In this document: positions 1-64,000 of the stretch, one piece after another
How the letters are laid out: each line of letters begins with the position of its first letter
Position numbering within the stretch: position 1 is the first letter of the stretch
Assembly: GCF_002150765.1 (NCBI RefSeq)
Contig: NZ_MUYM01000012.1
Span: forward strand, 99,094-163,093
Source of the DNA: Lentzea kentuckyensis
GTDB taxonomy: Bacteria > Actinomycetota > Actinomycetes > Mycobacteriales > Pseudonocardiaceae
Direction of reading: 5' to 3'
DNA: 64,000 nt
The notes under the pieces: model-generated
Seen by the model: the letters and a program-made list of their open reading frames with translations, nothing else
The model's database searches: none
Told to the model about the DNA's origin: nothing
Program-made: the position numbers and the translations under genes

Positions 1-1230
1 TGGCGCTCGTTCATCACGCTGCTCAAGGCCGAGGTGCAGGCGGGCCGGGTGCCGATGTCACGCATCGACGACGCCAACCGCCGCATCCTGACCAAGAAGT
101 TCGAGCTGGGCCTGTTCGAGAAGCCGCTGACCGACCGCTCCTACACGCCTTCGGTCGGCAACGCCGCGCACCGCGCGGTCGCGCGTGAGGCCGTGCGCAA
201 GTCGCAGGTGCTGCTGAAGAACCAGAACGGCGTGCTGCCGTTGCCGAAGACCTCCTCGAAGCTCTTCGTGGCGGGCAAGAGCGCGGACAACATCGGCTAC
301 CAGAGCGGCGGCTGGACCATCTCCTGGCAGGGCGGCAGCGGACCGGTGACGCCGGGAACCACGGTGCTGCAAGGCATCCGCTCGGCCGTGTCGTCCTCGA
401 CCACCGTCACCTACCACCGCAACGGCACGGGCATCGACGGCACCTACCAGGCCGCGGTCGCCGTGATCGGCGAAACCCCGTACGCCGAGGGCAACGGCGA
501 CAAACCCGGCGGCATGGGTCTGGACGCCGAGGACCTCGCGACCCTGAACACGTTGCGCGCGTCCGGCGTCCCGGTCGTGGTGGTGCTCGTGTCCGGACGA
601 CCACTGGACATCGCCGCCCAGCTCCCGGGCTGGCACGCTCTGGTGGCGGCCTGGCTGCCGGGCACCGAGGGCAACGGCGTCGCGGACGTCCTGTTCGGCG
701 ACTACAAACCGACAGGCACGCTGCCGTTCACGTGGATGCAGAGCGCCTCGCAGCAGCCGATCAACGTCGGTGACGGCAAAGCACCGCTGTTCGCCTACGG
801 CACCGGCTTGCAGTTCCCCGCCACCCAGAACGCCTACGCGCTGATCGGCGCCTCCTACTACGACGAACAACGCGGCACACAGGTCGAGCGGTGCACGGAC
901 TCGGGTTGCGGCCAGAACGTCGGCTACCTGACGCCCGGCGACTACGTGGCCTACGCGGACGTCGACTTCGGCGCCACGCCACCGACCTCGGTGACCACGC
1001 GGCTGGCGTCCGGGTCGACCGCGGGTGGGACGTTGCAGTACCGGCTGGACAGCCCGACCGGTCCCCTTGTCGCGACGGTGTCCGCGGCGAGCACCGGCGG
1101 ATGGCAGACGTGGACGAGTCGTACTGCGGCGGCGTCGGGCGCGACCGGCGTGCACCGGCTGTGCCTCGTGGCGACCGGGGGCACGGGCGGTGACCTGGCG
1201 AACGTGAACTGGTTCCAGTTCGGTCGCTAG
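1..1230 (+). CDS. Glycoside hydrolase family 3 beta-glucosidase, C-terminal part with CBM6 module (5' truncated)
   Basis: The reading frame is open from base 1, so the gene begins outside the window. The visible 409 residues start in the linker between the GH3 barrel and the alpha/beta sandwich (RIDDANRRILTKKFELGLF) and run through the whole sandwich domain (KSQVLLKNQNGVLPLPK, then AVIGETPYAEGNGD, a loop that in the family carries the acid/base). The nucleophile Asp lies upstream and cannot be seen. The last 130 residues resemble a family 6 carbohydrate-binding module, ending in VNWFQFGR with a Cys pair near its start. Known family role: extracellular removal of glucose from beta-glucans. The stop codon shares a CTAG with the stop of the convergent SDR gene. 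Confidence 0.9.
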   Translation, partial: WRSFITLLKAEVQAGRVPMSRIDDANRRILTKKFELGLFEKPLTDRSYTPSVGNAAHRAVAREAVRKSQVLLKNQNGVLPLPKTSSKLFVAGKSADNIGYQSGGWTISWQGGSGPVTPGTTVLQGIRSAVSSSTTVTYHRNGTGIDGTYQAAVAVIGETPYAEGNGDKPGGMGLDAEDLATLNTLRASGVPVVVVLVSGRPLDIAAQLPGWHALVAAWLPGTEGNGVADVLFGDYKPTGTLPFTWMQSASQQPINVGDGKAPLFAYGTGLQFPATQNAYALIGASYYDEQRGTQVERCTDSGCGQNVGYLTPGDYVAYADVDFGATPPTSVTTRLASGSTAGGTLQYRLDSPTGPLVATVSAASTGGWQTWTSRTAAASGATGVHRLCLVATGGTGGDLANVNWFQFGR

Positions 1231-2027
1231 CCGATCACTCGCTCGGAGAACTCCCACAGCGCTTCGGCGGCTTCCTCGGTCACCACCGGATGCAGCTTCT
1301 CCGCTCTGGGCACCGCGCCGCGACCTGGTCCGATCAGGGTCGCGGGCGGTGCCTCTTTCGCCGTCGCCGCGTACAGGATCGGCCGGGCGCCCTCCTCGGC
1401 CGAGCGGCCGAGGATCCGGCTCATGGCCGTGCCGACGACCGCCTGGAGGCGCGAACTGTTCTTGGCCTGCATGGAAGTTCTGGCCATGCCGGGGTGGGCC
1501 AGGTAGCTGCCGACGTGCTGGGCGCGGCGATGCAGTTCCAGTCCGAAAAGGACATTGGCCAACTTCGAGTCGGCATACGCGCGGGTGTGCGAGTAACGCT
1601 TCCTGGTGACGCCGAACTGGCCGTACTTGTACATGTACGACGAGACGGTCACCACCCGGTCCAGCTTTGGGAGCAGCAGTCGGGTGAGCGCGAAGTGGCC
1701 GAGGTGGTTGGTGGCGAAGTGGCTTTCGTGGCCTTGCGGGCTGAGGACGTGTGGTTGTCCGGCAATGCCCGCGTTGTTGACCAGGAGGTCGACCTCGTCC
1801 ATTCCGGCGGCGAACCTGCGCACCGAGTCGAGGTCCATCAGGTCGAGTTGGCGCACCTCGGCGGGAAAGTCGACGTTCACCTTCGCCGGGTTGCGGACGG
1901 CCATGATCACCTGGGCGCCGAGTTCGGCCAGTCCGGCGGCTACGACCAGGCCCAGGCCGCTGCCGGCGCCGGTCACGATGGCGGTGCGGCCGGTCTGATC
2001 CGCGAGGTAATCGGATTTCCTATCCAC
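1227..2027 (-). CDS. Short-chain dehydrogenase/reductase
   Basis: 266 residues with a classical SDR fold: TGAGSGLG nucleotide-binding loop near residue 20, LLVNNAGIAG near 80, and the catalytic YADSKLAN near 150. It resembles the retinol dehydrogenase/WW-oxidoreductase-like actinobacterial SDRs, an NAD(P)-dependent group of mostly unknown substrate. The GTG start at 2027 lies 7 nt after a TAGCGT box, so it is probably translated from a leaderless mRNA. It is divergent from the giant NTPase gene at 2079 and convergent with the GH3 gene. Substrate cannot be told from sequence. Confidence 0.85.
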   Translation of the reverse strand: MDRKSDYLADQTGRTAIVTGAGSGLGLVVAAGLAELGAQVIMAVRNPAKVNVDFPAEVRQLDLMDLDSVRRFAAGMDEVDLLVNNAGIAGQPHVLSPQGHESHFATNHLGHFALTRLLLPKLDRVVTVSSYMYKYGQFGVTRKRYSHTRAYADSKLANVLFGLELHRRAQHVGSYLAHPGMARTSMQAKNSSRLQAVVGTAMSRILGRSAEEGARPILYAATAKEAPPATLIGPGRGAVPRAEKLHPVVTEEAAEALWEFSERVIG

Positions 2028-2034
2028 TTATCCG

Positions 2035-2040
2035 ACGCTA
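2035..2040 (-). promoter_or_regulatory. -10 box of leaderless promoter for SDR gene
   Basis: TAGCGT on the minus strand, 7 nt before the GTG start at 2027. No Shine-Dalgarno sequence lies between. Confidence 0.5.
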
Positions 2041-2078
2041 CCAGGTAACGTCTGGGTGCGGGCGATCGATTCCTCGTC

Positions 2079-5000
2079 GTGGCTGGAAGACGACTGGCGG
2101 TGCTGTTCGCGGGCGCGGAGTACGCGAGCGAGGAGTACGTCGCCCTGCCGTTCGCAGCGGAGCGGATCGGACGGCTGGCCGCAGCGCTTGAGCGGTTCGG
2201 GTACGAGTGCCGGACGCTGGTGAACCTCACCGCCCGCCAGATCGAACATACGGTGCTGGAGACGATCTCGGCCACCGACCCCGGCGATGTCTTGATCATT
2301 CACCTGCTCGGGCATGCCACAGTCCAGCCGGAGGGCCGGGCCTGGATGGTCGGCGCGGACGGACGACCAGCCCTCACCTCCCTCCAAGACTGGTTCCGGC
2401 ATGGTGCGACATCGGATCATGTCGAAGTGCTGCTCACGCTGGACCTCGCAGTGGACGGGACTGCCGCCCCCGCCCCGGAACTGCCGGATCCACTTTCGTG
2501 GGTGATGGGCGCGACCGAGGAGCGAAGGACGTTCCACGGCGACTTCACCTCAGCGATGGCAGACGTCCTCGACCTGTTCGCTGACGATGCGACCGGTCTG
2601 AACCCCAGCGCAGCCAACATTCCGTTGCGCCAGGTGATAGATGCGATCGACCTGAGGATGAGTCGCAGCCGTTCAGTCCCCGTCCGATGGTCCGCGGAAA
2701 TCCCTACCAGCGATCTCTCGTTCTTCCCGAATCCTCACTTCGCACCGGCACAGCCGTTCCACGGTGAGCGTGCGTGGTCGGTGTCAGTGCTTCAACGGGA
2801 CAGTGGACCGATCTTCGCGGTCGGCGTCACCAACGGAATCGTTCTGTGCAATGTGGACGGTGTACCCATCGACCACTCGGTCACGTCCGCGGTCCTGGCG
2901 GTGGCGGGCATTCCGGACAGAAACGTGATGCTGTGCGGCGGTATCGATGGCAGCGTAACGATGCGCTCGTGGCCTGAGCTCTCTGTAGCGGCGCAACTGG
3001 ACCCGCACGACGCACAGGTCAACAGCGTCGCCGTGACGACCACGTCTGGCCGAGTTCTCGCGGCATCTGCCAGTGACGACTTGACGGTGCGGGTGTACGA
3101 GCTGAGTCCCACGATCAGGTTGCTTCATGTGCTCGCGCCAGGAGCAGGCGCGGTTAACACGGTTTCGTTCACCGATGACGATCGGCCGGCGGTTGCCTGC
3201 GGCACAAGCGACGGTGTGCTGGTGATGTACGACGTCAACACTGGTGCGGAGGTATGGCGAAACAAGGTCGCCGGGGCGATCCACAGCCTCGCGGCCGGAG
3301 CCGTCGGTCGGCCGTCGCTGCTGTGCGCCCAGGACAACGGCTCGCTGCTCATGTGGAACCGCGTGACCAAACAACTCATCACGGCCATACCCGGCAACTC
3401 CGGCGCGCTGAGAACCGTGGCACTGGTTGACGACGGCCGGACCGCCATCGTGGGTGGGGACAGCGGCGAGATCGCGGTCGTCGACCTGATCGCTGGAAAC
3501 GTCCCTCACTCGATCGACCTCGGCGCCGGGGTGATCTGGTCGGTCGCGGTGTACGAGTCCGCACAGGGACCCGCGGTGGTGGCCGCCACGGACAACGGGA
3601 TCCGGACCGTGCCGCTGGAGTCCACCACCCCACCGTCCGCGCCCAGGAGCTATGCGGGGTTTGTCGCGGACGTCGCTACCGGGGTGGACCAGCTGGGCAT
3701 CACGGGCGAGGTCAACACGTTGTGCGACCTCGTGCTGGCCAAGGAGATCAAGCCACCGCTGTCGATCGGCCTGTTCGGCGACTGGGGCACCGGCAAGTCG
3801 TTCTTCATGAACAAGATGCGCGACCGCATCGAGCTGCTGGCCGCTGAGTCGCAGACCGCGGGGCTGGAGGGGCGCGAGTCGGCGTTGTGCGCGCATGTCT
3901 GCCAGATCGAGTTCAACGCCTGGCACTACATCGACGTCGATCTGTGGGCGAGTCTGGCCGCCACGATCTTCGATCGGCTCGCCGCGTCCGAGACGTCCAC
4001 CGTGCTGGCGGACCTGCCGTCGGTGCGGCGGCTGCGCGACGACCTCGTGCGCAAGCGCCGGCAGACGCGTGACCTGCTCGACGACGCCAACGAGAAGTTG
4101 CAGCAGGAGACGCCTATCGGCGTTCGCGACGTGCTCACGACCGAGACGGTCCGCGAGGTCGCGGGGGACGCGGCGAAGCAGGTCGACAAGGCGTTGACCG
4201 CGCTGGGAGTTCCCGAGAGCAAGCGCGCCCAGACCGACCTGCGCGAGGTCGCGGAGACAACCGGAACACTGTGGCGGAACCTGGTGTACCTGTTCAAGCG
4301 GACGAAGTGGCCGTTGAGGGTGCTGATCGTGCTGGGAGTCGTGCTGGCCGTCGCGGCGCCGCCGATCATCGGTGCGGTGCTCGGAGACTCCCGTGCCGCG
4401 CTCACCGCGACCATCGCCTCCTACGTGCTCTACGGGTTGGGGGCGCTCACGTTCGTCAAGCCGTACCTGGACAAGGCGGCGCGGGCGGTCGGGCGGGTCA
4501 AGGAGCTGGTGGACAGCGTCGACGAACGGCTGCGGGCGCCGGTGGAGGCGCGCCGGGACACGTTGAAGCAACGCATGGTCGAGATCGACCAGGAGATCCT
4601 CGGGCTGGACAGCCGCATCCAGGCGTTGCGCCAGGGCAACAGCATCAGCGCGTTCGCCCTCGAACGCAAGGAGGCCGACCACTACCGGCGGCACGAGGGC
4701 ATGGTCGCGACCCTGCGGCGCGACCTCGAGGAGATGAGCCGGCGCCTCACCGCCACGAGCACCCGGGGACGGTCGGCTGATCTCGAACGGATCGTGCTCT
4801 ACATCGACGACCTCGACCGGTGCCCGCCGAAGCGGGTGGTGGAGGTGTTGCAGGCCATCCATCTGCTGCTGGCGTTCCCGTTGTTCGTGGTGGTCGTCGG
4901 GGTGGACTCGCGGTGGCTGTTGCGGTCGCTCGACATGTTCCTCCGCGAGAAGGAAGGCCAGGAGGACCCGCGCACGGCCTCCACACCGCAGAACTACCTG

Positions 5001-6548
5001 GAGAAGATCTTCCAGATCTCCCAGTGCCTGCGGCGGATGTCGCCCACCGGGTACGCCGACCTGATCAGCGCCAACGTCGGCCAGCTCGAAGTCGAGCAAC
5101 AGCCGGTCGAGGTGGTGGCGTCGGACCAGGCCGTGGCCACCGAACAGGCCACTGTGGACGAAGAACCACGGCAGGTCGAGCCCGTCCAGGCGTCGGCGCC
5201 GCGGCGGTCCGCTCCCCCGGCGATCGTCGCCCGCGAGGTCAGGACCTATCGCGACGGCGGACGGATCATGCACCTGCGGTTCAACTCCGCGATGCTGGAA
5301 TCCGTTGCCTCGACCGGAGTCTTCACCCGTCGATCTCTGCTGGACGCGGATCCGCACGAAGACACCGAAACGCTGGTCGAGAACGAGACACCGTCCGCCG
5401 TGATTCCTACCCAGGGCAAGCTGTTGCTGTGGCTCGGTCCGTCCGGCGCGGTGCTCATCGACACGGAGACCAAGGAGCGCCGCGAGGTCAAGCCGGCGAC
5501 GGGGAAATTCGTCAACGGGGTCGTCTCGCCACAAACAGGCGAGGCGATCCTGGCGACCGCCCAACATCCCGGCCAGTACCTGTGGAATCTGTCGGCCGAC
5601 TCGGGCGAGCGGCTGGCAGAAGAGCGAATGCGGCCGCTCGCACTCTCGCGTTCGTGGCAGATCGACGGGGGCGCCGAGCGAAACGTCCGAGTGATCGACA
5701 GGCGCACCGAGCAACTCTTCGTCAATGTCGAGATCCCGAGCCGAGCCACCACGGCGCTGATCGATCCGGCCGAGCAGTGGATGGCGGTGCTCGACTCGGA
5801 ACGAAGGCTGCACCTCCGCGGCCTGACCGACAGCGATGCGACCACGGAGCAGGTCGCGGAGGGCGTGACGTTCCTGCGGTTCGGTCCGGGCGGCGTGATC
5901 GCGACCGTCGGCGGCGGCAAGGTGTCGGTGTGGGACTGCGCCACCCGTACGCTGCGCGTCGAGGTGCCGGCCACCGGAGAGATCACCTCCATCGCCTTCT
6001 CGTCCGACGGCGGCAGGCTCGCCACGGGCAACAAGGAAGGCGAGATCAGAACCTGGGTCATCCACAACCGCAAGCCCGTGGTGGACCTCTCGGCGAGCGC
6101 GCTGCGGCTCACCGAGGCGGAGCGGGCCATGATCGTCGCGGTGCGGCCGTTCATCGAGACACCGCGGTCGGCCAAGCGCCTGATCAACACCTACCGGTTG
6201 TTGCGGGCCGCGCTGTCCGAGGCCGACCTGGCCGCGTTGCGCGAGGACGGGCATCGGGCGGTGTTGCTGCTGCTCGGCGTGCTGCTGGGTGAGCCGGAGG
6301 AGGCGACCGCGCTGATGCGGGACCTGGTCGGCGACCGCTCGCTGCCGCCGACCTTCACCGCGCTCATCCGCCGGCACGGCACGCCTCGGCGGGACGGCAC
6401 GAGGAATCGTCGCAGGGCTGTCCCGTCGGGGCTCGAGGCCAAGGTCGCCGAGATCATCAAGGCCACCGGGACCACGAACGACGCCATCGAGTACCGGCGG
6501 TGGGCGCACGTCGTCGCCCGTTATTCGTTCCGCACGCTGGATCTCTGA
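2079..6548 (+). CDS. KAP family P-loop NTPase with caspase-like N-terminus and two beta-propeller regions
   Basis: 1489 residues. Residues 1-180 look like a caspase/C14 fold: the His motif is IIHLLGH (His79), but the strand that should end in the catalytic Cys reads TLDLAVDG, with Ala124 where Cys is expected. Residues about 230-510 are WD40-like repeats. The KAP NTPase begins near 545: Walker A GDWGTGKS (567-574), two membrane helices (about 744-768 and 775-795) followed by coiled coil, Walker B IVLYIDDLDRCPP (905-917). After an acidic linker (about 1006-1050) a second propeller-like stretch (about 1060-1340) interrupts the NTPase, whose C-terminal PRSAKRLINTYRLLRA follows at 1362. Known: KAP NTPases are membrane-linked, and one (PifA) blocks phage T7. 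Inferred: a membrane-anchored sensor or scaffold, possibly in defence or signalling. The first 530 codons have clearly more A/T at third positions than the NTPase core. Start is GTG; no clear SD. The three following ORFs are probably co-transcribed. Confidence 0.85.
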   Translation: MAGRRLAVLFAGAEYASEEYVALPFAAERIGRLAAALERFGYECRTLVNLTARQIEHTVLETISATDPGDVLIIHLLGHATVQPEGRAWMVGADGRPALTSLQDWFRHGATSDHVEVLLTLDLAVDGTAAPAPELPDPLSWVMGATEERRTFHGDFTSAMADVLDLFADDATGLNPSAANIPLRQVIDAIDLRMSRSRSVPVRWSAEIPTSDLSFFPNPHFAPAQPFHGERAWSVSVLQRDSGPIFAVGVTNGIVLCNVDGVPIDHSVTSAVLAVAGIPDRNVMLCGGIDGSVTMRSWPELSVAAQLDPHDAQVNSVAVTTTSGRVLAASASDDLTVRVYELSPTIRLLHVLAPGAGAVNTVSFTDDDRPAVACGTSDGVLVMYDVNTGAEVWRNKVAGAIHSLAAGAVGRPSLLCAQDNGSLLMWNRVTKQLITAIPGNSGALRTVALVDDGRTAIVGGDSGEIAVVDLIAGNVPHSIDLGAGVIWSVAVYESAQGPAVVAATDNGIRTVPLESTTPPSAPRSYAGFVADVATGVDQLGITGEVNTLCDLVLAKEIKPPLSIGLFGDWGTGKSFFMNKMRDRIELLAAESQTAGLEGRESALCAHVCQIEFNAWHYIDVDLWASLAATIFDRLAASETSTVLADLPSVRRLRDDLVRKRRQTRDLLDDANEKLQQETPIGVRDVLTTETVREVAGDAAKQVDKALTALGVPESKRAQTDLREVAETTGTLWRNLVYLFKRTKWPLRVLIVLGVVLAVAAPPIIGAVLGDSRAALTATIASYVLYGLGALTFVKPYLDKAARAVGRVKELVDSVDERLRAPVEARRDTLKQRMVEIDQEILGLDSRIQALRQGNSISAFALERKEADHYRRHEGMVATLRRDLEEMSRRLTATSTRGRSADLERIVLYIDDLDRCPPKRVVEVLQAIHLLLAFPLFVVVVGVDSRWLLRSLDMFLREKEGQEDPRTASTPQNYLEKIFQISQCLRRMSPTGYADLISANVGQLEVEQQPVEVVASDQAVATEQATVDEEPRQVEPVQASAPRRSAPPAIVAREVRTYRDGGRIMHLRFNSAMLESVASTGVFTRRSLLDADPHEDTETLVENETPSAVIPTQGKLLLWLGPSGAVLIDTETKERREVKPATGKFVNGVVSPQTGEAILATAQHPGQYLWNLSADSGERLAEERMRPLALSRSWQIDGGAERNVRVIDRRTEQLFVNVEIPSRATTALIDPAEQWMAVLDSERRLHLRGLTDSDATTEQVAEGVTFLRFGPGGVIATVGGGKVSVWDCATRTLRVEVPATGEITSIAFSSDGGRLATGNKEGEIRTWVIHNRKPVVDLSASALRLTEAERAMIVAVRPFIETPRSAKRLINTYRLLRAALSEADLAALREDGHRAVLLLLGVLLGEPEEATALMRDLVGDRSLPPTFTALIRRHGTPRRDGTRNRRRAVPSGLEAKVAEIIKATGTTNDAIEYRRWAHVVARYSFRTLDL

Positions 6549-6614
6549 CCACCCAGCGGAACAACCGTCCACTTGTGCGGGCGCGCGCCGGCAACGGATG
6601 GTTACTGTCCGCCT

Positions 6615-7217
6615 GTGTCATCCGACAAGCACGAGGCGCAGGACCCGAGCGGGTTCATCGTCATCACCGTCGATCGTTCGCGGCTGGTGACGAACGTGCG
6701 GATCCGCCCGCACTGGACCGAGCACATCAAGCCGGAGGCCTTCCCTGCCGCGCTGTACAACACCTACGTGACCGCGGTGCAGCGTGCGCTCGCGGCCGAC
6801 ACCGGCAACACCCCGGCGAGTCCGCCGAGCAGTCCCGCGGCGACTGCGGAGGACCTCACCGGACTGCCGCCGGAGGAGCAGATCGCCAGGATGAAGTCGT
6901 GGCTCGACGACCTCGACGACGAGCGCGAGGCGGTGCTGCGCTCGGCCCGGCAGGCACCGCGGCTCGTCGACACGGAGGTCCGGAGCCCGCTCGGCTATCT
7001 CACGCTGCGGATGCGCGCGGGCGGCCCGATCGCGATCACCGCCGATCCGCACGTCCTGCGCAACCCGTCGGAAACCGTGCTGTCCGACGAGATCCTGCAG
7101 ATGTTCGTCCAGGCAGGACTCGGGACGGCGGCTCCCCAACGCCCGCGCACCACCAGGCCGCACGAGGCGGACGACGACTACTTCGAGGCCGTGCACGTGT
7201 TCGACGACAGGGACTGA
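6615..7217 (+). CDS. YbaB/EbfC-like small protein
   Basis: 200 residues from the GTG at 6615; a GTG at 6573 would add 14 unconvincing residues. The N-terminus FIVITVDRSRLVTNVRI, followed by HWTEHIKPEAFPAALYNTY, matches the beta-strand then helix pattern of YbaB/EbfC-like proteins, which in actinomycetes often precede WXG100-type genes. The middle holds an LPPEEQIARMKSWLDDLDDER helix, probably coiled coil; the tail is acidic. It starts 67 nt after the giant KAP gene and ends 1 nt before the next gene, so the three small genes form a tight unit. Function unknown; family assignment is by pattern, not by strong motif. Confidence 0.65.
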   Translation: MSSDKHEAQDPSGFIVITVDRSRLVTNVRIRPHWTEHIKPEAFPAALYNTYVTAVQRALAADTGNTPASPPSSPAATAEDLTGLPPEEQIARMKSWLDDLDDEREAVLRSARQAPRLVDTEVRSPLGYLTLRMRAGGPIAITADPHVLRNPSETVLSDEILQMFVQAGLGTAAPQRPRTTRPHEADDDYFEAVHVFDDRD

Positions 7218-7218
7218 C

Positions 7219-7566
7219 ATGAGCACCAGCAAGACCGGCTACCAGGTCGTCACCCGGAACCTCAGGGACGAGGCCAAGTTCTGGCAGGACCGCGCGGACA
7301 GGACCTTCGCGGTGATCCGGGCCGTGCAGAGCATGACGTTGAGCCGCAGCGCGTTCGCCGTCGCGGACTTCAGCCTGCTGTCGGTGCCCAACGCCGATCT
7401 CGAGTCGCGCTTCTACGAGGACTTCCGCGCCTTCATCGAGAAGACCCTGCAGGGCGCCTACACCGAGTTCGTCCAGGTCGACAAGGCGTTGCGCGACATC
7501 GCGGACGAGTACGACCGGGTCGAGGACACGACCAAGCTCGACATCGGCAAGTTCTACCACGCCTGA
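7219..7566 (+). CDS. EspC/WXG100-like small helical protein
   Basis: 115 residues, almost wholly alpha-helical. It has the size and tail of ESX-type partner proteins: the C-terminus ALRDIADEYDRVEDT contains YDRVE, matching the YxxxD/E export signal of type VII substrates. There is no signal peptide or membrane segment. It sits one base after the YbaB-like gene and six bases before the WXG-like gene, which fits a partner of the latter. No ESX ATPase or membrane channel gene is in the window, so if exported it must use a channel encoded elsewhere. Confidence 0.6.
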   Translation: MSTSKTGYQVVTRNLRDEAKFWQDRADRTFAVIRAVQSMTLSRSAFAVADFSLLSVPNADLESRFYEDFRAFIEKTLQGAYTEFVQVDKALRDIADEYDRVEDTTKLDIGKFYHA

Positions 7567-7572
7567 GGAACG

Positions 7573-8304
7573 ATGACGCCCACCATCAGCACCGAGGACA
7601 TGACGTCCATTCTGGACCGCAGCTACGACGGACTGGAGGAGCTGCTCCAGAAGTGCACCGAGAAGTTCAACGCCGCCATCCATCACGTCAACGAGTGGCG
7701 GTACGTGCTCACTCCCGTGATGGACCGGATCCACGGATACCTCGAACTGGTCCGGGAAGGCCTGCGCAAGCTGGAGGCACTCGCGCAGACCGCATGGCGC
7801 CACCACGTGCCCGTCGCGTCGCTGATCGTGCAGTCGTTCAACTGGATCAGCGACGTGAAGAACCCCGTGGTGGGCTTCAACCACCCGAAGACGAACCTGG
7901 CCTACGAGTGGGAGGGCAAGGCCGCCACCGCCTACTGGGACAAGGTGACGGCGCAGAACGACGCGAGCGCGGTCGTGGCGGCCAAGGCCGACGAGGTCAG
8001 CAAGTTCCTCATGGACATCGCCACGGCCAACGTCGGCTACATGACCACCCTGGTCAGGATGGCGACGAAGTTCCTGGCGAAGTTCGTCGAGGTCGCCTGC
8101 GAGACGGTGGGAGTGGTGACGATCCCGAACGCGATCGAGAAGCTCGCCGGCGGGATCGGCGCCCTCACCGAGGAGTACCTGGGGCTGATGGCGGACAGCG
8201 CCAAGAGGATCGTCGAGGGCTGCGCCCGGCTGCGGACGCTCAGCAGTCTCATGAGCGACGTCAAGCTGCCCGGCGGGCAGTGGCCGCAGGCGGTCACCGG
8301 CTGA
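7573..8304 (+). CDS. WXG-motif helical protein, putative type VII-like substrate or partner
   Basis: 243 residues. Helical throughout, with a central YEWEGKAATAYWDK (Trp113-Glu-Gly115) like the helix-turn-helix hinge of WXG100 proteins, and a later stretch FLAKFVEVACETVGVVTIPNAI that is hydrophobic enough to insert in a membrane. A GAGGA ribosome site lies 5 nt before the ATG. No toxin domain follows the WXG region, unlike LXG or polymorphic toxins. Last gene of the unit started by the KAP gene; its 3' end overlaps the convergent MFS gene by 11 bp. Function not known. Confidence 0.6.
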   Translation: MTPTISTEDMTSILDRSYDGLEELLQKCTEKFNAAIHHVNEWRYVLTPVMDRIHGYLELVREGLRKLEALAQTAWRHHVPVASLIVQSFNWISDVKNPVVGFNHPKTNLAYEWEGKAATAYWDKVTAQNDASAVVAAKADEVSKFLMDIATANVGYMTTLVRMATKFLAKFVEVACETVGVVTIPNAIEKLAGGIGALTEEYLGLMADSAKRIVEGCARLRTLSSLMSDVKLPGGQWPQAVTG

Positions 8305-9535
8305 GCTTGGTCTCGCGCCGCAGCACCGGCGTCACCCACGCCAGCACGACGCCCACCAGCAGCACCGCCAGACCGGCCACGAGTCCGGCCCGCGGATCGC
8401 CCGCCGCGACCGACAACGCACCCGCGAGGGCCGCGCCGAGTGGCTGGCCGAGGCCCCACGCGATCATCCGGCCGGTGGTGTTCACCCGCGACTGGAGTTC
8501 CGCCGGGCACACCTGCTGGCGGTAGGTGATCCCGTTGATGACCACGGCGGAACTGGCCGCGCCCCAGTACCCGATCGCCAGGCACGTGACGATCCAGTGC
8601 GGGCTCATGAGCACGAACAGGCCGCCCAGCACGGACAACGGCAACGCGGCGAGCGCCAGCCGAGCCCCGCCCCAGCGCTCGGTCAGTGTCGGCAGCACCC
8701 TGGACGCGATGATCGCGCCCACGCCCCAGCTGCTGAACAACGCCGCGAGCCGCACGTCACCGCGCGGCGCGACGCCCAGCACGCGGTCGGCGAACGGCAC
8801 GAGCACGGCCATCCAGCCTCCGATCGCGACCGAGTGCGTGGCGCCGACCAGCGTGAGGGTGCGGATGATCGGTTCGCGCCAGAGGAAGCGCAGTCCTTCC
8901 CGCACGTCCGCGACGATCTCGCCGGCGCCGCGCACCGGGCGTGGGTTCGCCATGCTGCTGGCGATGCCGCGCAACAACAACGCCGATCCCACGGCGGTCA
9001 GCGCGTTCACCGCCAGAAGTGCCGCCGGGGCGATGACCGCCACCAACAGACCGGTGAGACCCGGCACCACGAGTTCGATGACGGTCGTGCGCCCGTAGAG
9101 CGTCGAATAGGCGACCGTCAGCCGGTCCTTGCCTACCAGCGCGGGCAGGGCGCCGAAGTTGGCCGCGTCGAAGAACACGAACGCCGTCTGCGTGGCGAAC
9201 GCCACCAGCACGACGTGCGGGGCGCTCAAGCCACCGGCCAGCCACGCCAGCGGAACGCTGAGCAGCACCCCGGCGACGGCGAAGTCCAGCGCCACCATCA
9301 TCTTCCGGCGGTCCAGCCGATCCGCGAGCGCGCCCGCCAGCAGGCCGAACACCAGGTACGGCAACGCTTCCGCGGCCGTGACCGCCGACGTCCACCCCGC
9401 GGAGCCGGTCAGCTGGTAGACGAGGACCGGCAGTGCCACCGCGGACACCACGGCGCCCGCGACCGACAACACGCGTGCCGACAGGTAACGGCTGAAGTCG
9501 CGGTCGGCTGCGTCGAGGTCCCCCGTGCTCGCCAC
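8294..9535 (-). CDS. MFS transporter (EntS-like exporter)
   Basis: 413 residues, 12 predicted membrane segments. Loop 2-3 reads GALADRLDRRKMMV, the MFS signature. The overall pattern (short N-terminus, RYLSARVLSVAG, then LVYQLTGS) is that of the MFS_3/enterobactin-exporter-like group, usually drug or siderophore exporters. GTG start at 9535 with a TATTCT box 6 nt upstream suggests leaderless expression. Substrate unknown; no biosynthetic genes adjoin it. Confidence 0.85.
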   Translation of the reverse strand: MASTGDLDAADRDFSRYLSARVLSVAGAVVSAVALPVLVYQLTGSAGWTSAVTAAEALPYLVFGLLAGALADRLDRRKMMVALDFAVAGVLLSVPLAWLAGGLSAPHVVLVAFATQTAFVFFDAANFGALPALVGKDRLTVAYSTLYGRTTVIELVVPGLTGLLVAVIAPAALLAVNALTAVGSALLLRGIASSMANPRPVRGAGEIVADVREGLRFLWREPIIRTLTLVGATHSVAIGGWMAVLVPFADRVLGVAPRGDVRLAALFSSWGVGAIIASRVLPTLTERWGGARLALAALPLSVLGGLFVLMSPHWIVTCLAIGYWGAASSAVVINGITYRQQVCPAELQSRVNTTGRMIAWGLGQPLGAALAGALSVAAGDPRAGLVAGLAVLLVGVVLAWVTPVLRRETKLSR

Positions 9536-9541
9536 TCCCGG

Positions 9542-9547
9542 AGAATA
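9542..9547 (-). promoter_or_regulatory. -10 box of leaderless promoter for MFS gene
   Basis: TATTCT on the minus strand, followed by CCGGGA and the GTG start at 9535. Confidence 0.55.
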
Positions 9548-9682
9548 CGGCGTGCGGTCATCCGATCACCACCTGACACCGTTGGGCCGTACGGGTAGGG
9601 CCGAAAGGCTCGTCAAAGTAACGCCCGATCGGCGTAGCGTCGGCTGGTCTTGCGTCGACCACGCACGCCCCGGAGGAACGCA

Positions 9683-12600
9683 ATGAAGCGGTCCACGATT
9701 CTCCTGTCCGCGTTGGCTCTCGTCCTCGGCGGTGCGGCGGCGTCGCCCGCCCAGGCCGCCCCGCCCCAGGACCCCCTCGACGTCTACGTCGCCCAGGTGA
9801 CCCCTCAGCAGGCCGGTGACCTGTCCAGACAGGGCTTCGACGTCGCCGGCACCAGAACGGCCGGCGACAAGGTCGAGGTCGAACTCGTGCTCGACAGCGC
9901 CCAGCGGAAACAACTCTCCGAACGCGGCGTCGACGCGCAGCTCAAGAAGACCAAGGATGGCAAGACCACCAGACAGCTCGCCGCCGAACAGGCCGCGAAC
10001 GGCTTCACGGTGTGGCGGTCCTACGACGAACCGGGCGGGTTCCGCGACCAGCTGTACACGTTGGCGCGCAACAACCAGAACCTCGTCAAGCTCGAGGTGC
10101 TCGGCAAGACCGGGCAGGGCCGCGAGATCATCGCGCTGAAGGTCACGCAGGGCGCCAACGGCCTCAAGGACGGCGCCCGTCCCGCCGTGCTCTACTCGTC
10201 GACGCAGCACGCGCGCGAGTGGATCAGCACCGAGGTGAACCGCAGGCTGCTCAACCACTACGTGAACCGATTCAAGGCCGGCGACAACGAGATCAAGAAC
10301 CTCCTCAAGAACACCGAGCTGTGGTTCATCCTCGTCGCCAACCCGGATGGCTACCAGTACACGTTCGACGCGGAACGGTTGTGGCGCAAGAACCTGCGCG
10401 ACAACGACGGCAACGGCCAGATCACCGTCGGTGACGGCGTGGACCCGAACCGCAACTTCGACGAGCACTTCAACTACGACAACGAGGGCTCGTCCACCGC
10501 GACCGCCAGCGAGACCTACCGCGGACCGAGCGCGGCGTCCGAGCCCGAGACCAAGGCCATGCAGGGGCTGCTGGACCGGATCAAGCCGAAGTTCCAGTCC
10601 AACTGGCACTCCTACGGGCCGTACATCCTCTACCCGCAGGGCTGGCAGACCGGATCGCCGGAGGCCGACAACCCGATCTACGTCGCGCTGGCCGGCACCG
10701 ACGCCAAGCCCGCGATCCCAGGATTCGACCCCGGTATCAGCTCCGACGAGCTGTACGTGACGAACGGCGAGACCACCGACTACGCCGACAGCCGCAACGG
10801 CACCGTGGCGTTCACGCCTGAGCTCGGCGAGGGCTGCGACGGCTGTGGCTTCGTCTTCCCGGACGACGAGGCGCTCGTCGAGGCCGAGTTCCAGAAGTCG
10901 CTGCCGTTCTCGCTGTCGCTCGCGAAGTCCGCGCCGGACCCGGCGAACCCCAAGTCGAGCGTCGGCATCGGCGTCAAGCCGTTCTACCTCGACCAGACCG
11001 AGCTCGACCAGGAGAACACGCCACTGTCCATGTTGGACTTCACCTTCGACGTGTCGTACGGCGACCCGCAGGAAGTCCGCGTGCTGGCGAAGAAGTCGCT
11101 CGGTGCCGTCACCGCCAAGTGGCAGATCGGCACCGGCCCGGTGCGGAGCGCGCCGACGTCCGAGTGGACCGGCGGCGAGCGCTACAGCGCCGGCAACGCG
11201 AACTACTACCACGTCATGCGCGGCACGGTGACCGGCACGAACCCCGGCGACCAGGTCAAGGTGTGGTTCGAAGGCGGTGGGCAGACGAGCGGCTCCTTCA
11301 CCTACACCGCCGTCTCGGAGTCCGGTGACAAGGTGCTCGTGCTGGCCGCCGAGGACTACACCGGTGTCTCACCGGCGAAGCCCGGTGTGACCGCGCCGCA
11401 GTACCTGTCGTACTACACCGACGCGCTCGCCGCGAACGGGGTCGCGCACGACGTGTACGACGTGGATGCCAACGGCCGCAAGGCACCCGACGCGCTCGGT
11501 GTGCTGAGCCACTACAAGGCCGTCATCTGGTACACCGGCGACGACGTCGTCACGCGTGAACCCGGCTGGGGCGCCGGTAACGCCTCCAGCCTCGCGCAGA
11601 CCGAACTGCTGGAGATCCGCGACTACCTCAACGAGGGCGGCAAGGTGCTCTACACCGGGCAGTTCGCCGGGCACCAGTACACCGGCGCGCTCGGCACCCA
11701 GCTCTACGACCCGTTCGAGAACAAGCCGTGCAACACATTGCCAGACAAGGATCTGCGATGCCGTCCGCTCGACGGCTCCGGGGACGGCGTGAACGACGTC
11801 CTCACCTACTGGTTCGGCGCGGCGGTCGTCAACAGCGGAGCGGGCCAGGACCCGGACACCGGTGACACGTTCCCGGTCAGCGGCGTCGCGAACCCGCTCA
11901 CCGGCGTCACCCTGACCCTGAACGGGTCCGGCAGCGCCGACAACCAGGCCAACACCGCCTCGTTCATCACGACGAGCGGCCTGCTGCCGGTGAACGAGTA
12001 CCCGCAGTTCGCCAGCGATGTCGCGGCCGCGTGGGATCGCCCCGGCGGCCCGTTCAAGCCGCACTTCGGCGACTACTACGTCTACTCGCAGATCAGTGAC
12101 GTGTCGTACAAGCGACTGACCCGCACGATCAACGTTCCAGCGGGTGGCGCGCAGATGTCGTTCTGGACGTCGTACGACACCGAGGCCGCGTGGGACCACC
12201 TGTTCGTCGAGGCCCGCACGGCCGGCGGCACCAACTGGACGACGCTGCCCGACCTCAACGGGCACACGACGACCGCGACCGGGGACAGCTGTCCGGAGGG
12301 CTGGCGCGACCTGCACCCGCAGCTCGACCACTACCAGACGATCAACCCCGACGGCACCTGCGCGCCGACCGGGTCGACCGGCTCCTGGAACGCGGCGTCC
12401 GGCTCGTCCGGCGGCTGGCAGCAGTGGAACGTCGACCTGTCCGCCTACGCGAACAGCCAGGTCGAGATCTCCATCGCCTACGCCAGTGACTGGGCCACGC
12501 AGGGGCTGGGCGTGTTCGTCGACGACATCGCCGTCACGACCGGCGAGGGCAGCACGTCGTTCGAGTCCGGTATGGACGGTTGGGCCATCACCGGCCCGCC

Positions 12601-12781
12601 GCCGGGCAGCGGGGTGAACAGCAACAACTTCATCCGGACCACCGCCGCCGGGTTCCCGGAGGGCGCCGTGGTGAGGACCGCCGACACCCTGTACTTCGGG
12701 TTCGGCCTCGAAGGCATCTCCGACGCGGCCACCCGCAACACGGTGATGGACAGATCGATCGACTACCTGCTCGGCAGCTGA
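9683..12781 (+). CDS. Secreted M14 zinc carboxypeptidase with C-terminal accessory domains
   Basis: 1032 residues. The ATG at 9683 has a GGAGG site 6 nt upstream and begins a clear signal peptide cleaved after SPAQA. The M14 domain (about 110-420) has the zinc ligands HARE (His176, Glu179) and His309 (NWHSYG), substrate-binding NPDGYQY and DPNRNFDEHF, and catalytic Glu380 in FTPELG. After it come a beta-sandwich region, an alpha/beta stretch starting VLVLAAEDYTGVSP that looks like a glutaminase-type or DJ-1-like fold, and a MAM-like concanavalin module near the end (GLGVFVDDIAVTTGEG). Role: extracellular removal of C-terminal residues from peptides. It stands alone, with a strong hairpin after the stop. 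Confidence 0.9.
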   Translation: MKRSTILLSALALVLGGAAASPAQAAPPQDPLDVYVAQVTPQQAGDLSRQGFDVAGTRTAGDKVEVELVLDSAQRKQLSERGVDAQLKKTKDGKTTRQLAAEQAANGFTVWRSYDEPGGFRDQLYTLARNNQNLVKLEVLGKTGQGREIIALKVTQGANGLKDGARPAVLYSSTQHAREWISTEVNRRLLNHYVNRFKAGDNEIKNLLKNTELWFILVANPDGYQYTFDAERLWRKNLRDNDGNGQITVGDGVDPNRNFDEHFNYDNEGSSTATASETYRGPSAASEPETKAMQGLLDRIKPKFQSNWHSYGPYILYPQGWQTGSPEADNPIYVALAGTDAKPAIPGFDPGISSDELYVTNGETTDYADSRNGTVAFTPELGEGCDGCGFVFPDDEALVEAEFQKSLPFSLSLAKSAPDPANPKSSVGIGVKPFYLDQTELDQENTPLSMLDFTFDVSYGDPQEVRVLAKKSLGAVTAKWQIGTGPVRSAPTSEWTGGERYSAGNANYYHVMRGTVTGTNPGDQVKVWFEGGGQTSGSFTYTAVSESGDKVLVLAAEDYTGVSPAKPGVTAPQYLSYYTDALAANGVAHDVYDVDANGRKAPDALGVLSHYKAVIWYTGDDVVTREPGWGAGNASSLAQTELLEIRDYLNEGGKVLYTGQFAGHQYTGALGTQLYDPFENKPCNTLPDKDLRCRPLDGSGDGVNDVLTYWFGAAVVNSGAGQDPDTGDTFPVSGVANPLTGVTLTLNGSGSADNQANTASFITTSGLLPVNEYPQFASDVAAAWDRPGGPFKPHFGDYYVYSQISDVSYKRLTRTINVPAGGAQMSFWTSYDTEAAWDHLFVEARTAGGTNWTTLPDLNGHTTTATGDSCPEGWRDLHPQLDHYQTINPDGTCAPTGSTGSWNAASGSSGGWQQWNVDLSAYANSQVEISIAYASDWATQGLGVFVDDIAVTTGEGSTSFESGMDGWAITGPPPGSGVNSNNFIRTTAAGFPEGAVVRTADTLYFGFGLEGISDAATRNTVMDRSIDYLLGS

Positions 12782-12787
12782 TCAGCT

Positions 12788-12818
12788 GGGCGGCGCGGTC
12801 TGCCGGACCGCGCCGCCC
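12788..12818 (+). terminator. Hairpin terminator after carboxypeptidase gene
   Basis: Perfect 13-bp inverted repeat GGGCGGCGCGGTC (12788-12800) with loop TGCCG and its complement at 12806-12818. There is no long T-run after it, as is usual in actinomycetes. Confidence 0.7.
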
Positions 12819-12850
12819 GTTCGTACCACGCAGAACGTCCTGAGCAGGCC

Positions 12851-12856
12851 TAACAT
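12851..12856 (+). promoter_or_regulatory. -10 box of leaderless promoter for 50-residue ORF
   Basis: TAACAT, then GGAGGC, then ATG at 12863. The apparent GGAGG is too close (1 nt) to act as a ribosome site, so leaderless start is likelier. Confidence 0.5.
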
Positions 12857-12862
12857 GGAGGC

Positions 12863-13015
12863 ATGGGTACCACGACCCTCGAACTCAACGAGGAAGAGCT
12901 GATCCTGCTCCGGCACGCGCTGCGCCACTACCTGTCGGAGTTCGGTCATGAGGAGGCCGACATCCTGCGGAAGGCTCGCGCGCTGCTGGGCAAGCTGCCC
13001 GTGCCGGCCAAGTAA
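12863..13015 (+). CDS. Small acidic helical protein, 50 residues
   Basis: Reads MGTTTLELNEEELILLRHAL and ends KLPVPAK. One amphipathic helix with leucine spacing followed by a second helix, no Cys, no signal peptide: probably a small cytosolic protein of unknown role. Support for reality: a good TAACAT box at the right distance, typical codon use, and amino-acid composition far from that of a random high-GC frame. Its last 70 bp overlap the 3' end of the convergent GT87 gene. Confidence 0.55.
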   Translation: MGTTTLELNEEELILLRHALRHYLSEFGHEEADILRKARALLGKLPVPAK

Positions 13016-14133
13016 CCGGCAGGGTCCAGAACGTCGCCGCGGACCGGCGACCGATCCCGCATGGCCTTGATCGCGCACCAGACCAGGAACGCCAGGCCCA
13101 GCCACACGTAGGCGTTGCCGATCAGGTGCTGCCACCAGGCCCACGCGAGTTCCTTGTCGCCCGTCGCCGGGAGCAGCCAGTGCGGGCCGACGGCGAACAC
13201 CGCGCCCACCGCGATCCGCACCCAGCCGTGCAGGAGCAGCAGGGCGGGAGCGATCCACACCCAGTGGTGCGACCAGGACACCGGCGAGATCAGCAACCCC
13301 GCGGCGGCGACGGCCACCAGTGCCGTGAGGTCGTCGCGCAACCGTGGCAGCACCAGCACGGTCACCGCCAGCACGAGCACGCAGAGCACCAGCCACACCG
13401 ACTCGGGCGCGCCCAGCCGGAACAGCAGGCCGCGCAACGACTGGTTCGCGGTGTAGGCGAGGCCGCCGACGCGTTGCGGGTCGAGCATCGCCTCGAACCA
13501 GAACTGCTTCGACTGGCCCGGTGCGAGCACCCAGCCGATCAGGCCGGCGCCGGCGAACGTGCCGACGGCGGTCAGCGCGGGCCTCCACCGCTTGCGGGAC
13601 AGGAAGAACAGCACGAAGATCGCCGGCGTCAGCTTGATCGCGGCGGCGATTCCGACCAGCATTCCCCGTGGCCACGGCGTGCGCGGCAGCAGGCAGTCGG
13701 CGGCGACGAAACCGATCAGGATCATGTTGATCTGACCGAGATCCAGGCCGCCGCGCAGGGGTTCGAGCAGCAGGCACAGCGAGGCGAGGCCAAGGCCCAC
13801 CTGGACGCGCTGGGCCGCCGCGGTACACGCCGCCGTGAACAACGCGATGCCGGCCGCCGTGAAGAGCACGGCGATGACCGGCAACGGTAATGGGGTGAGC
13901 CCGCTGAACAACATCGCCGCGAACGGCGGATACGTGAACGGCAGACCGAGGGGTGCCGTGAAGTCAGCGGTGTAGAGGTCCGTGCCGGCCCGCCACGCCT
14001 CGCCGCCCGCCAGATAGACGCGCAGGTCGAGAAGGCCGGAACTGAGGCTCCGCACGCAGATCCAGGTCAACGTCACGGCCGCGGCCGCACCCCAGACCTT
14101 GCGGAGATCGACACGGGACACTTGAGCCAGCAC
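12946..14133 (-). CDS. GT87 family polyprenyl-phosphate-mannose alpha-mannosyltransferase, membrane
   Basis: 395 residues with about ten membrane helices. The N-terminal loop LRVYLAGGEAWRAGTDLYTADF with its DLRVY and later FTYPPFAAML is typical of the DUF2029/GT87 GT-C enzymes (PimE-like), which add mannose from a polyprenyl carrier on the outer face of the membrane; the first loop Asp is the expected catalytic residue. GTG start at 14133 with AAAGG 7 nt before. It stands alone; acceptor (glycolipid or protein) unknown. Confidence 0.8.
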   Translation of the reverse strand: MLAQVSRVDLRKVWGAAAAVTLTWICVRSLSSGLLDLRVYLAGGEAWRAGTDLYTADFTAPLGLPFTYPPFAAMLFSGLTPLPLPVIAVLFTAAGIALFTAACTAAAQRVQVGLGLASLCLLLEPLRGGLDLGQINMILIGFVAADCLLPRTPWPRGMLVGIAAAIKLTPAIFVLFFLSRKRWRPALTAVGTFAGAGLIGWVLAPGQSKQFWFEAMLDPQRVGGLAYTANQSLRGLLFRLGAPESVWLVLCVLVLAVTVLVLPRLRDDLTALVAVAAAGLLISPVSWSHHWVWIAPALLLLHGWVRIAVGAVFAVGPHWLLPATGDKELAWAWWQHLIGNAYVWLGLAFLVWCAIKAMRDRSPVRGDVLDPAGYLAGTGSLPSSARAFRRMSASS

Positions 14134-14241
14134 AGGAAGACCTTTCGCCCACCAGAAGTCCGATGTGGACGAGCCTGCTGTGCGAGCGGGTGCGGGCGGA
14201 TCAGCTCAGGAGTCGGAAGATCATGGCCGAACAGCTGCCAA

Positions 14242-14271
14242 CCTCGGCCGGGGTCAGCCTTTCGGCCGAGG
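14242..14271 (-). terminator. Hairpin terminator of the two-component operon
   Basis: Inverted repeat CCTCGGCCG (14242-14250) and CGGCCGAGG (14263-14271) with a 12-nt loop, directly after the response regulator stop codon at 14272. Confidence 0.6.
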
Positions 14272-14898
14272 TCAGCCGGCCACCACGTGCGCGCGGAACG
14301 CCCACGCCACGATCTCGACGCGGTTGCGCGCACCCACCTTGGCCTGCACCGATGCCAGGTGGGCCTTGATCGACGACACCGAGAGCCGCAGCGCGGTGGC
14401 GATCTCGTTGTTGCTCAGGCCCTGCGCGACGTGCCGCACGACGTCCAGTTCGCGCGGGGTCAGCACCTCGGTCTCGGCGGTCGCGACCGGCGGCACCGAA
14501 CGCCGCAGCACCCGCAACACGACCTGCGGCGACACCAGCACGTCCCCACGTGCCGCGGACCTGATCGCCTCGACCAGCAGCCCGGGACTGGCGTCCTTGG
14601 TGAGGAACCCGCACGCGCCGAGGTCCAGCGCACGGTTCAGGACGTCGTCGCTGTCGAACGTCGTGACCACCACGACTCGGGTGTGCGGTGCGAGCTGCCG
14701 GGTGACCTCCAGACCGTCCAGGCCCGGCATCCGCACGTCGACCAGACACACCTGGGGCATCAGCTCCTTGGCCCGCGCGACGGCGCTGAGCCCGTCCGCG
14801 ACATCCGCGACCACGCGAACGTCCGGCTGCGCCTCCAGAATCAACCGAAACCCGGCACGCACCATGTCCTGGTCCTCGGCAACAAGCACAGTGATCAC
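14272..14898 (-). CDS. LuxR/NarL-type response regulator
   Basis: 208 residues. Receiver domain: acidic pocket VLVAEDQDM, phosphoacceptor Asp in VCLVDVRMPG, Thr in VVTTFDSDD, Lys in LTKDASPG. The C-terminal 60 residues are a LuxR HTH (LTPRELDVVRHVAQGLSNNEIATALRLS). GTG start at 14898 with GGAGG 7 nt upstream. It works with the kinase encoded at 14969-16027. Its 5' end is duplicated as a 74-bp tandem repeat, which places a 25-codon chimeric ORF between the two genes. Confidence 0.92.
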   Translation of the reverse strand: MITVLVAEDQDMVRAGFRLILEAQPDVRVVADVADGLSAVARAKELMPQVCLVDVRMPGLDGLEVTRQLAPHTRVVVVTTFDSDDVLNRALDLGACGFLTKDASPGLLVEAIRSAARGDVLVSPQVVLRVLRRSVPPVATAETEVLTPRELDVVRHVAQGLSNNEIATALRLSVSSIKAHLASVQAKVGARNRVEIVAWAFRAHVVAG

Positions 14899-14986
14899 GC
14901 CCGCACCTCCAGAACCAACCAGAACCCAGCACACACCACGCCCTGATCCTCGGCAACAAGCACCGAGATCACGCCCGCACCTCCAG
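14833..14986 (-). repeat. 74-bp tandem duplication at the kinase/regulator junction
   Basis: Copy 1 is 14833-14906 and covers the first 22 codons of the regulator; copy 2 is 14907-14980 and lies between the genes, with the repeat's first bases CTCCAG present again at 14981. The copies have the same order and differ at several positions, so the duplication is not brand new. Confidence 0.85.
14895..14972 (-). other. Chimeric 25-codon ORF made by the junction duplication
   Basis: GTG at 14972 overlaps the kinase TGA as GTGA, and its own TGA (14895-14897) overlaps the true regulator GTG the same way. It begins like the regulator (MISVLVAEDQ) and ends like the kinase (LEVRA). It keeps translational coupling unbroken through the duplicated stretch; a functional peptide is unlikely but not excluded. 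Confidence 0.6.
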
Positions 14987-16027
14987 CGGCAGCTCGGCGG
15001 TGACCAGCCAGCCCTCACCGGTGGCGCCCGCGAAGAACCGCCCGCCCAGCTCGTGCACCCGTTCCCGCATGCCCACCAGCCCGAACCCGCCCGAGTGCGC
15101 GGGTCTGGTCGTGCCGTTGTCCACAATGGACAGCAACACCGCGGTGGCCGTGAGCCGCACGTCCACCTCCACGTTCGTCGCGTCGAGAGCGTGCTTGCGG
15201 GTGTTCGTCAACGCTTCCTGCACCAGCCTGAGCACCGAGCGCCCCAGCTCCGGCCGCACGTCGTCGGTCAGCTCGATGCTCGTGCGCACCGGCAGACCCG
15301 ACTTCTCCACGAGCTGGTGCAGGTCGGCGGTCAGATCGCTGGTGGCGGTCGCGGCACCGTTGTCCCGCAACGTCCGGACCATCGCCCGCATCGCGCCCAA
15401 CGCGTCCGTGCCGCCGTCGACGATGCCCGGCAGCATCTCGTACGCCCTGGCCCTGTCCTGCTCTCCGACCACCAGCGCGGCCTGTGCCTGCACGAGCATT
15501 CCGGTGACGTGGTGTGCCACGACGTCGTGCAGCTCCCGCGCCATGTCCAGGCGTTCGTCGCGCCGCGCACGTTCCTCCGCCGCGACCGCGAGTGCCTCCC
15601 TCGACCGGTCCCGCATCCGGATCAACAACCCGCCACCGACGGCGATCAACCCGACCATGAAGAAGAGCAGCGCGGTGTCGGTACGGCTGAGCAGGGAGTT
15701 CGACCGGAAGACGATGGCGTGCAGACTGACCAGCGCCAACGCCGCCACAGCCACCGCTGCTCGCAGCATCGGTGCCTTCCAGGCGAGCAGGAAGGCCAGC
15801 AACAGAACTGCTGCGGCCTCGGCGATCCTCACCGGTGGGACGAGGAGGATCCGCGGCGCCCTGACGCCGGCACCGCTCAACCCCAAAGCCCGGTTGAACC
15901 CGCTGATCCGGACGGTGATCGTGAAGAGTGCGGCGCACACCACGGCCGTCGCGACGAACATCGTTCCCACCTGCCGCTTACGGCGAAGTTCCCCCACACC
16001 GGCGATCGTAGGAGGTGGGCCGATCAT
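14969..16027 (-). CDS. NarL-type sensor histidine kinase, membrane
   Basis: 352 residues. About four to five membrane helices in the first 165 residues, then the HisKA_3 dimerisation region with the phospho-His in MARELHDVVAHHV and an HATPase domain (VQEALTNTRKHA, then GGFGLVGMRERV). There is no large extracytoplasmic sensor, so it may sense the membrane or an unknown ligand. ATG at 16027 has GGAGGAGG 5 nt upstream. Followed by its regulator gene across the duplicated junction. Confidence 0.92.
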   Translation of the reverse strand: MIGPPPTIAGVGELRRKRQVGTMFVATAVVCAALFTITVRISGFNRALGLSGAGVRAPRILLVPPVRIAEAAAVLLLAFLLAWKAPMLRAAVAVAALALVSLHAIVFRSNSLLSRTDTALLFFMVGLIAVGGGLLIRMRDRSREALAVAAEERARRDERLDMARELHDVVAHHVTGMLVQAQAALVVGEQDRARAYEMLPGIVDGGTDALGAMRAMVRTLRDNGAATATSDLTADLHQLVEKSGLPVRTSIELTDDVRPELGRSVLRLVQEALTNTRKHALDATNVEVDVRLTATAVLLSIVDNGTTRPAHSGGFGLVGMRERVHELGGRFFAGATGEGWLVTAELPLEVRA

Positions 16028-16066
16028 CCGGCCTCCTCCGTCCGACCGAGCCGGATGGCCATCTGG

Positions 16067-17335
<1,269 letters not shown>

Positions 17336-17338
17336 TCA

Positions 17339-17365
17339 CATTTCCGCGCTCGCTGTTCGGAAATG
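17339..17365. promoter_or_regulatory. LysR-type operator between dgdA and its regulator
   Basis: Perfect inverted repeat CATTTCCG, 11-nt spacer, CGGAAATG. It sits in the 93-bp divergent gap. Its right arm covers the upstream in-frame ATG at 17363, which argues for the 17390 start of the regulator. Confidence 0.65.
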
Positions 17366-17389
17366 CCGTACAAGACGACACTGCACAGC

Positions 17390-18259
17390 ATGACCCTGAA
17401 CCCGTGGCGCCTGCGTCTGCTCAGCCAGCTCGACGCGCTGGGCACCGTGCGGGCCGTGGCACAGGCCGCGAACCTGAGTCCGTCGAGCGTGTCGCAGCAG
17501 CTCGCGGTGCTGGAGAACGAGACGCGCACCCAGTTGCTCGAACGGACCGGGCGGCGGGTGCGGCTCACGTCGGCCGGCCTGATCCTGGCGCGGCGGGCGC
17601 GCTCGATCCTCGACCAGATGGACTCCGTCGAGGCCGAGCTGCGCGAGCTCAGCCAGGAGCCGTCAGGCCGGGTGCGGCTCGGCGCGTTCCAGAGCTCGAT
17701 CCACACGCTCGCCGTGCCCGCGATCGGCCACCTCGCCCACCCGCACCTCGACGTCGAACTGGTCGAGCTCGAACCGCACGCCAGCATGCCCGCGCTGCTG
17801 GCAGGCGAGGTCGACGTGATCATCACGACCACCGACTTCGTCGAGCTGCCGGTGCCGAGCGACATCGACGTCGTGCCGCTGGGCGCGGACCCGATCGTGC
17901 TGGTCACGCCGCCCGGCCAGCCGAAGAACGACCTCGCGGCGTGCAAGGACGAGCCGTGGGCGTTCGACATCCCCGGCTCGTACATGGCGAACCTCGCCAC
18001 GCGGCTGTGCCGGCAGGCTGGGTTCGAGCCGCGGGTGGTCGGCCGGTTCACCAACTATATGCTGACGCTGAAGCACGTCGAGGCAGGTCTGGCGGTCGCG
18101 GTGCTGCCCGCGCTGGCCGTCGACCGGCGGTTCGACGTGATGACGCGGGAGCTGCCGGTGACGCGGAGGATCACCGCGGCGGTGCGGCGGGACTCGCGCG
18201 CCGCGATCACCGCGGTCCTCGACGCCCTGCATACTCGTGCCCAGTCCGACGAAAGGTGA
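17390..18259 (+). CDS. LysR-family regulator, DgdR-like
   Basis: 289 residues. N-terminal winged HTH: LLSQLDALGTVRAVAQAANLSPSSVSQQLAVLE; the rest is a periplasmic-binding-like effector domain (about 90-285). The position divergent from dgdA, with a palindrome between, suggests it controls that gene in response to a dialkyl amino acid. An in-frame ATG at 17363 is possible but lies within the operator. It ends 2 nt before the LacI-type gene, so the two regulators may be co-transcribed. Confidence 0.88.
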   Translation: MTLNPWRLRLLSQLDALGTVRAVAQAANLSPSSVSQQLAVLENETRTQLLERTGRRVRLTSAGLILARRARSILDQMDSVEAELRELSQEPSGRVRLGAFQSSIHTLAVPAIGHLAHPHLDVELVELEPHASMPALLAGEVDVIITTTDFVELPVPSDIDVVPLGADPIVLVTPPGQPKNDLAACKDEPWAFDIPGSYMANLATRLCRQAGFEPRVVGRFTNYMLTLKHVEAGLAVAVLPALAVDRRFDVMTRELPVTRRITAAVRRDSRAAITAVLDALHTRAQSDER

Positions 18260-18261
18260 TC

Positions 18262-19245
18262 ATGGGCAAGCGCGTCACGATCAACGACGTCGCGCGGACC
18301 GCCGGGGTCTCGCGGCAGACCGTGTCGCGGGCCCTCAACCACAAGGGCGAGATCGACGCCGGCACCAAGCAGCGGGTGCTGGACGCCGCGCGCGAGCTGG
18401 GTTACCGGCCCAGCCGGTTCGCCCGCGGGCTCGTGCGGCAGGACAGCACCACGATCGGCCTCGTGATCCCTGACCTGTTGAACCCGTTCTTCACCGAGGT
18501 CGCGCACGGTGCGTTGGAGGCCGCGCGCGCACGTGACTGGCACGTCATCGTGTACGACACGGCGGACAGCATCGACGAGGAACGCCGCACGATCGAGGTC
18601 GTCGTGTCGCAGGTGGACGCCGTGGTGGGCTACTTCAGCCTCGACGAGACCGAGCTCGACCAGCACCTCAGCGGCATCCCCGTGGTGCTGATAGGTCGTG
18701 ACCACCAGACACCGCGCTTCAGCTCGATCCGCATCGACGGCGAGAAGGGCGTGCACGAAGCCGTCGACCACCTCGTCGCCGCGGGTCATCGCAGGATCGG
18801 CATGCTCGACCACGCGAGCCGCACGAAGCCCAGCCCGCGCCGCGACTGGTTCGCCGGCGCGATGACCAGGCACGGGCTCGAAGCCGCAGCGGTCGGCCAC
18901 ACCGCACAGTCGGTCGACGGCGGTGCCGAGGCGTTGACCGAACTCCTGGCGGGGCATCCCGACCTCACCGCCGTGTTCACCTACAACGACGTGGTCGCGA
19001 TCGGTGCCCTGAGGGCCGCGCGGCGACTGGGCCTGGCCGTGCCGAGGGACCTCGCGGTGGTCGGGTTCGACGGGCTCCAGCTCGGCACCGTCGTCGACCC
19101 GGCGCTGACGAGCGTCGCGCTCGACACCACCCGGATCGGCGCGCTCGCGATCGAACAGGCGGGCAGGCTGCTGGTCGGCGACGCTCCGCTGCCGCCCGAG
19201 GAACTGCAGGTCAACGCGGTTCTGCTGGTCCGCGACTCGGCCTGA
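18262..19245 (+). CDS. LacI-family transcriptional regulator
   Basis: 327 residues. The N-terminus VTINDVARTAGVSRQTVSRALNHKGEI is the LacI HTH, with hinge helix RPSRFARGLVRQ; the remainder is a sugar-binding domain (IGLVIPDLLNPFF, AVFTYNDVVAIGAL, VVGFDGLQLG). The next gene is a beta-galactosidase with a LacI-type palindrome just before it, so this is most likely its repressor, relieved by a galactoside. Starts 2 nt after the LysR stop. Confidence 0.92.
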   Translation: MGKRVTINDVARTAGVSRQTVSRALNHKGEIDAGTKQRVLDAARELGYRPSRFARGLVRQDSTTIGLVIPDLLNPFFTEVAHGALEAARARDWHVIVYDTADSIDEERRTIEVVVSQVDAVVGYFSLDETELDQHLSGIPVVLIGRDHQTPRFSSIRIDGEKGVHEAVDHLVAAGHRRIGMLDHASRTKPSPRRDWFAGAMTRHGLEAAAVGHTAQSVDGGAEALTELLAGHPDLTAVFTYNDVVAIGALRAARRLGLAVPRDLAVVGFDGLQLGTVVDPALTSVALDTTRIGALAIEQAGRLLVGDAPLPPEELQVNAVLLVRDSA

Positions 19246-19248
19246 GCC

Positions 19249-19278
19249 TTGACACTCCCCCTCGATCGGCTTCATGCT
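19249..19278 (+). promoter_or_regulatory. Promoter of beta-galactosidase gene
   Basis: TTGACA at 19249-19254, then an 18-nt spacer and CATGCT at 19273-19278. The LacI-type palindrome starts 12 nt downstream of the -10. Confidence 0.55.
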
Positions 19279-19289
19279 TCGGCCCGTGC

Positions 19290-19316
19290 CGTGAACGTTC
19301 ACGGGAGCGTTCACGG
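19290..19316. promoter_or_regulatory. LacI-type operator, one perfect and one imperfect site
   Basis: CGTGAACGTTCACG (19290-19303) is a perfect palindrome centred on the CG typical of LacI operators. A second half-conserved copy, GGGAGCGTTCACG, follows at once. Confidence 0.7.
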
Positions 19317-19343
19317 ACGTTTCGGAGGGCCCGCTGCCGTTGA

Positions 19344-22097
<2,754 letters not shown>

Positions 22098-22166
22098 CCG
22101 TTCCACGATGTGGACCTAGTTGAAACGTCACCTAAACTCGGAAGGAGACTTGATCGAGGAGGTTCC

Positions 22167-23171
22167 GTGCCGCGGAAGTCAGAGCCGTTGCGGAAGCTGG
22201 GTTTTCTCACCATCGGGCTGTTCGACGAGCACAATCCCGGCGCCGGCCATCGGACGACGCTGGACATCATCGCGCTCGGTGAGGAACTCGGGTTCGACAG
22301 CGCGTGGGTGCGGCACCGGCATCTGCAGTTCGGGATCTCCTCGCCGATCGCGATCCTGGCCGCCGCCTCCCAGCGGACCAGCCGGATCAGCCTCGGCACC
22401 GCGGTCATCCCGCTGGGCTGGGAGAACCCGCTGCGGCTCGCGGAGGACCTGGCGACCGTCGACGTGCTGTCCGGCGGTCGCCTGAATCCGGGCGTCAGCG
22501 TCGGGCCGCCGATGCGGTACGACGAGGTCAAGCACGCGCTCTACCCGCAGACCGCGGACGTCGAGGACTTCAGCTACGACCGGCTGCAACGGCTGCTGGA
22601 CTTCGTGCGCGGCGAGAAGGCCACGGACTTCAGCGGCACCGAGGGCATCGAGGTGTTCTCGGACCGCGTGCAGCCGCACTCGCCCGGCCTGAGCGAGCGG
22701 ATGTGGTACGGCGGCGGAAGCCTGCGGTCAGCGAAGTGGGCCGGCGAACACGGGCTGAACCTGTTGTGCAGCAACGTGGTCCAGGCCGAGCAGTCGGAGG
22801 ACTTCGCCGAGATCCAGCAGTCGCACATCCGGACGTTCCGCGAGCACGGCGGTGGCCGGGTCTCGCAGGGTCTGGTGGTGATCCCCACGGACTCGGCCAC
22901 GACGGAGCAGCGCGCGAAGTACCAGGACTACGTGGACCAGCGCACGGCCCGCACCGGAGCACCGGTGGGGCCGCGCCGGTTCATGTTCGCCCGCGACCTG
23001 ATCGGCACGTCCGCGGAGATCGCCGAGCAGCTGTACGCGCACCTCGCCTTCCAGGAGGTCGACGAGGTGGCGTTCGCGCTGCCGTTCAGCTTCGACCACG
23101 AGGACTACGTGCAGATCCTCACCGACATCGCGACGAAGCTGGGTCCGGAACTGGGCTGGCAACCGGCCTAG
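22167..23171 (+). CDS. LLM-class flavin-dependent oxidoreductase
   Basis: 334 residues from GTG 22167, chosen because GAGGAGG lies 4 nt upstream; an earlier GTG at 22110 lacks a site. Bacterial-luciferase-like barrel: FLTIGLFDEHNPGAGH, ELGFDSAWVRHRHLQFGI, RISLGTAVIPLGWENPLRLAEDLA, DVLSGGRLNPGVSVG. Family members are FMN- or F420-linked monooxygenases or reductases; which one is not clear here. Its stop shares CTAG with the convergent protease gene. Confidence 0.85.
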   Translation: MPRKSEPLRKLGFLTIGLFDEHNPGAGHRTTLDIIALGEELGFDSAWVRHRHLQFGISSPIAILAAASQRTSRISLGTAVIPLGWENPLRLAEDLATVDVLSGGRLNPGVSVGPPMRYDEVKHALYPQTADVEDFSYDRLQRLLDFVRGEKATDFSGTEGIEVFSDRVQPHSPGLSERMWYGGGSLRSAKWAGEHGLNLLCSNVVQAEQSEDFAEIQQSHIRTFREHGGGRVSQGLVVIPTDSATTEQRAKYQDYVDQRTARTGAPVGPRRFMFARDLIGTSAEIAEQLYAHLAFQEVDEVAFALPFSFDHEDYVQILTDIATKLGPELGWQPA

Positions 23172-24070
23172 CCGATGCTGGCGCCGACCGCCGCCAGTGC
23201 TTTCGTGACCGGCTGGAAGAACGTCACACCGCCGCGCCGGCAGTCACCGCTGCCGCCGGAGGTGAGGCCGATCGCGTCGCCGTTGCGGGCGAACAGCGGA
23301 CCGCCGCTGTCGCCGCCCTCGGCGCACACGGTCGTCTGGATCAGGCCGGTCACCGCGCCCTCCGGGTAGTTCACCGTGGCGTTGAGGCCCGTGACGCGAC
23401 CGGACTTCAGGCCGGTCGTGCTGCCCATCCGCTGCACCTGCCGGCCGACCTGGGCCTCGGCGGCTCGCCGGATCTGGACCTTGTTGCCGTTGCCGGTGTC
23501 GACCTCGCTGGGCGCGTCGGTGTTGCGGTTGTTGTAGGTCAGCAGGGCGAAGTCGCCGTTGCCGGGGAAGGTGGACCTCACCACGGTCGCCGCCGCCCTT
23601 CCGCCGGCGGCCAGGGAGAACTGCCTGCCTGCGGCCGTGCAGTGGCCCGCGGTGAGGATCGCGGGGCGGTTGTCGTTCGTGACGACGTTGAAGCCCAGCG
23701 AACACCTGCTGTTGCCCGCGAAGATGGCGTCGCCGCCCTCCGCGAACAACTGGAAGGTGCCCTCCGTGCGTTCGAGCTTCACCTTGGAGCCCATCGACTT
23801 CACCGTGGACACGAGGTTGTCCCAGCGCGCTCCGGTCACGGTGCTGTCGGCGGTGACGAGGACCTCGTTCGTGGCCGGGTCGACGGCCCACGCGGTGCCG
23901 GGCGTGGAAGCCTTCTGCCGCAACGTTTCGGTGGCCTGCGCGGGAGTCGCACGGTCGTTCTGAGCCGCCTGGCTCGCGGTGAACGTCGTCGCGGTGATCA
24001 CGACCGCGACAAGACCGATGCCGGCCGCGATCGCCTTGGCCCTGCGACCGTCGTTGTGGTGCTTGCCCAT
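23168..24070 (-). CDS. Secreted S1 family serine protease, streptogrisin/alpha-lytic type, with propeptide
   Basis: 300 residues. Signal peptide 1-36 (cleavage near ASQA), propeptide to about 113, then the mature trypsin fold. Catalytic triad His143 (LTAGHC), Asp173 (GNGDFALL), Ser255 (GGDSGGPLF). Disulfides expected between Cys123/Cys144 and Cys249/Cys277. The propeptide KVKLERTEGTFQLFAEGGD resembles the folding-chaperone region of alpha-lytic proteases. ATG at 24070 has GAGAGG 7 nt upstream. Extracellular protein degradation. Confidence 0.92.
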   Translation of the reverse strand: MGKHHNDGRRAKAIAAGIGLVAVVITATTFTASQAAQNDRATPAQATETLRQKASTPGTAWAVDPATNEVLVTADSTVTGARWDNLVSTVKSMGSKVKLERTEGTFQLFAEGGDAIFAGNSRCSLGFNVVTNDNRPAILTAGHCTAAGRQFSLAAGGRAAATVVRSTFPGNGDFALLTYNNRNTDAPSEVDTGNGNKVQIRRAAEAQVGRQVQRMGSTTGLKSGRVTGLNATVNYPEGAVTGLIQTTVCAEGGDSGGPLFARNGDAIGLTSGGSGDCRRGGVTFFQPVTKALAAVGASIG

Positions 24071-24202
24071 GTGGTGCCCTCTCGTGAAGTCCGCGAATGG
24101 TCCAACAGTGGATTTCGTTGTGCGACAGCGACAAGTTGCCGATCGTCTCGACCTCGTAGACGGTCGGCCTGGGTGGTGCCCCGATCGTTTCGAGGCGGCG
24201 GA

Positions 24203-24221
24203 ACCGGTGAACGACCGGTGA
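24203..24221. promoter_or_regulatory. Paired ACCGGTGA direct repeats
   Basis: ACCGGTGA at 24203-24210 and 24214-24221, one helical turn (11 bp) apart, in the 217-bp divergent gap between the protease and the Ala-rich protein. Each contains the palindrome ACCGGT. Possible operator; no known regulator match. Confidence 0.35.
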
Positions 24222-24287
24222 TCAAGGCCGCGTACTCCCCCGTTGAGCGGCTCCGCTGTGCAGCGGGCCGGACGAGAGGAAGCGGAC

Positions 24288-24803
24288 ATGCCGGAGAACA
24301 ACGTGAAGCGCGGCGCACTGGTGGCGGTACTGGCGGCGGCGGTGAGTTTCGGAGCAGTCGGAACGGCTCTCGCCAGTCCTTCGACAAGTGCGGCCCCAAC
24401 AACAAGTACAGCCCCTTCGACGAGCGCGAGTCCGTCGGCGGGCGCGAACCAGGGAAAGTGCAACGCCCAGCAGAAGCAGCAGACGAACAACGCCGCGAAC
24501 AACGCCCGCAACCAGGCCGGCCGGGCGCAGCGTGCGGCCAAGCGGGCGGCGAACAACGCCAAGCGCGCCCAGCAGCGGGCGAACAACGCCGCCAGGGCGG
24601 CTCAGGCCGCCGCGGCGAAGGCCCAGCAGACCAATCAGCAAGCCGACAAGAACAAGGCGAACCAGGCAGCGGCCGCGGCGCAGAAAGCCAAGCAGCAGGC
24701 CACCGCGCAGGCCAACCGCGCCGCGCAGGCGAAGAAGGTCGCGGCCCAGCAGAACAACAGGTCCAACCAGGCTGCCGCCGCCGCGCGCAAGTGCGCCGCC
24801 TGA
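24288..24803 (+). CDS. Secreted Ala/Gln/Asn/Lys-rich low-complexity protein
   Basis: 171 residues from ATG 24288 (GAGAGGA 7 nt upstream). Signal peptide ends near TALAS; then a Ser/Thr/Ala/Pro-rich linker (about 30-50) and about 110 residues made almost only of Ala, Gln, Asn, Lys and Arg in helix-forming register, likely one long basic coiled coil. The only two Cys flank the helical part (QGKCNAQQ and RKCAA), which suggests a disulfide-closed hairpin or dimer. Resembles surface-exposed coiled-coil spacers; function unknown. Confidence 0.7.
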   Translation: MPENNVKRGALVAVLAAAVSFGAVGTALASPSTSAAPTTSTAPSTSASPSAGANQGKCNAQQKQQTNNAANNARNQAGRAQRAAKRAANNAKRAQQRANNAARAAQAAAAKAQQTNQQADKNKANQAAAAAQKAKQQATAQANRAAQAKKVAAQQNNRSNQAAAAARKCAA

Positions 24804-24805
24804 CC

Positions 24806-24841
24806 GCGTTCGGCTGACGCACCGGTGAGTCGGCCGAACGC
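24806..24841 (+). terminator. Hairpin after Ala-rich protein gene
   Basis: Stem GCGTTCGGCTGAC (24806-24818) against 24829-24841 with one G-U pair, 10-nt loop. Begins 3 nt after the stop. Confidence 0.6.
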
Positions 24842-24844
24842 ACC

Positions 24845-24883
24845 GGAAAGGAGCTCGGGCTCGGCGGTCCTGAGCTCCTTTCC
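24845..24883. terminator. Bidirectional hairpin terminator
   Basis: Perfect 12-bp stem GGAAAGGAGCTC (24845-24856) and GAGCTCCTTTCC (24872-24883), 15-nt loop, between the convergent Ala-rich protein and response regulator genes. The stem ends in runs of A and T pairs usable from either side. Confidence 0.7.
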
Positions 24884-24914
24884 CGGGCACACCTTTTCTG
24901 GGCGTAAAAGGCTT

Positions 24915-25565
24915 TCACGCGGCAGGCAGGAGGCCGGCGTCATGGGCGACGATCGCGGCCTGAGTGCGGTTGGCGCAGCCCAGTTTGGCGAGGATGCGGC
25001 TGACGTAGGTCTTGACCGTGCCCTCCCCCATGTACAACAGCCGGGCCGCTTCGGCGTTCGAGGCGCCGACACCGAGCATCACGAGGACTTCGCGTTCGCG
25101 GTCGTTCAACGTGTCCACGAGCCGTTGTGCCTTCACGGAACGGCCGTCGCTCAGGTGCGTGGCGATCAGGTCCTTGGTGATCCGCGGCGAGAGGATGGCG
25201 CCACCGTGGGCAGCCGCGCGCACGGCGTGGATCAGCTCCTGCGGTCCGCTGTCCTTCAACAGGAATCCGGCGGCACCGGCCCGCAGCGCACGGGTGATGT
25301 ACTCCTGCTCGCCGAACGTCGTCAGCATCACGACCTTGACGTGGGGCGCGCGGTGCGCGAGCTGTTCGGCGGCGGTCAGACCGTCGGTGCCGGGCATGCG
25401 GATGTCCACGAGCGCCACGTCGACGGGTTGCGTGCAGGCCAGCCGCACCGCCTCGGCGCCGTCGCCCGCCTCCGCGGTCACCTCGATGTCGTCCGCGTGC
25501 CGCAGCACCAGCCTGACACCTTCGCGCAGCAGCTGTTCGTCGTCGACCAGCATCACCTTGATCAC
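24915..25565 (-). CDS. LuxR/NarL-type response regulator
   Basis: 216 residues. Receiver: VMLVDDEQLL, phospho-Asp in VALVDIRMPG, VMLTTFGEQE, FLLKDSGPQ; LuxR HTH at the end (LNDREREVLVMLGVGASNAEAARLLYMGEGTV). GTG at 25565 has GGGAG 7 nt before; the GTG at 25571 that overlaps the kinase stop as GTGA has no room for a site. Partner of the kinase at 25568-27106. Confidence 0.9.
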   Translation of the reverse strand: MIKVMLVDDEQLLREGVRLVLRHADDIEVTAEAGDGAEAVRLACTQPVDVALVDIRMPGTDGLTAAEQLAHRAPHVKVVMLTTFGEQEYITRALRAGAAGFLLKDSGPQELIHAVRAAAHGGAILSPRITKDLIATHLSDGRSVKAQRLVDTLNDREREVLVMLGVGASNAEAARLLYMGEGTVKTYVSRILAKLGCANRTQAAIVAHDAGLLPAA

Positions 25566-25567
25566 GT

Positions 25568-27106
25568 TCACGCTCCCGGCAACATGAAACGGGACTTCTG
25601 GACCAGCAGATCCCTGCGGAAGCAGTAGCGCTCGACCATGGCGGTCCCGTTCTCTTCGAAGTAGGTGTACGAGCAGTCGGTGTTCTTGGGCGGCGCCGGC
25701 TCGACGCCGCGTGACGCCATGCGTGCGATCTGGCTCTCCCACCCGACGGTCTGGGCGACCTGCGCGCGCGTGCTGCCGAGCTTGAGCACCTCGAACGGAG
25801 TCCGCGTGTCCACGCCGGGAAGCTGGAACATCGCCGTGTTGAACGTGACGACGAGGATCGCGACCGCGCCGATCAGCCCCGTGGCCAGCACCGCGGACAT
25901 GCCCGCGCGGGCGAAGCCGTCCTCCGGCTCGGCCTGGGCGACCGCCGCGAGCGCGACCGGGGCGGTCACCGCGAGGGAGAGCTCGGCGGCGATCCGGAAT
26001 CCCTGTCCCGCCAACGGTCCCGCGGTGAACGTCCCGCCGAGCAACCGGACGCGTTCCTGCACGCCGGCGAGCCCGAGCCCGGTGCCCGGCGTCGGGGCTC
26101 CCGCGCGTCCGTCGTCCGCCACGCTGACCCGGACGCGGTCGGTTCCGTGCTCCACCACGACTTCCGTCCGGGAACCGGGCGCGTGCCGGCAGACGTTCGT
26201 CAGTCCCTCCCGCACGATCCGGTGCACCGCCTGCCGGACCGGTCTGGCCACATCGGACAGATCGTCGCCGGTCCAGTGCAGCGTCACCGGGAGGCCGCCC
26301 GCCTGGGCCTGGTGCACCAGCTGGAAGATGTCCGCCCTGGTGCCGGTGTGGTCGGCCGGTCGGGTGGCCGCGGGTTCGGGCTGGCGGAGGATGCCGAGGG
26401 TGGCCCGCAGCTCGTCCATCGCGGTGCGCACGGTCGTCCGGATGAGCCGCGCCGGCTCGCTCACGTGCCGGGTGGCGTCCATTTCCAGACTGCCCGCGTA
26501 CAACGAGATCAGGCTGAGCCGGTGCCCGAGCAGGTCGTGCATCTCCTGTGCGATGCGGGACCGTTCCTGCAGCCTGGCGGTGGATCCGGCGTAACGCGAC
26601 TGCTCGCGCAGCGCCCCGATGAGCTGTTCACGTTGCGCGAGAAGGGTTTGCACGACGACCGGGCCCGCGACCGTGACGAGCGCGGCGATGCCGAACTCGA
26701 TGATCACGACCCTCCACTGGTAGCCGGACCCGATCAGCCCGATCGTGAACGGCAACGCCGCCGCCACCGTCACCACGACCGCCCGCCACCGGGTCCGCTG
26801 AACCCGTGCGGCAACGCTGTAGGAGGCCAGCGCCAGCGCGATCCCGGTCGCGGGATACCAGCCGAAGAGCGCCGCCGCGACGAGCAGCGCCACCACGGGC
26901 AACCGGCGCCGGAGCGCGGCGGGGACCACCGCGGCGCCGGCCACCAGCGCCCCGACGCCTGGCACGTCGCACGAGGCCGGTCCCCACGCTACCGACACGT
27001 ACTGGGTGGCTGTGAAGGTGACGGCGGCGACGAACGCCATGAGAGCGAGCTCACGCCCCAGCGCCACGACCCGCGGGGTCGGCGTCCCGGACTGAGATCC
27101 ACTCAT
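25568..27106 (-). CDS. NarL-type sensor kinase with extra C-terminal membrane helix and outer domain
   Basis: 512 residues, longer than the usual 380-400. Five to six N-terminal membrane helices, HisKA_3 (RIAQEMHDLLGHRLSLI) with phospho-His, HATPase (VREGLTNVCRHA, then TGLGLAGVQERV). After the ATPase domain a further membrane helix (about 405-430, VLATGLIGAVAILVVTF) leads to about 80 residues that should lie outside the cell, with two Cys (NTDCSYTYF and VERYCFRR) likely bonded. The tail resembles a small sensor domain placed after, not before, the kinase core. Overlaps the regulator start. Confidence 0.88.
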   Translation of the reverse strand: MSGSQSGTPTPRVVALGRELALMAFVAAVTFTATQYVSVAWGPASCDVPGVGALVAGAAVVPAALRRRLPVVALLVAAALFGWYPATGIALALASYSVAARVQRTRWRAVVVTVAAALPFTIGLIGSGYQWRVVIIEFGIAALVTVAGPVVVQTLLAQREQLIGALREQSRYAGSTARLQERSRIAQEMHDLLGHRLSLISLYAGSLEMDATRHVSEPARLIRTTVRTAMDELRATLGILRQPEPAATRPADHTGTRADIFQLVHQAQAGGLPVTLHWTGDDLSDVARPVRQAVHRIVREGLTNVCRHAPGSRTEVVVEHGTDRVRVSVADDGRAGAPTPGTGLGLAGVQERVRLLGGTFTAGPLAGQGFRIAAELSLAVTAPVALAAVAQAEPEDGFARAGMSAVLATGLIGAVAILVVTFNTAMFQLPGVDTRTPFEVLKLGSTRAQVAQTVGWESQIARMASRGVEPAPPKNTDCSYTYFEENGTAMVERYCFRRDLLVQKSRFMLPGA

Positions 27107-27138
27107 GACTGGGAGTACGTACCGCGCCACGTCCCGGT

Positions 27139-27630
27139 TTAGGCCGGTGCTTTCTGAACCGACGCCAGGCAGTAGGTCGTGGGCGGCTCCGGGTAGACGA
27201 CCGAGACGACGTCGTCGCCGTCCGGGCACTCGGCCCCGTCCCCCGCCGCCGCGATGACCTTGGCCACCTTGATCGTCTCCTCGCCCGTGCACGCCGACGG
27301 CCCCCAGCTGTCGTCGTTGTCGGCCGGCTGGTAGCACGAGCCCTCGACGAGGTTGGGCAGCAGGCACAGCTTGCCGCCCCCGGAACTGGGCACGACCTGG
27401 ACGTACTCGTCGTCGCTGGCCGGGCAGTTCCCGCCGGAGTCGGCCAGCACCCGGCCGACCTTGAACCGCGCGTTCCCGGCGGTGCAGCCGGTGCTCACCA
27501 CCTCGGTGCCGTTGGTGACCGCGACGCACTCACCCGCCTTCGCGGTCGGGCCGCCGGTGAAGTTCACATAGGCCACGGCTCCGGTGGCGGCTACCGCCAG
27601 GGCCACGATGACCAGAAGTGGTTTCCTCAT
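27139..27630 (-). CDS. LppU/SCO3897-like secreted or membrane-anchored protein
   Basis: 163 residues from ATG 27630. One N-terminal hydrophobic segment (LLVIVALAVAATGAVAYV) without lipobox, then two similar halves of about 65 residues: AGECVAVTNGTEVVSTGCTAGNARFKVGRVL and a second with CYQPADNDDSW, followed by ETIKVAKVIAAAGDGAECPDG. Six to seven Cys spaced for disulfides match the LppU family, found widely in actinomycete envelopes with no known role. Just upstream of the kinase operon in the same direction, 32 nt away, so possibly part of it. Confidence 0.7.
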   Translation of the reverse strand: MRKPLLVIVALAVAATGAVAYVNFTGGPTAKAGECVAVTNGTEVVSTGCTAGNARFKVGRVLADSGGNCPASDDEYVQVVPSSGGGKLCLLPNLVEGSCYQPADNDDSWGPSACTGEETIKVAKVIAAAGDGAECPDGDDVVSVVYPEPPTTYCLASVQKAPA

Positions 27631-27751
27631 GCTGAGGAGTACGGGCTCGGTGTGGTGGCGCGGTGACGGCGATGGTCTTGGCGATTGAGACGATGTGGGA
27701 CTTGCGTTTGCCGGCGGGACGTGCTGAGAGCCGCTCGTCGGGTACCTCACG

Positions 27752-27768
27752 GTGTCCTCTTAGGACAC
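27752..27768. promoter_or_regulatory. Palindromic operator upstream of antiporter gene
   Basis: GTGTCCT-CTT-AGGACAC, 7-bp perfect arms, ending 19 nt before the ATG at 27788. It may be a repressor site or a small 5' hairpin. Confidence 0.5.
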
Positions 27769-27787
27769 GCTGCGCGAAGATGTGCGC

Positions 27788-29032
27788 ATGAACTCGTTGT
27801 TGCTCGCCGCCGCGTTCGCCATGGTCGTCCGGTCGCTGGCGGCGTCCCGGCTCGACCGGTGGAGCCTGGGCGCGCCGATCGTGATGGTGCTGGCCGGGGT
27901 CGTGGTCGGGCTGCTCAACCCGAACTCCATCGCCGAGGGCCTGAACACGGAGTCGATGCAGCACGCGGCGGAGATCATTCTCGCGGTGCTGCTGTTCGTC
28001 GATGCCACCGAGGTGCGCGCGGGGCGGTTGTGGGGCGCGTATCCGGGGCTGGTGGCCAGGGTGCTGCTCGTGGCGATGCCGATCAGTTTGGCGTCGGCGG
28101 CGGTGCTGGGATGGTGGTTGTACCCCAGCTTCTCGTGGGCGGTGTTGTTGCTGGTCGCGTGCGTGACGGTGCCGACCGACTTCGCGCCTGCCGAGCGAGT
28201 GGTGCGGGATCCGGCGTTGTCGGCGCGGGTGCGCAGCACGTTGAACATCGAGAGCGGCTACAACGACGGGATCGTGTCGCCGCTGTTCCTCTTCGCGCTG
28301 ATCCTGGCTGGGGACGCCACGCAGGAGCGGACGCCGCTCGAGGCGCTGGGCACGGTGCTGCCGTTCGCGGTCAAGGCGCTCGTCGCGGGTGTGGTGATCG
28401 GGGTGTTGCTCGGGTGGTTGATGGACCGGGCGCACCTGGCCGGGTGGGTCACCGACCAGTCGGCGCGGGTGGTGGTGTTGCTGGCGCCGTTGCTGACCTA
28501 CACGGCGACTGTGGCGATCGACGGCAACGGGTTCGTTGCCTCGTTCGTGTGCGGCATCGCGTTCCGGTACGTGCATCGGCTGCTCAAGGCACGCCGAGTG
28601 CGCGCCGGGCGGGCTGAGGCGCGCACCGACGCGTTGAACACCGACCTGCATCTGCTGGAGGACGTCACCGGGTTGCTGACGATGACCATGTGGTTCGTCG
28701 TGGGGATCGCCTCCGTCCTCATCTTCAGCCTGGGCGTTTCGTGGCAGGAGGTGCTGTTCTGCGTGGCGGTGCTCACCGTGATCCGCCTCTTGCCGGTGTT
28801 GCTCGCCTTCACGCGGTCGAGGTTGTCCGGGCGGGAGCGGGTGCTGGTCGGGGCGCTGGGGCCGCGCGGCACGACGACGATCGTGTTCGGGTTGCTCGCG
28901 TTCAACAAGCTGCCGACGGGAAGCGCCGCCGACACGATCCTGACGATCACCGTGCTCTGCGTGCTGGGCAGCGTGGCGTTGCACGGCATCGGAGCCGGGC
29001 CGGTGGCGCTGCGGCTGGCCAAGCGGCGTTAG
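27788..29032 (+). CDS. CPA1-type cation/proton antiporter
   Basis: 414 residues, about 12 membrane segments. The ion-binding region reads VTVPTDFAPAERVVRDPALSARV followed by NIESGYNDGIVSPLF, matching the CPA1 motif with the essential Asp pairs (T-D and N-D). Exchanges Na+ or K+ for H+ across the cell membrane. ATG 27788 is preferred over GTG 27782. A palindrome lies just upstream. The stop overlaps the GNAT stop (TTAG). Confidence 0.88.
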   Translation: MNSLLLAAAFAMVVRSLAASRLDRWSLGAPIVMVLAGVVVGLLNPNSIAEGLNTESMQHAAEIILAVLLFVDATEVRAGRLWGAYPGLVARVLLVAMPISLASAAVLGWWLYPSFSWAVLLLVACVTVPTDFAPAERVVRDPALSARVRSTLNIESGYNDGIVSPLFLFALILAGDATQERTPLEALGTVLPFAVKALVAGVVIGVLLGWLMDRAHLAGWVTDQSARVVVLLAPLLTYTATVAIDGNGFVASFVCGIAFRYVHRLLKARRVRAGRAEARTDALNTDLHLLEDVTGLLTMTMWFVVGIASVLIFSLGVSWQEVLFCVAVLTVIRLLPVLLAFTRSRLSGRERVLVGALGPRGTTTIVFGLLAFNKLPTGSAADTILTITVLCVLGSVALHGIGAGPVALRLAKRR

Positions 29033-29469
29033 AGCTGCTTGCTGAAGTGGAACGCCGGGATGACGTAACCGGAGCTCAGGTAGAGCCGGTGGGCGTCGTG
29101 TCGCGGCGTGCCCGAGTCCAGGTGGACCGACGGGCAGCCGAGGCGGCGGGCTTCCTCGTCGACCCACTTCAGCAGCGCGCCCGCATGACCCTGCCGGCGG
29201 CCGGACGGGAGCGTGCTCAGGTCGTCGATGTACAGGTGGGGGCCCGCGTAGAGGTTGGTCATGTGGCGGAACCCGGCCACGGCCACGACGGCACCGTCGA
29301 CGAACGACGCGACGATGCGGTAGCCCTCCTTGCGTTGCAGGCGCACCACCTCGACGAACTCCTCCACGGAGGTGAGGTGCGGGCGGAGGGCGCGCAGGGC
29401 GTCGTAGGCCAGCGCGGTGTCGGCGTCGTCCAGTTCGGCCAGGGTGTGTTCAGTGGTCACGCCGATCAT
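29029..29469 (-). CDS. GNAT family N-acetyltransferase
   Basis: 146 residues from ATG 29469; an upstream start at 29532 would add 21 residues unlike the family. Acetyl-CoA loop: LYIDDLSTLPSGRRQGHAGALLKWV (V/I-x-x-x-x-RxxGxG/A), then LGCPSVHLDSGTPRHDAHRLYLSSGY, typical of small GNAT enzymes. Substrate unknown. Downstream of the M28 peptidase gene but separated by a terminator. Confidence 0.85.
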   Translation of the reverse strand: MIGVTTEHTLAELDDADTALAYDALRALRPHLTSVEEFVEVVRLQRKEGYRIVASFVDGAVVAVAGFRHMTNLYAGPHLYIDDLSTLPSGRRQGHAGALLKWVDEEARRLGCPSVHLDSGTPRHDAHRLYLSSGYVIPAFHFSKQL

Positions 29470-29544
29470 CGTCGCGCGACAAGTGGCCTCCCAGAAGGAC
29501 CATTCAGGACGAAGTTCGAGATGCCACTCCACCGGACAGGCGAG

Positions 29545-29572
29545 CGAGGGCCCTGGCGGTCCAGGGCCCTCG
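29545..29572 (-). terminator. Terminator of M28 peptidase gene
   Basis: Perfect 12-bp stem CGAGGGCCCTGG (29545-29556) and CCAGGGCCCTCG (29561-29572), loop CGGT, 18 nt after the stop codon. Confidence 0.75.
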
Positions 29573-29589
29573 CCGTCACCTCCTCGGAC

Positions 29590-31857
29590 TCAGGGAGTCA
29601 GGTTGAGGGTCCAGGTGTCGATCTTGCCGACGTCCTGCGCGGCCAGGTCACGAACGCGGAGCTTCCACGTGCCGTTGGCGGCCTCGCCGGCCAGGTTGAC
29701 GGTGTAGGTCTGGTTGATGTTGTCCGCCGAACCTCCCGAGCGGTTGTGCAGGGTGTACGACGAACCGTCCGGCGCGATCAGAGCCACCGTCAGGTCACCG
29801 ATGTAGGTGTGCTGGATGGTGACCGCCACGGTGGCCGCGGTGGACGGCGTCGCGGAGCAACCGGAGATCACGACGTCGCTGTCGACCGCGGCACCCGCGT
29901 CCGGGATGGCGACGTCGTTCGGGTTGGTGCCGGTGCAGCCGCCACCGCCGCCGGTCACGGTCAGCGAGTAGGTCGCGGTGCGGGTCACCGAACCGGCCGC
30001 GGTGATCGTGACCGCGTAGGTGCCCGCGGGCGTCGACGCCGTGGTGTTGATCGTCAACGTCGAGCTGCCGCCGGTGGTCACCGATGCCGGGCTGAACGAA
30101 GCCGTTGCGCCGGAAGGCAGACCGGACGCGGAGAGCTGCACGGTCTGCGCGTCACCGCTCACCGTCTGGGTCTGCACGGTGGCCGACACGGACGAACCCG
30201 CCGCCACCGAACCGGACGTCGGCGAGACCGCCACGGAGAAGTCGGCACCGGGGGTGCCGGTACCGACCGCCGACATCCACAGGGTGTAGGCGATGCCGTC
30301 GACCGCGCGGTTGAGGTGCGTGTCGCTGATGTTGGCCGTGGTGTCGCAGGCGCGGTGGTAGCACGGGTCGAACGCAGTGCCGGCCGTGCCGTCCCACTTC
30401 GTCGCCTGGGCGGACGTCTTGGTGGCACTGGCGCCCATGGCGTACCCGGAGGCCGGGATGCTCGCGTTGGTGAAGGACGCGTCGTCGGAACGGTTGCGGC
30501 CCTCGGTGTTCTCCTCCGGCCGCAGGCCCAGCGAGTCCCAGTAGGCCTTCATGTGCCGCGACTGGGGGGAGTTGATGTTGTTGATGAAGTAGCCGCCGTT
30601 GACCGAGGCGATCATGTCGAAGTTGTGGTAGGTCTTGATCTTCTGGCGTTCGGCCGTCGGTAGCTGCGAGACGTAGAAGCGCGAGCCGAGCAGGCCCTGC
30701 TCCTCGTCGGTCCACCAGGCGAAGCGGACCTTGTTCACCATGGCCGGGTTCGTCCTGGCGAGCACGAGCGCGGTCTCCAGCAGCGACGCGGAGCCCGAAC
30801 CGTTGTCGTTGATGCCGGGACCGGCCGACACCGAGTCCAGGTGAGCGCCGAACATGTAGACGTTGTTCGCGTCGCCGCCTGGCCATTCCGCGATCACGTT
30901 CGGCCCGGCGCCAGTCGTGCAGCCGGAGGTGCAGGCCTGCTCGGTCACCGAGTAGCCGGCCGTGGTGAGCTTGTCCTTCACGTACGCCACCGACGCGCGG
31001 TAGCCGGCCGACGTGGACCGGCGGTTGCCGCCGTTCTGCGTGGCGATGGTGTTGAACTGGGTGAGGTGCGCCTTGACCGCGGCGACGTCGATGTCGGGGA
31101 TCTGGGGCGCGGTGCCGCCGCTGACGGTCAACGAGTAGGTCGCGGTCCTGGTGGTGCTGCCCGCGGCCCGCACGGTCACCGGGTAGGTGCCGTTGGGCGT
31201 GGACGCGGTGGTGGCGATCGTCAGCGTCGAGTTCGTGCCGGTCGTGACGGAGGCCGGGTTGAACGACGCGGTCGCGCCGGAGGGCAGGCCGCTCGCGGTG
31301 AGCTCGACGGTCTGCGCCTGGCCGCTGGTGGTCTGGGTCTGCACGGTCGTCGTCGCCGACGAGCCCGCCGTGACCGAGCCGGACGTCGGCGAGGTGGCGA
31401 CGGAGAAGTCGTTGGCCGGGGTGGGCGCGAGGTTCAGCGACCAGGAGTCGATCCGGCCGACGTCGTTGGCCGCGTTGTCGTTGACCCGCAGCTTCCAGGT
31501 GCCGTTCGAGGTCTCGCTCGACAGGTCGACGGTGTAGGTCTGGTCGATGTTGTCCGCCGAACCGCCGCTGCGGTTGTGCAGGACGTACACCGAGCCGTCC
31601 GGAGCGATCAGGTCGACCTTCAGGTCACCGATGTAGGTGTGCACGATCTTCACCGGCACGGCGGTGGTCGCCGACGGTACCGACGGGCAGTCGGTGATCG
31701 TGATCGACGACTCCACGGTGGTGTTGTCGCCGATCGCCACGTCGCTGTCGTTGGTGCCGGAGCAACCGGCGAGCGGGGCGGCGGCCGCGGGGATGGCCAG
31801 CGCCGCCGCGACCACGACGGTGGTGAGCGCGGTGGACAGCACGGATCTTCTTCGCAC
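29590..31857 (-). CDS. Secreted M28 zinc aminopeptidase with mirrored accessory domains
   Basis: 755 residues. Signal peptide 1-27. Then a P/proprotein-convertase-like beta-domain ([21 protein letters not shown]), an Ig-like domain ([12 protein letters not shown]), the M28 peptidase (about 250-520: [47 protein letters not shown] carrying the His, Asp, Glu, Asp and His zinc and base residues), then a second Ig-like domain and a second P-like domain nearly repeating the first pair in reverse order. Streptomyces-aminopeptidase-like; releases N-terminal residues outside the cell. GTG start with AAGGAG 8 nt upstream. Confidence 0.9.
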
Positions 31858-31960
31858 TGTGGGGCTCCTTCGCAGGGTTTGCAGGGTTTCGCAGGGTCAG
31901 GCGAACGTATCCGCGCCGCCCTGCCCCGACATCAGGCCGTTCGGATGGTTGTCGCCGCCA

Positions 31961-31988
31961 TTTACATCAAGCTGGTTTGATGTATCGT
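31961..31988 (+). promoter_or_regulatory. Promoter with ArsR operator in the spacer
   Basis: TTTACA (31961-31966), 16-nt spacer, TATCGT (31983-31988), then 6 nt to the ATG. The perfect palindrome ACATCAA-GCTGGT-TTGATGT (31964-31983) covers the spacer. This is the usual ArsR ATCAA...TTGAT site, so the first gene represses itself. Confidence 0.75.
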
Positions 31989-31994
31989 GGAGGC

Positions 31995-32699
31995 ATGGTC
32001 GCCCCGGAGTTCGTGCGGATGGCCGCCCATCCGCTCAGGTGGCAGCTGCTGACCGAACTGGCCGGCAGCGACCACCGCGTGCGCGAACTGACCGAACGCG
32101 TCGGCGAACCGCAGAACCTGGTCTCCTACCACCTGCGGTTGCTGCGCGACGGCGGTCTGGTGAGCTCGCGGCGCAGCACGTTCGACGGCCGCGACACCTA
32201 CTACCACCTCGACCTCGACCGTTGCTCCGGGCTGCTGACCGGCGCTGGCGCCGCCCTGCATCCTTCACTGGCGCTGCGGCCGCCAGATCCGTTGTCTCCC
32301 AGCGGAGTCCGGGTGCTGTTCGCGTGCACCGGGAACAGCGCGCGTTCGCCGATCGCCGAGGCACTGCTGCGGCAGCGCGCCCCCGGGATCGAGGTCGTCA
32401 GTGCGGGCAGCCACCCCAAGCCGTTGCAGCCGAACACCGTCCGGGTGCTGCTGGAGGAGTTCGGCATCGACATCTCCGGCCGCGAGCCGCGGCACCTCGA
32501 CTCCGTGCGGCCGGGGTTCGACCACGTGATCACGTTGTGCGACAAGGTTCGCGAGGTCTGCCCGGAGTTCGAGGGCACGCCGATCCACTGGAGCATCCCC
32601 GAACCCACCGGCTACCCGGAGTTCGTGAGCACCGCAACCGAAATCGACACCCGCATCCGGCATCTGCTGCCGGTGCTGGCCAGGAGAGGTGAACGATGA
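31995..32699 (+). CDS. ArsR-arsenate reductase (LMW phosphatase) fusion protein
   Basis: 234 residues. Residues 1-95 are a winged-helix ArsR repressor (HPLRWQLLTELAGSDHRVRELTERVG, NLVSYHLRLLRDGGLV); the usual ELCVCD metal-site Cys pair is absent. Residues 105-230 are a low-molecular-weight phosphatase fold with P-loop CTGNSARS (Cys111, Arg117), as in arsenate reductases that draw on mycothiol or thioredoxin. Such fusions are known in actinobacteria. Leaderless start; four-base ATGA overlap with the VOC gene. Confidence 0.88.
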   Translation: MVAPEFVRMAAHPLRWQLLTELAGSDHRVRELTERVGEPQNLVSYHLRLLRDGGLVSSRRSTFDGRDTYYHLDLDRCSGLLTGAGAALHPSLALRPPDPLSPSGVRVLFACTGNSARSPIAEALLRQRAPGIEVVSAGSHPKPLQPNTVRVLLEEFGIDISGREPRHLDSVRPGFDHVITLCDKVREVCPEFEGTPIHWSIPEPTGYPEFVSTATEIDTRIRHLLPVLARRGER

Positions 32700-33067
32700 C
32701 AGAGCAACTCGCCAGTGTCCGTTACCTCGTCGACGACGTCCGGGCGGCCGTCGACTTCTACACCGTCCACTTCGGATTCACCGTGCGCACCGACGCCGTG
32801 CCCGCGTTCGCCGACGTCGTGCGCGGGCCGCTGCGCCTGCTGCTGTCCGGACCGGCCAGTTCCGGCGCCCGCGCGACCCCGGAGGACTCCCGAGCCGCCG
32901 GACGCAACCGCATCCACCTCGTCGTGGACGACCTCGACGCCGAGATCGCCCGGCTGCGCACCGCGGGAGTGGAGTTCGCGAGCGACCTCGTCAGCGGTCC
33001 TGGTGGCCGGCAGATCCTGCTCACCGATCCCGCCGGCAACCTCGTCGAACTCTTCCAGCCCGCCTGA
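32696..33067 (+). CDS. VOC/glyoxalase-fold protein
   Basis: 123 residues, two beta-alpha-beta-beta-beta modules: VRYLVDDVRAAVDFYTVHFGF first and IHLVVDDLDAEIARLRTAGVEF second, ending DPAGNLVELFQP. Family includes glyoxalases, dioxygenases and organoarsenical-linked proteins such as ArsI. The ArsI Cys pair is absent. Translation is coupled to the ArsR fusion gene, so a role in arsenic or related stress is an inference from position only. Confidence 0.82.
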   Translation: MTEQLASVRYLVDDVRAAVDFYTVHFGFTVRTDAVPAFADVVRGPLRLLLSGPASSGARATPEDSRAAGRNRIHLVVDDLDAEIARLRTAGVEFASDLVSGPGGRQILLTDPAGNLVELFQPA

Positions 33068-33070
33068 GCC

Positions 33071-34387
33071 TCAGCGCGGCCAGCGCTCGTGGTGGTCGTC
33101 GATGCGGAACTCGTGCGAGTGCGTCCACACGCCGCCGGCCAGCACCGCGTCGTGCAGATGTTCGTGGTGCGATTCGAGGTCGTGATGGTGGTGTTCGACG
33201 ACTTCCGGGTCGTGCGTGGGCCAGAGCTTCACCGCGACGACCGCGCCCGCCGCGGTGATCGCGCCGAGCACGACGAAGGCGGTGGTCATGTTCGCGGCGG
33301 TGGCGACCCAGCCCGCCAGCGGGTAGCAGAGCAGCCAGCAGGCGTGGGACAGCGCGAAGTCCGCGGCGAACAACGCGGGCCGGTCCACGGGGTCGCACGA
33401 CCGGCGCAGGAGGCGGGCGCCCGGCGTGAGGGCGAACGAGCACCCGGCGCCGATCAGCCCCCACACCAGCAACAACGCCTGCCAGTCGGCGGCGAACAGC
33501 GCGCCGGCCAGCAACAACGCGACCAGCGCGACGGCGGCTCGCAGCACCACCGCGCGGTCCGCGAACCGTTCGAGCAGCCTGGGCAGCGCGAAAGCCGCCG
33601 CGAGCGACCCGGCGCCGTTGACCGCGAGTGCGATGGCGACGTCCGACGCGTCCCGCCCGAGCACGTCCCGCACGTACGCGACCGTGTTCACGAACACCAT
33701 CGAGCCGGCGGCCGCCGCGGCGAGGTGCACGGCGAGAAGCCCGCGCAGCCGTGGTGTGGCCAGGTAGATCCGGATGCCGCGCGTCGTCGTGTCGTACCAC
33801 TTGCGGGGTACCGGTTTCGGCTGCGGCACGACCGCGGAGAGCACGAGCAGGGCCGAGGCGGCGAACCCGATCGCGGTGCCCAGGAACAACTGCTGGAAGC
33901 TCACCAAAGCCAGTGCCGCCGCAGCCAATGCGGGACTGAGGAGGCTTTCCAGGTCGTACGCCATCCGCGACAACGTGATGGCACGGGTGTATTCGCGTTC
34001 GTCCGGCAGCACTTCTGGAATCGTCGCCTGGAACAACGGCGTGAAAGCCGCGGACGCCGCCTGCAACACGAAGATGAGGACGTAGACCTGCCACACCTCG
34101 CTCACCCACGGCAGCACCGCAGCCACGCCGACCCTGACGACGTCCAGCGCGACCAGCACAACCCGTCGCGGCAACGCCCCGAGCAGCGCCGTCGCGATCG
34201 GCGCCACCCCGACATAGGCGATCATCTTGATCGCCAGCGCGGTCCCGAGCACCGCCCCCGCGTCGGCTCCGGCGATGTCGAAGGCGAGCAGGCCCAGCGC
34301 GACCGTCGCCAAACCGGTTCCGGTCAGCGCGACGACCTGGGCGCCGAAAAGATTCCGGTAGGCCGAATTGCGCAGGACGGAAATCAC
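33071..34387 (-). CDS. MFS transporter with histidine-rich C-terminal tail
   Basis: 438 residues from GTG 34387. Twelve membrane segments (MFS_3 type). The last 45 residues, after the final helix, carry about a dozen His (EHHHHDLESHHEHLHD, then THSHEFRIDDHHERW), as in metal exporters such as NreB. It ends 3 nt from the convergent ArsR-ArsC operon. Inferred: metal or arsenic-compound exporter with a cytosolic metal-binding tail. Leaderless start (TATAGT 6 nt upstream). Confidence 0.82.
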   Translation of the reverse strand: MISVLRNSAYRNLFGAQVVALTGTGLATVALGLLAFDIAGADAGAVLGTALAIKMIAYVGVAPIATALLGALPRRVVLVALDVVRVGVAAVLPWVSEVWQVYVLIFVLQAASAAFTPLFQATIPEVLPDEREYTRAITLSRMAYDLESLLSPALAAAALALVSFQQLFLGTAIGFAASALLVLSAVVPQPKPVPRKWYDTTTRGIRIYLATPRLRGLLAVHLAAAAAGSMVFVNTVAYVRDVLGRDASDVAIALAVNGAGSLAAAFALPRLLERFADRAVVLRAAVALVALLLAGALFAADWQALLLVWGLIGAGCSFALTPGARLLRRSCDPVDRPALFAADFALSHACWLLCYPLAGWVATAANMTTAFVVLGAITAAGAVVAVKLWPTHDPEVVEHHHHDLESHHEHLHDAVLAGGVWTHSHEFRIDDHHERWPR

Positions 34388-34393
34388 GCCCGC

Positions 34394-34399
34394 ACTATA
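34394..34399 (-). promoter_or_regulatory. -10 box of leaderless promoter for His-tail MFS gene
   Basis: TATAGT on the minus strand, then GCGGGC and GTG at 34387. Confidence 0.6.
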
Positions 34400-34527
34400 T
34401 GCACGCGGATGGGTTTGCGTCGACGGTGCAACAGCAGATCTATTGCAACAACCAGATCCTGGCTTCAATCAAGAATGGACGCTTTCCCAATTCGGAGCGC
34501 CCGGAGCGGGTGTGACACCATCACGCC

Positions 34528-34908
34528 ATGATCGACCTGTTGCCAACGGTGCTGACCGTCCTCGCACTGGCCGGCGCCGCCTGGGCGGTGGCGCTGATCG
34601 TGCTGAACACACCGGTGCTGCCGGTGACCAAGCCGAAGCTCGGCCTGGGCGCGGTGCTGGCCCTGCTCGAGGCCGGGCTCCTGGTCCAGGCGGTGATCGG
34701 GATCGTGAAGATGACCGGCCTCGACCGTGAGATCGACAGGTTCTCGTTCGTCGGCTACCTCGTCGGCCCCGTGGTGATCCTCCCGCTCGCCCTCGTGTGG
34801 GCGGCGTCCGAACGCACCCGCTGGAGCGGCGGCGTGCTGGCGATCGCGTGCCTGAGCGTGCCGGTGATGATCGTGCGGCTCGGCCAGATCTGGGCCGGAC
34901 ATGCGTGA
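34528..34908 (+). CDS. Small membrane protein, four helices
   Basis: 126 residues with four hydrophobic segments (LLPTVLTVLALAGAAWAVAL, LGLGAVLALLEAGLLVQAVI, FVGYLVGPVVILPLALVW, VLAIACLSVPVMIV). No family motif recognised. The ATG follows CACCAT by 6 nt, compatible with leaderless expression. It overlaps the next gene by 8 bp; the two small membrane proteins probably act together. Confidence 0.75.
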   Translation: MIDLLPTVLTVLALAGAAWAVALIVLNTPVLPVTKPKLGLGAVLALLEAGLLVQAVIGIVKMTGLDREIDRFSFVGYLVGPVVILPLALVWAASERTRWSGGVLAIACLSVPVMIVRLGQIWAGHA

Positions 34909-35284
34909 CGCGGCCACCCGGCAGGGCCCGGGCCGTCTGCTGATCACCGTTTACGGGATCTTCGCGATCGCCGCGACCTCGCGGTCCGCCGTGCAGCTCA
35001 TCACCCGGTTCGACCAGGCGCCGGTCGCGTACCTGCTGTCCGCGTTCGCCGCGGTCGTGTACGTGCTGGCGACCATCACGCTCGCGCTCAACGCACGCCG
35101 GGTGGCGTACGTGGCGTGCGCCGTCGAACTCGCCGGGGTCGTGACGGTCGGGGCCATCAGCCTGCTTGTGCCGCAGGAGTTTCCGGACGCCACCGTGTGG
35201 TCGGTGTTCGGCGTCGGTTACGGCTTCATCCCGCTGGTGCTGCCCGTGCTCGGCCTGTTGTGGTTGAGGAAGACGGCATCCTGA
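34901..35284 (+). CDS. Small membrane protein, four helices
   Basis: 127 residues, four hydrophobic segments beginning LLITVYGIFAIAATSRSAVQ. Weakly similar in layout to the preceding protein (RFDQAPVAYLLSAFAAVVYVL). Unknown role. Starts inside the 3' end of the upstream gene (8-bp overlap ATGCGTGA), so translation is coupled. Followed by two hairpins. Confidence 0.75.
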   Translation: MRDAATRQGPGRLLITVYGIFAIAATSRSAVQLITRFDQAPVAYLLSAFAAVVYVLATITLALNARRVAYVACAVELAGVVTVGAISLLVPQEFPDATVWSVFGVGYGFIPLVLPVLGLLWLRKTAS

Positions 35285-35300
35285 TGCTTGTAGCGGGCCA

Positions 35301-35346
35301 GTGGTGAGTCCGGCACCGGACTCACCACGGCCTGTCCCGACAGGCC
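35301..35346. terminator. Two tandem hairpins between convergent genes
   Basis: First stem GTGGTGAGTCCG (35301-35312) with 35317-35328, loop GCAC. Second stem GGCCTGTC (35329-35336) with 35339-35346. They lie between the small membrane protein operon and the end of purU and could serve both. Confidence 0.7.
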
Positions 35347-36195
35347 CTAGCGGAACACCACCGTCCCGTTCCCGTTGGGCAGCACGCGGTGCTCGCAGTG
35401 CCACCGAACGGCGCGGGACAACGCCAGCGCCTCGGCATCGCGGCCCACGGCGGTGAGCGCCCGCGGGTCGAAGGTGTGGTCGACCCGCAGCACCTCCTGC
35501 TCGATGATCGGCCCCTCGTCCAGGTCCGGGGTGACGTAGTGCGCCGTTGCCCCGACGTACTTCACGCCGCGGTCGTAGGCCTGGTGGTACGGCTTGGCAC
35601 CCTTGAAGCCCGGCAGGAACGAGTGGTGGATGTTGATCACCCGGCCGGACAGCTTGGCGCACAGGTCGTTGGACAGCACCTGCATGTAGCGGGCCAGCAC
35701 GACCAGGTCGGCCTGGTACTCCTCGACGAGGTCCAGCAGCCGTTGCTCGGCGGCCGGCTTGTTGCCGGCGGTGTTCGGCACGTGCACGAAGTCGAGCCCG
35801 GCCGCCTCCGCCATCGGACGCAGGTCCTCGTGGTTCGAGACCACCGCGACGATCTCGCCGCCGAGACTGCCCGCGCGCCACCGGAAGAGCAGGTCGTTCA
35901 GGCAGTGCCCGGCCTTGGAGACCATGACGAGGATGCGCGCGCGGCTCTCGTCCCACAGGCCGTACTTCATCGAGAACTCGCGGGCCACCGGGTCGAACTC
36001 GCGGACGAGGTCGTCCACGCCGACCTCGTCGGAGGCGCAGGAGAACGCGGTGCGCAGGAACAACCTGCCGCGGGCGTCGTCGTCGAACTGCTGGTGCTCC
36101 ACGATGTCGCAGCCGTGGTCGACCAGGAACGACGTCACGGCGTGGACGATGCCCGCACGCTCCGGGCAGTCCAGGGTCAGGGTGAAGTGCCGCAT
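35347..36195 (-). CDS. purU: Formyltetrahydrofolate deformylase
   Basis: 282 residues from ATG 36195. N-terminal ACT domain (FTLTLDCPERAGIVHAVTSFL), then the formyl-transferase-like domain: ILVMVSKAGHCLNDLLFRW, catalytic His in INIHHSFLPGFKGAKPYHQAY, Asp in VTPDLDEGPIIEQ. Hydrolyses 10-formyl-THF to formate and THF. Placed after the sarcosine oxidase genes, it recycles folate loaded with one-carbon units from demethylation. Start overlaps the soxG stop by one base (TGATG). Confidence 0.95.
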   Translation of the reverse strand: MRHFTLTLDCPERAGIVHAVTSFLVDHGCDIVEHQQFDDDARGRLFLRTAFSCASDEVGVDDLVREFDPVAREFSMKYGLWDESRARILVMVSKAGHCLNDLLFRWRAGSLGGEIVAVVSNHEDLRPMAEAAGLDFVHVPNTAGNKPAAEQRLLDLVEEYQADLVVLARYMQVLSNDLCAKLSGRVINIHHSFLPGFKGAKPYHQAYDRGVKYVGATAHYVTPDLDEGPIIEQEVLRVDHTFDPRALTAVGRDAEALALSRAVRWHCEHRVLPNGNGTVVFR

Positions 36196-36782
36196 CACGC
36201 CACCGCCCGGTACTCGGCGCACGCGTCGCTCAGCCAGGCCGCGAGGTACTCGGCGAACGACGACCGCACCAGCAGCGTGACGCGGTCCTCACCGGTCACC
36301 AGCAGGACGATCCCGGTCCGCGCGAGCAACGTCTGCACGCAAGTGCCGACGGGAGCCGAAGACGGGTGCAGGTCCACGGAACATCCGTGAGCGAGCACGT
36401 CCCGGACGTGCGGCCCCTCCAGGACCACCGTCGTGCGCTGAGCCGAAGTGTCCACAACGGACCCTCTGAAGTCTCCGAGCGCGCCACGCAACACCTCCTC
36501 GATCGAGACCTGCAGGCCGGGCGACGCCACGACCAGGAACTCGTCCGGCCCGAGCCACAACGCTTCGACCGCGCCGAACTGTCCAACACCTGTGGTGAAG
36601 GTGCACGGAACCGAAGGGAACACGACTCCCAGGGCCGCCCCCATCGCCGCGACGGCCTCCGGGGCCGACACGCGCACGGTCAGCTGGGTCCGGAACGGCA
36701 CCTCCGCCACCTCCAGCGCGGGCGTGAGCGCTGCCAGCCGATCGGTCCAGGCGGCCAGCGGGCTGGTCAGGTCAGCCGTCAC
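36195..36782 (-). CDS. soxG: Sarcosine oxidase gamma subunit
   Basis: 195 residues, matching the folate-binding-like gamma chain of heterotetrameric sarcosine oxidase: VPFRTQLTVRVSAP, ALWLGPDEFLVVA, VDTSAQRTTVVLEGP, and the C-terminal RSSFAEYLAAWL. Structural subunit lying on the alpha chain. Overlaps soxA by 11 bp and purU by one base, so it belongs to one operon with them. Confidence 0.93.
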   Translation of the reverse strand: MTADLTSPLAAWTDRLAALTPALEVAEVPFRTQLTVRVSAPEAVAAMGAALGVVFPSVPCTFTTGVGQFGAVEALWLGPDEFLVVASPGLQVSIEEVLRGALGDFRGSVVDTSAQRTTVVLEGPHVRDVLAHGCSVDLHPSSAPVGTCVQTLLARTGIVLLVTGEDRVTLLVRSSFAEYLAAWLSDACAEYRAVA

Positions 36783-39588
36783 GACGGGCTCCTTCCTTGT
36801 CGTAGAGCACGGATTCGGTGACGGTGACCGGCACGAGCGCGTCCTCGACGGGCACGTACAGGGTCTCGCCGATGCGTTCGTGACCCGACCGCACCAGGGC
36901 GAGGGCGAACGTGCGGCCGAGCGCCGCGCTGGGGTAGCTGGACGTGACGTGGCCGAGCATCCGCACCGGTGGTTCGGGCAGGCGGTCGGTCTCGACGATC
37001 TGCGACCCCTCCGGCAGCAGCACGTCAGGGTCCACCGGCAGCAGGCCGACGAGCTGCTTGCGGTCCGTGCGGTCGTTCTCCGCGCGGGAGAACGAGCGCT
37101 TGCCGATGAAGTCGGGCTTCTTCTTCGACACCGCCCACGACATCCCGAGATCCTGCGGCGTCACCGTCGCGTCGGTCTCCTGGCCGATGATCGGGTAGCC
37201 CTTCTCGGCCCGCAGCACGTGCATGGTTTCGGTGCCGTACGGGGTGATCCCGTACTTCTCCCCCGCCGCCATCAGCGCTTCCCAGACGGCGAGGCCGTGC
37301 CAGGCGGTCACGTTGATCTCGTAGGCCAGCTCGCCGGAGAAGCTGATCCGGCAGACCCGCGCCGGAACGCCGGCCACCTCGGTGTCGTGCCACGTCATGA
37401 ACTCGAACGCCTCGTTGCTGACGTCGAGACCGGGCGCCACCTCCCCGAGCACGGCCCGGGATTTGGGGCCCACCAACGGGATCGTGACCCAGTGCTCGGT
37501 GACCGAGGCGCAGTGCACGTCGAGGTGCGGCCACTCCGTCTGCAGCCACTCCTCCATCCAGTCGAGGATCTTGGCGGCGTTGCCGGTGGTCGTGGTGACG
37601 AGGTAGCGCTGCTCGCCGACCCGGATCACGGTGCCGTCGTCGATCACCATCCCGTCGACGCCGCACATGACGCCGTACCGGATCTTGCCGACCTTCAGAT
37701 TGCTCATCATGTTCGTGTAGAGCATGTCCAGGAACTTGCCGGCGTCACGGCCCTGCACGTCGATCTTGCCCAGCGTCGAGCCGTCCATCATGCCGACGCT
37801 CTCGCGCGTGGCCCGGCATTCCCGCAGCACGGCCGCGTGCAGGTCCTCGCCGGGCCGCGGGTAGTACCAGGGTCGCTTCCACTGGCCGACGTTCTCGAAC
37901 AACGCCCCGTGCGCCACATGCCACGGGTGGATCGCCGTGACGCGCACCGGATCGTGCAGCTCACCGCGGTCACGTCCAGCCAGCGCCGCGAACGACACCG
38001 AGGTGTACGGCGGGCGGAACGTGGTGGGCCGCTGGTCCTCCAGTTCGACACCCAGCGCCTCGGCGACGATGCCCGCCGCGATCATGCCGGACGTCTTGCC
38101 CTGGTCGTGGGCCGTGCCGATGGTCGTGTACCGCTTGATGTGCTCCAACGAACGCAGCCCCGCACCGGTCGCGCGGAGCACATCCGTGACGGTCGCATCG
38201 CGTTGCAGGTCGACGAAACTCGCGTCCTCATCGCCAGGAACCCGCCACAGCACCAGACCGGACCGTGCCGTGCACCGCGAGTCCGACACCGGCAGCGGCA
38301 CCTGACCACCCGGCGCGAACCCGGCCGCACCGGCGGCCTCGGCACCGGCGTCCCGCCCCTGCCGGGCGCACCCGTTCAGATCCAGCTCACCGGTCGCGGA
38401 TCCCGCGACCCGGACGGTGGAGAGTTCCTCGCCCGGCACGAAAGCACCGAGTTCCGCTTCGTAGCGCAGCTTTCCGCGAGCCTGGCTGAAGAGACTGACG
38501 ACGGGGTTCCACCCACCCGACACCAGCAGCGCGTCGCAGTCGATCTTCGAGCCGCCGACGTGCACCGCGCTGACTCGGCCGGTGCCTTCGGTGCCGGTGA
38601 CCACCTGGCCGGCCCGGACCTCGATGCCCCGCGCCGCGCACTCGGTGGCGAGCCTGGCGGGCGCCTCCGGCCGGGCGTCGGCGATCAGCGCGATGTCCAC
38701 CCCGGACTCGGCGAGGTCGATCGCCGCGCAGTACGCGCTGTCGTTGGTGGTGAACACCACGGCCTGGGAGCCGGGCAGGACGCCGTAGCGGTGCAGGAAC
38801 GTGCGGGCGGAAGAAGCCAGCATGATGCCGGGGCGGTCGTTGTCGGCGAACACCACGGGCCGTTCGTGCGCACCGGTCGCGAGCACCGTCTGCTTGGTCC
38901 GGATCCGCCAGACCCGTTGCCGTGCAACCGAAGCGGGCGCGGCGAAGCCGAGGTGGTCGGTCCGCTTCTGCAACGCCAGCACGAACCCGTCCTGGTACAT
39001 GCCGAACGCGGTCGTGCGCTCCAGCACCAGCACACCGGGCGTGCTCCTGAGCTCCGCGACGATGTCGGCGACCCACTCGGCGGCCGGCCGGTCGTCGAGG
39101 TACTCCTCCACGCCCAGCAACGCGCCGCCGGCCTGGTTCTGTTCGTCCACCAGGACAACCCGTGCGCCACTGCGGGCGGCGGTCAACGCCGCCACCAGAC
39201 CAGCAGGGCCGGCGCCGACCACGAGCACGTCGCAGTGCTCGTGCTTGGCGTCGTACCGAGCCGGGTCCGGTTCGGCCGCCAGCCGGCCCTGCCCCGCGAG
39301 CCCACGCGCTTCCAGACCGTCGTACAGCTCGACGGTCGTGGCGAGCAGCATCGGCTCGGAGAAGGGCGCCTCGATCTGCACCAGCGACGTCGGGTCCTCG
39401 GATCCCGCCGCGACGACACCACGCGGCCGGCCGAGCTTCACGCTGCTGCCGATCTCGTGCACGCCATTGGCGAGCAGGGCCGACGCGAGCGTGTCGCCGG
39501 GGTGGCCGGTCAGCTTCCGGCCGTTGAAGGTGAAGTGCAGCAGGGTGTTCCGGTCGATCGCGCCACCGGTGGGAGTCCGGAACGTCAC
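36772..39588 (-). CDS. soxA: Sarcosine oxidase alpha subunit
   Basis: 938 residues. N-terminal ferredoxin-like domain (FTFNGRKLTGHPGDTLASALLANG), NAD-binding/FAD-like Rossmann region with GAGPAG at 125-130, then after about 550 a GcvT-like folate-binding domain (DGSTLGKIDVQGRDAGKFLDM, EWLQTEWPHLDVHCASVTEHW). Oxidises sarcosine to glycine with transfer of the methyl carbon to THF, making 5,10-methylene-THF and H2O2 with the beta chain. Four-base overlap with soxD. Confidence 0.96.
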   Translation of the reverse strand: MTFRTPTGGAIDRNTLLHFTFNGRKLTGHPGDTLASALLANGVHEIGSSVKLGRPRGVVAAGSEDPTSLVQIEAPFSEPMLLATTVELYDGLEARGLAGQGRLAAEPDPARYDAKHEHCDVLVVGAGPAGLVAALTAARSGARVVLVDEQNQAGGALLGVEEYLDDRPAAEWVADIVAELRSTPGVLVLERTTAFGMYQDGFVLALQKRTDHLGFAAPASVARQRVWRIRTKQTVLATGAHERPVVFADNDRPGIMLASSARTFLHRYGVLPGSQAVVFTTNDSAYCAAIDLAESGVDIALIADARPEAPARLATECAARGIEVRAGQVVTGTEGTGRVSAVHVGGSKIDCDALLVSGGWNPVVSLFSQARGKLRYEAELGAFVPGEELSTVRVAGSATGELDLNGCARQGRDAGAEAAGAAGFAPGGQVPLPVSDSRCTARSGLVLWRVPGDEDASFVDLQRDATVTDVLRATGAGLRSLEHIKRYTTIGTAHDQGKTSGMIAAGIVAEALGVELEDQRPTTFRPPYTSVSFAALAGRDRGELHDPVRVTAIHPWHVAHGALFENVGQWKRPWYYPRPGEDLHAAVLRECRATRESVGMMDGSTLGKIDVQGRDAGKFLDMLYTNMMSNLKVGKIRYGVMCGVDGMVIDDGTVIRVGEQRYLVTTTTGNAAKILDWMEEWLQTEWPHLDVHCASVTEHWVTIPLVGPKSRAVLGEVAPGLDVSNEAFEFMTWHDTEVAGVPARVCRISFSGELAYEINVTAWHGLAVWEALMAAGEKYGITPYGTETMHVLRAEKGYPIIGQETDATVTPQDLGMSWAVSKKKPDFIGKRSFSRAENDRTDRKQLVGLLPVDPDVLLPEGSQIVETDRLPEPPVRMLGHVTSSYPSAALGRTFALALVRSGHERIGETLYVPVEDALVPVTVTESVLYDKEGARRDG

Positions 39589-39866
39589 GAGGCCACCTCC
39601 GGCATCGGCTCGCCCGCGCGGTAGACGGCGAGCAGGTCGTGGGAACGGGTGTCACGCACGGCGTTGAACCACCGCCGGCACCCGGCACTGTGGCTCCAGC
39701 GCTCGGCGAACGGGCCGCTCGGGTTGTCCCGGAAGAACACGTACTGCGCCCACTCCTCGTCGGTCAGCGCCGACGGGTCCTCGGGGTACGCGACGTGGGC
39801 CTGGCCGCCGTAGTGGAACTCCGCTTCCTCGCGCGGCCCGCACCACGGACACGGGATGAGTTGCAT
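39585..39866 (-). CDS. soxD: Sarcosine oxidase delta subunit
   Basis: 93 residues. Zinc site CPWCG (Cys6, Cys9) with a later His and Cys in SHSAGCRRWF; also YVFFRDNPSGPFAERW, highly typical. Small zinc-binding subunit needed for assembly. Between soxB and soxA in the usual B-D-A-G order. Confidence 0.95.
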   Translation of the reverse strand: MQLIPCPWCGPREEAEFHYGGQAHVAYPEDPSALTDEEWAQYVFFRDNPSGPFAERWSHSAGCRRWFNAVRDTRSHDLLAVYRAGEPMPEVAS

Positions 39867-39877
39867 GTCTGCTCCTA

Positions 39878-41107
39878 CTAGTGCGCGACGGCGGCGGCGC
39901 CGTGCTCGTCGACGAGAGCGCCCGTGGTGAAGCGCTCGAGGGTGAACGGCTCGTTGTAGGGGTGCGGCTTGTCGTGGGCGATGGTGTGCGCGAAGCAGTC
40001 ACCGACACCGGGCGTGGCCTTGAACCCGCCGGTTCCCCAACCGCAGTTCAGGTACAGCCCGCCGACCGGCGTGAGACCGACGATCGGCGACGCGTCCGGG
40101 CTGACGTCGACGATGCCCGCCCACGTCCGCAGCAGGTGGGCCCGCGCGAAGACCGGGAAGAGCTCCAGCGCCGCCGACATCTGCTGCTCGATGATGTGGA
40201 ACGAACCCCGCTGGCCGTAACCGTTGTAGCTGTCGATTCCGGCGCCCATCACCAGTTCTCCCTTGTGTGCCTGGGAGACGTAGACGTGCACGGCGTTCGA
40301 CATCACGACGGTCGGGTGCACAGGCTCCAGCAGCTCGGACACCAAGGCCTGCAACGGGTGCGAGGCCAGCGGCAACCTGAGCCCCACCATCCTGGCGAGC
40401 ACCGAACTGTGCCCGGCCGCGCACAACGCGACCTTGCCGGCGGCGATCCGGCCGCGCGAGGTCTCGACGGCGGTGATCCGGTCACCCGTCGTTTCGAGCC
40501 CGGTGACCTCGCAGTTCTGGATGAGGTCGACGCCCATCGCGTGCGCGGCCCGCGCGTAGCCCCAGGCCACGTAGTCGTGCTTGGCGATGCCCGCACGCGG
40601 CTGGTAGGTCGCGCCCAGCACCGGGTAGCGCACGTCCGGCGAGGTGTTGACGATCGGGCAGATCTCCTTGACCCCGGCGGGATCCACCCACTCCGCGTCG
40701 ATGCCGTTGAGCCGGTTCGCGTTGACCCTGCGGATGCTGTCGCGCACGTCCTGCAAGCTGTGCGCGAGGTTCAGCACACCGCGCTGGTCGAACAGGATCG
40801 GGTAGCCGAGGTCCTCCTCCAGGCCTTCCCAGAGCTTCAGCGAGTGCTCGTAGATGCCGGAGCTCTCGTCCCACAGGTAGTTCGACCGGATGATCGTGGT
40901 GTTGCGGGCCATGTTGCCGCCGGCGAGCCAGCCCTTCTCCAGCACCGCGACGTTGGTGATGCCGTGGACCTTGGCCAGGTAGTAGGCGGTGGCGAGGCCG
41001 TGCCCTCCGCCGCCCACGATCACGACGTCGTAGGAGGCCTTCGGTTCCGGGTTGTCCCAGAGGAAGTCCGGGTGCTCGGGCAGATGTGCTCCGGGCGGGC
41101 TGGTCAT
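39878..41107 (-). CDS. soxB: Sarcosine oxidase beta subunit
   Basis: 409 residues. FAD-binding [41 protein letters not shown], and the region around [19 protein letters not shown] with the His expected to hold covalent FMN in this family. C-terminus has [22 protein letters not shown]. Catalytic subunit for sarcosine oxidation. ATG at 41107 with GGAGG 8 nt upstream. First gene of soxBDAG-purU, divergent from the GntR gene. Confidence 0.95.
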
Positions 41108-41140
41108 TGCGACGCCTCCAGCGAAATCATCTGGTCGACT

Positions 41141-41154
41141 ACTGGTATATCAGT
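41141..41154. promoter_or_regulatory. Putative GntR operator between soxB and gntR
   Basis: ACTGGTATATCAGT, a near-palindrome (one mismatch pair) of the form bound by FCD-type GntR proteins, in the 68-bp divergent gap. Confidence 0.5.
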
Positions 41155-41162
41155 CTGTGCAG

Positions 41163-41168
41163 TACAGT
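41163..41168 (+). promoter_or_regulatory. -10 box of leaderless promoter for GntR gene
   Basis: TACAGT, then 7 nt to the ATG at 41176. Confidence 0.5.
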
Positions 41169-41175
41169 AGGTCAC

Positions 41176-41835
41176 ATGAACGCACGGGTCAACGACGAGC
41201 CCGCCGCCATCTCACTCACCGAGCAGGCGTACGCCGTGCTGCGCGATCGCCTGGTGATGCTGGAGATCAAGCCGGGCGAGCCCATCAACGAGGACCGGCT
41301 GCGCACCGAGCTCGGCGTCGGCCGCACCCCCATCCGCGAAGCCCTGAAGCGCCTGGAGCAGGAACGGCTCGTCATCGCCTTCCCGCGCCGCGGCACGTTC
41401 GCCACCGACGTGAACATCTCCGACCTCTCCCACATCTCCGAGGTGCGGCGGACCCTGGAGCCCCTGGCCTGCACCGCCGCCGCCGAACGGTCCACAGCAG
41501 AAGATCGCGCCACGCTGACCGAGCTGCGGTCCCAGCTGGAGAACGCTGCCCGGCCCGGCGACAACACGGAACTCCTGCGCACCGACGTCGGCGTGCACCG
41601 CGCGATCTACGGGTGCGTGCACAACCCGTTCCTCGAAGACACGCTGATCTCCTACGACAACCTGGCGACCCGCATCTGGTGCGTCTTCCTGCCGCGACTG
41701 TCCGGAATGGCCGGTCACGTCGACGAGCACGTCCCGCTGCTGACCGCGATCATCGAAGGTGACGCCGACAAGGCCTCTGAGCTCGCTTCCCAGCACGTCG
41801 TCGGCTTCGAACGCGCGATCCGCGCGCTGATCTGA
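41176..41835 (+). CDS. GntR-family (FCD) regulator of sarcosine/betaine genes
   Basis: 219 residues. N-terminal winged HTH (AYAVLRDRLVMLEIKPGEPINEDRLRTELGVGRTPIREALKRLEQERLV), then an all-helical FCD effector domain with metal-site residues in DVGVHRAIYGCVHNP and HVDEHVPLL. Divergent from soxB with a palindrome between, so it likely controls the sox operon. Its last 72 bases form the first copy of a triplicated 87-bp repeat that continues past the stop codon. Confidence 0.9.
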   Translation: MNARVNDEPAAISLTEQAYAVLRDRLVMLEIKPGEPINEDRLRTELGVGRTPIREALKRLEQERLVIAFPRRGTFATDVNISDLSHISEVRRTLEPLACTAAAERSTAEDRATLTELRSQLENAARPGDNTELLRTDVGVHRAIYGCVHNPFLEDTLISYDNLATRIWCVFLPRLSGMAGHVDEHVPLLTAIIEGDADKASELASQHVVGFERAIRALI

Positions 41836-42046
41836 GAAAGTCAAAGCTGCGCCGACAAGGCCTCTGAGCTCGCTTCCCAGCACGTCATCGGCTTCGAACG
41901 CGCGATCCGCGCGCTGATCTGAGAAAGTCAAAGCTGCGCCGACAAGGCCTCCGAACTCGCTTCCCAGCACGTCGTCGGCTTCGAACGCGCGATCCGCGCG
42001 CTGATCTGAGGAAGTAAAGGCTGCGCGATCCGCGCGCTGATCTGAG
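41764..42046. repeat. 87-bp tandem repeat of the gntR 3' end (three copies plus a fragment)
   Basis: Units begin at 41764, 41851 and 41938 (each starts GCCGACAAGGCC) and a fourth, cut to its last 22 bases, at 42025-42046. The unit is exactly 29 codons and includes the gntR stop codon, so copies 2 and 3 repeat the coding frame for the last 22 residues after the stop. Copies differ by a few bases (for example GTCGTC against GTCATC). Confidence 0.95.
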
Positions 42047-42050
42047 CCCG

Positions 42051-42574
42051 TCACGGCCGCACCAGCCGGATGACGACGGCCTTGGAGACCGGGGTGTTCG
42101 AGCCGTCAGCCACCGAACGCAGTGGCACCAACGCGTTCGCTTCCGGGTAGTACGCCGCCGCGCAGCCCTTCGGCGTCGGGAACTCGACGACGCGAAACCC
42201 TCGCGCCCAGCGTTCCTCACCGGCGAACTCGGACACGACATCCACCAGGTCGCCGTCGGCGAACCCGGCTGCCGCGATGAGTGGTCGGTCTTCTCCTCCA
42301 GTTCGGACAACGAGTGCTGCGCGAAGAAGTCCGCGCCGATCCGCCGGGTCGTGGCCTCCTCGGCGACGGCCTTCGCGCCGTTCTCGCAGAACTCCGCCAC
42401 CTTGCGGTGACCCTGCGGATCCGGCCACGCGCAGCCGGGACAGTCGAAACCGCCGTGCTGGTTGACCAGGGGCAGGGTCCGCACGGAGCGGACCACACCC
42501 ATCTGCTGCCAGCTGCGGTGCAACGAGACGGCGACGCCGGTGACACCCGCCGCCGACCGCTCAGGTCTTTTCAT
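42051..42574 (-). pseudogene. Molybdopterin oxidoreductase (YdeP/FdhF-like), internally deleted
   Basis: The first part (ATG 42574) reads MKRPERSAAG, then NQHGGFDCPGCAWPDPQG and EFCENGAKAVAEEATTRR, the N-terminus of YdeP-type formate-dehydrogenase-like enzymes with its Cys pair. Near 42290 the frame changes and the sequence jumps to that family's C-terminus: ADGDLVDVVSEFAG, PKGCAAAYYPEANALVPLRS, SKAVVIRLVRP. Family members have about 700-770 residues; roughly 600 are missing. It starts 14 bases inside the BCCT gene's 3' end, so it was the next gene of that operon. A formate-oxidising role in the pathway is inference. Confidence 0.85.
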
Positions 42575-44267
42575 CGACGACTTCCCGTGCCACGACCTGT
42601 CCGTTGCCGTTGCTCTCGGCCTTCACCGGGGTCGGGGCGACCTGCAGGCAGAAGTCGCCGTCGTACTCCTCGTTGCCCACGGCCACGGCCTGCTCGACGA
42701 TCTCGGCGCAGTGCTTCTCGCGCAACACCATCGGGTCGCTGCGCAGGTCCTTCGCCAGCGCCACGCACAGCACGACCATGACGAGCGCGAACGGTGCCGC
42801 GGCGATGATCGTGAGGTTCTGCAGTCCGGTCAGCGCGGTCGCACCGCCGCCACCGACCAGCAACATCACCGCGGCCACGCCACCGGTCGCCACGCCCCAG
42901 AACACCACCAGCCGCCGGTGCGGTTCGATGGCGCCGCGCTGCGACAACGTGCCCATCACCAGCGAAGCCGCGTCCGCACCGGAGACGAAGAAGATCGCCA
43001 CGAGGACCATCACGACCACTCCGGCGACTCCCGCCAGCGGGAACTGGTCGAGCACGCCGAACAGCTGCGACTCCGGGTTCGCCGCGCCGGCCAGGTCCGT
43101 GCCACCGCGCTGCAAGGTGATCGCGGTGCCACCCATGATCGTGAACCAGATCAGGCTGACCACCGACGGCACCAGGATCACGCCGCTGACGAACTGCTTG
43201 ATCGTGCGGCCCCGGCTGATCCGCGCGATGAACATCCCGACGAACGGGGTCCACGAGATCCACCAGGCCCAGTAGAAGATCGTCCACGACGACAGCCAGC
43301 TCTCCATGGCGGCGCCGCCGGACGCGCCGGAGCGGGAGATCATGTCGCCCATCTCCCGGAAGTAGTCACCGATCGCCGCGGGCACCAGGTTGAGGATCAG
43401 CACCGTCGGCCCGACGACGAACACGAACACCGCGAGCACGGTCGCCAGCACCATGTTGATGTTCGACAACCACTGGATGCCCTTGGCCACGCCCGACACC
43501 GCCGACGCCACGAACGCCACCGTCAGCACGGCGATGATCCCGATCAGCACGCCCACACCGGGGTTGTCCGCGACGAACCCGCCGGCCTTCAGCCCGCTGC
43601 CGATCTGCAGCGCGCCGAGCCCGAGCGACGCGGCCGACCCGAACAACGTCGCGAAGATCGCCAGCACGTCGATCAGCCGGCCGAGCGGTCCCTCGGACAC
43701 CCGGTCACCGAACAGCGGCGCGAACGCGGCGCTGATCAGCTGCTTGCGGCCGCGCCGGAACGTGCCGTACGCGATCGCGAGACCGACCACCGCGTAGATC
43801 GACCACGGGTGGATCGCCCAGTGGAAGAGCGAGGTCGCCATCGCCGTCTCGACCGCCGCGTCGGTACCGCCCTCGACCGTGCCGGGCGGTGGTTTCACGA
43901 AGTGCGACAACGGTTCCGCGACGCCGTAGAACATCAGGCCGATGCCCATGCCCGCGCTGAACATCATCGCGACCCACGAGACCGTCCGGAACTCCGGCCG
44001 CTCGCCGTCGTGACCGAGCGGGATCCGGCCGTAGCGGCTGAAGGCCAGCCACAGCGCGAAGATCACGAACCCGGTGGCCGCCGTCAGGAACGCCCAGCCG
44101 GTGTTGCGGATGACCCAGCCGAGCACAGCCGTCGACACGCTGCCGAGGCTTTCCGTGCCGATGATGCCCCAGGCGAGGAACGCCGAGGCGACGGCGGCGG
44201 ACACGACGAACACGACTTTGTCCGTGCCCGTCTTCTCCGTGGTGGGTAAGAACTTCAGTTCGGGCAT
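42561..44267 (-). CDS. BCCT family glycine betaine transporter
   Basis: 568 residues, 12 membrane segments. The Gly-rich MMFSAGMGIGLMFYGVAEP is the sodium/betaine-binding segment of BetP-like carriers, and the aromatic box WAWWISWTPFVGMFIARISRG in helix 8 holds trimethylammonium substrates. The C-terminal tail is acidic, unlike the basic osmosensing tail of BetP, so uptake for catabolism rather than osmoregulation is likely. Sits between gbcA and the broken oxidoreductase gene. Confidence 0.93.
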   Translation of the reverse strand: MPELKFLPTTEKTGTDKVVFVVSAAVASAFLAWGIIGTESLGSVSTAVLGWVIRNTGWAFLTAATGFVIFALWLAFSRYGRIPLGHDGERPEFRTVSWVAMMFSAGMGIGLMFYGVAEPLSHFVKPPPGTVEGGTDAAVETAMATSLFHWAIHPWSIYAVVGLAIAYGTFRRGRKQLISAAFAPLFGDRVSEGPLGRLIDVLAIFATLFGSAASLGLGALQIGSGLKAGGFVADNPGVGVLIGIIAVLTVAFVASAVSGVAKGIQWLSNINMVLATVLAVFVFVVGPTVLILNLVPAAIGDYFREMGDMISRSGASGGAAMESWLSSWTIFYWAWWISWTPFVGMFIARISRGRTIKQFVSGVILVPSVVSLIWFTIMGGTAITLQRGGTDLAGAANPESQLFGVLDQFPLAGVAGVVVMVLVAIFFVSGADAASLVMGTLSQRGAIEPHRRLVVFWGVATGGVAAVMLLVGGGGATALTGLQNLTIIAAAPFALVMVVLCVALAKDLRSDPMVLREKHCAEIVEQAVAVGNEEYDGDFCLQVAPTPVKAESNGNGQVVAREVVDEKT

Positions 44268-44273
44268 GGCTAG

Positions 44274-45404
44274 CTACCACCTCTTCGTCGATGTGGCTTC
44301 CTGTACCCAGCGGTGGAACTCCCCGATGTGGTGTTCGGAGGGAACCAGCACACCCCCTTGCGCGTAGGCCCGCGACGACATCGCGGGCTGGCACCGTTCG
44401 CAGGCCTCGAAGTCCTGCTCGTTGACGCGGTGGAAGAGCTCGACGGACCGCGAGACGTCCTTGCCGGTCGCGACGACGTCCTTGGCGTAGAGCCAGTCGC
44501 ACTCGACGATCGTGCGGTCGGCGGCCATCGGGAACATCCGGTGGATGATCACGTGGTCGGGCACGAGGTTGATGAACACCTGCGGCCGCACGGTGATCGC
44601 GTAGTACCGGCGGTCCTGCTCGGAGTCGACCCCGTCGAGCCGGTCGAAGCCCTCGCTGCCATCGATCGTGAAGCCCTTGATCTCCTCGCCGAACACCGCC
44701 CCGTGCCCGACGTAGTACTGCGCCGCGTACCCGTCCGCGAACTCCGGCAGGACCTCGGTCAGCTCGGGGTGGATGGTCGCGCAGTGGTAGCACTCCATGA
44801 AGTTCTCGATGATGAGCTTCCAGTTGGCCTTGACGTCGTAGGTGATCCGCCGGCCGAGTTCGAGCTCGCTGACCTGGTAGTTGCCGATCGCGTCGAGGTT
44901 GCCGAGCCGCTCCCGCACGTCCTGCTGGACGGTTTCCTCGAACGACGCCGGTTCGTCGGCCAGCGACAGCCACGCGTAGCCGAGCCACTCTCGCAGGTGG
45001 ACCTTCTTGAGGCCGTACTCGACGCGGTCGATGTCCGGCATCGAGGTGAGGTTGGGCGCGGCGACCAGCTTGCCGTCGAGCCCGTAGGTCCAGGCGTGGT
45101 ACGGGCACTGGAAGTTGCGCTTGACCGTGCCGGTCTCCTCGGTGCACAGCTTCGCGCCGCGGTGCCGGCAGATGTTGAGGAACGCGCGCAGCGAGCCGTC
45201 GCGCGACCGGGTCACGAGCACGCTCTCGCGGCCGATCTGGACGGTTCTGAAGTTGCCCGCGTCCGGCAGGTCGGCGCTGCGGACGGCGCAGAACCACATC
45301 TGCTCGAAGATGTTCTCCTGCTCCAGCTCGAAGTTCGCCGGATCGGTGTAGGTGTGGCCGGGCAGGGTGGGGATCAGGCTGGAGGGGAGTTCGGTCGCGG
45401 TCAT
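44274..45404 (-). CDS. gbcA: Glycine betaine monooxygenase, Rieske oxygenase subunit
   Basis: 376 residues from ATG 45404, 6 nt after CGGAG; the GTG at 45410 is too close to that site. Rieske cluster ligands Cys79-x-His81 (CRHRG) and Cys100-x2-His103 (CPYHAW); non-haem iron motif in NFMECYHCATIHPEL. Removes a methyl group from glycine betaine as formaldehyde, giving dimethylglycine. Neighbours (BCCT, dimethylglycine and sarcosine oxidases) fit exactly. The usual partner GbcB is not next to it. Confidence 0.92.
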   Translation of the reverse strand: MTATELPSSLIPTLPGHTYTDPANFELEQENIFEQMWFCAVRSADLPDAGNFRTVQIGRESVLVTRSRDGSLRAFLNICRHRGAKLCTEETGTVKRNFQCPYHAWTYGLDGKLVAAPNLTSMPDIDRVEYGLKKVHLREWLGYAWLSLADEPASFEETVQQDVRERLGNLDAIGNYQVSELELGRRITYDVKANWKLIIENFMECYHCATIHPELTEVLPEFADGYAAQYYVGHGAVFGEEIKGFTIDGSEGFDRLDGVDSEQDRRYYAITVRPQVFINLVPDHVIIHRMFPMAADRTIVECDWLYAKDVVATGKDVSRSVELFHRVNEQDFEACERCQPAMSSRAYAQGGVLVPSEHHIGEFHRWVQEATSTKRW

Positions 45405-45429
45405 GGTCACTCCGTGAAGAAGAGAGATG

Positions 45430-45723
45430 TCAGAGGAGGAGAGATCGCGCGTCTGTGCCGGCGCAGATGACCAGCAACGGTGCGGCGTGGGTGCTCGACC
45501 GCGTCAGGACGCGGGCACCCGTTCCGGACGGCTCGACGTGCCAGTCGATCACCGTCTCCTCGAAGCGCAGGTCGGCGCCCGCGCGGAAGGCCTCGTCCGA
45601 ACTGGGCAGCTCGGCCTGGGTCCGGCTGTCCAGCCCGAGCACGCGCAGCCCCCGCGAGGCGAGCCGGTGCGCGGCCGCCCCGCCGAGGCTGCCGAGCCCG
45701 ATGACGATCGCGTCGTGCGTCAT
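45430..45723 (-). pseudogene. Remnant of a monomeric sarcosine-oxidase/MTOX-like flavoprotein
   Basis: 97 codons. The N-terminus THDAIVIGLGSLGGAAAHRL and GLRVLGLDSR is the FAD-binding start of a roughly 380-residue N-methyl amino acid oxidase. It then jumps to a middle segment (ADLRFEETVIDWHVEPSG, LLVICAGTDARSLL) and stops. At least two large deletions are implied and no catalytic part remains. ATGA overlap with the dimethylglycine oxidase gene shows it was once a coupled operon member. Confidence 0.8.
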
Positions 45724-48170
45724 GACCGGATCCGGTCCATCTTGGGGTCGAACAACGGCTCGGACGCCACCACGGCCTGGACCCGTTCGCCGAAGTACTC
45801 GATCTCGACCGAAGTTCCTTCCACCGCGACGTCAGCGGGCAGCCAGGCGTAGGCGATGTTCTTGCCGATCGAGTAACCCCGCACCGCACTGGTGACATAG
45901 CCGACCGCCGCACCGCCCGCGAACACCGGTTCCGAACCCATCACGACCTGGTGGTCGTCGTCGATGGTCAGACAGGTGAGCTTGCGCGCCACGGTCTCCT
46001 CGGACTTGCCCTCCAACGCCGGGCGGCCGTGGAAGTAGCCCTTGTTCATCCGGACCGCGAAACCCAGCCCCGCCTCGTACGGGTCGTGCTCGGTGGTCAC
46101 GTCGGCACCCCACGAGCGGTAGCCCTTCTCCAGCCGCATGCTGGTGAAGGCGCTGCGGCCGGCGGCGATGACGCCGTGTTCCTGACCGGCCTCCCACAGC
46201 GTGTCCCACAGGCGGGCGCCCATGTCGGCGGTGGTGTAGAGCTCCCAGCCCAGTTCGCCGACGTACGACAGGCGCATGGCCGTGACCGGCACCTCGCCGA
46301 TGAAGGCTTCCTTGGCCTTGAAGTACCCCATGGCCTCGTGCGAGAAGTCCGTGGAAGTCAACGGTTGCAGGAGCTTGCGGGCCAGAGGTCCCCACAGGCC
46401 GACGCAGCACGTGCCCGGCGTGATGTCGGTGATGTGCACGCCGCCGTTGGGTGGCATGCGTCTGCGCAGCCAGTCGAGGTCGAGCGGGCCGTTCGCGCCG
46501 ACCTGGAACCGGTTCTCGCCGAGCCGGGCGATGGTCAGGTCGCTGCGCACTCCCCCGTCCTCGTTGAGCAGCAACGTGTACACCACCGCGCCCGGCTTGC
46601 GGTCGAGCTGGTTGGTGGTCATGGTCTGCAGGAACGTCAGCGCTTCCGGGCCGCTGACCTCCAGCCGTTTCAACGCGGTCATGTCGAACATCGCGACCCG
46701 CTTGCGGGCGACGAGCGCCTCGGCACCGGCGATCGGCGACCAGAACCGCGACGCCCACTCGTTGCGTTCCGGGATCTCCGCGACCTCGGGCAGGGTCGCG
46801 TTGGCCTCGTACCAGTGCGGCCGCTCCCAGCCAGACGCCTCCAGGAACACCGCGCCGAGTTCCTGTTGCCGCTCGTAGAACGGGCTCCTGCGCAACGGCC
46901 GGGGCTCCTCGGCGGGCTGCAACGGGTGCAGGATGTCGTAGACCTCGACGAACGCCCGGCAGCTGCGCTGGTGCACGTAACCCGGTGAGCGTTGCGCGTC
47001 CTCGAACCGGTTGAGGTCGCAGCCGTGCAGGTCGATGTTCGGCTGCCCGTCGACCAGCCACTCGGCCATCGCCTTGGCGACACCGGCGGAGTGCGTGATC
47101 CACACGGCCTCGGCCACCCAGAACCCCTGCAGGCCGGGGTGTTCGCCGAGCAGCGGGTTGCCGTCCGGGGTGAAGGAGAACAGGCCGTTGATCCCCTCCT
47201 CGACCTTCGAGTCGCCGAGGACCGGCAGCAGGTCGACGGCGGCGTCCCAGGAGGTCTCGAAGTCCTCCGGGGTGAACGCGACCTCGGACGGCATGGTCGG
47301 TGCCACGTCGTGGTCGAGGATGTCGTCGGCCGAGATCGGCATCGGCCGGTGCCCGTACGCGCCGATGCCGATGCGGTCGACGTGCTCGCGGAAGTACAGG
47401 TCCGCGTCCTGGTGGCGCAGCAACGGCTTCGACATCTCGCCGAGCTCGCTGTTGACGCCCTTGAGGGCCGGCAGCGGAGCGGTCTTCGCGTACTGGTGCG
47501 CCATCGGGACCAGCGGGATGTCGAGGTCGACCATCCGCCCGATCCGCGGGCCCCACATGCCGACGCACGACACCACGATGTCGGCGGCGAACGTGTCGTG
47601 CTCGGTGACGACGGCCTTCACCCGGCGCCCGGAGCGTTCGATGCCGGTGACCTTGTGGTGCGCCAGGAACTTCGCGCCGCGCTCCATCGCCCGGCGTGCC
47701 TGCGCCTCGGCCGCGCGCAACGGCTTGGCGAGACCGTCGCTCGGGATGTGGAACCCGCCGAGGATCTTCGCCGGGTCGAGCAACGGGTGCAGCCGCGCGC
47801 ACTCCTCCGGGTCGCGCAGGAAGCTCTCGACGCCCCACGACGTCGCCCAGCCGTGCCGCCGCTGGATGTCCGTCCAGCGTTCCGGGGTGGTGGCGACCTC
47901 CAGTCCGCCGAGCTGCTGGAAGCACCACTTGTCGTCCATCGTCAGCGCCGTGTACTTCTCGACGGTGTACTTGGCGAACGAGGTCATGGTCTTGCAGCCG
48001 GTCGTCTGGAAGACCAGGCCCGGCGCGTGCGAGCTCGACCCGCCGGTCGCGAACAGCGGTCCCTGTTCGAGCACGGTGATGTCGGTCCACCCGCGGGCGG
48101 TCAGCTCGTCGGCCAGCGCGCACCCGACGATGCCCGCTCCGATGAGCACAACGCGTGGTTGCGTTGCCAT
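45720..48170 (-). CDS. Dimethylglycine oxidase, FAD- and folate-dependent
   Basis: 816 residues from ATG 48170 (AGGAG 7-8 nt upstream). N-terminal FAD domain (VVLIGAGIVGCALADEL; His48 in GSSSHAPG is where FAD is covalently held in the family), then from about 420 a GcvT-like folate domain (SRFWSPIAGAEALVARKRVAMFDM, LSYVGELGWELY, RSAFTSMRLEKGYRSWG). Oxidises dimethylglycine to sarcosine and hands the carbon to THF as 5,10-methylene-THF. Middle step between GbcA and the sox enzyme. Confidence 0.93.
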   Translation of the reverse strand: MATQPRVVLIGAGIVGCALADELTARGWTDITVLEQGPLFATGGSSSHAPGLVFQTTGCKTMTSFAKYTVEKYTALTMDDKWCFQQLGGLEVATTPERWTDIQRRHGWATSWGVESFLRDPEECARLHPLLDPAKILGGFHIPSDGLAKPLRAAEAQARRAMERGAKFLAHHKVTGIERSGRRVKAVVTEHDTFAADIVVSCVGMWGPRIGRMVDLDIPLVPMAHQYAKTAPLPALKGVNSELGEMSKPLLRHQDADLYFREHVDRIGIGAYGHRPMPISADDILDHDVAPTMPSEVAFTPEDFETSWDAAVDLLPVLGDSKVEEGINGLFSFTPDGNPLLGEHPGLQGFWVAEAVWITHSAGVAKAMAEWLVDGQPNIDLHGCDLNRFEDAQRSPGYVHQRSCRAFVEVYDILHPLQPAEEPRPLRRSPFYERQQELGAVFLEASGWERPHWYEANATLPEVAEIPERNEWASRFWSPIAGAEALVARKRVAMFDMTALKRLEVSGPEALTFLQTMTTNQLDRKPGAVVYTLLLNEDGGVRSDLTIARLGENRFQVGANGPLDLDWLRRRMPPNGGVHITDITPGTCCVGLWGPLARKLLQPLTSTDFSHEAMGYFKAKEAFIGEVPVTAMRLSYVGELGWELYTTADMGARLWDTLWEAGQEHGVIAAGRSAFTSMRLEKGYRSWGADVTTEHDPYEAGLGFAVRMNKGYFHGRPALEGKSEETVARKLTCLTIDDDHQVVMGSEPVFAGGAAVGYVTSAVRGYSIGKNIAYAWLPADVAVEGTSVEIEYFGERVQAVVASEPLFDPKMDRIRS

Positions 48171-48205
48171 GGAAGTCTCTCCTGCCGTCTGTGGTGGGCG
48201 TGGCG

Positions 48206-48811
48206 TCAGATCCGGGGCGCCTCGGCGCCGATCGTCGTGGTGGGACCGTGTCCGGTGTGGACGATCGTGTCCGGGGGCAGGGTCAGCAGGCGCTCGCGGA
48301 TCGAGGTGACGATCGTCGGGAAGTCCGAGTACGAGCGTCCGGTCGCGCCCGGCCCACCCTCGAACAGGGTGTCCCCGCTGAAGACCGCGCCGAGTTCCGG
48401 TGCGTACAGGCAGATCGAGCCGTAGGTGTGTCCCGGCGTGCTCAGCACTTCGAGGGTGGTGCCCGCGACCTCGACCGTCGCACCGTCCGTCAGCCAGACG
48501 TCCGGCTCGCGGTCCGGGTACACCACCGTCCACAGTGCACGATCCGCCGAATGGATCTGGATCGGCGCGCCGGTCTTGTCCGCCACCTCGGCGACGGAGT
48601 TGATGTGGTCGTCGTGGCCGTGGGTGCAGACCAGCGCGGTCACCACCCGGCCGCCGATCGCTTCGAGAACGGCGTCCGCGTCGTGGGCGGGGTCGATGAC
48701 CAGGACCTCGTAGTCGTCGCCGACCAGCCAGACGTTGTTGTCGACCTCCCAGGTCCCGCCGTCCAGGCTGAACGTCCCGGACGTGACGACGTGCTCGATC
48801 CGCGCGCTCAC
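48206..48811 (-). CDS. MBL-fold hydrolase, probable S-formylmycothiol hydrolase
   Basis: 201 residues. Metallo-beta-lactamase fold: CTHGHDDH zinc motif, [28 protein letters not shown]. Its gene overlaps mscR (GTGA), the same pairing seen with the mycobacterial enzyme (Rv2259-Rv2260). Proposed job: hydrolysis of S-formylmycothiol to formate and mycothiol. The reaction is inferred from position; family and zinc site are clear. Confidence 0.85.
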
Positions 48812-49893
48812 AGCACGACCACCGAGCGCAGCACGCGACCGTGGTGCATGTCCTCGAACGCCTGCTCGACGTCTCCGAGCCCGATCGTCTCCGACACGAA
48901 CGCGCCGAGGTCGAGCCGGCCCTGCAGGTAGAGGTCGATGAGCATCGGGAAGTCGCGGCTGGGCAGGCAGTCGCCGTACCAGGACGACTTCACCGCACCA
49001 CCGCGCGAGAACACGTCGATGAGCGGCAGTTCGAGCTGCATGTCCGGGGTCGGCACGCCCACCAGCACCGCGGTACCGGCGTGGTCGCGGGCGTAGAACG
49101 CCTGCTTGAACGTCTCGGGGCGGCCGACCGCGTCGATCACGACGTCGGCGCCGTTGCCCTCGGTGAACTCCCGGATCGCCTCCACGACGTCCTGCTCGCG
49201 GGCGTCGATCGTGTGCGTGGCACCGAACCGCTGTGCCCACTCCAGCTTCGTGTGGTCCAGGTCGACGGCGATGATCGTGCGCGCTCCGGCCAGCCGGGCA
49301 CCCGCGATCGCCGCGTCCCCGACACCGCCGCAGCCGAGCACGGCCACGCTGTCGCCGCGGGTGACGCCGCCGGTGTTGATCGCGGCGCCGATGCCCGCCA
49401 TCACGCCGCAGCCGAGCAGGCCCGCGACCTCCGCCGGTGCCTTCGGGTTCACCTTCGTGCACTGTCCGCTGTGGACGAGCGTCTTCTCCGCGAACGCGCC
49501 GATGCCCAGCGCCGGCGACAGCGGCGTGCCGTCGGCCAGGGTCATGGGCTGGGAGGCGTTGTGGGTGTTGAAGCAGTACTGCGGCCGGCCGCGCAGGCAC
49601 GAGCGGCACGAACCGCACACCGCGCGCCAGTTCAGGATGACGAAGTCACCGGGTGCCAGGTCGGTCACGCCCACGCCGACCGCCTCGACGACGCCCGCCG
49701 CCTCGTGCCCGAGCAGGAACGGGAACTCGTCGTTGATCCCGCCCTCCCGGTAGTGCAGGTCGGTGTGGCAGACCCCGCAGGCCTGCACCTTCACCAGCGC
49801 CTCGCCGGGGCCGGGGTCCGGCACGAGGATGGTCTCGACCGAGACCTTGGCTCCACGCCCCGCCGCCACGACACCGTTCACCGCATGTGCCAC
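48808..49893 (-). CDS. mscR: S-(hydroxymethyl)mycothiol dehydrogenase
   Basis: 361 residues, class III-like zinc alcohol dehydrogenase. Catalytic zinc site [13 protein letters not shown] and [12 protein letters not shown]; structural zinc Cys in [18 protein letters not shown] fold [17 protein letters not shown]. The sequence type is the actinobacterial mycothiol-dependent formaldehyde dehydrogenase. It detoxifies formaldehyde freed by GbcA (and in part by other demethylations). GTG start with AGGAG 9 nt upstream; between glyA and the MBL gene. Confidence 0.92.
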
Positions 49894-49907
49894 TTGAATC
49901 GCTCCTG

Positions 49908-51197
49908 TCAGAGGTGGGGGTAGAGGGGGTGCTTGTCGGCCAGCTTCGCGACGCGCGCGGCGAGCTCGTCCTCGTCGAAGGACGGCTGCAACGCGGCGGC
50001 GATGACGTCGGCGACCTCGGTGAAGTCGTCGGCGGTGAAGCCGCGGGTGGCCAGCGCGGGCGTGCCGATCCGCAGGCCGGAGGTGACCATCGGCGGGCGC
50101 GGGTCGAACGGCACGGCGTTGCGGTTGACGGTGATGCCGATGCGGTGCAACCGGTCCTCGGCCTGCTGGCCGTCCAATGAGGACTCGACGAGGTCGACCA
50201 GCACGAGGTGCACGTCGGTGCCGCCGGACAACACCTTCACTCCGGCGGCGGCGCAGTCGGGCTGCGCGAGCCGGGCAGCCAGGATCGACGCACCTTCGAG
50301 CACGCGCTGCTGGCGTTCGCGGAACTCCTCGCCCGCGGCCACCTTGAACGCCACCGCCTTGGCCGCGATCACGTGCTGCAGCGGCCCGCCCTGCTGGCCG
50401 GGGAACACCGTGGAGTCGACCTTCTTGGCCAGCTCCTTCGTACTGAGGATGACGCCGCCCCGCGGACCGCCGAGCGTCTTGTGGGTCGTGGTCGTGACCA
50501 GGTCCGCGAACGGCACCGGGCTGGGGTGCAGGCCAGCGGCGACCAGACCGGCGAAGTGCGCCATGTCGACCATCAGCTTCGCGTCCACCAGGTCGGCGAT
50601 CCGGCGGAACTCGGCGAAGTCGAGCTGGCGCGGGTAGGCGGACCAGCCGGCGATGATCAGCTTGGGCCTGGACTCCAGTGCGAGCCGTTCGACCTCGGCC
50701 ATGTCGACCCGGCCCGACGAGCGGTCGACGTGGTAGGCCACGACGTTGTACAGCCGGCCGGAGAAGTTGATCCGCATGCCGTGCGTCAGGTGGCCGCCGT
50801 GCGCCAGGTCCAGGCCCATGATCGTGTCGCCGGGCTGGAGCACCGCCGCCATCGCCGCGGCGTTGGCCTGCGCGCCGGAGTGCGGCTGGACGTTCGCGTG
50901 TTCAGCGCCGAAGAGGGCCTTCACCCGCTCGATCGCCAACGCCTCGATGACGTCGACGTGCTCGCACCCGCCGTAGTAGCGGCGTCCCGGATAGCCCTCG
51001 GCGTACTTGTTGGTCAGCACCGATCCCTGCGCCTGCAGCACTCCCACCGGCGCGAAGTTCTCGGAGGCGATCATCTCCAGCGTCGACTGCTGGCGGTGGA
51101 GCTCGGCGCGGATCTCGGCGGCGACCTCGGGGTCGAGCTCGTCGAGATGCTGATCCAGGACTGCGTTGGCGACTGGGGTGGAAACGGAGAGTGACAA
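49908..51197 (-). CDS. glyA: Serine hydroxymethyltransferase
   Basis: 429 residues. PLP Lys in [14 protein letters not shown]; also [18 protein letters not shown] and [15 protein letters not shown]. Turns glycine plus 5,10-methylene-THF into serine, joining both products of the upstream pathway. TTG start at 51197 with GGAAGGG 8 nt upstream. First gene of the minus-strand operon glyA-mscR-MBL-dimethylglycine oxidase-gbcA-BCCT. A probable second, housekeeping glyA elsewhere is expected but cannot be seen. Confidence 0.95.
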
Positions 51198-51218
51198 CGG
51201 GCCGACCCTTCCGAGCGA

Positions 51219-51254
51219 GTTCCGTAATACGCAACGAGGTTCGCATTATGCAAC
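51219..51254. promoter_or_regulatory. Paired operator motifs upstream of glyA operon
   Basis: GTTCCGTAATACGCAAC (51219-51235) and the related GTTCGCATTATGCAAC (51239-51254), 20 bp apart. The first is a palindrome with one mismatch. The exact 17-mer recurs upstream of the ferredoxin gene at 52265. Likely IclR-family sites. Confidence 0.7.
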
Positions 51255-51330
51255 TGCAGCGCGCATCACGGTGAGACCAGTTCGAGCCGTTGTCAAGGCC
51301 TTGTCGCACGGACGGACGTATCCGAAACGG

Positions 51331-51364
51331 CGACGAGCCCCCGGCCGCGGCCGGGGGCTCGTCG
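51331..51364 (-). terminator. Terminator of IclR gene
   Basis: Perfect 16-bp inverted repeat CGACGAGCCCCCGGCC (51331-51346), GC, and its complement (51349-51364), 14 nt after the IclR stop codon. Confidence 0.8.
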
Positions 51365-51378
51365 TTCGTGAATCCGTT

Positions 51379-52161
51379 TCACAGCACGGGATGCCCCATG
51401 CGCACGGAGAGGTCGCGCGACGCCACGCGCAGTTCCTGGACGATTTCGGGCATGCGCTTCCGCGACAGCCGGTAGGCCGGTCCGGCGGCACTGATCGCCG
51501 CCACGACGTCGCCGCGCGAGCCGAAGACGGGGACCGCGACCGCGTGCAGACCGGCCTCCAGCTCCTCCATGCACGTGGCGAACCCGTCCTCGGCCGTGCG
51601 GCGCAGCACGTAGCGCAGCTTCACCGGGTCGGTGATCGTGCGCGGGGCACAGGACTCCAGGTCGCGGGCGAGCACGCGTTCCTGGTCTTCCTCCGACGCG
51701 GCGGCGAGCAGGACCTTGCCGCTCGATGTGGCGTGCAACGGCGTGCGCTGACCGACCCAGTTCTGCGCGGCCACCGCGGAACTCCCCCGCGCCTGGCTCA
51801 CGTTGAGGGCGACACCGCTGTCGAGCACGGCGATGTTCACGGTCTCGCCCAGCCGGTCCGCGAGCTCCGAGCAGACCGGGCCGCCCACCCGGACGTAGTC
51901 GAGCTGACCGGTCACGGCGCCCGCGAACCGGAGCATGCCGATGCCGATCCGAAAGGGGCCGCGTTCGCCGTCCTGCTCCACGAGTTCACGGGCCTGAAGT
52001 GTGTAAACGAGTCTGGACGCGGAGGACTTGTGCACACCGAGCTCGGCGGCGATCTCGGTGATCCCCGCTTCGCCGTTGCGGGCCAGCAGTTCCAGAACGG
52101 TCACCGCCCGATCGACCGATTGCACGAGCGCAGGGTCGCGCCCCTCCCCGTTGTTGCTCAT
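51379..52161 (-). CDS. IclR-family regulator of betaine catabolism
   Basis: 260 residues. N-terminal HTH: VQSVDRAVTVLELLARNGEAGITEIAAELGVHKSSASRLVYTLQ; IclR effector domain: LGETVNIAVLDSGVALNVSQARGSSA, LHATSSGKVLLA, AVAVPVFGSRGDVVAAISAAGP. Lies between the glyA operon and the ferredoxin genes, whose upstream regions share one palindromic motif; a half site (GTTGCG) also lies just before its own start. It probably governs both transcripts. Leaderless start (TACCGT, 6 nt). Confidence 0.9.
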   Translation of the reverse strand: MSNNGEGRDPALVQSVDRAVTVLELLARNGEAGITEIAAELGVHKSSASRLVYTLQARELVEQDGERGPFRIGIGMLRFAGAVTGQLDYVRVGGPVCSELADRLGETVNIAVLDSGVALNVSQARGSSAVAAQNWVGQRTPLHATSSGKVLLAAASEEDQERVLARDLESCAPRTITDPVKLRYVLRRTAEDGFATCMEELEAGLHAVAVPVFGSRGDVVAAISAAGPAYRLSRKRMPEIVQELRVASRDLSVRMGHPVL

Positions 52162-52167
52162 GACGCA

Positions 52168-52173
52168 ACGGTA
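52168..52173 (-). promoter_or_regulatory. -10 box of leaderless promoter for IclR gene
   Basis: TACCGT on the minus strand followed by TGCGTC and ATG. A GTTGCG half site of the shared motif overlaps it. Confidence 0.55.
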
Positions 52174-52245
52174 ACCGATTGGAGCAACACCCTTGATCAG
52201 CCAAAACGCTGCTTGACGCTCCCTGGGGTCCTGAGCCATTCTGCT

Positions 52246-52281
52246 GTTGCGTATCGCACACCATGTTCCGTAATACGCAAC
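52246..52281. promoter_or_regulatory. Paired operator motifs upstream of ferredoxin operon
   Basis: GTTGCGTATCGCAC (52246-52259) and GTTCCGTAATACGCAAC (52265-52281), 19 bp apart, matching the two-site layout before glyA. GGAGG for the ferredoxin gene overlaps the end of the second site. Confidence 0.7.
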
Positions 52282-52293
52282 GGAGGGTTCGAG

Positions 52294-52611
52294 ATGATCA
52301 CCGCTTGCGCCGTGGACGACCTGCCCGTGGGCGAGTCCATGGTTCTTCCCGGCGACGTGGCCATCGCTGTCTTCAACGCGGACGGCGAGTTCTACGCGAT
52401 CGACGACACCTGCAGCCACCAGGACGCCTCGCTGTCCGAGGGCTGGCTGGAGGGCTGCTTCGTCGAATGCCCGCTGCACGCCGCGCTCTTCGACCTCCGC
52501 ACCGGCATGCCGACGTGCCTGCCGGCCAAGAAGGCGGTGCGCACGTATCCGGTCGTGGTGCAGGACGGCGTGATCTACGTGGACACGGGCAGCCGCGAGG
52601 CCGTGGCATGA
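52294..52611 (+). CDS. Rieske [2Fe-2S] ferredoxin
   Basis: 105 residues. Cluster ligands CSH (in DTCSHQDASLSEG) and CPLH (in FVECPLHAALFDL), the soluble ferredoxin type of Rieske oxygenase systems rather than the bc1 type. ATGA overlap with the reductase gene. The island's Rieske oxygenase GbcA has no partner beside it, so this pair is its likely electron donor; they share the operator motif with the operon that carries gbcA. Confidence 0.93.
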   Translation: MITACAVDDLPVGESMVLPGDVAIAVFNADGEFYAIDDTCSHQDASLSEGWLEGCFVECPLHAALFDLRTGMPTCLPAKKAVRTYPVVVQDGVIYVDTGSREAVA

Positions 52612-53756
52612 GAACGGTCGCCGTCGTCGGCGCCTCGCTCGCCGGGCTGCGTTCCGTCGAGGAGTTGCGCGGGCAGGGCTTCGACGGGCGGATCGTGGTG
52701 ATCGGCGAGGAAGTGCACGCGCCGTACGACCGGCCGCCGCTGTCCAAGGCGTTCCTCTCCGGCACGTTGCCGGCCGAGGAGCTCGCGCTGTCCGACGAGG
52801 ACTTCGGCGCGGAATGGCGGCTCGGCGTCCGCGCCGAACGGGTCGACCCCTCTTCGGGCTCGCTTCACCTGTCGACCGGCGAAGTGCTGCACACCGACGG
52901 CCTGGTGATCGCCACCGGCGGCCGCCCCCGCACGTTGCAGGGGACCGAAACCCTGGCCGGCGTCCACACCCTGCGCACTCTCGACGATGCCCTTGCACTG
53001 CGGGCAGATCTGCGTCCGGGCGCCCGCGTCGTGATCGTCGGCGCTGGCTGGATCGGCGCCGAAGTGGCGTCCACCTGCCGCTCGCTCGGCCACGACGTGA
53101 CGGTCGTCGAGGCCGCCTCGGTCCCGATGGAACGCGCGCTCGGGCCGGTGCTCGGCACGCTCTGCGCCGAGCTGCACGCGGATCACGGCGTCGACCTCCG
53201 CCTGGGCGTCGGCGTGGAATCCTTCGCGCACAACGGGACGCGCGTCACCGGCGTCGTCCTGCGCGACGGCTCCCACCTGCCAGCCGACGTCGTGGTGGCG
53301 GGAATCGGCATGGCACCCGCCACCGACTGGCTGCACGGCTCGGGTTTGAGCGTGGACAACGGCGTCCTGTGCGACACCGGCTGCGTCACGTCCATCCCGT
53401 CCGTCGTCGCCGTGGGCGATGTGGCCCGGTATCGCACCGCTTCCGGCGATCACGTCCGGCACGAGCACTGGACGAACGCCTCGGAACAGCCGGTCGTGGC
53501 CGTCCGCAACCTCCTCGCCGGCACGACCCTGGAGACCTTCCGGCCGTCCGGCTACGTCTGGTCCGACCAGTACGGCGTCCGCCTGCAGCTCGTGGGCGAC
53601 ACCACCGGCGCGGACGAGATCGCTGTCATCGACGGGTCACCGGACGACCGCAAGTTCGTCGCCGAGTTCCGCCGGGCCGGGCTGGCCGTCGGGGTGCTCG
53701 CCATGAACAACGCCAAGCTGTTCGGCCGCCTGCGTCGTCAGCTCGTCACCGCGTGA
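52608..53756 (+). CDS. FAD-dependent ferredoxin reductase
   Basis: 382 residues. Two dinucleotide folds: VAVVGASLAGLRSVEEL for FAD and VVIVGAGWIGAEVASTC for NAD(P)H; FAD motif SIPSVVAVGDVARY; APYDRPPLSKAFLSG near 40. Class of rubredoxin/putidaredoxin reductases that pass electrons from NAD(P)H to a [2Fe-2S] ferredoxin. Coupled to the Rieske ferredoxin gene, and its 3' end overlaps the convergent SDR gene by 11 bp. Confidence 0.93.
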   Translation: MRTVAVVGASLAGLRSVEELRGQGFDGRIVVIGEEVHAPYDRPPLSKAFLSGTLPAEELALSDEDFGAEWRLGVRAERVDPSSGSLHLSTGEVLHTDGLVIATGGRPRTLQGTETLAGVHTLRTLDDALALRADLRPGARVVIVGAGWIGAEVASTCRSLGHDVTVVEAASVPMERALGPVLGTLCAELHADHGVDLRLGVGVESFAHNGTRVTGVVLRDGSHLPADVVVAGIGMAPATDWLHGSGLSVDNGVLCDTGCVTSIPSVVAVGDVARYRTASGDHVRHEHWTNASEQPVVAVRNLLAGTTLETFRPSGYVWSDQYGVRLQLVGDTTGADEIAVIDGSPDDRKFVAEFRRAGLAVGVLAMNNAKLFGRLRRQLVTA

Positions 53757-54525
53757 GGACGTCCAGCATCTCCGCGAGCCGCTTCTCCAGGTGCGGCCGG
53801 ACGTCGTAGCCCGTGAAGATCCACGGCGAGCGCTTCTCCATGCCCGCCAGCACCATCTCACCGACCTCGTCGATGCCGGGCCCGCCGCGGAGGAACGCCT
53901 CGACAGCGGGCACCAGGTCGTCCCGCAGCGCCACGCCGGCGTTCGACGCCCGGGTGTTCCTGACGATGCCGGTGTCGACCGGGCCGGGACACAGCACGCT
54001 GACCTCGACGCCGTGCCTGGCCACGTTCAGCCGCAACGACTCGGACAGGCCGACCACCGCGAACTTGGCCGTCGTGTACAGCACGTTCGGGTCGGTCACG
54101 AGCCCCGCGGCGGACGCGGTGTTCACGACATGGCCCGAGCCGCGTTCGATCATGCGTGGCAGAAACGTCTGGATCCCGTTGATCACGCCGGTGAGGTTCA
54201 CGGCAAGGGCCTGATCCCACTTGTCGTAGCTCAGCTCCTCCGCGGTCGAGTGCGGCACGATGCCGGCGTTGTTGAACAACATCTCGACCGGTCCCAGCAC
54301 CTGTTCGGCCCGTCGAGCCGCTTCGGCGAACGCCTCCCGATCGCGCACATCGAGCCGATACACCTCAACCGACGTCGTCCTCTCCAGTTCCGTCGCGCTG
54401 CGCACCAACGCGTCCTCGTCGATGTCAGCCAGCGCGAGTCTCACGCCGCGCTTGGCCAACGACCTGGCGATGCCCAGGCCGATTCCTCGCGCGCCACCGG
54501 TGATGAAAGCGACCGATCCCTTCAT
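53746..54525 (-). CDS. Short-chain dehydrogenase/reductase
   Basis: 259 residues from ATG 54525: GAGAGGG lies 6 nt before it but touches the ATG at 54531. TGGARGIGLG, LFNNAGI, catalytic Ser in NTASAAG, and YTTAK. The C-terminal part includes VEVSVLCPGPVDTGI. NAD(P)-dependent oxidoreductase of unknown substrate. Divergent from the MFS-TetR operon with a palindromic operator between, so TetR probably controls it too. Confidence 0.87.
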   Translation of the reverse strand: MKGSVAFITGGARGIGLGIARSLAKRGVRLALADIDEDALVRSATELERTTSVEVYRLDVRDREAFAEAARRAEQVLGPVEMLFNNAGIVPHSTAEELSYDKWDQALAVNLTGVINGIQTFLPRMIERGSGHVVNTASAAGLVTDPNVLYTTAKFAVVGLSESLRLNVARHGVEVSVLCPGPVDTGIVRNTRASNAGVALRDDLVPAVEAFLRGGPGIDEVGEMVLAGMEKRSPWIFTGYDVRPHLEKRLAEMLDVLTR

Positions 54526-54537
54526 TCTCATCCCTCT

Positions 54538-54575
54538 CTATGTTGATCTGATGACACTATGTTGGTCAACACAGT
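54538..54575. promoter_or_regulatory. TetR-type operator in SDR/MFS divergon
   Basis: CTATGTTGATC (54538-54548) and CTATGTTGGTC (54557-54567) are direct repeats 19 bp apart. The second is part of the palindrome CTATGTTGGTCAACACAG (one mismatch pair). Confidence 0.5.
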
Positions 54576-54587
54576 AGCCTGCTCAGC

Positions 54588-55847
54588 ATGGGAGCTGGCG
54601 CTGAGATGACGCTCGACAAGGTGCTGACCACCGGCGGCCGCGCCACGCTCGGCGTGTTCGTCGGCCTGCAGGTGCTGGACAGCGTCGACAACGTGATGTT
54701 CGTGGTCTTCGCGCCGGAGATCCGGGACTCGCTGGGTCTCAGCACCGCGGCGATCGGCGTGGTCGGCGCCCTGGCGGGGGTGATGGTGGCCCTCGCCGCG
54801 CTGCCGCTCGGCCTGCTGGGAGACCGGCATCGCCGCACCACCATCGCCGGGGTGTGCACGCTGATCTGGGCGGCCGCGGCCGGGCTGCTCGGCCTCGTCC
54901 AGAACCTCTGGCAGGCCGTCGCGGTCCGGGTGATCGCCGGCATCGGCAAGGCCAACGAGGGTCCGATCCAGGCATCGCTCCTGGTCGACGCCTATCCGCC
55001 GGACGGGCGCGGCCGGGTGCTCGGACTGCACCGCGGCGGGCAGCCGCTGGGCATCGTGACCGGTCCCCTGCTGGCGGCGGCGTTCGCGGCGGTGATCCCC
55101 GAGGAGCACGAACCGTGGCGGTGGGCGTTCGCTCTCCTCGCCGTACCGGCACTTCTGCTCGGCCTGGCCGCCCTGCGCCTGCCGGAACCGGTCCGGGCGC
55201 ACTCCACGTCGACCCCGCGCGGCGCGTTCCAGCGGATCACGAAGATCAGCACGCTGATGCGGGTGATGATCGCGCTCGGCGTGTTCGGCATGTGCGTGAC
55301 GACGGTGCCGATCTACCTGAACCTGATCCTCGAGGACCATCTCGGCCAAAGTGCGGCGTCGCGTGGCCTGATCACGTCAATCTGCGCGGTCGGCGGACTG
55401 CTGGGCGCGGCACTCGGCGGAGCGTTGAGCGACAGGTTGTTCCGGCGCGGCCCGAAGTGGTGCCTGCGCCTCGCGGCCGTTGCTCTTTCCGTGCTGGGCA
55501 TCGGGTTCGCGGTGCAGGCGTACGCGCCGGACGTCACGACCTACGTGATCATCGGGATGGTGGTCCAGGGTCTGACGTTCGCGGGCATCGTGCCGTTGAG
55601 CCTGGTCGTGGCGTCGGTGACGCCGAAGGAGTTCCGCGCGACGGCGTTCGCGCTGGCCGGTGTCCTCACCGCGCTGGTCGGCGGGCTCGGCGGCGCGTTG
55701 CTCACCGGCGTGGCGGAGAAGTTCTGGGGCGTCCAGACCGCGGTCGCCGTCGTCGCCCCGGCGGCCTCGGTCGTCGCTGGTCTCGTCCTGCTCACGAGCA
55801 CCCGGCACCTGCTCCGCGACATCGCGCGAGCGGAAGATCTACCATGA
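54588..55847 (+). CDS. MFS transporter
   Basis: 419 residues, 12 membrane segments. ALPLGLLGDRHRRTTIAG is the MFS loop motif; RVIAGIGKANEGPIQASLLVDAYPPDGRGRVLG is like spinster/aromatic-acid-type carriers. Substrate unknown. ATG at 54588 lies 7 nt after TAGCCT (leaderless); an internal ATG at 54606 is an alternative. ATGA overlap with the TetR gene. Confidence 0.85.
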   Translation: MGAGAEMTLDKVLTTGGRATLGVFVGLQVLDSVDNVMFVVFAPEIRDSLGLSTAAIGVVGALAGVMVALAALPLGLLGDRHRRTTIAGVCTLIWAAAAGLLGLVQNLWQAVAVRVIAGIGKANEGPIQASLLVDAYPPDGRGRVLGLHRGGQPLGIVTGPLLAAAFAAVIPEEHEPWRWAFALLAVPALLLGLAALRLPEPVRAHSTSTPRGAFQRITKISTLMRVMIALGVFGMCVTTVPIYLNLILEDHLGQSAASRGLITSICAVGGLLGAALGGALSDRLFRRGPKWCLRLAAVALSVLGIGFAVQAYAPDVTTYVIIGMVVQGLTFAGIVPLSLVVASVTPKEFRATAFALAGVLTALVGGLGGALLTGVAEKFWGVQTAVAVVAPAASVVAGLVLLTSTRHLLRDIARAEDLP

Positions 55848-56470
55848 TCGCCGTGAACTCCCCAGGGCCGCGCCGGATCGACGAGATCGGCGAGGAGAGC
55901 CGCCGCCGCATCCTGGACGCCGCCGAGGAACTCTTCGCCGAGCGCGGCTTCGACCGCACGTCCTTTGTGGACATCGCGAAGCGGTCCGGGATCAGTCGCG
56001 GCTCGATCCCGTGGCACTTCAAGAACAAGGACGGCCTGGTGATGGCCGTCGTCGAGCGCGCGGTCGAACGGATCTGGCCGGCCGAGCGCTACGAGTCGGT
56101 GCCGTCGCTCAGCGAGGTGTTCGCGGAGACCGCCGAACTGCTCCGCAGCGGCAACTCGGCGCTGGTGTTCATGATCCTGGTCGAGGCGCTGGGCGACCGT
56201 GGCGTCGTGCACGAGCAGTACCGGGAGTTCTTCGCCCGGCGCCGCGAGGGCATCGAGGTCCTGCTGCGACTGCGGCGCCCGGCCGGCGCCGACCCCGAGA
56301 TCGCGGCCGAGCAGGAACGCGCCGCGGCCGTGGCGCTCAACGGCGCGCTCCTCGGCATCCACCTGCAGGCCCTCGTCGATCCCGCGAACGTGGATCTCGA
56401 CGCCGCACTGGTGTCGATCGCGACCATGTTCGACAGAAACCTCGCCGACGTGTGGCGCACTGACAGCTGA
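55844..56470 (+). CDS. TetR-family repressor
   Basis: 208 residues. HTH: RRRILDAAEELFAERGFDRTSFVDIAKRSGISRGSIPWHFKNKDGLV; helical ligand domain after. Coupled to the MFS gene; the operator candidate before the MFS and SDR genes is its probable target. The ligand is presumably a compound exported or imported by the MFS. Confidence 0.9.
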   Translation: MIAVNSPGPRRIDEIGEESRRRILDAAEELFAERGFDRTSFVDIAKRSGISRGSIPWHFKNKDGLVMAVVERAVERIWPAERYESVPSLSEVFAETAELLRSGNSALVFMILVEALGDRGVVHEQYREFFARRREGIEVLLRLRRPAGADPEIAAEQERAAAVALNGALLGIHLQALVDPANVDLDAALVSIATMFDRNLADVWRTDS

Positions 56471-56475
56471 CGACC

Positions 56476-56493
56476 GTGCTACCCCGGTAGCAC
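56476..56493 (+). terminator. Inverted repeat after TetR gene
   Basis: GTGCTACC-CC-GGTAGCAC, 8-bp perfect arms, 5 nt after the stop. Weak terminator or an operator for the following two-component genes. Confidence 0.45.
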
Positions 56494-56551
56494 AGGAAGT
56501 GTGCGCCTCGGTACGACGACTCGGGAACGCCGTTTTCCTAACGTTCAGGCA

Positions 56552-57784
56552 ATGGGGTACATGAAACTCAGTGAGGTCCGGCAGTTCCTCGCCACGGGTG
56601 TCACGACACTCTTCGCCGCGAACCAACTCGTCAAGACACCGCCATCGGCACAATGGCGGCATGTCCGGCTGGGGTTCACCTGTGCGGTGGCGGCGTTCGT
56701 CGTCCTCCTGGACGTGATCGTCCCACCTGGACGCAGGGGCTGGGACTACCCGATTTCGGGGTGGTGGTTCACCGGGATCGCCGCGGCGGCCGTGCTCCTG
56801 ACGCTCACGCGTCCCATGTGGGCGTGGCGGCTGTCGGTCGCGCTGGTGGTGCTGGAGCCGGTGATCAACTGGAGCTGGAACGACGAGTGGCTCTTGCCCT
56901 GGTCGCCAGGGTTGTTCCTCGCGACCACGGTGGTACTGCTGGTCGTCGCGCTGAACTATCGCCAGACCGTTCTGGCGTGGGTGTTCTTCTACACCATGCT
57001 CGCCGTGTGGCTGCCGCATTACATCTACTGGCAGTACACGCTCATGGCCAGCGCCATCGTGGGCGGGGCGCTCGTGCTCGGCAACGCGATGCGGTTGCGG
57101 CGCATCGCGGAAGCCGACAGCGCCGAACAACAGACACGAGTGGCCACGTTGGGCGAGCGCGCGGTCATCGCGCGCGAGCTGCACGACGTCGTGGCGCATC
57201 ACATGTCCGTACTCGCACTACGGGCGGGAAGCGCGCGATACCGGTTCGCCGACCTGCCACCGGAACTGCTCACCGAATTCTCGGAAATGCAGGACACCGC
57301 ACGCGAAGGCCTGACCGAGATGCGTCGGCTGCTGGGGGTGCTGCGCAACGAGGACGGCCACGTGGAGACGGCTCCGCAACCACGCGTGGAGGAGATCGCC
57401 GAGCTCGTCGACCGTCTGCGCGGCGCGGGAGTCGAGGTGTCGTTGCAAATCTCGGGAGACGTGCAGAACGTGCCGACCGGAGTGGCGCTGTCCGCGTTCC
57501 GGATCGCCCAGGAAGCACTGAGCAACGCCTTGCGCCACGCCCCCGGATCCACTGTGGACGTACAGATCTCGGCGGACTCGACAGAACTGCGGCTGACCGT
57601 CACCAACAGCGCCGCGACAGAACCACCGTCGCCACCGGACGATCGGACCAAGCACGGCCTGCTGGGCATGCGCGAACGGGTTGCCGCCCTGCGCGGTGAG
57701 TTCCGCGCGGGTCCGGCTGAACGGGGTGGTTTCGTCGTGGCGGTCACGTTGCCGCTCAACGGGAACGAGGGTTCGACCGGGTGA
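56552..57784 (+). CDS. NarL-type sensor histidine kinase, membrane
   Basis: 410 residues from ATG 56552, 7 nt after TAACGT (leaderless); ATG 56561 is an alternative. Five to six membrane helices to about residue 175, a short coiled coil, HisKA_3 (VIARELHDVVAHHMSVLAL) and HATPase (AQEALSNALRHAPG, HGLLGMRERVAAL). Stimulus unknown. GTGA overlap with its regulator. Confidence 0.92.
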   Translation: MGYMKLSEVRQFLATGVTTLFAANQLVKTPPSAQWRHVRLGFTCAVAAFVVLLDVIVPPGRRGWDYPISGWWFTGIAAAAVLLTLTRPMWAWRLSVALVVLEPVINWSWNDEWLLPWSPGLFLATTVVLLVVALNYRQTVLAWVFFYTMLAVWLPHYIYWQYTLMASAIVGGALVLGNAMRLRRIAEADSAEQQTRVATLGERAVIARELHDVVAHHMSVLALRAGSARYRFADLPPELLTEFSEMQDTAREGLTEMRRLLGVLRNEDGHVETAPQPRVEEIAELVDRLRGAGVEVSLQISGDVQNVPTGVALSAFRIAQEALSNALRHAPGSTVDVQISADSTELRLTVTNSAATEPPSPPDDRTKHGLLGMRERVAALRGEFRAGPAERGGFVVAVTLPLNGNEGSTG

Positions 57785-58446
57785 ACATCAGGGTGCTGAT
57801 CGTCGATGACCAGACAATGGTCCGGCAGAGCTTCCGCGCGGTGCTCGCCGCACAGCCCGACATCACGGTCGTCGGCGAGGCGGGCAACGGCGCCGACGCC
57901 GTGCACGCGGCCATCCGCGACCGTCCTGACGTCGTGCTGATGGACGTCCGCATGCCGATCATGGACGGTCTGGAAGCAGCCAAGCAGATCCTCGGCAACC
58001 CAGACCTCGCCGACACCGTTCGGGTGCTCATGCTGACCACGTTCGACGTCGACGAGTACGTCTACGGCGCGCTGCGGATGGGCGCCAGCGGGTTCCTGCT
58101 CAAGGACGCGCCGCTGGAGGACCTGGTCAACGCCGTGCGGGTGATCGCGGCGGGCAACGCGCTGTTCGCACCCGCCGTCACCCGCCGGCTGGTCGCGGAG
58201 TTCGCCGCGCGCAGGCCGGAGACGGTCAAGCCGGAGCGCGCGGACCGGCTCACCGCGCAGGAGTTGAAGGTGCTGCGGCTGGTCGCGCGCGGGATGTCGA
58301 ACAGCGAGATCGCGGCCGCGCTCGTGATCGTCGAGCAGACCGCGAAGACCCACGTCAGCCGGGTGTTCGCGAAGCTGGGAGTGCGTGACCGAGCCCAGGC
58401 GATCGTGGCCGCCTACGAGATGGGCATCGTGGTCCCCGGCGAGTAA
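57781..58446 (+). CDS. LuxR/NarL-type response regulator
   Basis: 221 residues. Receiver: VLIVDDQTMVRQ, phospho-Asp in VVLMDVRMPIMDG, MLTTFDVDE, FLLKDAPLE; LuxR HTH: LTAQELKVLRLVARGMSNSEIAAALVIVEQTAKTHVSR. Coupled to the kinase gene. Third NarL-type pair in the window; the three regulators differ enough to be separate systems. Confidence 0.93.
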   Translation: MNIRVLIVDDQTMVRQSFRAVLAAQPDITVVGEAGNGADAVHAAIRDRPDVVLMDVRMPIMDGLEAAKQILGNPDLADTVRVLMLTTFDVDEYVYGALRMGASGFLLKDAPLEDLVNAVRVIAAGNALFAPAVTRRLVAEFAARRPETVKPERADRLTAQELKVLRLVARGMSNSEIAAALVIVEQTAKTHVSRVFAKLGVRDRAQAIVAAYEMGIVVPGE

Positions 58447-58449
58447 AAT

Positions 58450-58487
58450 CAGAACGATTTCAGTTTTGAACTCGTTCTGGTTATGGT
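58450..58487 (+). promoter_or_regulatory. Operator and leaderless promoter of TetR-SDR operon
   Basis: Inverted repeat CAGAACGA (58450-58457) and TCGTTCTG (58472-58479), then TATGGT (58482-58487) and 6 nt to the ATG at 58494. This fits autorepression by the TetR protein. Confidence 0.6.
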
Positions 58488-58493
58488 GGACGC

Positions 58494-59066
58494 ATGACGA
58501 CCGGACGGCGTGATCGGAAGAAGGCGACGACCCGCAAGGCACTCGCTGACGCCGCACTGCGGCTCTTCCTCGAACGCGGCTACGACAACGTGACGGTCAA
58601 GGAGATCGCCGAAGCGGCCGACACCGCGATCGCGACGTTGTTCGCACACTTCCCGGCCGGCAAGGAAGCGCTGATTCTCGACGACAGCGGCGAACGCGAG
58701 GCCTCCCTGACCGCGGCGGTCCGCGAACGTCCCGAAGGCGTGTCCGTCCTGGACGCCCTGTACGCGTTCTTCGCGGACAGGGCGCCCTTCCGGGAGGATC
58801 TGCCCGCGGAGTACCGGCGCCGCATGGACCTGGTCATGAGCACACCGGCGCTCTGGGCCTACGCCCGCACGTGCTGGATCGCCTGCCAAGACACCCTCGC
58901 GACACTCCTCGCCGAGGCCTCCGGACTCGCGGAACCCGACGACTCGCTGCACGTCCTGGCTCGCTACGTGCTGGAAACCCCCGATCTCGCCTCCACCCGG
59001 CCGGACCGCACCGCTGCCCTGGCCGAGGCGTTCTCCCATCTCAAGCAAGGATGGCCCGACCTGTGA
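58494..59066 (+). CDS. TetR-family repressor
   Basis: 190 residues. HTH: TRKALADAALRLFLERGYDNVTVKEIAEAADTAIATLFAHFPAGKEAL, with the AATLF variant seen in MftR-like TetR proteins. Probably represses itself and the overlapping SDR gene through the palindrome upstream. Confidence 0.9.
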   Translation: MTTGRRDRKKATTRKALADAALRLFLERGYDNVTVKEIAEAADTAIATLFAHFPAGKEALILDDSGEREASLTAAVRERPEGVSVLDALYAFFADRAPFREDLPAEYRRRMDLVMSTPALWAYARTCWIACQDTLATLLAEASGLAEPDDSLHVLARYVLETPDLASTRPDRTAALAEAFSHLKQGWPDL

Positions 59067-59917
59067 ACGTTCTCGTGACCGGCGGCAACGCGGGCATCGG
59101 CTACTTCACCGCCGAACAACTGGCGCAAGCAGGCGCCACCGTGATCCTCGGCAGCCGCTCCAGCACCAAGGCCGAGACAGCGGCGGACGCGATCCGGACG
59201 CGCGTTCCCGGTGCCGACATCCGCCACCTGCCGCTGGACCTCGGCGACCTGTCGTCACTGAAGTCCTCAGTGGACGGTCTGGATCAGCTGGACGCCGTCG
59301 TGTTCAACGCCGGAATCGCCCTGGATTCCCCTGATCGCAGGGAAAGCGTCGACGGGCACGAACTGATGTTCGCCACCAACCACCTCGGGCACTTCGCGCT
59401 CACGTACTGGCTGACCCCGTTGCTCACCACCGCCCGGATCATCACCGTGGGCAGCTTCGCCGCGCGCTCCGAACGCCTCGACCTCGACGACCTGCAGTCC
59501 ACCAACGCCTACGACCCGAAACGCACCTACGGACGTTCCAAACTCGCCCAGATGAGCTTCGGCTTCGAACTCGACCGCCGCCTGCGCGCCGCGGGCAGCC
59601 GGGCGATGAGCGTCGTAGTCCACCCCGGCGGAGCCCTGGACTCCCTGACCCCCAGCCGTCCCGGAGTCCACACCCGGCCGACCTCCACCCGAATTGCCGG
59701 ATTGCTGTTGCACGGCAAGGATTCTGGTGCGATGCCCACGGTGAAAGCCGTGCTGGACCCCGAGGTCGAAGGCGGCCAACTCTGGGGCCCCCGCCAGTTC
59801 GGCCTGCGCGGCAGGCCCCACCTGGAACGACCGCACGCGCACATGACCGACCCCGACACCGCTGCCGCGCTGTGGGAGAAGAGCTGCGAGCTCACCGGTC
59901 TCGATCTGTCCGCGTAA
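59063..59917 (+). CDS. Short-chain dehydrogenase/reductase
   Basis: 284 residues from GTG 59063, which overlaps the TetR stop as GTGA and leaves room for AAGGA upstream; ATG 59051 does not. VLVTGGNAGIGYFTAEQL, VVFNAGIALDSP, and active site YGRSKLAQ. Same retinol-dehydrogenase-like group as the SDR at 1227-2027, with AMSVVVHPGG after the active site. Substrate unknown. Confidence 0.87.
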   Translation: MNVLVTGGNAGIGYFTAEQLAQAGATVILGSRSSTKAETAADAIRTRVPGADIRHLPLDLGDLSSLKSSVDGLDQLDAVVFNAGIALDSPDRRESVDGHELMFATNHLGHFALTYWLTPLLTTARIITVGSFAARSERLDLDDLQSTNAYDPKRTYGRSKLAQMSFGFELDRRLRAAGSRAMSVVVHPGGALDSLTPSRPGVHTRPTSTRIAGLLLHGKDSGAMPTVKAVLDPEVEGGQLWGPRQFGLRGRPHLERPHAHMTDPDTAAALWEKSCELTGLDLSA

Positions 59918-59921
59918 ATCC

Positions 59922-61052
59922 TCAGAAGGGTGGCAGGTCGCCGAGCACCGCTTCCGGTTCGCGGTGGTAGGTCTTCCCTGCCGGACTGCGGAAGCAGAAC
60001 CTGCCGGACTTGGGCTGGGACACTTCCCAAGCGGTGCGGTGCTTGACCCGGTGATGCCTGCGGCAGAACGCGCCGAGGTTGGCCGCCGACGTGGATCCCA
60101 GCGGGAACGGGACCGTGTGGTCGAGGTCGGTGTGCTGGGCCTGGCGGGTGCACCCCGGGAACCGGCACGTGCGATCACGAGTCCACACGAACCTGCGCAG
60201 CGCGGCGGGCGGACGATAGGTGGACGTGCCGAACTCCAGGGCCTCACCGGTCGCCGGATCGATGAGCAGACGACGCCAGGTGGAGTCCCCGGCCAGCTCA
60301 CGAGCCAGGTCGGCGGTGATCGGGCCGTACCCGGCGAGTTCACCGGGCTGCTCGGACACGCCCATCAACGTGGCCGCGGACACCGCGACGTACAGCTCCA
60401 CCTTGACCGCACTGGACTTGTCCGGCGTCGCCAGAATCAGGTCGGCCACCACATCAGCACGCACCTGGTCGAGGGTGCGCGGATCGGTCGGGGTCTTGGT
60501 CTGGCGGGCGATGGCGTCGACGCGGGCGTAGCAGGCGGTAGCGAGGTGCGCGGGCAGATAAGCCCAGAACCGGGCCATGTCCTCTTCCATGGCATCGATC
60601 CCGGTGCACCGCTGCTTCTTGCGCTCCTCGGCCCGTTCCTTGTGCCCTTCCGGGTCCACCCGCATCACGACCCGGCTGGTGAGCTGCCGCATCTGCGCAC
60701 CGGTCTGCCCCGGAGCCTTGGCCAGCACCCGCTCCTCCACCTCGGCCGCGAGATCAGCGGACAACGGCCCGGTCTTGTCATGCATGACACGAGCCTTGTA
60801 GAGGTCGATCTCGCCCTTCTCCAACGCGTCCAGCGTCCGAGGCAACTTCGACACAAGGTCAAGCGCCAAGGCGATCTGATCGCTGGTCCACCGCGACGTC
60901 CACCGCATCGCCGCCGCGATCTCGGCGTCGAAGAACTCCTCGCCTTCACACGCGATCGCATAGTCGGCGAGCACGCGCAACGACTGCGCCTGATGATAGG
61001 CGATTTCCCTCTCGTGATAAGCCAGGGCATCGAGAACCTCGACCGCTTCCAT
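59922..61052 (-). CDS. DUF222/13E12-type protein with HNH endonuclease domain
   Basis: 376 residues. N-terminal two thirds are the helical DUF222 region (ARVMHDKTGPLSADLAAEVEERVLAKAPGQT); the C-terminal HNH nuclease has CRFPGC, DLDHTVPFPLG and FCRRHHRVKH (zinc Cys pairs and catalytic His). These genes occur in many copies in actinobacterial genomes, often near mobile DNA; the biological role is unknown. A TAGAAT box lies 6 nt before the ATG. Confidence 0.9.
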   Translation of the reverse strand: MEAVEVLDALAYHEREIAYHQAQSLRVLADYAIACEGEEFFDAEIAAAMRWTSRWTSDQIALALDLVSKLPRTLDALEKGEIDLYKARVMHDKTGPLSADLAAEVEERVLAKAPGQTGAQMRQLTSRVVMRVDPEGHKERAEERKKQRCTGIDAMEEDMARFWAYLPAHLATACYARVDAIARQTKTPTDPRTLDQVRADVVADLILATPDKSSAVKVELYVAVSAATLMGVSEQPGELAGYGPITADLARELAGDSTWRRLLIDPATGEALEFGTSTYRPPAALRRFVWTRDRTCRFPGCTRQAQHTDLDHTVPFPLGSTSAANLGAFCRRHHRVKHRTAWEVSQPKSGRFCFRSPAGKTYHREPEAVLGDLPPF

Positions 61053-61058
61053 ACCTCA

Positions 61059-61064
61059 ATTCTA
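61059..61064 (-). promoter_or_regulatory. -10 box of leaderless promoter for HNH gene
   Basis: TAGAAT on the minus strand, then TGAGGT and ATG at 61052. Confidence 0.6.
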
Positions 61065-61164
61065 TTCTTGATCAAAAACCAAAATGACCAAATCCAGCCA
61101 CTCAATAGGGTGAAACCCCAGCTCAGACATGCCGCCGTATAGCCCGTGCGTCGTTTTTCTCTCT

Positions 61165-61260
61165 ACGACACGCAACCACTAGCAACCACGCACGCCCCCG
61201 GAACCCAAACAACGCAAATGGACCACGCCCCGCAACCACCCAACCAACGCAACCACAGAA
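61165..61260 (+). repeat. CAACCA-rich, G-poor intergenic stretch
   Basis: The 286-bp gap between the HNH and glycosyltransferase genes is poorer in G+C and has strong strand bias: the plus strand is rich in C and A. CAACCAC recurs four times within 61165-61260, with further CAACC. No gene is convincing here. Confidence 0.5.
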
Positions 61261-61338
61261 ATCCGTTCCGGCACACGCCCGACGAAGGAGGGCATGTGCC
61301 GGGTCGCCGCCAGGCGTGCCCGAAACCCAAGCCGAAAC

Positions 61339-62937
61339 CTACGACCGCCGAAAAATCGTGATCGAATGCCCAACCGAGTCGATCGACGTACTGGACGCAA
61401 TCAACGCCTTCAACCGGTCATCAGCCTTGGCGATAGCAGTGTCAGACACGACAAGCAGCCCACGCACCTGCTCCGGCGGCACCACCCGAGGATCCCCAGC
61501 ACGAATGCCGTAGTACTCCGGCACCCCGGCCCCTTTGTAGATGAGCCAGGTCCGCTCACTGGGATAGCGCTTCAACCGCTCGGCCAGACGCCCCAGATCC
61601 TGCCCCCAGTCAACGTTCGAGTCGTGCAGACGCAGATGCGTCTGAGCCGAACCGCCGAACGCCTCGTTCGAATACGGCAGGTAGTACGGAAAGGCCGCCA
61701 ACGAACTGACCGCAGCCACAGCGACGGCGACAACGGCCCACCGACGACGAGCCGCGACCACAGCGGCCGCAGCGACCGCCAGGAACATCGGCACGAAGAT
61801 CGCGTACCGGACCCCGAGGTCACGGTTGCCGGTCATCGCCGCCGCCAGCAACACGGCCGCGGGAGCAAGAACGTACGGCGCCGCCCGCAGCTTCGCCATG
61901 GCGAGGATTCCGGCGAACCACAGCACGAGCGCGCCCAGCGGCGTCTTCACGAGCAGCGCGGCGGGCAGGTAGTACCAGCGCGACCCTTCGTAGTGCTCAC
62001 CGAACAGATAGCCGCCCCACACCCGGTTCTCGAAGCCGAACTGGAGGCGCAGGCCGTCCAGATACGGCCCAGGAAACGACGCCAGCGGATCCACGACGAG
62101 GTACGACGCCCACACCACGGCGACCGCGATCAGCGACGTGATGGCGACACCGCGCATCCGGTGCGTGCGAAAGACCAGGAACAGCAGCAACGGAACGACG
62201 GCGAGGGTGTTCATCTTGGTGGCCAGCGCCGCGCCGAGGGCGAGTCCGGCGAACGGCAGGAAGACGGGGTCGCGGCGGGCACGCCACAGCAGCCAGGCCG
62301 ACGTCAGCACGAACCCGGCGGCCGGAACGTCCAGCGTGGCAAGCGATCCGTGCGCGATCAGGTCCGGCGAGAACGTGTACAGCGCGAGCGCGACCAGTCC
62401 GCCGGTGTCGCCGGTCAGGTCGCGGGCGAACAGGAACACGACGAGCCCGAACAGCAGCGTCAGCACGATCATCGGCAATCTGGCCAGCCACAACAGGTGC
62501 CCGGGATCGTTGCCGGACTCGTAGAGCACGTGCCTGCCGAGTTCGGTCTGGTCGCCCCGGAACCCAGGCGCCAGCCGCAGATCCGCGAACGCCAGCCCGG
62601 TGGCCATGATCAGCTTGCCCAGCGGCGGATGCTCAGGGTTGTACCGGAGGCTGTGTTCCTCCAGGTACACCGCCGCCGCACCCACGTAGACCGGCTCGTC
62701 GATGGTCGGGCTCTGCTGCAGCGCCGTCGTGCCCATCGCGATCGCCATCTGGGCCAGCAACACGGCGGCGACCAGCGCGAACAGCCACCGGCGGTGCGCA
62801 ACCGGTGGCTGTTCGCCGGCACGCACCCCGACGGTGCGAGGTAGCTGGATCGTGGCGAGCGACAACCGCGGGTCCTTCCAGGTTCGCGAACAAGCCCGAC
62901 ACTCCGGAAACGGGGTGCCCGCCGATTTGGTTGTCAC
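61339..62937 (-). CDS. GT-C family membrane glycosyltransferase (PMT/GT39-like)
   Basis: 532 residues, about 10-12 membrane helices. First outer loop has TIDEPVYVGAAAVYLEEHSLRYNPEHPPLGKLI with the Asp-Glu pair and HPP typical of PMT/ArnT-like enzymes that use polyprenyl-phosphate sugars; C-terminal part (DSNVDWGQDLGRLAERLKRY, TWLIYKGAGVPEYYGI) is a soluble domain. Known in actinomycetes as unassigned glycosyltransferases. GTG 62937 lacks a site; a later start is possible. Confidence 0.8.
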   Translation of the reverse strand: MTTKSAGTPFPECRACSRTWKDPRLSLATIQLPRTVGVRAGEQPPVAHRRWLFALVAAVLLAQMAIAMGTTALQQSPTIDEPVYVGAAAVYLEEHSLRYNPEHPPLGKLIMATGLAFADLRLAPGFRGDQTELGRHVLYESGNDPGHLLWLARLPMIVLTLLFGLVVFLFARDLTGDTGGLVALALYTFSPDLIAHGSLATLDVPAAGFVLTSAWLLWRARRDPVFLPFAGLALGAALATKMNTLAVVPLLLFLVFRTHRMRGVAITSLIAVAVVWASYLVVDPLASFPGPYLDGLRLQFGFENRVWGGYLFGEHYEGSRWYYLPAALLVKTPLGALVLWFAGILAMAKLRAAPYVLAPAAVLLAAAMTGNRDLGVRYAIFVPMFLAVAAAAVVAARRRWAVVAVAVAAVSSLAAFPYYLPYSNEAFGGSAQTHLRLHDSNVDWGQDLGRLAERLKRYPSERTWLIYKGAGVPEYYGIRAGDPRVVPPEQVRGLLVVSDTAIAKADDRLKALIASSTSIDSVGHSITIFRRS

Positions 62938-63003
62938 ACCTGACTCGGCAGACCGCGGTCCGCTGACCGGAAAATCCGTTTCGGGGTGCCCGACGCCTGG
63001 GGC

Positions 63004-63009
63004 TAGCCT
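63004..63009 (+). promoter_or_regulatory. -10 box of leaderless promoter for serine hydrolase
   Basis: TAGCCT, then GCGGGA and ATG at 63016. Confidence 0.55.
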
Positions 63010-63015
63010 GCGGGA

Positions 63016-63987
63016 ATGCCGATCGAGGACGTGGACAGGATCGCCGCCGACACCGGTTTTTCCGGCGTGGTCTCGATCGACCGCGCCGGAGAGGTCGAGT
63101 TCGCGAAGGCCTACGGGCTCGCCAACCGCGCCTACCGCGTGCCGAACACGCTGGACACCAGGTTCGGCACCGCCAGCGGCAGCAAGGGCTTCACGGCACT
63201 GGCCGTGCTCTCACTGGTGCGAGAAGGCTTGCTGGGCCTGGACACCACGGCCCGCTCACTGCTCGGCGACGACCTGCCGCTGATCGCCGACGACGTCACG
63301 GTCGAGCACCTGCTCTCGCACACGTCCGGCATCGGCGACTACCTCGACGAGGAAGGCGACTGGGAGGCCAACGACTACATGGTCGGCGCGGTGCACCTGC
63401 TGACCACGACCGAGGCCTTCCTGCCGCTGATGGCAGGGCTTCCCGCCAAGTTCAAGGCCGGCGAACGGTTCGGCTACTGCAACGGCGGGTTCGTGGTGCT
63501 CGCGCTGCTGGCGGAACGGGCGAGCGGCATCGGTTACCACGAACTGGTTCGCGAACGGGTGCTCCGCCCGGCCGCGATGACCAGGACCGAGTTCCTGCGC
63601 GCCGACGAACTACCCGCCGACGCCGCTGTCGGATACCTGGACGGGATGGACCGCTCGAACATCTTCCACCTGCCGGTCCTGGCGACCGGTGACGGCGGTA
63701 TCCACACGACCGCCGCCGACATGTCCGCGTTCTGGCGGGCGCTCTTCGCCGGCGACATCGTGGCCGACGTCGACGAGATCGTGCGGCCGCGCCACGACGT
63801 GCCCGAGGAGTCACTGCGTTACGGGCTCGGTTTCTGGCTGCACGAAACCGACGACACGGTGATCCTCGCCGGATACGACGCCGGGGTGTCGTTCAAGTCC
63901 ACTCACGACCGTCACACCAGCACCACCCGCACCGTCCTTTCCAACACCGCGCCCGGCGCCTGGCCGATTGCCCGCACGATCATGTGA
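63016..63987 (+). CDS. Beta-lactamase-fold serine hydrolase (class C/esterase type)
   Basis: 323 residues, complete. Catalytic SGSK (S-x-x-K) in GTASGSKGFTAL, Tyr in YCN (FGYCNGGFVVLALLAERASG), and the HTSGI loop typical of beta-lactamase-related esterases and D-aminopeptidases. No signal peptide, so intracellular; substrate unknown. Leaderless start. Divergent from the glycosyltransferase. Confidence 0.88.
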   Translation: MPIEDVDRIAADTGFSGVVSIDRAGEVEFAKAYGLANRAYRVPNTLDTRFGTASGSKGFTALAVLSLVREGLLGLDTTARSLLGDDLPLIADDVTVEHLLSHTSGIGDYLDEEGDWEANDYMVGAVHLLTTTEAFLPLMAGLPAKFKAGERFGYCNGGFVVLALLAERASGIGYHELVRERVLRPAAMTRTEFLRADELPADAAVGYLDGMDRSNIFHLPVLATGDGGIHTTAADMSAFWRALFAGDIVADVDEIVRPRHDVPEESLRYGLGFWLHETDDTVILAGYDAGVSFKSTHDRHTSTTRTVLSNTAPGAWPIARTIM

Positions 63988-64000
63988 CACCACTGTTCTG

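What the first reader, a model, noticed from the sequence alone, without database searches (positions are those of the whole stretch)
2079..8304. Giant caspase-like/propeller/KAP NTPase with three YbaB/EspC/WXG-like partners: candidate undescribed system
One protein joins a caspase-like domain, a beta-propeller, a membrane-anchored KAP NTPase and a second propeller, followed within 67 nt by three closely spaced small genes with type VII-like features. The parts are those of intracellular recognition machines (sensor repeats, NTPase switch, protease-like effector fold). I know of no described system with this set. A role in phage defence or membrane stress is inference; KAP proteins such as PifA give precedent.
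Basis: partly seen in the sequence, partly recalled or inferred. Interest (0 to 1): 0.85.

Follow-up and report, generated by a model that had tools for sequence, protein, structure and literature searches.

The report
Dead-caspase KAP switch beside unrelated cassette
A soil actinomycete carries a very large, probably membrane-bound switch protein, built like the machines that sense infection and trigger cell death but with its protease-like part apparently disabled, and the three small secretion-type genes beside it seem to belong to a different gene set.

Summary
The big protein is real and was read well: caspase-like domain, WD40 propeller, KAP NTPase with a hydrophobic segment, and a second propeller, which is inserted inside the KAP domain. 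The claimed four-gene system is not supported. The three small genes are a separate cassette (YbaB-like, EspC-like, WxG-like), in that order in 23 of 29 other loci, none with a KAP hit; none of 80 KAP loci and none of 15 KAP neighbourhoods carries it. New here: the caspase-like domain has lost its catalytic cysteine (Ala124; Ala and Ser in two homologues), while all 26 readable caspase-like relatives keep it. On the same chassis (four members found) a Saccharothrix protein carries a different, intact EACC1-type caspase; the domain trees conflict, so the N-terminal domain was exchanged. In Lentzea the gene sits at a variable site that in three other genomes holds TPR-CHAT (caspase-like) genes. 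Best reading: a rare single-gene, probably membrane-bound conflict or cell-death switch with a pseudo-caspase adaptor. Function is inferred, not shown.

The parts
2079..6548 (+). KAP protein, 1489 aa: pseudo-caspase, propeller, KAP NTPase with inserted propeller
2079..2753 (+). Caspase-like domain (residues 1-225): His79 kept (codon 2313-2315), catalytic Cys position is Ala124 (codon 2448-2450)
2754..3632 (+). WD40-type propeller 1 (about residues 226-518)
3651..5108 (+). KAP NTPase, first part (residues 525-1010): Walker A 3777-3800, hydrophobic segment 4320-4376, Walker B 4803-4823
5220..6068 (+). Second propeller (about residues 1048-1330), inserted inside the KAP domain
   Evidence: also in P0005 and P0007; the L. 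aerocolonigenes copy is cut before this part
6081..6545 (+). KAP NTPase, C-terminal part with RPFIETPRSAKRLINTYRLLR
6573..7217 (+). Small gene 1, YbaB-like; probable true start GTG 6615. Separate cassette, judged not part of the KAP system
7219..7566 (+). Small gene 2, EspC-like with YxxxD/E motif. Separate cassette
7573..8304 (+). Small gene 3, WXG100/EspA-EspE-like with WEG at residues 113-115. Separate cassette

Best explanation
The gene at 2079-6548 is a single-gene, probably membrane-anchored NTP-dependent switch of the bacterial conflict/cell-death kind. Proposed order: the two propellers bind a ligand or partner; this is read by the KAP P-loop NTPase, in which one propeller is built into the NTPase itself; NTP-driven clustering at the membrane brings the N-terminal domains together. 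In Saccharothrix obliqua that domain is an intact EACC1-type caspase and would be switched on by proximity. In Lentzea and Streptomyces it is a pseudo-caspase of another clade, and would act as an adaptor or inhibitor for a catalytic caspase made elsewhere; the Lentzea host encodes candidates with the dyad (a caspase-STAND-WD40 protein on C218, an EACC1-type caspase on C46) and a further EACC1-type hit on C235. The three small genes are an ESX-type substrate cassette that landed or arose downstream in one lineage and is not needed for the switch. Shown: architecture, loss of the Cys, domain exchange (by tree conflict), independence of the cassette, variable genomic site. Inferred: ligand sensing, clustering, adaptor role, defence or cell death.
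For: Architecture. KAP part: the four chassis proteins form one group at 100/99 with S. obliqua nested inside, whereas their caspase-like domains split, S. obliqua with EACC1-type domains across a 100/100 branch and the other three together at 99/97; S. obliqua scores 148.6 bits with NF047832, cut-off 140. Cys position Ala, Ala, Ser in the three; in 27 relatives outside the KAP proteins the His is kept in 27 of 27 and the Cys in 26 of 26 with letters there. Five of five of those relatives that I opened have caspase motif, P-loop and WD40-like C-terminus (Pfam WD40/propeller and AAA matches for four of these and for the host's C218 copy). Cassette independence. Site next to the GH3 gene variable: KAP in 2 of 14, TPR-CHAT within 4.5 kb in 3 of 14 loci of the genus. 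Streptomyces copy has transposase genes upstream. Rarity: 3 of 390 family genomes at 60% identity or more, only the host itself in 394 class genomes at 1e-70.
Against: No experiment; no ligand, partner or phenotype known. The pseudo-caspase might be an inert relic. Only four chassis members, one cut by a contig end. PADLOC gives only partial KAP matches (QatA 53.5, PifA 38 bits). The three TPR-CHAT genes may be one insertion and I ran no background count, so the site argument rests on few events. W and S. obliqua are long branches in the caspase tree (1.62, 1.54).
Confidence: 0.5

Rival explanations
1. The KAP protein acts by itself on the membrane or by membrane-linked exclusion, as PifA is thought to do (recalled); the caspase-like domain is a dead relic and plays no part.
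For: Hydrophobic segment in the KAP domain in all four homologues; the KAP core is far better kept than the caspase-like domain (G230: 69% against 39%); Cys lost.
Against: The domain has been kept, with its His, in three species since the common ancestor of the Streptomyces and Lentzea copies, and was replaced in a fourth rather than lost.
Confidence: 0.27
2. Four-gene defence or membrane-stress system as proposed by the first reader.
For: Same strand, 66 nt between the KAP stop and the probable start of the first small gene; no convincing terminator between them (two terminator-like hits in 1200-8500 against 2.3 in shuffles, one of them inside the KAP frame at 6496-6518); G240 keeps traces of the same junction.
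Against: 0 of 80 and 0 of 15 KAP loci with the cassette; 0 of 29 and 0 of 10 cassette loci with a KAP hit; the cassette has its own usual fourth gene, a DUF3558-like lipoprotein, downstream in 17 of 29 loci, which the window lacks.
Confidence: 0.07
3. A developmental or housekeeping signalling protein of multicellular actinomycetes with no role in conflict.
For: Propeller and NTPase proteins of this general make are many in this genome (one search lists 16 matches including the gene itself, most of them to the propellers).
Against: Rare and patchy, in a variable site, with domain exchange, which is unlike a housekeeping gene.
Confidence: 0.14

Closest known systems
EACC1-caspase two-gene conflict system (System 4 of Kaur et al. 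2020, PMC7159879; section 33 read, other passages seen)
   Same: Actinobacterial; N-terminal caspase-superfamily domain fused to variable C-terminal parts, among them STAND NTPases and repeats; at least a third with membrane helices. The S. obliqua homologue has this caspase type.
   Different: No EACC1 hit at the KAP genes that I looked at; the window caspase-like domain is of another clade and lacks the Cys; the whole word KAP does not occur in that paper's main text.
Single-chain caspase-NTPase-WD40 proteins (APAF-1-like order) of this bacterial family, as in the host's C218 protein
   Same: Same clade of caspase-like domain, central NTPase, WD40 propeller.
   Different: AAA/STAND-type NTPase instead of KAP, Cys kept.
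KAP NTPases QatA and PifA
   Same: KAP P-loop core (Pfam, PADLOC).
   Different: QatA equivalog score 69 against 600; N-terminal caspase-like domain and propellers are not part of those proteins (recalled).
Mycobacterial ESX-1 EspA/EspC/EspD and EspE/EspF/EspH sets (PMC6107294, PMC6319747; passages seen, abstract of the second)
   Same: For the small genes: WxG substrate, YxxxD/E partner and a YbaB-like protein; EspH, predicted YbaB-like, is proposed as chaperone of EspE/EspF.
   Different: Profile similarity is only marginal; gene order differs (recalled); a DUF3558-like lipoprotein follows in 17 of 29 loci of this family, not in the window.

Membership tests
KAP NTPase | KAP_NTPase profile above cut-off, Walker A and B | tested here: met
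   80.6 bits against 20; GDWGTGKS at 567, IDDLDRC at 909
KAP NTPase | Membrane segment inserted in the NTPase domain | tested here: inconclusive
   Hydropathy only: one segment at 748-766 in the window, one or two in P0005, P0006, P0007; insertion in the membrane not tested
EACC1-caspase system | Caspase of the EACC1-associated type with His-Cys dyad | tested here: not met
   17.7 bits against 140; Ala at the Cys position. The S. obliqua homologue meets it
EACC1-caspase system | EACC1 gene or domain next to the caspase protein | tested here: inconclusive
   Upstream genes: SDR on the other strand (window), STAS gene (S. obliqua), no EACC1 hit; other small frames were only listed; EACC1 encoded elsewhere was not excluded
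Active caspase | Catalytic cysteine | tested here: not met
   Ala124; Ala in L. aerocolonigenes, Ser in Streptomyces
Caspase fold | Sequence or structure relation to caspases | tested here: met
   17-row family profile to solved caspases E 1.3e-4; Peptidase_C14 over cut-off in P0007; order of strands and helices in the model. The structure search did not test this part
Qat system | QatA equivalog score | tested here: not met
   69 bits against 600
ESX-type substrate pair with YbaB-like chaperone (small genes) | WxG motif in one, YxxxD/E in the other | tested here: met
   YxxxD/E in 23 of 23 aligned and 3 of 3 further members; WxG in 23 of 24 aligned and 4 of 4 further members that reach the site, two more do not reach it
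ESX-type substrate pair with YbaB-like chaperone (small genes) | Recognised profiles | tested here: inconclusive
   At E 0.1: WXG100 in 12 of 24 (best 3.9e-5), EspC in 5 of 23 (6.8e-5), YbaB in 13 of 21 (8.7e-5); the window copies stay below cut-off
ESX-type substrate pair with YbaB-like chaperone (small genes) | Secretion by a type VII system | not testable with these tools
   The host has two EccC matches over cut-off, on C188 and C184; secretion needs an experiment
   0 of 80 and 0 of 15 KAP loci, 0 of 29 and 0 of 10 cassette loci

The most novel reading that the evidence does not exclude
A bacterial inflammasome-like chassis (propeller, then a KAP NTPase with a second propeller built into it) on which the caspase position is an exchangeable socket: some lineages carry an active EACC1-type caspase, others a pseudo-caspase of a different clade that works in trans with host caspases, as cFLIP-like pseudo-caspases do in animals (recalled comparison).
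Probability: 0.3. Interest if true: 0.75.

Novelty: new variant of a known kind. Interest (0 to 1): 0.5.

Why it matters
If true, bacteria would be using natural pseudo-caspases as regulators on a conserved sensor-NTPase chassis, and the pair Lentzea (Cys lost) against Saccharothrix (dyad intact) on the same chassis makes this directly testable. Separating the small-gene cassette keeps a four-gene system that the linkage data do not support out of the record.

Tried and rejected
Four-gene system: set aside on linkage counts (one search showed only hits over 45 bits, so I repeated it without that filter). I first took the lost residue to be a Cys-to-Leu change (note); the alignment with LDLC-type relatives showed that the catalytic position is the next residue, Ala124. 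The structure search with the N-terminal model was filled by propellers and did not test the caspase-like part; the KAP model (mean pLDDT 66.6) likewise gave propellers in the rows shown. A PDB sequence search with the S. obliqua caspase domain gave seven hits at E 0.038-0.07 to an unrelated bacterial toxin, taken as chance and not followed. Cassette profiles against PDB: for the WxG family EsxB at E 0.39-0.47 among unrelated chains at similar or better E, for the EspC-like family nothing relevant. Plasmids: one distant KAP match for P0001 at 1e-30, none for P0004 at 1e-5. Promoter and terminator scan uninformative. Promicromonospora L217 looked like a fifth chassis member, but its propeller repeats lie in separate frames before the KAP part and its KAP part has no room for an inserted propeller. 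What follows the KAP gene in L. aerocolonigenes cannot be seen: the contig ends inside it and the rest was not found in the assembly. In print: searches listed no paper on this architecture; only open-licence PMC papers are searched there. The GTDB scan used two short peptide patterns and kept the best 80 of 83, so chassis members could be missed.

Rows dropped: L264, L251 and L260 from the caspase tree; L264 has no letters at the Cys position. YbaB alignment: L021, L024, L028, L033, L034, L035 left out by me, L032 for a stop codon, L029 and L038 had no hit. EspC alignment: L021, L024, L035 left out by me, L028, L029, L033, L038 had no hit. WxG alignment: L021, L024, L028, L035 left out by me, L029 and L038 are partial. 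The 17-row caspase profile leaves out L251, L255, L260, L261, L264-L271 and L273; L272 is the same place as L236. In one search KAP hits under 60 bits were not printed; one search found none at E 0.001 in the ten cassette loci.

Full report
1. What is there. The window lies in a 10.2 Mb genome (G000, contig C24). A 1489-aa frame at 2079-6548 is followed by three small frames. Pfam puts KAP_NTPase well over its cut-off and many WD40 models on two stretches, about 267-515 and about 1260-1340. AlphaFold models show a beta-alpha domain (1-225), a propeller (226-518; Z 37.0 to the WD40 domain 5yzv), the KAP core, and a beta-rich stretch at about 1048-1330 followed by the helical end of the KAP domain (mean pLDDT of this second model only 66.6). 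The second propeller is thus an insertion inside the KAP domain. By motif distance, 48 other KAP proteins of the GTDB scan have 144-261 residues between Walker B and the PR..KR motif; S. obliqua has 442 and Streptomyces 479, the window 452.

2. The caspase-like domain. The window domain scores only 17.7 bits with the EACC1-type caspase model, the L. aerocolonigenes one 20.5. It is nevertheless a caspase relative: its Streptomyces counterpart passes Peptidase_C14, and a 17-row family profile finds solved caspases at E 1.3e-4 and 3.1e-4 (metacaspase-4 only at 0.014). In the family search 27 of 390 genomes hold a match at E 1e-5 or better. Of the 27 matches outside the window and G230 (L247-L273), 27 of 27 keep the His and 26 of 26 with letters there keep the Cys. 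The window protein has Ala, L. aerocolonigenes Ala, Streptomyces sp. GESEQ-35 Ser. The Saccharothrix obliqua homologue (P0005) has both residues and passes the EACC1-type model (148.6 against 140).

3. Domain exchange. In a tree of the caspase-like domains the S. obliqua one lies with EACC1-type domains, parted from the others by a 100/100 branch; window, L. aerocolonigenes and Streptomyces form one group at 99/97 within the other type (W and S. obliqua are long branches). In a tree of the KAP part, with the inserted propeller left out, all four are one group at 100/99, with Streptomyces outermost and S. obliqua inside. The simplest history is a pseudo-caspase at the base and its replacement by an active-type caspase in the S. 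obliqua line; two separate replacements are not excluded. Five relatives of the pseudo-caspase that I opened (of 27) all have a P-loop motif after the caspase motif and a WD40-like C-terminus; Pfam finds propeller and AAA matches in the four of these that were scanned and in the host's own C218 copy, some of them below cut-off. The host also has two caspases over the EACC1-type cut-off, on C46 and C235; the C46 protein carries an EACC1 domain.

4. Rarity and surroundings of the KAP protein. Matches to the KAP core at E 1e-15 or better occur in 95 of 390 family genomes, but only three reach 60% identity (the host, G230 at 69%, G067 at 61%); in 394 genomes drawn from the class only the host matches at 1e-70. 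The GTDB scan gave 80 loci, of which L156-L158 are of the chassis. Among the neighbours I looked at none is shared by the four loci: SDR and cassette in the window, GH3 in L. aerocolonigenes (one side only), catalase, STAS and glutamine amidotransferase in S. obliqua, transposases upstream in Streptomyces. This argues for a single-gene system.

5. The site. In G231 the GH3 gene and the MFS gene that flank the window's block stand about 50 bp apart, so SDR, KAP and cassette are extra in the window or lost in G231. GH3 is found in 14 of 24 genus genomes at E 1e-150. On its right side lie: the KAP gene in 2; a TPR-CHAT or CHAT (caspase-like) gene within 4.5 kb in 3 (G250, G229, G240); the homologue of 12946-14133 in 6; a cellulase in 2; MFS in 1. 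Five of 14 thus hold a caspase-superfamily protein, but the three CHAT genes may be one event and I ran no background count.

6. The small genes. They are a cassette of their own. P0004 matches 74 of 390 family genomes at E 0.001, many of these weakly. Of the 29 best other loci, 23 have P0002-P0003-P0004 in order, two have P0003-P0004-P0002, and four lack a hit to at least one; 17 have a DUF3558-like lipoprotein gene downstream (26.5 bits against a cut-off of 34.1), for which the window has no match; none has a KAP hit within 1.5 kb. Ten loci read with about 6 kb on each side, where the contig allowed, show the three genes and no KAP. YxxxD/E is present in 23 of 23 aligned members and 3 of 3 others, WxG in 23 of 24 aligned and 4 of 4 others that reach the site. 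EspC, WXG100 and YbaB models match part of the members. The host has two EccC matches over cut-off. Passages of PMC6107294 and PMC6319747 describe the parallel in mycobacteria: a WxG substrate (EspE/EspA), a YxxxD/E partner (EspF/EspC) and EspH, predicted YbaB-like and proposed as chaperone. So the likely role is an ESX-type substrate pair with its chaperone; this is inference.

7. Against my reading. G240 retains 36 bp matching 6547-6582 at 92% beside a P0004 remnant, so KAP and cassette were neighbours already in an ancestor shared with G240, or travelled together. The L. aerocolonigenes KAP is cut by a contig end, so its downstream side is unseen, though no P0004 match was found in that assembly. 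Co-transcription in the window is possible given the spacing. None of this makes the pair recurrent.

8. Known or new. PMC7159879 (section 33 read, passages seen) describes the EACC1-caspase system with STAND NTPases and repeats as variable parts. PMC8195603 (passages) says that KAP can displace STAND NTPases in related systems. PMC10907252 (passages) lists KAP among the NTPases of diversified sensor proteins. The kind is therefore known; the KAP-with-inserted-propeller chassis, the pseudo-caspase and the exchange did not turn up in what I searched.

Noticed in passing
L146:914-3388, L147:5101-7653, L121:14883-16457: CHAT (caspase-like) genes near the GH3 gene in three other genomes of the genus, with TPR in the first two; the G240 copy (L121) is followed by further fragments of the same kind up to the contig end.
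   Followed up: partly
L121:14466-14884: Remnant of the KAP-cassette junction and of the P0004 3' end in G240, near an SDR gene and a MmyB-like regulator: looks like a deletion derivative of the window's block.
   Followed up: partly
L236:6895-10698: Host protein of 1267 aa with caspase-like domain (His and Cys kept), AAA/STAND-type NTPase and WD40 repeats: an APAF-1-like order in one chain.
   Followed up: partly
L039:7804-9496: Second copy of the YbaB-EspC-WxG cassette in the host, on the same contig (C188) as an EccC gene but about 88 kb away.
   Followed up: partly
L163, L171, L172 (N-terminal ends of the KAP frames): Other KAP proteins carry other N-terminal domains that read like TIR domains (by eye, not scanned), which would fit KAP as a general platform.
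   Followed up: no
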